Positions 1-36,234 of a DNA stretch of 36,234 bases are shown here, piece by piece. How positions within the stretch are numbered: the stretch's first letter is position 1; every line of letters begins with the position of its first letter. The DNA is from Actinomycetes bacterium. Its GTDB lineage: Bacteria; Actinomycetota; Acidimicrobiia; Acidimicrobiales; UBA8190. The stretch covers positions 1-36,234 of the forward strand of contig JAKAYQ010000009.1 of the NCBI GenBank assembly GCA_021826725.1, given 5' to 3'. The position numbers and the translations under genes are program-made. A model generated the notes under the pieces. That model made no database searches, was not told the origin of the DNA, and saw nothing but the letters and a program-made list of their open reading frames with translations.

Positions 1-2
1 AG

Positions 3-1148
3 CTCGCCGTGGTCACCCACGGCGGCGGCAAGGAGCTCGAGGAGCCGGTGGTGGTCCGGCCGACCAGTGAGACGATCATCAACGCCTCGTTCGCCCGCTG
101 GATCCAAAGCCACCGCGACCTGCCGCTGCTCATCAACCAGTGGGCCAACGTGGTGCGCTGGGAGCTGCGCCCCCGCCTCTTCCTGCGGACCACCGAATTC
201 CTGTGGCAGGAGGGCCACACCGCCCATGCCACCGAGCCCGACGCCCACGAGCTCGCCCTGCGCGTGCTGCGCGAGGTCTACGACGACACGATGGCCGAGG
301 TCATGGCCATCCCGGTCCTGACCGGTCGCAAGACCGAGCGCGAGCGCTTCGCCGGCGCCACGACGACGTGGACGTGCGAGGGCATGATGGGCGACGGCAA
401 GGCCCTGCAGATGGCCACCAGCCACGAGCTCGGCCAGAACTTCTCGCGAGCCTTCGACATCACCTTCGCCGACGAGTCCGGCAGCCTGGTCCACGCCTGG
501 CAGACGTCGTGGGGCGCCTCGACCCGCCTGATGGGCGCCCTGATCATGGCGCACGGCGACGACGGCGGGCTCCGCCTTCCCCCCGCCCTCGCCCCGGTCC
601 AGGTCGTCGTCCTGGTGGCACGGGCGGACGAGGGCGTCGGCGAGGCGGCTACCGCCCTGGCCGACGAGCTGCGCGCCGCCGGTGTGCGGGCCGAGGTGGA
701 CGACCACACCGACACGTCGTTCGGGCGCCGGGTGGTCGACTGGGAGCTGAAGGGGGTGCCCGTCCGGGTGGAGATCGGACCCCGTGACCTGGCCGCCGGC
801 CAGGTCACGGTGGTGCGGCGCGACACGGGTGAGAAGCAGGCTGTGCCGCGAACCACTGCCGCCGCCGCCGCGATCGAGCGCCTCGACCTGGTGCAGCACG
901 CCCTGCTGGCCGAGGCGATCAGCCGCCGGGGAGCAGCGACCGTCGAGGTGGCCACCATCGAAGACGCGGTGGCAGCGGCCCAGACCGGGTTCGCCCGCCT
1001 GCCTGCCGCTCTTCTCCTCGACGGCGGCGAGCGTCGCTGCAACGAGGCCGGCGTGTCGGTGCGCTGCGTGCAGACGCCGGACGGCGACCTGCCTGCCGCC
1101 GGGGACGATCTCCGCGGCCTGGTGGCCGTAGTCGCCCGCGCCTACTGA
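3..1148 (+). CDS. proS: Prolyl-tRNA synthetase, archaeal/eukaryotic type (5' end outside window)
   Basis: Cytoplasmic enzyme that charges tRNA-Pro with proline. Only the last roughly 380 residues are present; the frame is open to the left edge, so the ATG-like methionine near base 9 is internal. Visible class II synthetase blocks are motif 2 (RPTSETIIN, then LRTTEFLWQEGHTAH) and motif 3 (GASTRLMGALIM). The anticodon-binding domain follows from about residue 190 (PVQVVVLV). The protein ends in tyrosine (VVARAY), a hallmark of the archaeal/eukaryotic ProRS subfamily, which lacks the large editing insertion of the E. coli enzyme. It is transcribed towards ispG, which lies on the opposite strand; the 156 bp between them hold no gene I can support. 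Identity is firm; subtype is well supported. Confidence 0.95.
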   Translation, partial: LAVVTHGGGKELEEPVVVRPTSETIINASFARWIQSHRDLPLLINQWANVVRWELRPRLFLRTTEFLWQEGHTAHATEPDAHELALRVLREVYDDTMAEVMAIPVLTGRKTERERFAGATTTWTCEGMMGDGKALQMATSHELGQNFSRAFDITFADESGSLVHAWQTSWGASTRLMGALIMAHGDDGGLRLPPALAPVQVVVLVARADEGVGEAATALADELRAAGVRAEVDDHTDTSFGRRVVDWELKGVPVRVEIGPRDLAAGQVTVVRRDTGEKQAVPRTTAAAAAIERLDLVQHALLAEAISRRGAATVEVATIEDAVAAAQTGFARLPAALLLDGGERRCNEAGVSVRCVQTPDGDLPAAGDDLRGLVAVVARAY

Positions 1149-1304
1149 CCAGCTGCGACGTCCGGCAGGGCCACCCGCCGGTGCACCCATACCAGCCACC
1201 CGACGCCGTGCCCGGCACGATCGTCCTCGCCGGTGCTCCCGCCGTCAGCAAACCGTCGGAGCCGCCAACGCCGTCGACGAACCGCCTGAACCGCCGGCGA
1301 ACGG

Positions 1305-2570
1305 TCAGCGAGCCCCGGCAGCGCCCTCGTCGCCCCCGTCGTCCCCACGCACCTTGCGGCGGATCCCCTCGATCCGCTCGCCCGTGCGGTTGGCGTCCGC
1401 CCCCTTGGCCTCGAACAGCGACCGGCGGTCAGCCTCCGCCTCCGCCTCGGCACCGGCATCCGCCGCCGCCAGGCGCGCCTCGACCCCCTCGGCGACGAGC
1501 CGCTCCGCCTCGTCGACCAGCGCGGCCACCATCTCGTCTTCGGGAACGACCCGGACGATCTTCCCCTTGATGAAGAGATGCCCCCGGTGGCGTCCCGCAG
1601 CGATGCCCAGGTCGGCCTCGCGTGCTTCGCCGGGGCCGTTGACCACGCAGCCCATGACGGCCACCTGCAGCGGCAGGTTCCGCTCCTCGAGCGCTGCCTG
1701 AGCAGCAGCAGCAACGCCGATCACGTCGATCTCCGCGCGCCCGCAGCTGGGGCATGCGATCAAGTCGAGCCCCTTGCGCTCCCGAAGGCCCAGGGCCTCG
1801 AGCAGCTGGCGACCGGCGCGTGCTTCTTCGACAGGGTCTGCCGTGAGCGAGAACCGGATGGTGTCGCCGATGCCCTCGGCCAGGAGCGTCGCTATCCCGG
1901 CCGTCGCCTTCACCAGGCCTGCCGGCGGTGGCCCCGCCTCGGTGACCCCGAGGTGCAGCGGGTGGTCGAAGGTCTCGGACGCGAGCCGGTAGGCGGCGAT
2001 CATGAGCGGCACCGACGATGCCTTGACCGAGATCTTGACATCGTCGAAGCCGACCTCCTCGAACAGCGCCAGCTCCATGCGGGCCGACTCGACGAGCGCC
2101 TCGGGGGTGGCCCCGCCGAACCGGCGGTACAGCTCGGGGTGCAACGACCCGGCGTTCACCCCGATGCGGACCGGCACGGAGCGATCCCGGGCCTCGGCCG
2201 CCACCTGCTTGATCTCCGCTTCCTTGCGCAGGTTGCCGGGGTTGAGGCGAAGGCCCTGCACGCCAGCCTCGAGAGCAGCCAACGCCATCTCGTGGTGGAA
2301 GTGGATATCGGCCACGATCGGCACCGGTGAGCGGGGCACGATGTGCGCCAGACCCTCCGCTGCCTCCTCCTCGTTGCACGTGCAGCGGACGATGTCGGCT
2401 CCAGCGGCGGCCAGTGCGTAGATCTGGGCGAGGGTGCCCTCGACGTCGGCCGTCTTCGTCGTCGTCATCGACTGCACCGACACCGGGGCGTCGCCTCCGA
2501 TGGGCACCCCGCCGATGCGGATCTGCCTGGTGCGTCGGCGTTCCGCCATTGTCACGATCGGCCGGCTCAT
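1305..2570 (-). CDS. ispG: 4-hydroxy-3-methylbut-2-en-1-yl diphosphate synthase (IspG/GcpE)
   Basis: [4Fe-4S] enzyme of the MEP isoprenoid pathway that converts MEcPP to HMBPP. The N-terminal TIM-barrel begins RIGGVPIGGDAPVSVQSMTTT; the C-terminal reductase-like domain shows the cluster cysteines in CPSCGRAEIDV and GCVVNGPGEA. The start was set at the ATG at 2570 because a perfect GGAGG (2576-2580) lies 5 nt upstream; a longer frame to 2684 has no such support. The protein is 421 residues, longer than the roughly 370-390 usual for bacteria. The surplus is a charged, Ala/Glu-rich C-terminal tail of about 50 residues after the conserved domain. It is the last gene of the rpsB-to-ispG run, 159 bp after rseP, and pairs with dxr two genes upstream. 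Confidence 0.96.
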   Translation of the reverse strand: MSRPIVTMAERRRTRQIRIGGVPIGGDAPVSVQSMTTTKTADVEGTLAQIYALAAAGADIVRCTCNEEEAAEGLAHIVPRSPVPIVADIHFHHEMALAALEAGVQGLRLNPGNLRKEAEIKQVAAEARDRSVPVRIGVNAGSLHPELYRRFGGATPEALVESARMELALFEEVGFDDVKISVKASSVPLMIAAYRLASETFDHPLHLGVTEAGPPPAGLVKATAGIATLLAEGIGDTIRFSLTADPVEEARAGRQLLEALGLRERKGLDLIACPSCGRAEIDVIGVAAAAQAALEERNLPLQVAVMGCVVNGPGEAREADLGIAAGRHRGHLFIKGKIVRVVPEDEMVAALVDEAERLVAEGVEARLAAADAGAEAEAEADRRSLFEAKGADANRTGERIEGIRRKVRGDDGGDEGAAGAR

Positions 2571-2729
2571 TCGTACCTCCTGGTCGTCACCCACCATCTT
2601 GGCCTGCCCGGGACCCCCGGCGCGCCCGGGTCGCCTCGGCGACGCGGCAGGCGAGCGTCCAGAGCGGTTTGGCGCCCAGGTCACGGGATGAATTGCGGCC
2701 GGCTCACCCCAAACCGGTCGGCGGCCGGC

Positions 2730-4220
2730 TCACTGGAACGGGTTGACGACCGGATGGGTGATGTCGAGGAACACGGCAGAACCCACGAACACGAGCAGGA
2801 AGAGCACGAAGGCGTAGGCCACGGGCATCAGCTTCGTCACGTCGGCGACGTAGCGCCGGCCCCGGCGGCTGCGCAGGCGCTCGTACACCGCCACCAGGAC
2901 ATGGCCGCCGTCGAGCGGCAGCATGGGGAAGAGGTTGGCGATGCCGATGAAGACGTCGATGGAGACCAGGACCTCGATGAGGTACAGCGGCCCTGCCTGG
3001 GCACCTTGGGTGGCAGTCCGGACGACCCCGTAGATCGACTCCGGGCGAGTACCGTTCTGCGCTGCCTGGGCGGCCCGCTTGGAGCTCCCCAGCTGGGAGA
3101 AGAAGCTCGTCAGGCCATGGAGCGAGAACGTCGAGCCGAGAGCGGACATCGACGACGACACCACCCGTCCGAAGTCGACGCCGGCGACGCGCACCCCGGC
3201 GAGCGGTCCCATCGTGGCGAGCGGCCCCTGGCCGACCTGGACTCCGATCCGCCCTTTCGTGACCGTCGCACCGTTCGCCCCGGACCCCGACGTCGCCGGG
3301 ACGGTGACCGCCGCCGGGGTGACCACCACCGCCCGGCGTTTGCCACCACGCTCGATGGTCAGCCGCACGGGCCGGCCCGCATGGCTGCCGATCACCTGGA
3401 CGAGCGCCGACTCGGAGCCCACCGGCCGCCCGTCGACCTGCACGATGACGTCACCGGCCCGCAGGCCGGCGGCGCGTGCAGGGTCGACGCCGTGGGCGAC
3501 CGGTGCCAGGCCGACGATGCTCACGGCGTCTGCACGCGGCACGCCGATGAACACGAGGAGCCCCCACAACATGAGCAGAGCGGTGAGGAAGTGCATGAAC
3601 GAGCCGGCGACGGCCACCATCAGGCGGTTGTGGAACGGCTGCTGCCGGTAGGTGCGGGCCTCGTCGGCAGGATCGACCTCCTCCAGGCTGCTCATCCCGA
3701 CGATCTTGACGTACCCCCCAGCCGGGATCGCCTTGATCCCGTACTCGGTCTCCCCCCGCCGCACCGACCACAATCGGGGTCCGAACCCGAGGAAGAACTC
3801 GGTGACCTTCATGTGGCTCCACTTGGCGGTCAGGAAGTGCCCCAGCTCGTGGAGCATCACCATCAGGATGATCGCCGACACCACGATAAGCAGCGCCGTC
3901 TGGTGGGCGACGATGGCCAGCGCCACGATCACGGCCACGACGACCCCGAGGCGGAGCAGCGCCCGTCGCTGACCGGCCGGCGCGCTCGGCGGCTCCCCGG
4001 GACCGCCATGGTCAGCGGTCACCGACGCTCGCTCACCCCGTTTGCTCGCCGCCAGCCTGCCGGAAGCCACGATCCCCGTCCGCGGTCCCCCAGATCCATC
4101 CGGTGCGGCCGCCCCTGGCGACACAGCCACATCCGGCGGCACAGCCACATCCGGCGTACCCGCCCCTGCCACCGCGCCAGGCCGTCTGTCCACCGAGCCG
4201 CCGTTCAGGGGCCGCCTCAT
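2730..4220 (-). CDS. rseP: RseP-like site-2 intramembrane zinc metalloprotease with PDZ domain
   Basis: Membrane protease of the M50 family, which cleaves membrane-spanning substrates such as anti-sigma factors. The zinc motif HELGH is near residues 122-126 inside the first hydrophobic segments. A PDZ domain sits around residues 230-330, and the third metal ligand lies in LPLDGGH near residue 433, next to C-terminal membrane helices. The ATG at 4220 overlaps the dxr stop codon as ATGA and has a GGGAG 8 nt upstream inside dxr, so the start is favoured. This gives about 85 hydrophilic, Pro/Gly-rich residues before the first membrane helix. A GTG near 4020 would remove most of them and cannot be excluded. 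Gene order dxr-rseP-ispG is common in actinobacteria. Confidence 0.93.
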   Translation of the reverse strand: MRRPLNGGSVDRRPGAVAGAGTPDVAVPPDVAVSPGAAAPDGSGGPRTGIVASGRLAASKRGERASVTADHGGPGEPPSAPAGQRRALLRLGVVVAVIVALAIVAHQTALLIVVSAIILMVMLHELGHFLTAKWSHMKVTEFFLGFGPRLWSVRRGETEYGIKAIPAGGYVKIVGMSSLEEVDPADEARTYRQQPFHNRLMVAVAGSFMHFLTALLMLWGLLVFIGVPRADAVSIVGLAPVAHGVDPARAAGLRAGDVIVQVDGRPVGSESALVQVIGSHAGRPVRLTIERGGKRRAVVVTPAAVTVPATSGSGANGATVTKGRIGVQVGQGPLATMGPLAGVRVAGVDFGRVVSSSMSALGSTFSLHGLTSFFSQLGSSKRAAQAAQNGTRPESIYGVVRTATQGAQAGPLYLIEVLVSIDVFIGIANLFPMLPLDGGHVLVAVYERLRSRRGRRYVADVTKLMPVAYAFVLFLLVFVGSAVFLDITHPVVNPFQ

Positions 4221-5440
4221 GCTGCCCACTCCCGGTCGTCGACGATCGCCCCGGCCACGGAGCGTGCGTGGCAGTCCGATTCGACCACCTCCTCTACCGA
4301 AGCTGGGCTCCCCGTCTCGCACTGCGCCAGGGTCGCCTCCACCACTTCGGCGATGGCACACCAAGGCAGCCGCTTGTCGAGGAAGGCGTCCACCGCCACC
4401 TCGTTTGCCGCGTTGAGCCAGGCCGGCGCGTGGCCACCGGCCCGCCCCGCTGCCTCGGCCAGGGCCAGGCAGCGGAAGGCCTCGCGATCGGGCGGCTCGA
4501 AGTCGAGCCGGCCGAGCGCAGTCCAGTCGATGGCACCGAACAGATGGGGAAGCCGCTCGGGGTACCCCAGCGCGTACCCGATGGGGAGCCGCATGTCGGG
4601 CATCGACAGCTGGGCGACGGTGGACCCGTCGCAGAATTCGACCATCGAGTGGACGACCGACTGCGGGTGCACGACGACCTCGATGGCGTCGTAGTCGATG
4701 CCGAACAGCTCGTGGGCCTCGATGACCTCGAGGCCCTTGTTCATGAGCGTCGACGAGTCCACAGTGTTCTGCAGGCCCATCTGCCACGTAGGGTGCGCCA
4801 GCGCCTCGTCGACGCCGACGGCGTGCAGCTCCGCCAGGGTACGACCCCGGAACGGCCCACCCGATGCGGTCAGGACCAGCCGGCCCACCTCGCCGAACGC
4901 GCCCGCCCGCAGGCACTGGTGGAGCGCACAGTGCTCGGAGTCGACGGGGACGATCGAACCGCCGCTGGCGTTGCGGACGGCCTGCACCACCGGCGCCCCG
5001 GCGATGAACGACTGCTTGTTGGCCAGCGCCAGGCGTCGCCCGGCATGCAGCGCTGCCAGGGTGACGGGCAGGCCGGCGAACCCGACCACGGCGTTGAGCA
5101 CCACGTCAGCACGTGACGCCAGCTCGCGCAGGCCGTCGACGCCGGCAAGGACCTCGGTCCCGGCCGGGACCCGGGCAGCCAGCGCACCGGCGAGCGTCTC
5201 GTCACCGATGGCGACCGCGTCCGGCCGCAGCAGGGATGCCTGCTCGGCCAGTCGGTCGATCGAGCGTTGCGCGCCGAGCCCGACGACCCGGAACCGGTCC
5301 GGGTGGGCGCGCACCACGTCCACGGCCTGGGTCCCGATCGACCCCGTGGAGCCGAGAAGCGCCACCGTCGTCTCGCCACCAGCACGTCCGCTCTGCGTCA
5401 CCGCCAGGTCCGGCGCTGTCGGCTGCGTCCCTCGGTCCAT
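4217..5440 (-). CDS. dxr: 1-deoxy-D-xylulose 5-phosphate reductoisomerase
   Basis: NADPH-dependent enzyme of the MEP pathway that makes 2-C-methyl-D-erythritol 4-phosphate. The Rossmann motif is GSTGSIGTQAVDVV near residue 30. Metal and substrate sites include VPVDSEHCALHQCL, LTASGGPFRGR and WQMGLQNTVDSSTLMNKGLE, followed by HPQSVVHSMVEF. At 407 residues it is close to the family length. The ATG at 5440 was chosen because GGAGAGG lies just upstream and the N-terminus then fits the family; the open frame extends further but encodes low-complexity sequence. Its stop overlaps the rseP start (ATGA at 4217-4220), so the two are probably translationally coupled. About 100 bp without a gene separate it from cdsA. 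Confidence 0.96.
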   Translation of the reverse strand: MDRGTQPTAPDLAVTQSGRAGGETTVALLGSTGSIGTQAVDVVRAHPDRFRVVGLGAQRSIDRLAEQASLLRPDAVAIGDETLAGALAARVPAGTEVLAGVDGLRELASRADVVLNAVVGFAGLPVTLAALHAGRRLALANKQSFIAGAPVVQAVRNASGGSIVPVDSEHCALHQCLRAGAFGEVGRLVLTASGGPFRGRTLAELHAVGVDEALAHPTWQMGLQNTVDSSTLMNKGLEVIEAHELFGIDYDAIEVVVHPQSVVHSMVEFCDGSTVAQLSMPDMRLPIGYALGYPERLPHLFGAIDWTALGRLDFEPPDREAFRCLALAEAAGRAGGHAPAWLNAANEVAVDAFLDKRLPWCAIAEVVEATLAQCETGSPASVEEVVESDCHARSVAGAIVDDREWAA

Positions 5441-5540
5441 CTCGTCCTCTCCATCGCCTCCGTCACCATCGTCGCAGGTCGGCCGGCGCTGAAGGGCGCG
5501 AGGAGCGGCAGTGGCGACCGGTCGGCTCCGATCTGCCTTC

Positions 5541-7337
5541 TCACCCGAGGTGCAGTGCTCGGACCAAGAAGAACGTCGCGGGGAGCACGAAGAACAGGGC
5601 GTCGAACCGGTCGAGGAGCCCACCGTGCCCTGGCAGCACGGTCCCCATGTCCTTGACACCGATCTCGCGCTTGATCAGGGATTCACACAAGTCGCCCAGC
5701 GGTGCCACCACGGCCACGATGGCGCCGAGCACCGCGGCGGTGCCCGGCGTCCAGGGGTGGACGTGCCCGGTGACGAAGATGGAGACCACCAGGGTCAGCA
5801 CAGCACCGCCGGCCGCGCCCTCCCAGGTCTTGTTGGGGCTGACGCCAGGTGCCAAGGGGTGTCGACCGAGCCAGGCACCGATGGCGAGCGCCCCGATGTC
5901 GTTCGCCACCACGGCGGCGATGGCCCCGAAGATGAAGGCGACGCCATGGCGGTTGGGGAAGAGCCCGGGGGCCAGCAGCAGCGAAGCGAACGACCCGAGC
6001 AGCCCCACCCACGCGAAGGCCATGACCGTCGCGCCGATGCCGTCGATGGGCGACCCGCGGCCGATACGGAACAGATACCACAGCATCGTCGTGATCACCA
6101 CCAGCACGGTCACCAGTGGCAGCGCACCAACGCCCCTGTCGTAGGCCGCCACCATGATGGCGACGGTGCCGACCAGACCTACCAGCGTGGCTGGGCGGTG
6201 GCCCGCCTTGTGCAGCGCGCCGTACAGCTCGGCCGCGGCGGCGACCACCACCACAGTCACCAGGATCATCACGTAACGCGGTCCCGCCGCCATGCTGGCC
6301 AGGGCGACGACAGCGAAGACGAGCCCGGTGCCGATGGCCATCGGCACGCTCCGCCGGCTCGGCTCGCCTTCGGCGACCGCCACCGGAGGCTCCCCTGTCC
6401 GAGATGCAGTCCGGGATTCGCCTGCTGGCCGTGCGCGGCCCCTCCGGGCCGCGCCACCACGGCTTCGCGCCGAGCGCCGGACGGCGGGCGCAGAACCACG
6501 CCCGACCGGGTTGCCGGACCGGTCATCGCCACCCGGAGCGAGGTCCGCGGCGGAACCGGTACCCGCACCGGTACGTGCCGGAGCCGGGTCGAGGGAGGTC
6601 GTCGCCGGGAGCGGATCGCCGGGACTGCTGTCGCCGGGCACGGCCGTCCCCTGGCCATCACCGGCAAGCCCCGACGGCGCACCGCTCCATCCGGCGCCGG
6701 GCTCCGGCGCATCGGAGGACCCGGTGATCCCCACCTCGTCCCATGCCCCGGCGGGCTCGTCGGCCTCGTCCCAGGACGGATCGAGATCGTCGTGGCCGGA
6801 GCCGAGGGCTCCTACCCGGGTTCCCTCGTCCGCCAGCAGCGACGGCTCGAACGACACGTCCTCCCACTCGTGCGGATGCTCACGCCACGCCGGCCCCCCC
6901 CCGAGCACGGCCGACCACGGGTCGTCGGGGTCACCGGCCCGGTCCAAGATGGCTGGCACCTGACCCGTGGGCGGGTCGGTCCAGTGCGGCATGTCGGGAG
7001 CCGTGAGCCGGCCCCCACCGGCCTCCGTGTCGCCGCCGCCAGCCCCGATCGGCTGCCCGCTGCCCACCTCGTCGAGATCCCCCTGGATCGCCGCCGGAGG
7101 CTGCTCCACCCACACGGCGTCGGCGCCGAGCCTCACCGCTGCCGCCCCCTGGACGCGGCCCACCGCCGCTCCGGCGTCCACCGGCTCACGCGGCTCGTCG
7201 CCGGCCGGCGCACCGCCGGCGAGGGCCTCGACGGCAGGCTGGGCCCCGACGATCCGAACCCGCTCGGTCACGGGATATTCGACGGGCACCGTTGCAGCGC
7301 CGGTCGTTTCGCGGTCCTCGACCTCGTGGTCGTCCAC
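5541..7337 (-). CDS. cdsA: Phosphatidate cytidylyltransferase with a long N-terminal extension
   Basis: Integral membrane enzyme that makes CDP-diacylglycerol from phosphatidic acid and CTP, the branch point of phospholipid synthesis. The C-terminal 270 residues carry several hydrophobic helices and the CdsA signature: SPNKTWEG, then KREIGVKDMG and LPGHGGLLDRFD. The remaining ~325 N-terminal residues are predicted soluble, acidic at first, then Pro/Gly/Arg-rich. They contain an aromatic patch, PHWTDPPTGQVPAIL, that looks like a constrained motif rather than filler. The GTG at 7337 is preceded by AGGAGG with a 4-5 nt spacer, so the extension appears genuinely translated. Family members are usually about 270-300 residues. 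It lies 38 bp downstream of frr in the same run. Confidence 0.93.
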   Translation of the reverse strand: MDDHEVEDRETTGAATVPVEYPVTERVRIVGAQPAVEALAGGAPAGDEPREPVDAGAAVGRVQGAAAVRLGADAVWVEQPPAAIQGDLDEVGSGQPIGAGGGDTEAGGGRLTAPDMPHWTDPPTGQVPAILDRAGDPDDPWSAVLGGGPAWREHPHEWEDVSFEPSLLADEGTRVGALGSGHDDLDPSWDEADEPAGAWDEVGITGSSDAPEPGAGWSGAPSGLAGDGQGTAVPGDSSPGDPLPATTSLDPAPARTGAGTGSAADLAPGGDDRSGNPVGRGSAPAVRRSARSRGGAARRGRARPAGESRTASRTGEPPVAVAEGEPSRRSVPMAIGTGLVFAVVALASMAAGPRYVMILVTVVVVAAAAELYGALHKAGHRPATLVGLVGTVAIMVAAYDRGVGALPLVTVLVVITTMLWYLFRIGRGSPIDGIGATVMAFAWVGLLGSFASLLLAPGLFPNRHGVAFIFGAIAAVVANDIGALAIGAWLGRHPLAPGVSPNKTWEGAAGGAVLTLVVSIFVTGHVHPWTPGTAAVLGAIVAVVAPLGDLCESLIKREIGVKDMGTVLPGHGGLLDRFDALFFVLPATFFLVRALHLG

Positions 7338-7375
7338 GTCGCCTCCTCGGTCGGCCGGATGAACCGGCCGACCCG

Positions 7376-7948
7376 TCAGATCTCGAGGAGCTCCTGCTCC
7401 TTGTGGGCCAGGAGCTTGTCGACGGCGGTGACCATGTCGTGGGTGAGCTTGTCGAGCTCTCGCTCCTGGCGCTCGAGCTCGTCGGCAGAGATGGCACCGT
7501 CGTGCTCGAACCCCTCGAGCTCGTGCCGAGCGGTGCGGCGCAGGTTCCGCACGGCGACCCGCCCCTCCTCGGCCTTGTGACGCACGACCTTCACCAGCTC
7601 GCGGCGCCGCTCCTCGGTGAGCGGCGGGAACGTCAACCGGATCACCGTGCCGTCGTTGCTCGGGTTGATGCCCAGGTCGGACGTGCGGATCGCCTTTTCG
7701 ATGGCGGGCACCGTCGACTTGTCGTACGGCGAGATGACGAGCATGCGCGGCTCGGGCACGCTGAGGCCAGCCACGGTGCGCAGCTCCACCTCCGAGCCGT
7801 AGATGTCCACCCGCAGGTGCTCGACCAGGGCCGCGGTGGCCCGTCCACTTCGCACCGCGGCGAACTCCCCACGGGTGTGGTCGACCGCCTTGTCCATGCG
7901 ATCGCGCGTCTCGTCGAGGACCAGCGTCGCCAGCTCGTCGTCGCTCAT
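7376..7948 (-). CDS. frr: Ribosome recycling factor
   Basis: Acts with EF-G to split post-termination ribosomes. The 190-residue protein is close to the standard length of about 185 and shows typical features: FAAVRSGRATAALVEHL near the N-terminus, the domain II segment LVISPYDKSTVPAIEKAI, and INPSNDGTVIRLTFPPLTEERR. The C-terminal helices end in DKLLAHKEQELLEI. Its ATG overlaps the pyrH stop codon as ATGA (7945-7948), indicating translational coupling. The order pyrH-frr-cdsA is widely conserved. Confidence 0.97.
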   Translation of the reverse strand: MSDDELATLVLDETRDRMDKAVDHTRGEFAAVRSGRATAALVEHLRVDIYGSEVELRTVAGLSVPEPRMLVISPYDKSTVPAIEKAIRTSDLGINPSNDGTVIRLTFPPLTEERRRELVKVVRHKAEEGRVAVRNLRRTARHELEGFEHDGAISADELERQERELDKLTHDMVTAVDKLLAHKEQELLEI

Positions 7949-8712
7949 CGGATCAGCGTACCGATCTCGTCGCCCGCGAGCGCCCGGCGGACCGCGCCGG
8001 GCGCCATCAGGTCGAACACCAGGATGGGAAGCTTGTTGTCCTTGCAGAAGGTGATCGCTGTCAGGTCCATGACCCGGAGGTCGCGGTTGACGACGTCCAT
8101 GAAGGTGACCTCGTCGAAGCGGACCGCGGTGGGGTCCAGCTTGGGGTCGGCGCTGTAGACGCCGTCCACCCCCGAGTGGGTGCCTTTCAGCAACATCTCC
8201 GCTTCGATCTCCGCTGCCCGGAGCGCGGCGGAGGTGTCCGTTGTGAAGTACGGGTTCCCCATGCCGGCAGCGAAGATGACGACACGGCCCTTTTCGAGAT
8301 GGCGGATGGCGCGACGGCGGATGTAGGGCTCCGCCACCTCCGCCATGTGGATGGCGGTCAGCACCCGTGTCGGCTGGCCCAGGCGCTCGATGGCGTCCTG
8401 CAGCGCCAGGGCATTGATCACGGTGCCGAGCATGCCCATGGTGTCCGACGTGGCGCGGTCGATCCCCTGGCCCTCGCCCGTCGTCCCCCGCCAGATGTTG
8501 CCCCCGCCGACCATGATCGCCAGCTCCGGTTCGAGCTCATGGCAGACCGCCGCGATGTCGCCGGCCAGGCGCTCGACCACCACCGCGTCGATCGCCTCGT
8601 CGGATGCCGAGGACGCCAAGGCCTCGCCCGACATCTTCAGGACGAGGCGCCGGCCCCTGCGGACAGGGTCTCCGGAGGCCACGACCGGGCTCGACGGTTC
8701 CGACGCGCTCAA
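7945..8712 (-). CDS. pyrH: UMP kinase
   Basis: Hexameric bacterial UMP kinase of the amino-acid-kinase fold that phosphorylates UMP to UDP. Visible motifs are LVLKMSGEAL (phosphate-binding start), MVGGGNIWRG, the ATSDTMGMLGTVINALAL segment, and THSGVDGVYSADP in the nucleotide region. The best start is a TTG at 8712 that overlaps the tsf stop codon as TTGA. It gives a 255-residue protein with about 22 residues before the first strand. No strong ribosome-binding site is visible for it, and no better in-frame start precedes the core, so coupling to tsf translation is likely. The downstream end overlaps frr. Confidence 0.96.
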   Translation of the reverse strand: MSASEPSSPVVASGDPVRRGRRLVLKMSGEALASSASDEAIDAVVVERLAGDIAAVCHELEPELAIMVGGGNIWRGTTGEGQGIDRATSDTMGMLGTVINALALQDAIERLGQPTRVLTAIHMAEVAEPYIRRRAIRHLEKGRVVIFAAGMGNPYFTTDTSAALRAAEIEAEMLLKGTHSGVDGVYSADPKLDPTAVRFDEVTFMDVVNRDLRVMDLTAITFCKDNKLPILVFDLMAPGAVRRALAGDEIGTLIR

Positions 8713-9503
8713 GCGCCGATCACGACCTGAGCGAACCGCAGAACCTCGGCACCACCGATCACGTCGGCGACGCTGCGCTTCTCATCTTTGGCGTACGCCT
8801 GCTCCAGAAGGCAGCGCTCCTTGAACCACCCGTTCATCCGCCCCTCGACGATCTTGGGCAGGGCTGCTTCGGGCTTGCCTTCATTGCGCGAGATCTGCTC
8901 GACCGTCGCTCGCTCCTCGTCCACCTCGGCGGCGGGCACGTCGTCACGCCGGAGGTAGGCGGGGCGAGCGAAGGCGATGTGGACCGCGATGTCGTGCGCC
9001 AGCTCCTCGGAGCCCCCGCGCATCTCGACCAACACCGCGTTCACCCCGCGGCCGGCCTGGACATGCAGGTAGCTGCCGACCACCGAGTCGCTGCCCAGCT
9101 CGAAGCGCACGACACGCCCGACCGAGATGTTCTCCTTCAGCGTCGTCTTCAGGTCGTCGACCACGTCGGCCCGCTCGGCCGCCGCCCCGTCACCCTTGGC
9201 CGCCACCAGCTGGGCCAGCTCGTCGACGAGGGCGACGAACCCGTCGGCCTTGGCCACGAAGTCGGTCTCGCAACGGAGCTCCACGATGGCGGCGTTGGCG
9301 CCGGTCACGGCCAGGGCGACCGCTCCCTGCGAGGCATCGCGCTCGGAGCGCTTGGCCGCGCCAGCGAGGCCTTGCTCGCGCAGCCAGCGCTTGGCCGACT
9401 CCTGGTCGCCGTCGGCTTCGACGAGCGCGCGCTTGCAGTCCATCATGCCGGCCCCGGTGGCCTGGCGCAGAGCCTGGACGTCCTTGGCGGTGAAGCTGGG
9501 CAT
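8709..9503 (-). CDS. tsf: Elongation factor Ts
   Basis: Guanine-nucleotide exchange factor for EF-Tu. The N-terminus reads MPSFTAKDVQALRQATGAGM, matching the conserved UBA-like domain, followed by MDCKRALVEADGD. The TDFVA motif that contacts EF-Tu is visible as CETDFVAKADGFVALV near residue 80. The ATG at 9503 is chosen by homology; AGGAG lies 11 nt upstream. A GTG at 9512 that overlaps the rpsB stop (GTGA) is possible but sits only 2 nt from that AGGAG. The protein is 264 residues, typical of actinobacterial EF-Ts. It follows rpsB immediately. Confidence 0.96.
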   Translation of the reverse strand: MPSFTAKDVQALRQATGAGMMDCKRALVEADGDQESAKRWLREQGLAGAAKRSERDASQGAVALAVTGANAAIVELRCETDFVAKADGFVALVDELAQLVAAKGDGAAAERADVVDDLKTTLKENISVGRVVRFELGSDSVVGSYLHVQAGRGVNAVLVEMRGGSEELAHDIAVHIAFARPAYLRRDDVPAAEVDEERATVEQISRNEGKPEAALPKIVEGRMNGWFKERCLLEQAYAKDEKRSVADVIGGAEVLRFAQVVIGA

Positions 9504-9508
9504 GTGGC

Positions 9509-10564
9509 TCACGACTCCTGGATCTCGGTGGTGGTGGAACCCGAAGCCGGCTCGGCGCCGGCGACGTCCACGGCCGACCCGGCGTCTGCGACCGGCGCGC
9601 TGTCCGCAACGGGGCTCGGCACGGCGCTGCCCGCTGCGGGACTCGACACGGCCGTGCCCGCGGCAACCGGGGCGGCGCCTGCCGCGACCGAGCCGGGTTC
9701 CGCTGCCGGCGCCTGGGGCGACGGGACGACGGACGCGGGAGCGGCCACAGGAGCGGTGGACCCACCGCCGTTCGCTGCGCCACGAGCCGGAGCAACCGGG
9801 CGGGGAGCGGGCGTCAGGCCCGGACCGCGCCCCGGACGATCACCGGTGGCGGCGGGGGGGGCGACCGTCGGACGGTGGGCGGCGATCCACCGGCCCTCCT
9901 TGACCGCCTCGGCCAGCACGCTGCACATGAGCGTGCCGGAGCGGATGGCGTCGTCGTTGCCAGGAATGACATGGGTGATCACGTCGGGGTCACAGTTGGT
10001 GTCGACCACAGCGACGATGGGCAGGCCGAGCTTGTTGGCCTCGGTGACCGCGATGTGCTCCTTCTTCGTGTCGATCACGAAGACGGCGTCGGGCAGGCGA
10101 TCCAGATCGCGGATCCCCCCGAGGTTGCGCCGGAGCTTGTCGAGCTCACGACGGTGGCGCAGCGCTTCCTTCTTCGGCATGGCCTCGAAGTCACCGGCCC
10201 GCTCCATGGCCTCGAACTCGCGCAGCTTGCCGGTGCGCCCGGAGATCGTTGCGAAGTTGGTGAGCGTGCCACCCAGCCAGCGCTCGTTGATGTACGGCAT
10301 GCCGCAGGCTGCCGCGTAGGTGGCGATGGGACCCTGCGTCTGCTTCTTCGTGCCTACGAAGAGGACCACCCCACCGCCGGCGACCAGCTCGCGAACGTAC
10401 GTGTAGGCGCTCTCGAGGCCGCGCAGGGTCTTCTGGAGATCAATGATGTAGATCCCGTTGCGCTCGCCCAGGATGAAGCGGCGCATCTTCGGGTTCCACC
10501 GGCGCGTCTGGTGACCGAAATGCATTCCGGCCTCCAGCAGCTGCCGCGTCGTCACGACGGCCAC
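9509..10564 (-). CDS. rpsB: 30S ribosomal protein S2 with Ala/Pro-rich C-terminal extension
   Basis: Small-subunit ribosomal protein. The S2 core is unmistakable: [20 protein letters not shown] at the N-terminus, then [39 protein letters not shown] and [13 protein letters not shown]. The start is the GTG at 10564, because GGAGG (10572-10576) lies 7 nt upstream; the ATG at 10579 overlaps that ribosome-binding site and is unlikely. The protein has 351 residues. About 120 residues after the core (from about residue 232) are low-complexity Ala, Pro, Gly and Ser with few charges, with repeated SPVAD/APVAD-like steps. Usual S2 length is about 230-310 residues. It begins the rpsB-tsf-pyrH-frr run. 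Confidence 0.96.
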
Positions 10565-10826
10565 AGCTGGTCCTCCCATCGGTTGTGCTTCCCCGACGCA
10601 GCGCCGTTCATGGCGACCGTGGACGCGTCCGGGTGCTCTCGTGCAGCCGGTTCGGGACCGGCGCCCACCGGGCGGTGGGCACCGCTGATGCTAGCCGACC
10701 GGGCGGGGACCGCCGCGATCGCTCGTTCCGGGCCCGCCCACGAGGAGCCGGCAACGGGATCGGGGGGCAGCGTCGCCATGGGCTCGGTGGGCAGAGACGC
10801 AGCGCCCCGGCCGGCGGAGCCCGGCC
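10565..10826 (-). promoter_or_regulatory. rpsB upstream region with stacked inverted repeats
   Basis: This 262-bp gap between whiG and rpsB carries the rpsB ribosome-binding site (10572-10576) and three short inverted repeats within 60 bp: the 10-bp palindrome GGACGCGTCC (10621-10630), CCGGT/ACCGG (10647-10661) and GCCCACC/GGTGGGC with a 4-nt loop (10663-10680). A TANNNT-type -10 candidate for rpsB, TAGCAT on the minus strand, lies at 10688-10693, so a transcript from it would start with these hairpins. They could be an S2 autoregulatory leader or a whiG terminator. No U-tract is visible. Confidence 0.35.
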
Positions 10827-11675
10827 TCAGCGAGCGGCCGCCCCGGCACGGCGAGCCCGGCCTGTCACGGTGCGGGACCCGGCGTCCTCGGGGGCGGCGC
10901 CGTCGCCCCTGCGGTCGCTCAGGCGGGACCGCAATTGCAGGACCGCCTTGGTGTGGATCTGGCAGACCCGGCTCTCCGTCACACCGAGGATCTCGCCGAT
11001 CTCCGCCAAGGTCAGGTTCTCGTAGTAGTAGAGCGACAGCACCGTTCGCTCCCGGTCCCCGAGCTTGGCGATGGCCTGCGAAAGGATCTCCTTGGCCTCT
11101 TTGTCCTCGAAGAGGGCCACGGGTCCTGCGGTCGAGTCGGCGATGGTGTCGCCGAGGGTCGTCCGCTCGGTGCGGTCGCCCCCCACCATGAAGACCTCGT
11201 CGAGCGCGGCGACCCCGACGAACGAGATCTGCCGGAGAACGTCGTGCAGGTCGTGCTCCGACACCCCCATCTCGGTCGCGACCTCGGCATCGGACGGGGT
11301 CCGCAGCAGGGTTGCCTCGAGCGAGCTGTACGCCTGCTCCACCGCTCGGGCCTTGGCCCGCACCGACCGGGGCACCCAGTCGATGGCCCGCAGCTCGTCG
11401 ATGATGGCCCCGCGGATGCGTGGGATGGCATACGTCTCGAACTTGACGGCCCGGGTGGTGTCGTAGCGGTCGATGGCGTCGATGAGCCCGATGATCCCGT
11501 AGCTCACCAGGTCAGCCCCGTCGACGTGCTGCGGCAGGCCAACCGCCACACGGCCCGCCACGTACTTGACGAGCGGCGAGTACAGGACGATGAGCTGCTG
11601 GCGGATGTCAGCATCGCCCGTCGACTTGTACCGATCCCAGAGCTGTGCAGACGCGTTGTCGTCTTCAGGTGCCAA
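10827..11675 (-). CDS. whiG: FliA/WhiG-family RNA polymerase sigma factor
   Basis: Sigma-28 type (group 3) sigma factor that directs RNA polymerase to a specialised promoter set, for motility in flagellates or sporulation in Streptomyces. Region 2 is visible at [17 protein letters not shown] through [19 protein letters not shown], including the DWVPRSVR stretch. Region 3 follows with [18 protein letters not shown]. Region 4 has [18 protein letters not shown] followed by [19 protein letters not shown]. The start is a TTG at 11675 supported by GGAGGAG (11682-11688), 6 nt upstream and 14 bp after the xerC stop. This gives 282 residues. Position beside xerC and rpsB matches the whiG neighbourhood I recall in Streptomyces. 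No flagellar gene is in the window, so the regulon is unknown. Confidence 0.9.
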
Positions 11676-11689
11676 CGCTTGCTCCTCCC

Positions 11690-12619
11690 CTACGCCCGCG
11701 GATGGGTGGCCCCGTGGACGGCAAGCAACCGCTCCTTGCTCACATGAGTGTAGACCTGGGTGGTCTGCACGCTCGCGTGCCCGAGCAGCTCCTGCACCAC
11801 CCGCAGGTCCGCCCCCCCGTCGAGGAGATGGGTGGCGAAGGTGTGGCGGAGCGCGTGGGGGTGCGTCGCGACCGGCGACCGGCGGGCCACCAGGCGGTGG
11901 ACGTCGCGAGGACCGAGGCGCCGCCCGTGGCGGTTCAGGAAGAGCGCATCGGTCGCCGCGGCCTGGTAGCCGACCAGCAGGTGCCTGGACCGGGCCCACC
12001 GCTCGACGGCCCCGGCACAGATCTCGTGCATGGGAAGGCGACGACGACGCCCGCCCTTTCCGAGGACCGTGACGGTCCGGGCTCCGACGTCGACATCACC
12101 GAGGTCGAGACCGGTGAGCTCGGACACCCGCAGCCCACATCCGTACAACAGCTCCAGGACGGCGTCGTCCCGGCGCTCGACGGCCACCTCCCAGCCGGCC
12201 GCAGGCCCGACCCCGGACGGCACCTTGGTCGCCGGCTGGGAACCATCGCCGGCGTGAACCCGACCCTCGAGCATGACGGTCACGTCCCGATGGTCCAGGA
12301 CCCGGGGCAGGCGGGCGGGACCGGACGGAACCGACAGGCGCCCGGCGGGATCATCGTCGAGGACACCACGTTCGACCAGCCACGCGAAATAGGTGCGGAG
12401 CGCCGCAGCCTTGCGGGCCACCGTCGCCCGCGCGTAGCGGCGCGTCGTCAGGTAGGCGAGGTACCGGCGGAGCACCAGCCGGGTCACCGTCGCCGGCTCC
12501 CCGATCCCGGCGCGGTCGCACCAGGTCACGAAGGAGCGCAGGTCGCTGCCGTAAGCTCTCCGTGTGGCCGGGGACCGGCCGTGGAGCGACCGCCCGAACT
12601 CATCGAGGCTCCACTCCAT
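11690..12619 (-). CDS. xerC: XerC/XerD-type tyrosine recombinase
   Basis: Site-specific recombinase of the Xer family, which resolves chromosome dimers at dif. The 309-residue protein has the N-terminal SAM-like core-binding domain (residues 1-90) and the catalytic domain. Catalytic residues can be placed: Arg in [15 protein letters not shown], Lys in [10 protein letters not shown], His-x-x-Arg in [14 protein letters not shown], His in [11 protein letters not shown] and the nucleophilic Tyr in VYTHVS. A stretch of about 20 extra residues sits between [10 protein letters not shown] and the catalytic Arg block. The ATG at 12619 has no ribosome-binding site but has TACTCT ending 6 nt upstream, consistent with a leaderless message. 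It probably heads the transcript into whiG. Confidence 0.92.
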
Positions 12620-12631
12620 ATACAGAGAGTA
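12620..12631 (-). promoter_or_regulatory. Putative leaderless promoter of xerC
   Basis: On the minus strand the sequence reads TACTCT, six bases, then the xerC ATG. TANNNT at this distance is the usual -10 of leaderless actinobacterial genes, where transcription begins at the start codon. No Shine-Dalgarno sequence lies in the gap and no clear -35 box was recognised. Confidence 0.5.
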
Positions 12632-12680
12632 ACGCTTTCGGCACAGATATCGACCCCTTTCTCGGGCATTAGACGCAAAG

Positions 12681-12689
12681 TGGTATAAT
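12681..12689 (+). promoter_or_regulatory. Extended -10 promoter for the mtrA-like operon
   Basis: TGGTATAAT is a perfect extended -10 element (TGN followed by the consensus TATAAT), rare in such GC-rich DNA. No -35 box at 16-18 bp is convincing, as is usual for extended -10 promoters. Transcription would start near 12696, about 25 nt before the upstream ORF and its GGGAGG. Confidence 0.55.
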
Positions 12690-12720
12690 GTCGCCAATTC
12701 TTCACTCAGGGAGGTCCACG

Positions 12721-12855
12721 TTGACCTGCCGAGACGCCAAGGACCCCGTGCGTCAAGATCGGGGGATGCTCGCTGCACCGCTCCCGACCCGCATGCGCCG
12801 CGCTCGTGCGTGCCGCCGGCACACGGGTATCGGGATCCCGTGGAGCGCCCGATGA
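12721..12855 (+). CDS. Short upstream ORF coupled to the mtrA-like gene (44 residues, hypothetical)
   Basis: A TTG at 12721 stands 6 nt after a strong GGGAGG (12709-12714) and opens a 44-residue frame that ends in a TGA overlapping the regulator's ATG (ATGA at 12852-12855). The peptide begins [15 protein letters not shown] and is rich in Arg, with Cys at residues 3 and 32; it has no hydrophobic segment and resembles no family I know. It may be a leader peptide whose translation sets that of the regulator, or a small protein of unknown role. The strong ribosome-binding site and exact overlap favour translation; coding status is unproven. Confidence 0.45.
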
Positions 12856-13529
12856 GCGCGCGGATCCTGTTGGTGGAGGACGACGAGCGGATTCGCGCCT
12901 CGCTCCGGCTCGCCCTGGAGGACGAGGGCTACGAGATCGACGAGGCCGCGAGCGGTGAGGCCGCCCTGGAGCGAACGTCCGAGCAGGCCGCCGACGTGGT
13001 GCTCATCGACGTGATGCTGCCGGGCATGGACGGGTTTGAGTGCTGCCGGCAGATCCGGCGGGCCTCCACCGTGCCGGTCATCATGGTGACGGCACGGGCC
13101 GACACCCACGACGTGGTGGCCGGGCTCGAGGCCGGGGCCGACGACTACGTGACCAAGCCCTTCGTGACCAAAGAGCTCGCTGCCAGGATCCGCGCCCTGC
13201 TCCGCCGGGCCAGGCCGGCGGACGAGCCCAGCCTGCTCCAGTTCGGCGACATCGAGCTCCGGCCCGACGAGGGCATCGTGCGGCGTGCCGGCAAGGAGAT
13301 CCACTGCACCCGGACCGAGTTCCGCCTGCTCTGCGAGCTGGCGGCCAACCCCGGCAAGGTCCTCAGCCGGGAACAGCTCCTCGACCGGGTCTGGGGGTAC
13401 GACTACTTCGGGGACGGGCGGCTCGTCGACGTGCACGTGCGCCGTCTGCGGACCAAGGTCGAGCCGGACCCCGCCAACCCGCGGCAGATCCTGACCGTGC
13501 GGGGGCTGGGCTATAAGCTGGCGGTGTGA
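12852..13529 (+). CDS. mtrA: MtrA-like OmpR-family response regulator
   Basis: DNA-binding response regulator. The receiver domain (residues 1-118) has the acidic pocket at Asp10 and Asp11, the phospho-acceptor Asp53 in [11 protein letters not shown], Thr80 and Lys102 in DDYVTKPF. The winged-helix output domain shows [40 protein letters not shown] and [13 protein letters not shown], closely like MtrA of mycobacteria. The ATG at 12852 has GGAG 6 nt upstream and overlaps the stop of the preceding short ORF; upstream GTGs in frame (12810, 12840) lack such support. The protein is 225 residues. In actinobacteria MtrA controls cell-wall and division genes; that role here is inference from family and operon structure. 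Confidence 0.9.
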
Positions 13530-13531
13530 TG

Positions 13532-13630
13532 CCATGACCGGCACCGTCCGCGTGATCCTGCGACCACCAGCGGCTGCGTAGCGCCATGATCGGCACCGCT
13601 CGCGTCGCTCCGTGATCGGCACCTCCCGCG
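13532..13630 (+). repeat. Three imperfect 21-bp repeats between regulator and kinase genes
   Basis: Copies at 13532-13552, 13584-13604 and 13610-13630 share the core CATGAYCGGCACC followed by a CG-rich end; they differ at two to four positions. They begin 2 bp after the regulator's stop codon and lie in the 432-bp stretch before the most conservative kinase start. The rest of that stretch (13631-13961) is an open frame continuous with the kinase that may encode an extended N-terminus, but it contains no recognisable domain. Confidence 0.6.
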
Positions 13631-13961
13631 CCCGCCCACGCCAGCGATCGGCGTGCTCGCCCGTGGCGGCACGACGGCGGTGTCGCCGCAGCTGGGTCGT
13701 TCGAGCGAGTGCTCTGGTTCGCCATGGGCGAAGCCACCGTTGCCGGTTCCGGGGCTAGCGGCCCGCATCATGGCCATCCGACACCGCGACGGGGGCAGCG
13801 CCGCCGACAGTCCCACCCGGAGCGGCCGTCGGGACCCCGCGCGCCTGGTCGTCCGCCTGGGACTGACCCCGCGGCGTTCTCCACGAGCCGGCGCGGCCAC
13901 CGCTGCACGCGATGGCGACCCGACGGCACCAGCACCCACCGGCGGCAACCTCGTCCGGCGG

Positions 13962-15698
13962 ATGACCGCATGGATGCCGGGCAACCAGGTCGGGCTCCGC
14001 GCCCGGATCACCACCATGTTCGGCCTGGGCGCCCTCCTGCTGTCCGCGCTGATGGGCGTCGGCACCTACCTGGTGGCACGCCAATTCACCCTTCACCAAC
14101 GTGAGTCGTCGGCCGTGCACGAGACCTTCGTCGACGCTTCCCTCGCCCGCTCATCGCTGCGGGGACCCAACCCGGACGTGGCCGCGCTCTTGGAGTCGCT
14201 CGACACGTCGGGGTCCCGCTCGGTGCTGGAGCTGCGGGGACGGTGGTTCTCGGCCTCGGTACCCGTCGGCGAACGGTCGATCCCCACGGCGATGCGGACG
14301 CTGGTGGGATCGGGCACGGCCGCCACCCAGCTGGTCAACCTGGGAGGAAATCCCGTTCTGGCCGTAGGTGTCCCCATCCCGAGCGTCGGGGCCCTGTACT
14401 TCGAATTCGTGTCCTTCGAGGATGTGGCGCGGTCCCTGCAGATCCTGGCCCTCGTCCTCACCGGAGCCGGTGTCGTCACGACGGTGGCCGGCACCGTGGT
14501 AGGCCGCTGGGCGAGCGGACGAGCGCTCGATCCCTTGAGCGACGTGTCGCACGCGGCAGAGATCATCGCCCGCGGCCAGCTCGGCACACGCCTGCAGGCC
14601 GCCGACGACGCCGACCTGTCGCCGCTGGCCGAGTCCTTCAATCGGATGGCCGATGCCCTCCAGGAGCGCATCGAGCGCGAGGCCCGCTTCACCTCGGACG
14701 TCAGCCACGAGTTGCGATCGCCGCTCACCACCTTGTCCACCTCGCTGGGTGTGCTCGAGGCCCACGGGTCCGGCCTCAGCGACCGGGGCCACACCGCGCT
14801 GCGGCTCCTGGGAACAGAGGTCCGGCACTTCCAGCGCATGGTCGACGATCTCCTGGAGATCAGCCGGGTGGACACCGGCGCCGCGGTGCTCTCGCTCGAC
14901 GACGTCGAGGTTGCCGAGCTGGTCGACCACATGGCGGCGGCGGGCGGCGCACGGGGCATTCCCGTCGCCATCGACCCCGCCGTCGCCCGCCTGCACCTGT
15001 CGGTGGACAAGCGCCGTATCGAGCGGGTGATCGCCAACCTGGTGGCGAACGCCGCCCAGTACGCCGGCGGTGCGACGCTGCTCTCGGCCGAACCGGGCGG
15101 CTCGGGACCGCCACCGAGCACGCTCCCCGGTACCGGCCCCCCAGGCCCAGGAGCGAGCAGTACCTTGCCCGCCACCGGCGGGGCCGCGAGCAACACCACT
15201 CCGCCGTCCACCGGCGAGACCGCGACCGGCATGCCGGGGGGCGTGGCAGTCGCCTTCGACAGTCCGACGAGCCGCCGCACCACCGGCGGCAGTGCTGCGG
15301 ATGTCCCGGCCCGATCAGCCGGCTCCTGGGTGAACCTGGTCGTGACCGACCGTGGTCCCGGCATCGCCCAGGACGAGCGGCAGACGATCTTCGAGCGGTT
15401 CTACCGGGGCAGCGCCGCGGGCCGACGCGGCACCACCGAAGGCACGGGCCTTGGTCTGTCGCTCGTCGCCGAACACGTCCGGCTGCACGGCGGCTCGGTC
15501 TGGTTCGAGAGCGGCCCCGACGGCGACAACCGCTTCGTGGTGGCATTGCCGGCCCATCGGGGGGTATCCCGTCCGCCGGCGTCGCTCGCGTCGGGCCCGG
15601 CACCGGCAAACGGGGGGCGCCGCTCGTCTCCGGCGCCGGGCTCGGGGTACGAGCCCCCGGAGCCCCAGGAGCCCCACGAGCCCCCGGAGGCGTTGTGA
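13962..15698 (+). CDS. mtrB: MtrB-like sensor histidine kinase with insertion in the ATPase domain
   Basis: Membrane sensor kinase that presumably phosphorylates the adjacent regulator. From the ATG at 13962: membrane helix 1 (about residues 19-40), an extracellular domain of about 115 residues, helix 2 (about 155-178) and a HAMP domain. Next come the H-box with His249 in SDVSHELRSPLTTL, the N-box in VIANLVANAAQYA (about 355-368), the G1 box DRGPGIA, then FERFYRG and GTGLGLSLV. Between N-box and G1 there are about 95 residues instead of the usual 30; the surplus is Pro/Thr/Gly-rich. The tail is also low-complexity. The start is uncertain: ATG 13770 and GTG 13653 are in frame, and none has a good ribosome-binding site. 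The stop overlaps the next gene's GTG. Confidence 0.88.
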   Translation: MTAWMPGNQVGLRARITTMFGLGALLLSALMGVGTYLVARQFTLHQRESSAVHETFVDASLARSSLRGPNPDVAALLESLDTSGSRSVLELRGRWFSASVPVGERSIPTAMRTLVGSGTAATQLVNLGGNPVLAVGVPIPSVGALYFEFVSFEDVARSLQILALVLTGAGVVTTVAGTVVGRWASGRALDPLSDVSHAAEIIARGQLGTRLQAADDADLSPLAESFNRMADALQERIEREARFTSDVSHELRSPLTTLSTSLGVLEAHGSGLSDRGHTALRLLGTEVRHFQRMVDDLLEISRVDTGAAVLSLDDVEVAELVDHMAAAGGARGIPVAIDPAVARLHLSVDKRRIERVIANLVANAAQYAGGATLLSAEPGGSGPPPSTLPGTGPPGPGASSTLPATGGAASNTTPPSTGETATGMPGGVAVAFDSPTSRRTTGGSAADVPARSAGSWVNLVVTDRGPGIAQDERQTIFERFYRGSAAGRRGTTEGTGLGLSLVAEHVRLHGGSVWFESGPDGDNRFVVALPAHRGVSRPPASLASGPAPANGGRRSSPAPGSGYEPPEPQEPHEPPEAL

Positions 15699-16426
15699 GC
15701 CCACCGAGCCCTGCAACCGGCGACGCCCGCCGGCACCCGGGGGGCGCCGACGTCTCCCGACGCGGGGGGCCGGCCGCCGGATCGGGCGAGCGACCCGGAC
15801 GACACCGGTGGCCCACCACGGCGACCGTCGCGCTCGCCATGGCCGGATGCCTGCTCGGGGGAGCCCTGGTCGCCGGCTGTGGGGTGCCGATCGGGACCCA
15901 TCCGTCGCCGATCACCCACGCCGCCGTGCCGTTCTCCCTGCTGGACCCGGCCGCGTCAAGTGGTGCACCGGGTGCCACCACCACGATCGCGCCCTACACA
16001 TCGCAGCGGCTGACCCTGCAGATCTACCTGGTCGCGCCCGCCTCACGGCTGGTGGCGGTCGATCGGGTCGTCCCGTCACCCAGCGACCTGGTGTCGATCC
16101 TGCAGGCGCTCATCGCCGGACCGACCAGCACCGAGGCCGCCGCCGGCCTGCAGGGCCAGATCCCCTCGCAGACGAAAGTCCTAGGAGGTACCCAGATCCT
16201 CAACGACGTCGCCACGGTCGACCTGAGCGCTGCCTTCGGTCAGCTGGCCGGGCAGGCACAGATCCAGGCCATTGCCCAGATCGTGTTCACCATCACCGGC
16301 GACCTGTCGGGGGTCACCGGGGTGGCCTTCGAGATCGCCGGCCAGCCGGCGTCGGTGCCCCAGCCCGACGGCGCACTGGTGAACGTGGCCACCCGGGCAC
16401 AGTACGCAGCACTCGCGCCCGCCTGA
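15695..16426 (+). CDS. GerMN-domain lipoprotein, LpqB-like
   Basis: Predicted surface lipoprotein of 243 residues. After about 40 hydrophilic residues comes a signal peptide (TVALAMAGCLLGGALVAGC) with a lipobox LVAGC, giving a lipidated Cys62. The mature part contains one GerMN-like domain (LQIYLVAPASRLVAVDRVVP, then LQALIAGPTSTEAAAGL, LNDVATVDLSAAF and IVFTITGDLSGVTGVAFEI). The position after an MtrA/MtrB pair matches lpqB of mycobacteria, whose product modulates MtrB; LpqB proper also has a beta-propeller, absent here. The GTG start overlaps the kinase stop (GTGA) and has GGAGG (15686-15690) 4 nt upstream. Function in signalling is inferred from context only. Confidence 0.82.
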   Translation: MSPPSPATGDARRHPGGADVSRRGGPAAGSGERPGRHRWPTTATVALAMAGCLLGGALVAGCGVPIGTHPSPITHAAVPFSLLDPAASSGAPGATTTIAPYTSQRLTLQIYLVAPASRLVAVDRVVPSPSDLVSILQALIAGPTSTEAAAGLQGQIPSQTKVLGGTQILNDVATVDLSAAFGQLAGQAQIQAIAQIVFTITGDLSGVTGVAFEIAGQPASVPQPDGALVNVATRAQYAALAPA

Positions 16427-16464
16427 CGCCCGCTCGTCGGGCTGGGATCGTCGCCACGGACCTC

Positions 16465-16482
16465 GGCGCCGTCGCCGGCGCC
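16465..16482. terminator. Candidate hairpin between convergent genes
   Basis: GGCGCC, a 6-nt loop and GGCGCC form a perfect stem 38 bp after the lipoprotein stop, in the 252-bp gap between convergent genes. A smaller GCCCG/CGGGC stem (16428-16442) and a 13-bp palindrome (16592-16604, GGGTGT-G-ACACCC) lie nearby. No U-tract follows any of them, so termination is only a guess. Confidence 0.25.
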
Positions 16483-16678
16483 TCGATCCGGGGAGCACGC
16501 TCTCGATCCGGTGCGCGCATGCCCTGCCGGTGCGCGGTGGCGCCAATCATCGCTGGGCGGGCCGGGATGGTGGGGGCCTCCGTCCCGTCCGGGGTGTGAC
16601 ACCCACGCGCCGTCAGGGCTTTGCCCCACGCCCGCTCGAACCCATGGCCCAAGCCAGAGGCGTGCGCCCACGCGTTGG

Positions 16679-17176
16679 TCAGCTCGACGACACTCCGGCG
16701 ACAGCATCGGACCATTCGACCCGCGGGGCGTCACCCCACAGGCGCTCGAGGTCGTACAGGTCCCGTGTGTCGTCCAGGAAGACGTGGACGACCATGTCGC
16801 CGTAGTCCATGAGCACCCATTGGAGGTCGCCGAGTCCTTCCACCCGCCGCGGGGAGATGCCAGTCTGGCGCTTGACCTGGGCCTCGACCTCGTCGACGAT
16901 GGTCTTGACCTGGCGCGTGTTGCGCCCCGACGTGACCACGAAGGCGTCGGTGACCACCAACAGCTCGCCCATCGCCAGGACAGCGGTGCGCTCACCCTGC
17001 TTCGCATCGGCGGCGCGGGCAGCGACAAGCGCTGTGGCCGGCACATCGGGCTCGTTCGCCGTCACGTGAGCCGCGGCGCCCCCGTCGTCCGACGTCCGGG
17101 CGAGGTCACCGTCGCTCGCTCGATACGGCAGGCCCCCCGGCTCCGGTGCACCACCGGTCCCTCGCTCCGGGCTCAC
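16679..17176 (-). CDS. rsfS: Ribosomal silencing factor RsfS
   Basis: Binds ribosomal protein uL14 and blocks subunit joining when nutrients are scarce. The conserved domain covers the last 125 residues: AARAADAKQGERTAVLAMGE, TDAFVVTSGRNTRQVKTIVD, VEGLGDLQWVLMDYGDMVVH and VFLDDTRDLYDLERLWGDA. The GTG at 17176 overlaps the upstream gene's TGA as GTGA and gives 165 residues, about 37 of them an unconserved N-terminal stretch. A second GTG at 17065 gives 128 residues, nearer the family length. Neither has a good ribosome-binding site; the overlap, common in this window, is the only reason to prefer the first. It is last in nadD-(membrane protein)-rsfS. Confidence 0.92.
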   Translation of the reverse strand: MSPERGTGGAPEPGGLPYRASDGDLARTSDDGGAAAHVTANEPDVPATALVAARAADAKQGERTAVLAMGELLVVTDAFVVTSGRNTRQVKTIVDEVEAQVKRQTGISPRRVEGLGDLQWVLMDYGDMVVHVFLDDTRDLYDLERLWGDAPRVEWSDAVAGVSSS

Positions 17177-17616
17177 GCGGCACCCGCCAGGGCCGCGCCG
17201 GCCATCACGGCGCGCAGCGCCCGAGGCGCCTGGTGCTCGGCACGGCTGATCACCACGACGGTCAAAAGGACCAGTCCGGCCAGCAGGGCGATCGCCGCGA
17301 TCACGAGCGCTGTTTCCGCCGGCGCCCGCCGACGGCGATGCCCTGTTGCGACGTGGAGGCCGGGAACGTGGGCCGCGCGTGCGGAGTGCCCGCCGGTCGA
17401 CCGCCCGGCACCGCCGGCAGCGGACCCCGAGCCGGCAGCGGCGCACCAACCAGGGTTCGGTCGACCCGCAGCGCGATCACCGGCAGGCCAGCTCCAGATC
17501 TCCCCCGAGCGGGGTGAACCGCTGGAACGCCCTCCTCGCCACGTGGCGGCCCCCCTCGGCGGGGACCCAGTGGTGGGCCATGCGATGGCGGACCCTGCAA
17601 TTGCCGACGCGGTCAT
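17173..17616 (-). CDS. Small single-pass membrane protein between nadD and rsfS (hypothetical)
   Basis: A 147-residue frame whose ATG overlaps the nadD stop (ATGA, 17613-17616) and whose TGA overlaps the rsfS GTG (GTGA, 17173-17176). Near its C-terminus is one clear membrane helix, ALVIAAIALLAGLVLLTVVV. The preceding 100 residues are Gly/Pro/Arg/Ser-rich with no recognisable domain. The two alternative minus-strand frames in the first two thirds also show GC-rich third positions, so the reading frame there is less certain and a frameshift is possible. Many actinobacteria carry a LytR-family or other membrane gene at this site, but I see no LytR domain. It may act with neither neighbour; function unknown. 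Confidence 0.55.
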   Translation of the reverse strand: MTASAIAGSAIAWPTTGSPPRGAATWRGGRSSGSPRSGEIWSWPAGDRAAGRPNPGWCAAAGSGSAAGGAGRSTGGHSARAAHVPGLHVATGHRRRRAPAETALVIAAIALLAGLVLLTVVVISRAEHQAPRALRAVMAGAALAGAA

Positions 17617-18302
17617 CTTGGTCCAGCGTACAGACCGCGGGCGACGATGCAACGGATGGCAGCCGCCGGGACCAGGAAGTCGACCGGAGCGCCTGCGGCA
17701 AACCTGGCCCGAATCCCGCTGCTCGACACGTCCAACCTGGGCACCGGCAGGTGGACGACACCCCAGCCACCGGGATCGGGAACCTTGGGCGTCCCCGCCC
17801 GGCGGGCAACCACCAGGGTGGCCAACGACGGCAGATCGGCGGCCCGGTGCCACGTCGGCAGGGTCGGCACGACGTCAGCCCCCACCACCAGGAAGAGCGC
17901 CGCACCGGGCTCGGCTGCTGCGATGTCGTGCAGTGTCTCGACCGTGTAGCTGGGCCCGCCCCGGTCGATCTCGATCCGGCTGGCCTGGATGCCGGGCACG
18001 CCCGTCACCGCTGCCTCCACTACGGCCAGGCGGTCTTCGGCCGGCGTCACGGGCCGATCGCCGCTCTTCTGCCACGGATCGTTGGCCACCACCAGCAACA
18101 CCCGGTCCAACGCCAGCGCGGATCGGGCCTCCTGGGCGACGACCAGGTGCCCGATGTGGACGGGGTCGAACGTCCCACCGAGCACGCCGATCCGCGGCAC
18201 CGGTGCCGGCCCCGGCTCGGATCGGCCTGTTGGCCGAACCCGGCGCCCGACCGTCGATGGGCGCAGGTCCGACCACGCATCGCCGGCCGGTTCCCTGGGC
18301 AC
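17613..18302 (-). CDS. nadD: Nicotinate-nucleotide adenylyltransferase
   Basis: NAD biosynthesis enzyme that adenylates nicotinate mononucleotide. The nucleotidyl-transferase motif GGTFDPVHIGH is at residues 42-52, and the second signature is DVSSSGIRARFAAG near the C-terminus. The GTG at 18302 is chosen because TAGGCT ends 6 nt upstream, fitting a leaderless message; this gives 229 residues with about 35 extra at the N-terminus. A GTG at 18200 would give 195 residues, nearer the usual size, and is a fair alternative. The gene is divergent from the DAHP synthase gene only 37 bp away. Its stop overlaps the next gene, consistent with a nadD-membrane protein-rsfS operon. Confidence 0.93.
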   Translation of the reverse strand: MPREPAGDAWSDLRPSTVGRRVRPTGRSEPGPAPVPRIGVLGGTFDPVHIGHLVVAQEARSALALDRVLLVVANDPWQKSGDRPVTPAEDRLAVVEAAVTGVPGIQASRIEIDRGGPSYTVETLHDIAAAEPGAALFLVVGADVVPTLPTWHRAADLPSLATLVVARRAGTPKVPDPGGWGVVHLPVPRLDVSSSGIRARFAAGAPVDFLVPAAAIRCIVARGLYAGPR

Positions 18303-18339
18303 GGCCGGAGCCTAGATCCCGACCGCGTACGCTGGTGCC
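18303..18339. promoter_or_regulatory. Overlapping divergent leaderless promoters of nadD and the DAHP synthase gene
   Basis: The 37-bp gap has TACGCT (18328-18333) six bases before the plus-strand ATG, and on the minus strand TAGGCT (18309-18314) six bases before the nadD GTG. At a normal 17-bp spacing each -35 position would fall on the other promoter's -10, so polymerases could not occupy both at once. No ribosome-binding site is present on either side. Confidence 0.55.
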
Positions 18340-19686
18340 ATGTCCGCCACCCGGTGGTCCCCCCAAACCTGGCGCACCCGCACGGCCAGCCAGCAGCCCG
18401 AATGGCCGGACCCGGCCGAGCTCGAGCGCTCGGAGAAGGAGCTGGCCGGCCTGCCCCCCTTGGTGTTCGCCGGTGAGGCGCGCCGCCTGCAGAGCCAATT
18501 GGCAGCGGTCGCCGAGGGGCGCGCGTTCCTGCTGCAGGCCGGTGACTGTTCCGAGTCATTCGACGAACTGTCGGCCGACGCCATCCGGGACAAGTTGAAG
18601 GTCATCCTGCAGATGGCAGTGGTGCTCACCTACGGAGCTGGCGTGCCGGTGGTCAAGGTGGGCCGGATCGCCGGCCAGTTCGCCAAGCCACGGTCGTCAC
18701 CCACCGAGCGCGTCGGCGACCTGCAGATCGGCTCCTTCCGCGGGCACATGGTGAACGACGACGCCCCCACGGTGGCCGCCCGCCGAGCCGACCCCCGACG
18801 CATGGTCACCGCTTACCACCACGCCACGGCCACGCTCAACCTGGTCCGGGCGTTCACCAAGGGCGGCTTCGCCGACCTGTCCCAGGTCCATTCCTGGAAC
18901 CAGCAGTTCGTGGCCTCGAGCGACGAAGGGCGCCGCTACGAGCAGATCGCCGCCGAGATCGACGCAGCGCTGCGCTTCATGACTGCCTGCGGCATCGACC
19001 TCCACGCCGAGCAGACGCTGCACCAGGTCGACTTCTACACGAGCCACGAAGCACTGATCCTCGAGTACGAGGAGGCGCTGACCAGGCAAGACTCGCTGTC
19101 GGGTGACTTCTATGACTGCTCGGCCCACATGCTGTGGATCGGCGAGCGCACACGCCAGACCGACGGCGCCCACGTCGAGTTCCTGTCCGGCGTCAACAAC
19201 CCGCTGGGCTGCAAGATCGGTCCGTCGGTCGAAGCAGACGAATTGGTCGGGCTGTGTGAACGCCTGAACCCGGAGCGGATCCCCGGCCGGCTGACGCTCA
19301 TCACCCGCATGGGAGCGGACCGCGCCGCCGACCTGCTTCCGCCGCTGTTCGCGGCAGCGCGCGACGTTGGGCACCCCGTGGTATGGGCGTGCGACCCCAT
19401 GCACGGCAACACGTTCGCCAGCGACAGCGGGCACAAGACCCGGCGCTTCGACGACATCCTGAAGGAGCTTCGGGCGTTCTTCGACGCGCACCGCCAGATC
19501 GGCACGTGGCCTGGCGGGATCCACGTGGAGCTGACCGGAGACGACGTCACCGAGTGCCTGGGCGGTTTCGGCGACATCGTCGAGGACCAGTTGCACCTCA
19601 GGTACACGACCACGTGCGATCCCCGCCTGAACGCCCGCCAGGCCATCGACCTGGCCTTCCGCGTCGCCGAGCTGCTGCGCTCCTGA
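18340..19686 (+). CDS. aroG: Class II 3-deoxy-7-phosphoheptulonate (DAHP) synthase
   Basis: First enzyme of the shikimate pathway; condenses phosphoenolpyruvate and erythrose 4-phosphate. The 448-residue protein matches the plant-type (class II) family typical of actinobacteria. Characteristic stretches are FLLQAGDCSESFDE (metal-binding Cys), VKVGRIAGQFAKPRSSPTE, SGVNNPLGCKIGPS, TRMGADR, WACDPMHGNTF and GGIHVELTGDDVTECLGG. The ATG lacks a ribosome-binding site but follows TACGCT at 6 nt, so a leaderless transcript is likely. No chorismate mutase or other shikimate gene adjoins it; it interrupts the otherwise minus-strand neighbourhood together with the next gene. The symbol follows mycobacterial usage. 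Confidence 0.95.
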   Translation: MSATRWSPQTWRTRTASQQPEWPDPAELERSEKELAGLPPLVFAGEARRLQSQLAAVAEGRAFLLQAGDCSESFDELSADAIRDKLKVILQMAVVLTYGAGVPVVKVGRIAGQFAKPRSSPTERVGDLQIGSFRGHMVNDDAPTVAARRADPRRMVTAYHHATATLNLVRAFTKGGFADLSQVHSWNQQFVASSDEGRRYEQIAAEIDAALRFMTACGIDLHAEQTLHQVDFYTSHEALILEYEEALTRQDSLSGDFYDCSAHMLWIGERTRQTDGAHVEFLSGVNNPLGCKIGPSVEADELVGLCERLNPERIPGRLTLITRMGADRAADLLPPLFAAARDVGHPVVWACDPMHGNTFASDSGHKTRRFDDILKELRAFFDAHRQIGTWPGGIHVELTGDDVTECLGGFGDIVEDQLHLRYTTTCDPRLNARQAIDLAFRVAELLRS

Positions 19687-20048
19687 CGCTGCGGCTGCTC
19701 CGGCTCCCGTTGCGGCTTCGGCGTCGGCGCGGCCGGGCGACCGCCCGTGTCGCCAGAAAGGAAGCCGCACGACGGCACCCTGTCGTGCCACCACGACCGA
19801 GCGACAACACCAGCCCGGATCGCCACCGGGCGTGGCGTACGTCCCCTGGACGCCCACCCCGGTCACCTGGCGCTCCACGACGTTCCTCGCATCGCGGCCC
19901 CAGGACGCGTAGGTCGCTCCGAGAAGTTCCTTGCATCGAGACGCCAAGGCTCGCAGAATGAGGCGACTGCATCGTCACGGCTCGGCGTCGCTGTGCCGCG
20001 CCATCACCTCATTACGCGTCGCGGTTCGTCGCGACCGCCCGACTACTC
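19687..20048. other. 362-bp intergenic region with candidate hairpins
   Basis: No supported gene. About 80 bp after the DAHP synthase stop is a hairpin with perfect 7-bp arms GCACGAC/GTCGTGC and an 8-nt loop (19767-19788), a possible terminator without a U-tract. A second small stem, GTCGCG/CGCGAC with a 6-nt loop, lies at 20018-20035. The promoter of the downstream secreted-protein gene must be here or just inside its annotated 5' end, but I could not recognise it. Confidence 0.4.
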
Positions 20049-21845
20049 GTGGAACTGCGTGTGACATCTCGTCTCTTCGAACCCAGTGACCACCCCACCT
20101 ACCGTGGTGATCACTGGTCGCGGCAGCGACACCGGACGTCGCCGGGCTCGTCGCGTTTGACGACCTCACGGCGCAGCGGGACACCTGGCAGCGCGACATC
20201 TTCTGGTGGTGCGTGCCGACCGGTCCGGCGGGCCATGGCCGTCGCCGTCGCAGCGGTCCTCGTCGCACTCGTCGCACCCACAGCGCTGGTCGGCGGGGGA
20301 GCTGTTCTGACCGCATCGTCCTCCAGCAGCGGCACAGCCGGCACCGGGACCAGCAGCGGCACGACCGGCACCGGGACCAGCAGCGGCACGACCGGCACCG
20401 GAACCAGCAGCGGCACGACCGGCACCGGCGGGCCTCAGACGAACGCGTCGTACTGGCTTGTCGCCAAAGACGGCGGCGTGTTCGCCTTCGGCGGGCTGCC
20501 GTTCTACGGCTCGATGGGCGGAAAGCCCCTCAACGAACCTGTCGTCGGCATCACCCCGGCACCCCATGGCAGCGGCTACTGGGAAGTGGCTTCCGACGGC
20601 GGCATCTTCGCCTTCCACGCACCGTTCTACGGTTCGATGGGCGGCCAACACTTGAACAAGCCCATCGTCGGGATGGCCACTGATCCCGCCACGGGCGGCT
20701 ACTGGATGGTGGCATCCGACGGCGGCATCTTCTCCTTCGATGCGCCCTTCTTCGGGTCAATGGGCGGCCAGCACCTGAACAGCCCGATCGTCGGCATGGC
20801 CGCCACTCCCGACGGCGGTGGCTACTGGATGGTGGCGGCAGACGGGGGCATCTTCTCCTTCGGCGACGCAATTTTCCAGGGGTCGATGGGCGGTCAACCG
20901 CTCGGTAGCCCGATCGTCGGCATGGCCGCCGCCCCGAACGGGGGCTACTGGCTCGCCGGCGGGGACGGCAGCGTCTACTCCTTCGGCACACCGTTCGAGG
21001 GGTCACTGGGCGGGGACCCGTTGACATACCCGATCGTGTCGATCGCCGGGACCGGCGTGACCAGCACCGGGTACTGGATGACCGACGCCAACGGCGCGGT
21101 CTCGTCGTTCGGTGATGCCGGCAACTTCGGCTCTGCCCCGCAGCACCTCAACTCGCCGATCGTCGGCATCGCCGACGGCCCGGGCAACGGGACGGTGACC
21201 AACACCACCGTCCCGTCGGGATCGTTCGGGTACGACGTGTCCAATTTCCAGTGCGGCACCACCCTGCCATCCGGGCACACCATCGGCGTCGTCGAGGCCA
21301 CCGGGTGGCCGAAGTCAGCACCCAACCCGTGCCTGACCAGCGAGGCAACCTGGGCGGGTGGCGGTCTTCAGCTCTACACGTTCCTGGCCGACGGGTCCGA
21401 CTCCACCAACCAGCCTGGATGCAACGGCGACCCCCAGTGCAACTTTGGTTTCGAGGCCGCCCAGTACGCCTTCCAATACGTCCAGGACCAGGGCGTCAAT
21501 CCAGACGTCACCTGGTGGCTCGACGTGGAGCCGGCCAACTGGTCGTCGGACGTGAGCGCCAACGCCCAGGTGGTCACCGGTGCCCTGCTCGAGCTGCGCG
21601 GTCTGGGCATCAACACCGTCGGGATCTACACATCCCCGCTCACCTGGGGGAACATCGTGGGCGACTACCAGCCACCGGTGCCGATCTGGTTGGCCTGGTA
21701 CACCGGCCAGCCGACCAGCAATTGCACCACCGGCTTCTCCTACGCAGCAGACCACGGCGACAACCTGCCCACCGGCGGGATCCTGATGACCCAGTACACC
21801 GACAGCGCAAGCAACACCGGCGTCGACGGCGACTACGCCTGCTGA
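20049..21845 (+). CDS. Secreted GYW-repeat (propeller-like) protein fused to a GH25/DUF1906-like domain
   Basis: Likely exported protein of up to 598 residues. A hydrophobic signal segment starts at AMAVAVAAVLVALVAPTALV (about residues 62-81). A Gly/Thr/Ser linker follows, built from three 9-residue repeats. Next come six repeats of about 41 residues (about 130-385) of the form GYWxVASDGGIFSFxxxFxGSMGGxxLxxPIVGM, possibly a beta-propeller. The last 200 residues resemble a GH25/DUF1906 TIM barrel, with FGYDVSNFQ at its start and WWLDVEPANW giving the acidic Asp/Glu pair expected at a lysozyme-type active site. The start is uncertain: GTGs at 20049 and 20061 and a TTG at 20157 are in frame, none with a good ribosome-binding site. 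A peptidoglycan-directed role is inference. Confidence 0.82.
   Translation: MELRVTSRLFEPSDHPTYRGDHWSRQRHRTSPGSSRLTTSRRSGTPGSATSSGGACRPVRRAMAVAVAAVLVALVAPTALVGGGAVLTASSSSSGTAGTGTSSGTTGTGTSSGTTGTGTSSGTTGTGGPQTNASYWLVAKDGGVFAFGGLPFYGSMGGKPLNEPVVGITPAPHGSGYWEVASDGGIFAFHAPFYGSMGGQHLNKPIVGMATDPATGGYWMVASDGGIFSFDAPFFGSMGGQHLNSPIVGMAATPDGGGYWMVAADGGIFSFGDAIFQGSMGGQPLGSPIVGMAAAPNGGYWLAGGDGSVYSFGTPFEGSLGGDPLTYPIVSIAGTGVTSTGYWMTDANGAVSSFGDAGNFGSAPQHLNSPIVGIADGPGNGTVTNTTVPSGSFGYDVSNFQCGTTLPSGHTIGVVEATGWPKSAPNPCLTSEATWAGGGLQLYTFLADGSDSTNQPGCNGDPQCNFGFEAAQYAFQYVQDQGVNPDVTWWLDVEPANWSSDVSANAQVVTGALLELRGLGINTVGIYTSPLTWGNIVGDYQPPVPIWLAWYTGQPTSNCTTGFSYAADHGDNLPTGGILMTQYTDSASNTGVDGDYAC
20340..20420 (+). repeat. 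27-bp tandem repeat coding the Gly/Thr/Ser linker
   Basis: Three head-to-tail copies (20340-20366, 20367-20393, 20394-20420) encode the 9-residue unit GTGTSSGTT. Copies one and two are identical; the third differs at one base. They separate the signal segment from the GYW repeats and probably act as a flexible tether whose length can vary by slippage. Confidence 0.85.
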
Positions 21846-22293
21846 GGGTCGGCCACGGGCAGAAGTCGCACGAGACCGCGGCGGTTCGCGCTGGTCGGCG
21901 TTGACGTGAACGCTCGATCGGTCGTACAGCCGGTGCTTTGGGCTTGCCGGGAAATTGGTCGCTCCGTAGCACAGCCAGCGACAGGCTCGGGTGCGAATGG
22001 AACCGCCCAACGTGCTCTGCGGTGAACCCGTAGCTGCGCCTGCTGAGCCGCGCCTCCGAACGCGCCCGAACCAGACCCGCATCGTCCCAATCGGCGGCAG
22101 CCACGGCAACCGGTGCTTCCGCCGCTCAGCGGTGGACCATCACCGCAGGTGCCTGCCACAGCCAGCGGCAGCTGATGGGGCCGCGGTCGTGCAGCCCACG
22201 CTGCCGACACGTGACCGCCCGCAGGCGTGCCGGAGCGTCGCGCACCGGGTCCCCTCGCGGCCTCGCGCACCGGGTCCCCTCGCGCCGTCGAGC
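21846..22293. other. 448-bp gap between convergent genes, with a duplicated 22-mer
   Basis: No gene I can support. The only clear structure is a perfect 22-bp direct repeat at 22238-22259 and 22263-22284 (25-bp period, core CGCACCGGGTCCCCTCG), ending 9 bp before the histidine-phosphatase stop codon. A minus-strand frame from 22104 reads plausibly for about 60 residues but matches nothing I recognise and runs into antisense of the secreted-protein gene. Confidence 0.4.
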
Positions 22294-22998
22294 TCAGCCC
22301 AGGGCGGCCACGTGGGCAGCGTCGTTGTAGCGCAGCAATCGCCACCCCGCCGCGTCGCGCTCCCATTCCGTCATCGACGCATGCCCAGTTCGCAACTTCA
22401 GGCGCGGCCGGGGAACCCCCAGCCAGGCGATCAAGGTGGCCTCGACCACCCCGGCATGGCAGGCCACCACCACCGTCTCCCCCGGATGCCGGTCGGCGAC
22501 GCCTTCGACCCCACCGGCGGCGCGCCGGACGAACGCCGACCAGCTCTCGCCCCCCGGCGCCAGGGGCGTCGTCGGGTCCGCATCCCAGTCGGGCTCACCG
22601 AAGCGGGCCACGGCATCGCCCCACGCGAGCCCGTCGCTGCCTCCGGGGTGCAGCTCGCACAGTGCGCAGTGCGTGTCGATCCGCAGCTGACCAGTGCCGA
22701 CCGCCGGAGCCAGGATCGCGGCGGTCTCGACCGCACGCTGCAGGATGCTGGAGTACAAGGCAGTGGCGCCACGCAATTCGCCGCTGGCGGTCAGCCGTGC
22801 GGCCAGCGCATCGACCTGGGCACGGCCCCGGTCCGTCAGGCCAGTGCAGCCCAGTGGCCCGCCCACCACACCGTTCACATTGCATGCGGCCTCGCCGTGC
22901 CGGACCAGCACGACCCGCGTGGCCCCGTCCACTGCCGGAGCCACTGTCCTGATCCCGGCCGGGACTGTGCCGCTCGTGCCACCCGCATCGCCGCTCAT
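22294..22998 (-). CDS. Histidine phosphatase family protein (phosphoglycerate-mutase-like)
   Basis: A 234-residue member of the histidine phosphatase superfamily. The phospho-histidine motif is VVLVRHGEAACN near residue 35. The second catalytic histidine is in VVVACHAGVVEATLIAWLG near residue 180, and the acidic residue lies in CELHPGGSDGLAWGDA. Related enzymes hydrolyse or transfer phosphate on small metabolites. In mycobacteria the gene next to rsfS and nadD encodes glucosyl-3-phosphoglycerate phosphatase (GpgP), so a similar role is possible, but sequence alone does not fix the substrate. It lies 22 bp after the VWA gene, so it may be last in the proA-moxR-VWA operon. The ATG at 22998 has a weak ribosome-binding site. 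Confidence 0.85.
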   Translation of the reverse strand: MSGDAGGTSGTVPAGIRTVAPAVDGATRVVLVRHGEAACNVNGVVGGPLGCTGLTDRGRAQVDALAARLTASGELRGATALYSSILQRAVETAAILAPAVGTGQLRIDTHCALCELHPGGSDGLAWGDAVARFGEPDWDADPTTPLAPGGESWSAFVRRAAGGVEGVADRHPGETVVVACHAGVVEATLIAWLGVPRPRLKLRTGHASMTEWERDAAGWRLLRYNDAAHVAALG

Positions 22999-23020
22999 GC
23001 CACCACACCCGCAGTCCTGC

Positions 23021-24460
23021 TCATGTCAGCTGGCTCACGAAGTGCTCGAGCTGTCGCAGGTTGCGAACCTCCACCACCTCGTCGCAGTGTGCGCCGTAGA
23101 CGTCGACCACCGAATCGCCGCTGCCCCAGTAGGAACGGGGCTCGGGGTTCAGCCAGTAGAGGTGGCGGGCCCGCAGGCCCACCTCCTGGAGGACCCAGGC
23201 CTGCGGCGCGTGGTAGTTGTTGCGAGCGTCGCCGAGGACGAGCACGCTGGTCCGGCTGGTGATGGCGTGGCCCCATCGCTCCCAGAAGACGCCCAGCGCG
23301 TGCCCGTAATCGGAGTGGCCGTCGACCCACACCACGTCGGCCTCGGTGTTCACCCGGTGCACCGCCTCGGCGACGTCGTCGGAGCGGTCGAAGATCTCGG
23401 TGACCTCGTCGATCCCGTCGATGAACACGAAGCTGCGGACCTTGGAGAACTGGTCGCTCAGCGCGTGCACGAGGTGCAGGGTGAACCGGGCGAACGAGGC
23501 GACGGACCCGGAGATGTCGGCGATCACCACGAGCTCGGGCTTGGCCGGGTGCGGGGGTCGGAACCGGAGATCGACAGGGACACCACCGGTAGAAAGGGAG
23601 TGCCGCACTGTGGAGCGAAAGTCGAGCGGACCGGTACGCCCCCGGCGACGCTTGCGGGCCAGTCGCACGGCGAGCTTGCGGCTGAGTGGGCGGATCGCCC
23701 GCTGCAGCGCCAGAAGCTCGTCGCGCGTCGCGTGCATGAAGTCGATCTCCTCGGGTAGTGGGGACCGAAGCGAGCGGGCCAGGGCCTGCGCACCCCGGTC
23801 GGCCACCAGCCGCCGCCGGATCTCGTCCTCCACCGCGTTGCGCAGCCGGGTCAAGCGCTGCTGCATCTCGTCGCGCAGCAGGCGCTCCTCGAGCGGCGAA
23901 AGCGCTCCGCCCGGGGCCTGTGCGCGAGCAGCATCGAGCAGGCGGTCTCGCAGCCCATCGATGTCGAGCTGCCGGAGGGTCCGGTACAGGTAGTACGTGC
24001 CGCCCACCGGGCGACCTGGCTCCATGCCCGCGAACCGGCCGACGGCCATCCGGGCCAGAGCGACGAGGCGCCCGTCGTCCCCGGTGAGCAGCGCCCGGTA
24101 GAGCTGCTCGGCGAGCTCCTCGGCCGAGATCGCGCTGCCGCCGCCCGCCCCCGCTGCGTCGGCGGCCTTCTGCTGGCCGCCCGAACCCGTCGCAGCGGTC
24201 TCGGCGGAGCTGCCGCCAGGATCGGCGTCGATCCCGTAGCGCTCGCCGCGAAGCGAGAAGAACACCTCGAACGCCGTGTCGAACGCCCGCCAATGGTCGG
24301 CAGACTTCACCAGCGTGGCCGCCAGGGCATACTTGAGCGCTTGCCGGTCCTCCATCGGCACGTGGTGCACAGCGGCGGCGGCATCGATGGACTCCGTGAG
24401 CGACACCGGCAGGCCGGCAGCCCGCAGCTCCTCGACGAAGCCCGTCAGCAGCTCGAGCAC
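23021..24460 (-). CDS. CoxE-family VWA-domain protein
   Basis: A 479-residue protein with a C-terminal von Willebrand A domain. The metal-ion-dependent adhesion site is DISGSVASFARFT, preceded by LVVIA, with later parts of the fold in FVFIDGIDEVTEIF, VVWVDGHSDYGHAL and SVLVLGDARNNY. The N-terminal half is helical and begins MLELLTGFVEELRAAGLPVS, typical of the CoxE group. Family members work with a MoxR AAA+ ATPase, encoded here 3 bp upstream, to insert metals or remodel enzyme complexes; CoxD/CoxE mature carbon monoxide dehydrogenase. No CO dehydrogenase gene is in the window, so the client is unknown. The start is a GTG at 24460. Confidence 0.9.
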   Translation of the reverse strand: MLELLTGFVEELRAAGLPVSLTESIDAAAAVHHVPMEDRQALKYALAATLVKSADHWRAFDTAFEVFFSLRGERYGIDADPGGSSAETAATGSGGQQKAADAAGAGGGSAISAEELAEQLYRALLTGDDGRLVALARMAVGRFAGMEPGRPVGGTYYLYRTLRQLDIDGLRDRLLDAARAQAPGGALSPLEERLLRDEMQQRLTRLRNAVEDEIRRRLVADRGAQALARSLRSPLPEEIDFMHATRDELLALQRAIRPLSRKLAVRLARKRRRGRTGPLDFRSTVRHSLSTGGVPVDLRFRPPHPAKPELVVIADISGSVASFARFTLHLVHALSDQFSKVRSFVFIDGIDEVTEIFDRSDDVAEAVHRVNTEADVVWVDGHSDYGHALGVFWERWGHAITSRTSVLVLGDARNNYHAPQAWVLQEVGLRARHLYWLNPEPRSYWGSGDSVVDVYGAHCDEVVEVRNLRQLEHFVSQLT

Positions 24461-24463
24461 GGC

Positions 24464-25633
24464 CTACCGGCCGTCGGTTCCGGTCATCTCCAGCTCCTTC
24501 GCCGCCCGCTCCAGGTCGCTGCGGTACTTGAGCAGGACATGCAGGGTGGCCCGGGCGCTCTCCGTGTCGACCTGCTCGATGCCGAGCAGGACCAGGGTGC
24601 GGGCCCAGTCGAGCGTCTCTGAGACCGACGGCGGCTTCTTGAGCTCGAGCGTGCGCAGCGATCGCACGATGCGCGCCACCTGGTCGGCCAGCTCGTCGCC
24701 GATCCCCGGGACCCGGCTGGTGACGATGGCCCGCTCACGCTCCAGCGTCGGGTAGTCGAGATGCAGGTACAGGCAGCGGCGCTTCAGCGCCTCGGAGAGC
24801 TCGCGGGTGTTGTTCGACGTGAGGAACACGAGCGGGACCCGCTGCGCCCGTACCGTGCCGAGCTCGGGGATCGACACCTGGTACTCGGAGAGCACTTCGA
24901 GCAGGAGCGCCTCGGTCTCGAGCTCGACCCGGTCCACTTCGTCCACCAGAAGCACCACCGGCTCGGTGCTGCGGATGGCCTGGAGCAGGGGCCGGGCGAG
25001 CAGGAACTCCTCGGAGAAGATGTCCTCCTCCACGTCCCGCCAGGTCGACCGGCCGGGTCCCCCGTTCGCTTGAGCCGGGACCGGATCGCCGCCCGAGGCC
25101 GAGGACACCGTCGGCGATGCGTCACCCGCTGGTCCGGCGTCGAGCACCTGCTGCGCCTGGATGCGGAGCAGCTGCTTGCGGTAGTTCCACTCGTACAGGG
25201 CCTTCGATTCGTCGAGCCCCTCGTAGCACTGCAGGCGCACCAGTCTGCTGCCGGTGACCCGAGCCACGGACTTGGCCAACTCGGTCTTGCCGGTGCCTGC
25301 CGGTCCCTCGATCAGCACGGGCTTGGCCAGGCGGTCGGCCAGGTGGACGACACCGGCGATGGCGTCGTCGGCCAGGTACCCGGCAGTGGCCAGCCGGTCC
25401 CGGACGTCGTCGACACCGGCGAAGCGAGCCGGTCCCGGATCGGGGAACCCGAGCGGGCCGAGGTCCTCCGCCAGCTCGGGCCCACGAGCCACGGGCGTCA
25501 CCGGCCCGGACGCTTCCGACGTCACCGCCGGGTCCCCTCGACCGCTCGACGTGGCTCCGGCGATCCCGGGAGCACCCCGTGCCGGTGCTGCACCGGCGGC
25601 CGGCGCATGCCCGTCGGGCTCCGGCGCGCTCAC
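24464..25633 (-). CDS. MoxR-family AAA+ ATPase
   Basis: A 389-residue chaperone-like ATPase. Walker A is EGPAGTGKTELAK near residue 113 and Walker B is VVLLVDEVDR; sensor 1 is in PLVFLTSNNTRELSEALKRR, which also contains the arginine finger region. The first 70 residues are low-complexity Pro/Ala/Gly, and a second low-complexity insert of about 35 residues lies between the first strands and Walker B. It pairs with the downstream CoxE-type protein, 3 bp away. Its GTG overlaps the proA stop codon as GTGA (25630-25633), so it appears to be co-transcribed with proA although the functions are unrelated. The substrate complex is not encoded nearby. Confidence 0.9.
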   Translation of the reverse strand: MSAPEPDGHAPAAGAAPARGAPGIAGATSSGRGDPAVTSEASGPVTPVARGPELAEDLGPLGFPDPGPARFAGVDDVRDRLATAGYLADDAIAGVVHLADRLAKPVLIEGPAGTGKTELAKSVARVTGSRLVRLQCYEGLDESKALYEWNYRKQLLRIQAQQVLDAGPAGDASPTVSSASGGDPVPAQANGGPGRSTWRDVEEDIFSEEFLLARPLLQAIRSTEPVVLLVDEVDRVELETEALLLEVLSEYQVSIPELGTVRAQRVPLVFLTSNNTRELSEALKRRCLYLHLDYPTLERERAIVTSRVPGIGDELADQVARIVRSLRTLELKKPPSVSETLDWARTLVLLGIEQVDTESARATLHVLLKYRSDLERAAKELEMTGTDGR

Positions 25634-26871
25634 GACCGCACCTGGCCATCCCCACGCACCACGAACTTCACCGACGTGAGCGCCCGCAGCCCCATCGGGC
25701 CCCGGGCATGCAGCTTCTGGGTGGAGATGCCGATCTCCGCGCCCAGGCCGAGCTCGGCGCCGTCGACGAACCGGGTGGAGGCGTTCACCAGCACGGCGGC
25801 GGCGTCAACCTCCTCGACGAACCGCTCGGCCGCTTTGAGATCGCCCGTCACGATGGCTTCCGAGTGCCCGCTGCCGAAGCGGGCGACATGGCCGATCGCC
25901 GCGTCGAGGTCGTCGACCACGGCGACCGACAGCTTCGGACCGAGGAACTCGGTGGCGAAATCCTCGTCGGTCGCCTCCGCCATCCCGGCGACGAGCGAGC
26001 ACGCCCGGGCATCCCCGACCAGCTCCACCCCGTCGAGAGCAACGGCCGCCCGCGGCAGGAGCTGCGCGGCGATGGACCGGTGCACCAGCAGCGACTCGGC
26101 CGCGTTGCACACACCCGGCCGTTGCATCTTCGCGTTGACCAGGACGGCCAGCGCCATGTCGATGTCTGCCGCCGCGTCGACGTAGACGTGACAGTTGCCA
26201 TCGCCATCGATGACCGTCGGCACCGTGGCATTCGCCCGCACCGATTCGATGAGCGACGGGCCACCACGGGGGATGAGGCAGTCGAGCGCGCCGAGCTGCA
26301 TGAACGTGACCGCACCGGCGTGGTCGGTGTCCTCCACCAACTGCACGGCGTCCTCGGGAAGCCCGGCCCCGTCCACGGCCTTGCGCAGCAGGTCGACCAC
26401 CACCCGGTTCGACGCCAGGGCGCTGGAGGAGCCCCTGAGGATCGTGGCGTTGCCCGACTTCAGGCACAGCCCGGCTGCGTCGCTCGTGACGTTGGGGCGG
26501 TTCTCGTAGATGATGCCGACGACACCGAGCGGCACCCGGACCTGCGTGACGTGCAATCCGTTGGGCCGGACCCAACCGGCGACGACCTCGCCCACCGGGT
26601 CCTCGAGGTCGGCAACAGCCCGCAGTCCCTCGGCCATGCCGGCCACCCGACCGGGATCGAGCCGCAGGCGGTCAAGACCGGTGGGCACCATGCCCTGCTG
26701 CTCGGCGGCACGCATGTCGGCCTCGTTGGCCGCCAGCAGCTCGTCGATCCGGGCGCTCAGCAGATCGGCAGCCGCGTGCAGCGCGGCATCCTTGACCCCG
26801 GACCGGGCCGTGGACAGGACCCGGGATGCCGTCGTGGCGCGGCGCCCGAGGTGCTCGAGGGTGGCATCCAT
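25630..26871 (-). CDS. proA: Gamma-glutamyl phosphate reductase
   Basis: Second enzyme of proline synthesis; reduces gamma-glutamyl phosphate to glutamate semialdehyde with NADPH. The 413-residue protein has the aldehyde-dehydrogenase fold with VPLGVVGIIYENRPNVTSDA, NATILRGSSSALASN, and the catalytic Cys in MQRPGVCNAAESLLVH. EIGISTQKLHARGPMGL is conserved near the C-terminus. The ATG at 26871 has TACCCT ending 6 nt upstream and only weak purines between, consistent with a leaderless message. Its partner proB lies 3.4 kb upstream on the same strand, separated by serA and a flavoprotein gene, so the usual proBA operon is split. The stop overlaps the moxR start. Confidence 0.96.
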   Translation of the reverse strand: MDATLEHLGRRATTASRVLSTARSGVKDAALHAAADLLSARIDELLAANEADMRAAEQQGMVPTGLDRLRLDPGRVAGMAEGLRAVADLEDPVGEVVAGWVRPNGLHVTQVRVPLGVVGIIYENRPNVTSDAAGLCLKSGNATILRGSSSALASNRVVVDLLRKAVDGAGLPEDAVQLVEDTDHAGAVTFMQLGALDCLIPRGGPSLIESVRANATVPTVIDGDGNCHVYVDAAADIDMALAVLVNAKMQRPGVCNAAESLLVHRSIAAQLLPRAAVALDGVELVGDARACSLVAGMAEATDEDFATEFLGPKLSVAVVDDLDAAIGHVARFGSGHSEAIVTGDLKAAERFVEEVDAAAVLVNASTRFVDGAELGLGAEIGISTQKLHARGPMGLRALTSVKFVVRGDGQVRS

Positions 26872-26883
26872 CTTCTCAGGGTA
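26872..26883 (-). promoter_or_regulatory. Putative leaderless promoter of proA
   Basis: The minus strand reads TACCCT, then GAGAAG, then the proA ATG. The TANNNT box at 6 nt suggests transcription starting at the start codon; GAGAAG could also serve weakly as a ribosome-binding site. The 218-bp gap to serA otherwise holds only low-complexity sequence. Confidence 0.45.
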
Positions 26884-27089
26884 GCGCCCTCGACGTTCTG
26901 CGCACGCAGCCCGAACGCGGCGCCGACGCCTTCGGGTCTGTCATCAGGCCGCGGGTGCCGACAGCACAGGCGAGGCCGACACGACGGCGGAGACGGGCGA
27001 CACAGGCGGGACCGGCACCACGAGCGAGACCGGCTGCACCACGCATCCCGGCCGCACGAGCGAACCGGCCCGGACCTCGTGCGACACCG

Positions 27090-28343
27090 TCACGCCGGCA
27101 TCGCCGTCGATCCCGGTTGGACGACCCGAAGCCGGACGGTGGCGTCCAAGGTGTGGAGCCCCGCCAGCAGCTCGTCTGGCAGGCCACAGGCCAGGTCGAT
27201 GATCGCGTAGCCGATCTCCCCTCGCGTGCCGAGCAGCTCTCCCTCTACGTTCAGCCCGTACCCGGCAATGCGAGCGTTGACCTCTGCCAACACCCCGGGG
27301 ACGTTGCGGTGGACGTAGAGCAGGCGGCACCCCCCGGGTGCTTCGTGCGCGTCCACGCCGGGCAGGTTGACGCTCAGCGTCGTCGAGCCTTCGCCCAGGA
27401 ACCGCCCGAGCTTGCCCGCCACGAAGTTGCCGATGTCCTGCTGTGCCTCCTCCGTGGAGCCACCCACGTGCGGGGTCAGGATCACGTTGGGAAGCCCGCG
27501 GAGCTCAGAGACGAACGGATCGGCGCTGCTGGCCGGCTCCTGAGGGAACACGTCGACCGCGGCGCCCGCCAGGTGGCCGGACTCCAGGTGCGAGCGGAGC
27601 GCGCCGTGGTCGACCACGAAGCCGCGGCTCAGGTTGAGGAAGAGGCTGCCGGGCCGCATGCGAGAGAGCTCCTCGTCGCCGAACATCTGCCGGTTGGTCG
27701 GGCGGCCGTCCACGTGCAGGGTGACGATGTCGACCGTCTCGAGCAGCTCGTGGAGCGTGCCGCACGGGTGGGCGTTCCCGAGGGCAAGCTTGTCGGCCGT
27801 GTCGAAGAACCGGACTCGCATGCCCAAGCTCTCGGCCACTACGGAGAGCTGGCTCCCGATGTTCCCGTAGCCGACGATGCCGAGGCTCCTCCCGCGGATC
27901 TCGTGGCTACCGGCAGCCGACTTGTCCCATACCCCGGCGTGCATGGCGTTGCTCTTGTCGGTCAGCCGGCGGGTGAGCGAGATCATCTCGGCGATGGCCA
28001 GCTCGACCACGCTCCGGGTATTGGAGAACGGGGCATTGAACACGGCAACGCCCCGCCGGGTGGCCGACGCCAAGTCGATCTGGTTCGTCCCGATGCAGAA
28101 CGCTCCCACGGCCAGGAGGTCGGGGGCCGACTCCAGCACCAGGTCGGTCACGTGGGTCTGCGACCTGATCCCCACCACGTCGACGCCGGCCAGTCGCTCG
28201 CACAGCTCGGCCTCCGTGAAGGCACGCTTCGCCGTTTCGACCGAAAACCCCGCCGCCGTCAGCACCGACACAGCGTCCGGATGGATGTTCTCGAGCAGCA
28301 GAGCTCGGCGCCCACCGCTCACGGGCGCTCCTCCACGTTCCAT
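27090..28343 (-). CDS. serA: D-3-phosphoglycerate dehydrogenase, E. coli-type with ACT domain
   Basis: First enzyme of serine synthesis; oxidises 3-phosphoglycerate with NAD, and the E. coli enzyme also reduces 2-oxoglutarate. Blocks closely match E. coli SerA: GAFCIGTNQIDL, FNAPFSNTRSVVELAIAE, the Rossmann motif GIVGYGNIGSQL, AESLGMRVRFFD, and HVGGSTEEAQQDIG with the catalytic His. A C-terminal ACT domain follows (LLYVHRNVPGVLAEVNARI). At about 417 residues it lacks the extra domain of the roughly 530-residue mycobacterial type. ATG 28343 has GGGAGG 4 nt upstream; GTG 28322 (GGAGGA, 6 nt) and ATG 28361 are alternatives. It begins about 35 bp after the flavoprotein stop, so the two genes likely form one operon. 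Confidence 0.95.
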   Translation of the reverse strand: MERGGAPVSGGRRALLLENIHPDAVSVLTAAGFSVETAKRAFTEAELCERLAGVDVVGIRSQTHVTDLVLESAPDLLAVGAFCIGTNQIDLASATRRGVAVFNAPFSNTRSVVELAIAEMISLTRRLTDKSNAMHAGVWDKSAAGSHEIRGRSLGIVGYGNIGSQLSVVAESLGMRVRFFDTADKLALGNAHPCGTLHELLETVDIVTLHVDGRPTNRQMFGDEELSRMRPGSLFLNLSRGFVVDHGALRSHLESGHLAGAAVDVFPQEPASSADPFVSELRGLPNVILTPHVGGSTEEAQQDIGNFVAGKLGRFLGEGSTTLSVNLPGVDAHEAPGGCRLLYVHRNVPGVLAEVNARIAGYGLNVEGELLGTRGEIGYAIIDLACGLPDELLAGLHTLDATVRLRVVQPGSTAMPA

Positions 28344-28376
28344 CGCACCTCCCTCGGGCATCGTGTCACCACCTTC

Positions 28377-29936
28377 TCATTCGACCCCCGGCGCGGGGCT
28401 GTCGTCCACCAGCAGATCCAGGAGCACGCCGGGGTTCAGGAGCCCCTCGGGGTCCAGCGCGTCCTTCACCGCCCGCATCGTGGCCAGCTCGGCCGGGCTC
28501 CGGCTCAGTCCCAGCCACCGGACCTTGGCCCGCCCGATGCCGTGCTCGGCACTGATGCTGCCGCCCAGGCTCGCCACCAGCTCCAGCACAGCAGCGTCGA
28601 CCCGTTCGTCGTCGGGGGGCGGTCCCACCACGTTGACGTGCAGGTTGCCGTCACCGACGTGACCGAAGAGCACCACGACGGCGTCGGAGGACACGCCGGC
28701 CACGGCCAGCCGCACGGCACGCTCGAAGTCGGCCAGCGCGGCGATCGGCAGGGTCACATCCAATTTGTGCGGCACGCCGATACCCGAGACTGCCTCGGTG
28801 TGCCGCTCCCGGTAGGCCCACAGCCGTGCCGCCCCGGACTCGTCCTCGGCGACCGCAGTTGCCTCGTCGTCGATGCCGGCGCCGGCCAGGACCGACGCCA
28901 GCTGGTCGATCACGTCGTCCCGGCCGACGGCCTCGACCAGGAGGTAGACGGGACGTTCGGCCGGGAACGGGGGGTCCAGTCTGCAGTGATGGCACACCAG
29001 GTCCAAACCGTCCTGGTAGAAGATCTCGACCGCGCTCAGCCCGTCGGCCCGTCGTCGCAGGTCGGACGCAACGGCTACGGCAGCAGCAGTCGAACCGACG
29101 CCGAGCAGGGCAACGGCCCGCTGCGGCTGGTGGGGGACGAGCCGAAGGCGCACCGCGGTGACCACACCAAGGGTCCCCTCGCTGCCCACCATCAGTTGAG
29201 AAAGGTCGTAGCCGGTGTTGTCCTTCACCAGGCCTGACATGCGCGACAGCACCTGTCCGTCGGCCAGCACCACCTCCATGCCCAGGACCTGGCTGCGCAT
29301 GGCGCCGTAGCGAATGACGTGGAGACCGCCGGCATTGGTCGCCACCATCCCGCCCACCGTCGCCGTGTCACGGGCGGCGAGGTCGACAGGGAACGACAGC
29401 CCGGCGGCGTGTGCGGCGGCCTGCACGTCGGCCAGCGTGGCACCTGCCCCCGCCGTGACCTGGTTGGACACACGGTCCACAGGACCGATCGCGGCCAGGC
29501 GGACAGTGCTCAGCACCACGGGCGCCGGCCGTGGTGCGCCGCCGGCGGGCGGCGGTACCGAACCGCCGACCAGGCCGGTGTTGCCGCCCTGGACCACCAC
29601 AGGCAGGTGCGCTGCCGCACAGGCCTGAAGCACCTCCGCGACCTGCTCGGTCGTCGACGGGCGAACCACCAGGGTCGCTGGCCCCGAGAACCGGCCCGTC
29701 CAGTCTGTCGTATAGCTGCGGACCACCTCGGCATCGACGAGCACGTGCGCAGCGCCGACGATCGCCGCCAGGCGCTCGACGAGCCCGGGCGGCACCAGGT
29801 CGGATCCAGCCGGCGGTCCAGAGGCCGGCGGTCCGGGCACGGGCACGGGCACCTGGCTCGATGAGGTCGTGGCTGAGGGATCCAGCAGTGGTGGCGTCCT
29901 TCGCGAGGCGGTGGGACAGCGGCGTCGGGCACACAT
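28377..29936 (-). CDS. FAD-linked oxidase, probable D-2-hydroxyglutarate dehydrogenase (GlcD family)
   Basis: Flavoprotein of the GlcD/D-lactate dehydrogenase family. The PCMH-type FAD domain shows PVVVQGGNTGLVGGSV, DTATVGGMVATNAGGLH and DLSQLMVGSEGTLGVVTAV. The C-terminal domain has the metal-binding FGHVGDGNLHVNV and the ISAEHGIGRAKV motif. The gene directly precedes serA. In some bacteria SerA makes D-2-hydroxyglutarate from 2-oxoglutarate and a dehydrogenase of this family re-oxidises it, which makes that the favoured substrate; glycolate or D-lactate remain possible. The start is uncertain: ATG 29936 gives 519 residues with a low-complexity N-terminus, GTG 29795 gives 472, nearer family length. 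A TAATGT box at 29933-29938 would favour a start downstream of it. Confidence 0.85.
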   Translation of the reverse strand: MCARRRCPTASRRTPPLLDPSATTSSSQVPVPVPGPPASGPPAGSDLVPPGLVERLAAIVGAAHVLVDAEVVRSYTTDWTGRFSGPATLVVRPSTTEQVAEVLQACAAAHLPVVVQGGNTGLVGGSVPPPAGGAPRPAPVVLSTVRLAAIGPVDRVSNQVTAGAGATLADVQAAAHAAGLSFPVDLAARDTATVGGMVATNAGGLHVIRYGAMRSQVLGMEVVLADGQVLSRMSGLVKDNTGYDLSQLMVGSEGTLGVVTAVRLRLVPHQPQRAVALLGVGSTAAAVAVASDLRRRADGLSAVEIFYQDGLDLVCHHCRLDPPFPAERPVYLLVEAVGRDDVIDQLASVLAGAGIDDEATAVAEDESGAARLWAYRERHTEAVSGIGVPHKLDVTLPIAALADFERAVRLAVAGVSSDAVVVLFGHVGDGNLHVNVVGPPPDDERVDAAVLELVASLGGSISAEHGIGRAKVRWLGLSRSPAELATMRAVKDALDPEGLLNPGVLLDLLVDDSPAPGVE

Positions 29937-30142
29937 TACCCGGGGGGCGCCCGCTTCCCAGCAGGTCCCGCCCGAGCCCCCGACGTCCGAGACGTCCTGG
30001 ACCGGTCCTGTGGACGGCCGGCGACCCCTCGGGCCACGGGTTGCGGCGACTGCGCTGTCGGCTGAGCCCCCCAGTGCCCTCGGGACATCCTGATGGCGGC
30101 GCCGGCAGCGCAAGCCGGACAGGCGCTTGCGGAGGACCAGAC

Positions 30143-30311
30143 CAGCACGACCACGGGTTGCGGTGCACGACTCCTCCCCTGTCCTCCCCGGCCAGCTCGG
30201 ATGCCCGCCGCCCCGCCCAGGCAGGATCAGATCAGCACGACCAGGTCGTCGCGGTGCACGACCTCTCCCCTGTCCTCCCCGGGCAGCTCGGATGTCCGCC
30301 GCCCCGCCCAG
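30143..30311. repeat. Imperfect direct repeat: duplicated 3' end of proB
   Basis: Copy A at 30143-30220 (78 bp) and copy B at 30233-30311 (79 bp) are clearly alike, sharing long blocks such as GCGGTGCACGAC, CTCCCCTGTCCTCCCCG and CAGCTCGGATG. Copy B contains the proB stop codon and encodes its last residues (AGRRTSELPGEDRGEVVHRD); copy A lies just beyond the stop and would encode a similar peptide, AGRRASELAGEDRGGVVHRN. The rest of the 290 bp between proB and the flavoprotein start holds no supported gene. Confidence 0.75.
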
Positions 30312-31333
30312 CTCCGAACCTGGTCGGCAGCGAGCCTGGCCAGGCCCTTGGCGAACACGACGCCGTCAGGTCCGGCGATCTCCACGGCTTCGTCGGCGTC
30401 GAAGCGCCCGTCGACGAGCACCACGCCCGCTGACAGCAGTGACGCGTCGTGCTCGAGCAGGGCCCGCCGGGCTCCGTCGTCGACAACCAGCCGGCCGGCA
30501 GGGGCCACCGCGAACGCGATCCAGAGCTTGCGCGCCGGCAGCCGGCGACCGCGGGCGTGGAACACGGTGCCAACGCCGGCCTCGCCTGCCACTGCCGACG
30601 CCAGCACACCCGGGCGGGACGCGTCGGCGATCACCGTCCGCACCCCGGACCAGCTCGCGATGCGCGCCGCACCCAGCTTGGCCGCCATGCCGCCGCTGCC
30701 CACCGCGGATCCTGCGCCACCGGCTACCGCTTCGAGCGCGTGGTCGATCTCGGCGACCTCTTCGATGAGCAACGCCTCGGCGTCGACGCGGGGGTCGGCC
30801 GTGAACAGCCCCGGCGTGTCGGTCAGGAGCACCAGAAGGTCGGCAGACACCAGGTGGGCGACCAGTGCCGCCAGCCGGTCGTTGTCCCCGAACCGGATCT
30901 CGTCGTCGGACGTCGCGTCATTCTCGTTGACCACGGGAACGACACCCAGGTCGAGCAGGGTGGCCAGTGTCCGGCGAGCGTGAAGGTACTGCTGGCGGTG
31001 AGCGAAGTCGAGGGGGGCCAGCAGCACCTGTCCGACCACCAGGCCGGCCCCGGCGAACGCGTCGTCGTACACGCGCATCAGCCGGTGCTGGCCTACCGCC
31101 GCCGCCGCCTGCAAGACGACAGGATCGGTGGGACGCGGCCCACCCCCCAGGGCTGCCCAGCCGGCCGCCACCGCTCCGGAGGTGACCACCACGACCTGGT
31201 GGCCCCCCTGCCGGACCCCGGCGACGTCAGCGCACAGCTTGGCCACGGCACCGGCGTCCACTCCTTGGTCGGCAGTCACCGACGACGAGCCGATCTTGAC
31301 CACCACCGTGCGGGGCGACGCCGATGCCGTCAT
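30227..31333 (-). CDS. proB: Glutamate 5-kinase
   Basis: First enzyme of proline synthesis; phosphorylates glutamate with ATP and is usually feedback-inhibited by proline. The amino-acid-kinase domain (about residues 1-260) shows VVVKIGSSSVTADQGVD, VNENDATSDDEIRFGDNDRL and LLTDTPGLFTADPR. A C-terminal PUA domain covers about residues 275-360. At 368 residues it has the standard full length. The ATG overlaps the obgE stop codon (ATGA at 31330-31333), so translation is probably coupled to obgE, an order conserved in actinobacteria. Its 3' end is partly duplicated just downstream. Confidence 0.96.
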   Translation of the reverse strand: MTASASPRTVVVKIGSSSVTADQGVDAGAVAKLCADVAGVRQGGHQVVVVTSGAVAAGWAALGGGPRPTDPVVLQAAAAVGQHRLMRVYDDAFAGAGLVVGQVLLAPLDFAHRQQYLHARRTLATLLDLGVVPVVNENDATSDDEIRFGDNDRLAALVAHLVSADLLVLLTDTPGLFTADPRVDAEALLIEEVAEIDHALEAVAGGAGSAVGSGGMAAKLGAARIASWSGVRTVIADASRPGVLASAVAGEAGVGTVFHARGRRLPARKLWIAFAVAPAGRLVVDDGARRALLEHDASLLSAGVVLVDGRFDADEAVEIAGPDGVVFAKGLARLAADQVRSWAGRRTSELPGEDRGEVVHRDDLVVLI

Positions 31334-32802
31334 CGGGAGCTGCCCCCGGCCGACGGGTCAGCATCCCCGTCGTGCTCGCCGCCGGCTCCGGGGTGCCCAC
31401 CGGCACCGGGATCCCGACGAGCACCGGGGTCCCCGCTGGACGTGCCATCGTCTGACGGTCGTCGTGGGCCTCTCCGGCGCCGGGAGTCCTTGCGACGGTC
31501 GGCGGCGAGCCGGCGCCCGGGCGCTTCGGAAACGAGGACCTCGTCGCGGTGGTAGACGAATTGCAGGGTCCCGATCTCGACCAGGTCACCCTCGGCCACA
31601 CCGGCACGCACGAGAGCCCGCTCGACGCCCAGGCGGCGCAGCCGCCCTTGGACGACGTCGAGTGCCTCGTCGCCGGTCATGTCCGACAGGGAGACGGCAC
31701 GGGATGCGGCCCGCCCCCCCACCACGAAGTGGTGCGGGGCCACCTCGGTCACCTCCACCCCTTCAGGTGCCGGGCGGTGCACGACCATCGGCGCACGTGA
31801 CGGCGCCGTCTCCGCCTGGCGAGCCTCGGTCACAAGCTGCGCCAGGCGCCCGGTCAGCGACGCCAGGCCCATCCCGGTCACCGCCGAGATGCTCAGCTCC
31901 ACGAGCCCCTCTTCGGTGACGGCGCCCGGTGCGACGTCGGCCTTGGACCCGATCACGACACGCGGGCGCTCCAACAGCTCAGCCCGGTACCGCCCGAGCT
32001 CGTCGAGCAGCACGCGCAGCTGGTCGCGCGGGCTGCGGCCGTCTGCCGGCGCCAGGTCGAGCAGCACCACGAGCGCTCGGGCCCGTTCGACGTGGCGCAG
32101 GAACCGGTGACCGAGCCCCCGGCCCTCTGCTGCACCCTCCACCAGGCCGGGAACGTCCGCCACCACGAATTCGATCTGGTCGACCATGTCACCCAGGCGG
32201 ACAACCCCGAGGTGCGGCTCGAGCGTGGTGAACGGGTAGTCGGCGATCTTCGGCTTGGCCGCCGAGATGCGCGAGATGAGCGTGGACTTGCCGGCATTCG
32301 GGAACCCGACCAGCGCCACATCGGCCACCAGGCGCAGCTCCAAGTTGAACCAGCGCTCCTCGCCGACCTCCCCCTGCTCGGCGAAGTCCGGCGCGCGGCG
32401 GCGGTTGCTGGCGAACCGGGCGTTCCCGTGCCCGCCACGCCCGCCCTCGGCGGCCAGCCACCGGTCACCGGCAACGGCGAGGTCTGCCACCAGGTCACCG
32501 TCGAGCGCCCGCACCGTGGTGCCCACCGGGACAGAAACGTCCAGGTCGGCGCCGCGTGCCCCGTGACGCTGCTTGCCCTGGCCGTGCCGGCCGTCTACAG
32601 CTCGCCGGTGCGGATGGTCGCTGAAGGCCAGAAGTGACGCCTGGTTGGTGCTGGCCACGAGCCAGACGTCGCCGCCCCCGCCGCCGTCACCACCGTCGGG
32701 GCCGCCCATCGAGACATGTGCCTCGCGGCGGAAGGACACCGCTCCGGCACCGCCGTTGCCGGCCTTCACATGCAGCTGCGCTTCATCGACGAACCCGGCC
32801 AT
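31330..32802 (-). CDS. obgE: Obg-family GTPase
   Basis: Essential ribosome-associated GTPase for 50S assembly and stress control. The N-terminal glycine-rich Obg domain starts MAGFVDEAQLHVKAGNGGAG. The G domain has G1 in GFPNAGKSTLISRIS, the switch I segment IADYPFTTLEPHLGVV, G3 in DVPGLVEGAAEGRGLGHRFL, and a G4-like IGSKADVA in place of the usual NKxD. The C-terminal OCT domain follows (VAPHHFVVGGRAASRAVSLS). At 490 residues it ends in a basic, then Gly/Asp-rich tail of about 55 residues with DPGA/HPGA repeats. The ATG has TAGGAT ending 7 nt upstream; AGGA within it might also act as a ribosome-binding site. rplU and rpmA, which usually precede obgE, are not upstream here. Confidence 0.96.
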   Translation of the reverse strand: MAGFVDEAQLHVKAGNGGAGAVSFRREAHVSMGGPDGGDGGGGGDVWLVASTNQASLLAFSDHPHRRAVDGRHGQGKQRHGARGADLDVSVPVGTTVRALDGDLVADLAVAGDRWLAAEGGRGGHGNARFASNRRRAPDFAEQGEVGEERWFNLELRLVADVALVGFPNAGKSTLISRISAAKPKIADYPFTTLEPHLGVVRLGDMVDQIEFVVADVPGLVEGAAEGRGLGHRFLRHVERARALVVLLDLAPADGRSPRDQLRVLLDELGRYRAELLERPRVVIGSKADVAPGAVTEEGLVELSISAVTGMGLASLTGRLAQLVTEARQAETAPSRAPMVVHRPAPEGVEVTEVAPHHFVVGGRAASRAVSLSDMTGDEALDVVQGRLRRLGVERALVRAGVAEGDLVEIGTLQFVYHRDEVLVSEAPGRRLAADRRKDSRRRRGPRRPSDDGTSSGDPGARRDPGAGGHPGAGGEHDGDADPSAGGSSR

Positions 32803-32815
32803 CTGATCGATCCTA
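32803..32815 (-). promoter_or_regulatory. Putative leaderless promoter of obgE
   Basis: The minus strand reads TAGGAT, seven bases, then the obgE ATG. The segment 32801-32818 is repeated at 32838-32855 with 16 of 18 bases identical, so the promoter/start region has a near copy about 20 bp upstream; the copy has GAGGAT where the -10 would be. Confidence 0.45.
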
Positions 32816-32864
32816 AGCGGGGCCGAGAGATCCTCCGATCTGGTCGATCCTCAGCCAGGCCGGG

Positions 32865-34208
32865 CTACCCTCCGACCGCCGCCGCCAGCCGCGCCGCCCG
32901 GGCCTGCACCTGGCGTGCCGCCTCGGCGACGTCGACCGTGGCGCACACCCCAGCCACCACCACCTGCCGGCCACCGACCCAGACGTCGGCGACCAGATGG
33001 CTGGCCGATGACCAGACGAGGTGCGCCATCAGGTCGGCGTCCGCCAGCACGGGGACGAACCGCGGGTCGTCGGTCCGCACGTGGACCACGTCGGCGAGCC
33101 AGCCCGGCGCCAAGACCCCGGCGTCGATGCCGACCGCCGCTGCTCCACCACGAGTGGCGAGGCCGAACGCGCTGACGGCGTCGATGACGGAGGCGTCTGC
33201 GGCTCGGGCCCGGGCCAGCAGCGGTGCCAGGCGGAGCTCCTCCCACAGGTCGAGGTCGTTGTTGGATGCGGGGCCGTCGGTGCCGAGCCCGACGGTCACA
33301 CCCGCCTGCAGGAGGTCGACCAGGCGGGCGATGCCGCTCCCGAGCTTGGCGTTGCTCTGCGGGCAGTGCGCCACGGCCACCCGCCGCTCGGCGAGGAGCG
33401 CGACGTCCGCGTCGGTGAGCCATACGGCGTGCGCCGCAAGCACCCGGGCATCGAAGACCCCGATCTCGTCCAGAAGCGCCGGGACGGTCATGTTGTGCTC
33501 GGCCTGCAGCTCGCGGTCCTCCGACGCCGTCTCTGCCAGATGGATGGTCAGGATGGTGTCGAGCTCGCGGGCCAGGTGGCCCGCAGCGGTGAGCGCCTCG
33601 ACCGGCAAGGTGTACGCGGCGTGGGGACCCAGGCCGACACGGACCAGTCCGGCACGACCGTCGGCTTCGGCGTGCAGCTCCCCCGCGGCGTCGAGCATCG
33701 CTCGCCAGCCTCGCCCGGGTCCCGTGCCGGGGATGTCGAGGATCCCGGGCGTCACCAGGCACCGCATGCCGGCCTCCACCACGGCGTCGACCACTGCGGC
33801 GTCATGAAAATAGGTCTCGCACGAGGTCGTCACCCCGCAGCGGAGCATCTCGCCGCAGCCGAGCGTCATGCCCCAAAAGACATCCTCGGGCGTCAGGTGC
33901 GCCTCCCGGGGCCAGATCGCGTGCCGAAGCCAGCGGTCGAGCGAAAGGCCCTCACCCACACCGCCAAGCAGCGTCATCGGTGAGTGGCCATGGGTGTTGA
34001 CCAGTCCGGGCATCACCAGCCCGGGGCACATCACGGTCCTACCGTGATGCTCGGGAGCGCTCGCGGAAGGCCCGACGTGGACGATGCGGTCTCCGTCGAT
34101 GTCGACGACGCCCGGACGCCAGATGCTCCCGGCAGCATCGCCGGTGACAACGGCACCGGCGGCCAGCCGGACCCTCCCCGTCGAGCATCCGTCGTCGTCT
34201 GCGGGCAC
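32865..34208 (-). CDS. Amidohydrolase, MTA/SAH deaminase-like
   Basis: Metal-dependent amidohydrolase of the ATZ/TRZ group, which includes 5'-methylthioadenosine/S-adenosylhomocysteine deaminases and other purine or triazine deaminases. Metal ligands are visible: His73 and His75 in PGLVNTHGHSPM, a His in TILTIHLAETASE, AHAVWLTDADVALL, HCPQSNAKLGSG, and the catalytic Asp in VGLGTDGPASNNDLDLW. The GTG at 34208 is chosen because TACCAT ends 6 nt upstream and there is no ribosome-binding site, fitting a leaderless message; the protein is then 447 residues, the family norm. The open frame upstream of the GTG is low-complexity. It lies upstream of obgE on the same strand with a 62-bp gap. Exact substrate cannot be read from sequence. 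Confidence 0.88.
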   Translation of the reverse strand: MPADDDGCSTGRVRLAAGAVVTGDAAGSIWRPGVVDIDGDRIVHVGPSASAPEHHGRTVMCPGLVMPGLVNTHGHSPMTLLGGVGEGLSLDRWLRHAIWPREAHLTPEDVFWGMTLGCGEMLRCGVTTSCETYFHDAAVVDAVVEAGMRCLVTPGILDIPGTGPGRGWRAMLDAAGELHAEADGRAGLVRVGLGPHAAYTLPVEALTAAGHLARELDTILTIHLAETASEDRELQAEHNMTVPALLDEIGVFDARVLAAHAVWLTDADVALLAERRVAVAHCPQSNAKLGSGIARLVDLLQAGVTVGLGTDGPASNNDLDLWEELRLAPLLARARAADASVIDAVSAFGLATRGGAAAVGIDAGVLAPGWLADVVHVRTDDPRFVPVLADADLMAHLVWSSASHLVADVWVGGRQVVVAGVCATVDVAEAARQVQARAARLAAAVGG

Positions 34209-34220
34209 GCCGGCATGGTA
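34209..34220 (-). promoter_or_regulatory. Putative leaderless promoter of the amidohydrolase gene
   Basis: TACCAT on the minus strand, then GCCGGC, then the GTG start. There is no Shine-Dalgarno sequence. It matches the TANNNT-6 nt-start arrangement seen before five other genes in the window. Confidence 0.5.
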
Positions 34221-34404
34221 GCCACGCGAGCGACAGACCGCGCCCGGCCGGTTCCGACCACAGCACCAGCACTTCCGGCCTGCGCTGCCGCGTCCGAGCA
34301 CCTGCCTGCCTGCCCGATGGCTGCATGCCATCGACGGAGACAGCGTTGCGCCGATCCGAGGCTGGGCGGCGACGATCCGGTAGCGACGGACCAACGTGCT
34401 GCGG

Positions 34405-35811
34405 CTATCCCGCTCCAGCCGTGTGCGGATCGCGGACCGGACCAGGAACTGCCACCGCAGCACCTGCCGCCGCAGCACCCGGGAGCCGGGCCGACGGTAC
34501 GTCAGCCACCAGAGGAACCCGTCGGAACCAGGCCCACACGCTGACGTCGTACGCGGCCTTCAGCCCTCCGGAGATGATGAAGGGAGCCCCCAGCGTGACG
34601 CTCTGCGCAAGTCCGGCCAGCGCGGGGCCCGCCGGCCGGGCCATAGCCCTGGCCAACGTCGTGGTGCCCGCCGCCCAAGTTCGCTCCCGAGGAGGCACCA
34701 ACGCCATCACGTACGCCTGTCGAGTTGGAACATCCATCTCGGAGGATGCTGCCCGCAAGCACAGCAGCACGGCAGCGACCGGCAGGCTGGGAGCGAAGGC
34801 CAGCGCGACGAGGAACCCGTTGGAGAGAAGGTGGGTGAACACCATGGTGACGAGGATGCCGAACCGCTCGCCGAGCCGAACGGCGATGCCCATCGACACG
34901 CTGTGGAGGATCCCCACGGCGAAGAAGATCGAGCCGATGGCGAGCGGACCTGCGCCGTAGCGGGCTTGGAGCCAGTACGCCACGAACGCCTGGACGGTGA
35001 AGCCTGCCCCGAAGGAGTCGAGCGCGAAAAGAGCGGACAGCCTCCCGACAACAGCGCCACTCGACCGGGAGCGGCCGGCGCTCGTCGCCGGCTGCCGATC
35101 GGATCGGGCGAGGGAAGCAGCAGCCACCGGCTCGACTGCAGCCGACAGGCTTCGTGCGCAGACAGCGCCGATGACGGCACAGATGACGATGGGCACGAAC
35201 ATCGGTCCGGTCCCCGCATGCTCCCCACCGAGGTCGACGATCCCGGCGCCAAGAGCACCGAGCGATCCGGCGGCTGCCCCAACGGCCCCGGTGCAGCCAA
35301 AGCTCCGCAGATGCCGATGACCGTCGACGGTGCTGGCGATCATGACCTGCTCCAACGCGCCGAACGGGCTGGCATCGACGACCTCCGCCGACAGCGACCC
35401 GCTCAGCCCGACCAGCGCCAGCAGCCACCACGAGCTCGAAACGACGAGCACCACACCGGCGGCAGCCTGCAGCACGTAGCCTGCGAAGCAGACGCGCCGC
35501 CGGCCAAGTCGATCGCCATACCGCCGCACGGCGATCAGCGACAGTGTCGCTCCGCCCACGAAGGCGCTGAGCACCACGCCGGCGAGGGCAGCAGACAGGC
35601 CCCTACGCCGCAACTCCACCCCGAGCACCACCGCGAGGTAGCCGAACGCGAGCCCCCGAGCCGCCCGGGACACCACGATGAGCCGGACATCCCGCCCAGG
35701 TGAGCGAAGAGCGTCGCCGGTTCCGCCGCCTCGAACGCGACTGGCGCCAGCCACACCCGTGCTCCGAGCCAGCCCGGCGCCCATACCTCGGGCTCGACGT
35801 CCAACCCTCAT
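34405..35811 (-). CDS. MFS transporter
   Basis: Polytopic membrane protein of 468 residues with about 12 hydrophobic segments in two halves, separated by a hydrophilic loop of about 45 residues (around residues 225-270, SLARSDRQPATSAGRSRSSG). The loop after helix 2 contains RRYGDRLGRRRVCFAGY, the major-facilitator motif A, and the second half has a weaker counterpart (RLGERFGILVTMVF). The substrate cannot be inferred; neighbours (amidohydrolase, flavoprotein subunit) give no firm clue. The ATG at 35811 has GGGGA 7 nt upstream; an ATG nine codons later is possible. The first 40 residues are Gly/Arg-rich and cytoplasmic. The stop is 196 bp from the amidohydrolase start. Confidence 0.85.
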   Translation of the reverse strand: MRVGRRARGMGAGLARSTGVAGASRVRGGGTGDALRSPGRDVRLIVVSRAARGLAFGYLAVVLGVELRRRGLSAALAGVVLSAFVGGATLSLIAVRRYGDRLGRRRVCFAGYVLQAAAGVVLVVSSSWWLLALVGLSGSLSAEVVDASPFGALEQVMIASTVDGHRHLRSFGCTGAVGAAAGSLGALGAGIVDLGGEHAGTGPMFVPIVICAVIGAVCARSLSAAVEPVAAASLARSDRQPATSAGRSRSSGAVVGRLSALFALDSFGAGFTVQAFVAYWLQARYGAGPLAIGSIFFAVGILHSVSMGIAVRLGERFGILVTMVFTHLLSNGFLVALAFAPSLPVAAVLLCLRAASSEMDVPTRQAYVMALVPPRERTWAAGTTTLARAMARPAGPALAGLAQSVTLGAPFIISGGLKAAYDVSVWAWFRRVPLVADVPSARLPGAAAAGAAVAVPGPVRDPHTAGAG

Positions 35812-35923
35812 GCTGCGATCCCCAGGCCGGGCACCCCTACCCGTGCCGGGCCGAGCCGGCAGGTGCAGGGGCGCCCTCGGGTGGCGCAGAACCCAGAGCC
35901 ACGGGACACGGGCCTCACAACCA

Positions 35924-36234
35924 TCAGCTGCGGCTCACTGCGCCTCGGGGAATCGACGGAGCGGAACCACCCGTCGCTTCCACAGCAGCAGCCCCATCGA
36001 CAGCAGCAGCCCCATCGACAGCAGCAGCCCCATCGACAGCAGCAGCCCCATCGACAGCAGCAGCCCCATCGACAGCAGCAGCCCCATCGACAGCAGCAGC
36101 CAGAGCATGGGCAAGGGCCGGCACCACGAGGCGCCAATCGCCGACAAGTCCGACGTCGGCCCATTCGAACACCGGGGCGCCGGGATCGTCGTTCACCACC
36201 ACGATGGTTCCTGCACGGCGCACGCCGATCATGT
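35924..36234 (-). CDS. etfA: Electron transfer flavoprotein alpha subunit, C-terminal fragment (5' end outside window)
   Basis: The frame is open to the right edge, so only about 103 residues are seen. The stretch GTIVVVNDDPGAPVFEWADV followed by GLVGDWRLVVPALAHAL matches the FAD-binding end of ETF-alpha, where family members read roughly KTIVAINKDPEAPIFxxADYGIVGDLFxVVPxLxxAL. The methionine near 36232 is therefore internal. ETF alpha and beta pass electrons from acyl-CoA and other dehydrogenases to the membrane quinone pool. After the normal end of the family, the protein continues with six AAAVDG hexapeptides and a short Ser/Pro tail (ATGGSAPSIPRGAVSRS), which is unusual. It lies 112 bp upstream of the MFS gene on the same strand. 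Confidence 0.8.
   Translation of the reverse strand, partial: MIGVRRAGTIVVVNDDPGAPVFEWADVGLVGDWRLVVPALAHALAAAVDGAAAVDGAAAVDGAAAVDGAAAVDGAAAVDGAAAVEATGGSAPSIPRGAVSRS
35983..36101 (-). repeat. 18-bp tandem repeat in the etfA 3' end
   Basis: Six perfect head-to-tail copies of an 18-bp unit (plus strand CAGCAGCAGCCCCATCGA, 35983-36090) and a partial seventh (36091-36101). In the etfA frame each encodes AAAVDG; copy number changes keep the frame. The perfection of the array points to recent expansion by slippage. Confidence 0.95.

Follow-up and report, generated by a model that had tools for sequence, protein, structure and literature searches.

The cdsA gene of the window (the whole stretch of 36,234 nucleotides that was analysed) encodes a predicted CDP-diacylglycerol synthase with a long N-terminal extension, which is confirmed as a real part of the CdsA protein and whose conserved segments probably serve to grip a partner or to regulate the enzyme. 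With moderate confidence, we read this extension from its sequence and from structure models as a disordered and probably cytoplasmic arm, whose short motifs would dock on a lineage-restricted partner that is specific to CdsA. The motifs are designated here blocks N, M and W, and the coordinates of all features are given in Table 1.

Table 1. Coordinates of cdsA and of the features of its product in the window, with the Q block of related tails
Feature	Position	Strand	Remarks
cdsA with N-terminal extension	5541..7337	(-)	598 aa, GTG start, stop codon included
Ribosome-binding site GAGGAGG	7342..7348	(-)	4 nt upstream of GTG, direct reading
N block TERVRIVGAQPA, residues 24-35	7233..7268	(-)	E25, V27, G31, A32 and A35 at least 90% conserved in 24 full-length relatives
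M block MPHWTDPPTGQVPAI, residues 116-130	6948..6992	(-)	Conserved across relatives
W block, residues 141-178, with W141, P149, W151, R152	6804..6917	(-)	Alignment of relatives
Low-complexity acidic linker, residues 179-282	6492..6803	(-)	Composition; dN/dS of residues 179-325 is 0.34-0.74
Arg-rich juxtamembrane stretch, residues 283-330	6348..6491	(-)	Composition, 25% Arg
CdsA membrane domain, residues 331-598	5544..6347	(-)	PF01148, TmCdsA sequence and fold, AlphaFold helices
Q block	L185:2293-2478 and 28 further rows of alignment A5		Conserved tail block

CdsA is commonly treated as a bare membrane enzyme, and its product, CDP-diacylglycerol, is the branch point of bacterial phospholipid synthesis. 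In the window protein the family PF01148 (CTP_transf_1) was matched over residues 335-593 with an E-value of 9.2e-53, covering profile positions 4-262 of 264. Residues 553-579 (SLIKREIGVKDMGTVLPGHGGLLDRFD) carry S-x-x-K-R-x4-K-D...P-G-H-G-G-x-x-D-R-x-D, which we take to be the CDS signature and used for the assignment of CdsA, and the top four Foldseek matches of the domain are chains of 4q2g and 4q2e, the structures of Thermotoga maritima CdsA (TmCdsA). The NCBIfam CdsA equivalog PRK11624 (NF008635) gave 89.5 bits, below its curated cut-off of 385 bits, and the protein lies inside the superfamily and outside this equivalog. By family membership it is an ordinary CdsA, that is, a predicted CDP-diacylglycerol synthase. 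The gene is flanked by frr and dxr frames, both recognised by eye, with a gap of 38 nt between its GTG and the end of the frr frame (7376). A neighbour scan of related loci with crude patterns found an frr-like signature at 56 of 76 and a dxr-like one at 37 of 68, from which no conclusion is drawn.

Since the first membrane helix of the model begins at residue 331, about 330 residues precede it, and the extension of some 325 residues that the initial annotation had described does more than double CdsA. Within its acidic background rich in G, A, P and D lies PHWTDPPTGQVPAI (residues 117-130), which had been singled out as an apparently constrained aromatic motif. This proved correct. When the window tail was compared with the first 200 residues of a distant relative (L052), the best ungapped 14-mer was identical at 11 of 14 positions, against a maximum of 8 of 14 in 100 shuffles of the same comparison. 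Moreover, a search with a 127-residue tail segment in 31 genomes, our own included, matched 29 at E <= 10 and 27 at E <= 0.002; the two genomes that gave no match to this segment (G018 and G027) are matched by profile A1 at 2.9e-16 and 1.1e-5. The agreement with L052 beyond all shuffles, together with the 27 genomes, indicates that the conservation of M is more than chance. In 28 aligned blocks W5, G11, P35 and W37 are invariant and nine further columns are at least 90% conserved. The consensus of M is LPHWT[DE]PPTG[QE]VP and that of W is WSxxxxGPxWRE...EW, in which, among the 24 full-length relatives, P149 and W151 are invariant and W141 and R152 at least 90% conserved. The outcome that would have refuted the initial annotation, a motif not conserved in orthologues, did not occur. 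The expectation that conservation would be confined to the WTDPPTG segment was thus borne out for the motif itself and failed for the remainder, because N and W, two blocks that the initial annotation had not noticed, are conserved as well in close relatives. One tail (L024) has two extra WTDP-containing repeats (GASWTDPRREEPAAGSWTDPRASEP) upstream of the N block.

Substitution rates were estimated by simple counting on small numbers of codons. The nearest relative, L036, is 88% identical; in this pair no nonsynonymous difference falls in the M block, and the dN/dS values are 0.05 (W block), 0.09 (membrane domain), 0.34-0.49 (linkers) and 0.86 (N block, on three differences only). In the comparisons with L038, L039 and L041 dN/dS spans 0.20-0.24 in the W block, 0.24-0.36 in the membrane domain and 0.41-0.85 in the linkers, and is 0.12, 0.23 and 0.10, respectively, in the N block; the M block has 0.05 with L039 and 0.04 with L041, and its value with L038 is undefined because dS is saturated. 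From these pairwise values M is clearly the most constrained part of the tail, and W and N are constrained about as much as the membrane domain or more strongly in most pairs.

We also read 102 CdsA tails of the class that were not selected for the motif, of which 57 have M, 31 have a different block that we call Q, 13 have neither and one (L248) is truncated at the end of its contig; M and Q never occur together. These tails come from 96 of the 123 class genomes with a CdsA hit (129 searched) and from six added genomes (G194, G206, G212, G267, G258 and G020). Since the latter were picked for having no clear A1 match, the sample is biased against M. The 123 genomes also include 21 of the 24 members of family f36, two with fragments (G131, G138) and four in which the signature search gave no frame (G052, G111, G069, G018), all of them left unread. 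Strict patterns recognised 56 M tails, to which L226 (PHWGDPPTGQLP), labelled 'none' on the membrane-domain tree, was added. The strict patterns for N and W were found in 26 and 25 of the 57, respectively, and since this is under half, N, M and W together are not a feature of the whole class. A loose W pattern (P-x-[WF]-[RQKAS] at most 75 residues after M) was present in 41 of the 57 M tails versus 5 of the 31 Q tails. By these patterns N and W are common companions of M that form no fixed set with it.

In the genomes searched the motif is also limited to one gene. A degenerate M pattern gave exactly one match in each of 52 class genomes out of 198, whereas the reversed control matched in one of 198, and all 52 matches fall inside the A1 hits of cdsA tails (coordinates compared by eye). 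Second copies of the motif, as would be expected of a shared docking tag, were rejected on the ground that each positive genome has a single pattern match, always in cdsA. A 63-residue query in our own genome returned cdsA and two further loci (L034 and L035, E 0.05-0.08), judged spurious from their translations. Profile A1 had hits at E <= 1 in 133 of 247 class genomes, a figure that includes weak chance matches. In a scan of the genomes of 84,980 species, 233 stretches with the pattern were found, 163 of them encoding A1 relatives, and 80 of these were kept for inspection. The motif lies in an open frame in all 80, as the search demanded, and the CdsA signature is in the same frame in 73; some of the seven stretches that lack it are at contig ends. 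Their titles are mostly Acidimicrobiia, Acidimicrobiales or unspecified actinobacteria, and the few that read Acidobacteriota or Bifidobacterium breve are probably misnamed.

No CdsA carrying M was seen outside the class, in searches that weak or diverged motifs could escape. A search of 296 genomes of the phylum, including at least 27 class members, matched 42 at E <= 0.1; 23 of these belong to the class, and the 19 outside it gave E-values of 0.002-0.09. Seven of these 19 outside loci were examined (L162, L164, L165 and L167-L170) and the CdsA signature was found in none; one of the seven reads, by eye, like an aldehyde dehydrogenase (NPATGEVIATL). We also inspected 25 CdsA loci of the phylum that belong to families outside the class. 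Four of them, all from family f69 (L193, L197, L201 and L203), have long tails with plausible starts, with DLFEDLDKFFAPIxDVDW at the beginning and, preceding the first membrane helix, GPSWQEPTAVEVG, which recalls, as a resemblance only, the GPxWRE of the W block. The remaining 21 look short, their longer upstream frames being Arg-rich and, by reading, apparently non-coding. A single CdsA-like gene is present in 120 of the 123 class genomes with a hit, and two or three are present in some genomes outside the class, such as G294 and G308 (family f72).

The Q block is about 50 residues long and immediately precedes the first membrane helix of CdsA, with the consensus FxxxxYxxxTTxEYxGLAExI...QAVAAxxPGVExGxVGFEDV (29 rows, alignment A5). 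Twenty-seven of the 31 Q tails were recognised by pattern and four by eye (L181, L269, L286 and L296). In 129 genomes the Q profile gave 31 strong hits (E <= 7.4e-20), one per genome and 29 of them rows from which the profile was built; the next hit had an E-value of 0.003. Six short matches of Q to PDB entries, the best to a designed protein (4D2, E 0.00064) and to a receptor fusion (E 0.0053), were judged to be chance. On a quick tree of the membrane domains, where many forks stayed unresolved and some branches are long, Q occupies one side of a branch (SH-aLRT 99) and M needs four or five changes. Among the 13 tails with neither M nor Q, L175 has N and W and two rows of family f24 have W, while four rows of family f35 and L171 have no N, M, W or Q block. 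L177 (family f37) and L183 (family f40) carry the Trp-rich stretches HWRDRPEDWEAESQAWEEITAEW and GWRDDPEHWESEEETWKEITAEW, respectively, which perhaps represent a variant of the W block. The last three of the 13 are sampled CdsA proteins of family f36, from genomes of about 1 Mb, whose tails have only about 37 residues, so that the enzyme itself can do without the tail.

We are therefore inclined to view the tail as a probably cytoplasmic arm on the CDP-diacylglycerol synthase that would display short linear motifs through flexible linkers, M being the core motif that N and W join in many relatives. These motifs would most probably dock on a folded partner that belongs to the lineage and is specific to CdsA, much as the initial annotation had considered when it suggested that the extension may anchor partners, and the partner could place CdsA or link it with envelope growth or with the step that follows in phospholipid synthesis. 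Motifs that recruit a partner fit the data because near-invariant islands stand in a tail that is predicted to be disordered, with one Trp-Pro-rich peptide per genome, on CdsA only, and because M gives way to another block, Q, in a sister clade and is absent from some small genomes. With less assurance, and at somewhat under an even chance, we suggest that the CDP-diacylglycerol synthase of the class is a spatial or regulatory hub, the mutually exclusive M and Q tails of sister lineages binding different, undescribed partners specific to CdsA.

The probable placement of the arm is inferred from the topology of the enzyme. The catalytic loops of CdsA are on the cytoplasmic side. Residues 1-325 are without a hydrophobic segment (best 19-residue Kyte-Doolittle mean 0.84) and residues 1-282 are acidic, with a net charge of -38. 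The tail should be cytoplasmic, because this is the side reached by counting back from those loops through nine helices, and because an Arg-rich stretch precedes the first helix; nine is the number given for TmCdsA in PMC7018664. In AlphaFold models of the window protein and of L088 (53 and 35 sequences) the confidence of the membrane domain is mostly above 90; for the tail, averages over ten residues range from 36 to 62 in the window protein, counted up to residue 320, and from 43 to 64 in L088. No Pfam or NCBIfam family was found at E <= 1 for the window tail (residues 1-325) and two of three orthologous tails, and the third (L041) gave nothing but matches well short of the cut-offs (E 0.16-0.48). 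Searches of the M/W block against the PDB at E 10 and of the tail segment against plasmids gave no match. Given its low AlphaFold confidence, the tail is best read as an intrinsically disordered arm.

The same models bear on the possibility that the motifs fold onto the cytoplasmic face of CdsA itself, in cis or on a dimer mate, and gate the access of CTP or phosphatidate. TmCdsA is a dimer, as stated in PMC7018664, and in the genomes searched the M motif was found on CdsA only, which makes CdsA an obvious possible ligand. The two monomer models, however, contain no globular tail domain and place no tail block on the enzyme with confidence, although single chains cannot reveal partners and low confidence is compatible with docking in cis. 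Moreover, the CdsA domains of the Q-type and short-tailed proteins keep the enzyme signature without M. We therefore regard such autoregulation as unlikely, if the most serious of the alternatives to a separate partner.

A phosphorylation switch is more doubtful still. Here a Ser/Thr kinase would modify Thr124 of the PPTG sequence, and either a phosphothreonine-binding protein would read it or CdsA would be toggled. Position 124 is T in 56 and S in one of the 57 M tails, and T in 26 and S in two of the 28 A1 rows. The T was not part of the search pattern, as W and G were for 55 of the 57 tails; W is present in all 57. This tally comprises the 58 pattern rows minus L182, L283 and L291, chance matches in Q-type tails, plus L173 and L174 ('HW only'). 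Nevertheless W119 and G125 are conserved equally to T124, which would fit a structural role, and the literature on the kinase motif and on CdsA in phosphoproteomes gave nothing useful.

That the whole tail is a drifting low-complexity extension, neutral or purely entropic, is very improbable: the linkers between the conserved islands are indeed of low complexity, variable in length and weakly constrained, but M is conserved far beyond them and across many families of the class. The ribosome-binding site claimed for the start is as good as described, similar sites precede the orthologues, and in 27 of the 28 loci of relatives a start codon with a GGAG, GAGG, AGGA or AAGG site could be chosen by eye before the N block. 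We can hardly give any credit to an annotation artefact, in which translation would start near residue 325 and the upstream frame would stay untranslated, for although internal starts exist (GTG 319, GTG 331 and ATG 333, some with GGAG upstream), the frame and its start with a ribosome-binding site are kept across relatives, the tail blocks have synonymous but few nonsynonymous changes, and a start there would lose blocks under selection.

Near-invariant tail motifs over many families of an understudied class suggest a lineage-specific grip on, or regulation of, the CDP-diacylglycerol step. If CdsA is the hub proposed above, this would be a wiring of phospholipid synthesis that is not known from model bacteria. 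M and Q offer two defined peptide baits for finding the factor that grips or regulates the enzyme.

In the literature searched, which included few subscription papers, no description of a bacterial CdsA tail was found, and the tailed CdsA is apparently an undescribed variant of a known enzyme. Among solved structures, TmCdsA is the nearest to its membrane domain in sequence (phmmer E 1e-16) as well as in fold (Foldseek E 7.5e-9, TM-score 0.78-0.80 on the target), whereas TmCdsA has no comparable tail, its crystallised chain being only 290 residues long. The Q-type CdsA of other families of the class, such as L185, shares with the window CdsA an acidic tail with a conserved block; it differs in that Q directly adjoins the first helix and M is absent. 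The closest known parallel, likened by description only, is the CDS of Plasmodium (Shastri et al. 2010, cited in PMC7018664), which likewise has a long N-terminal extension that is reported to be essential and, taken as a whole, weakly conserved. It is, however, an enzyme of a eukaryotic parasite, and according to PMC7018664 a cleaved 28 kDa fragment of it is said to leave the parasite, which sets it apart from the bacterial tail.
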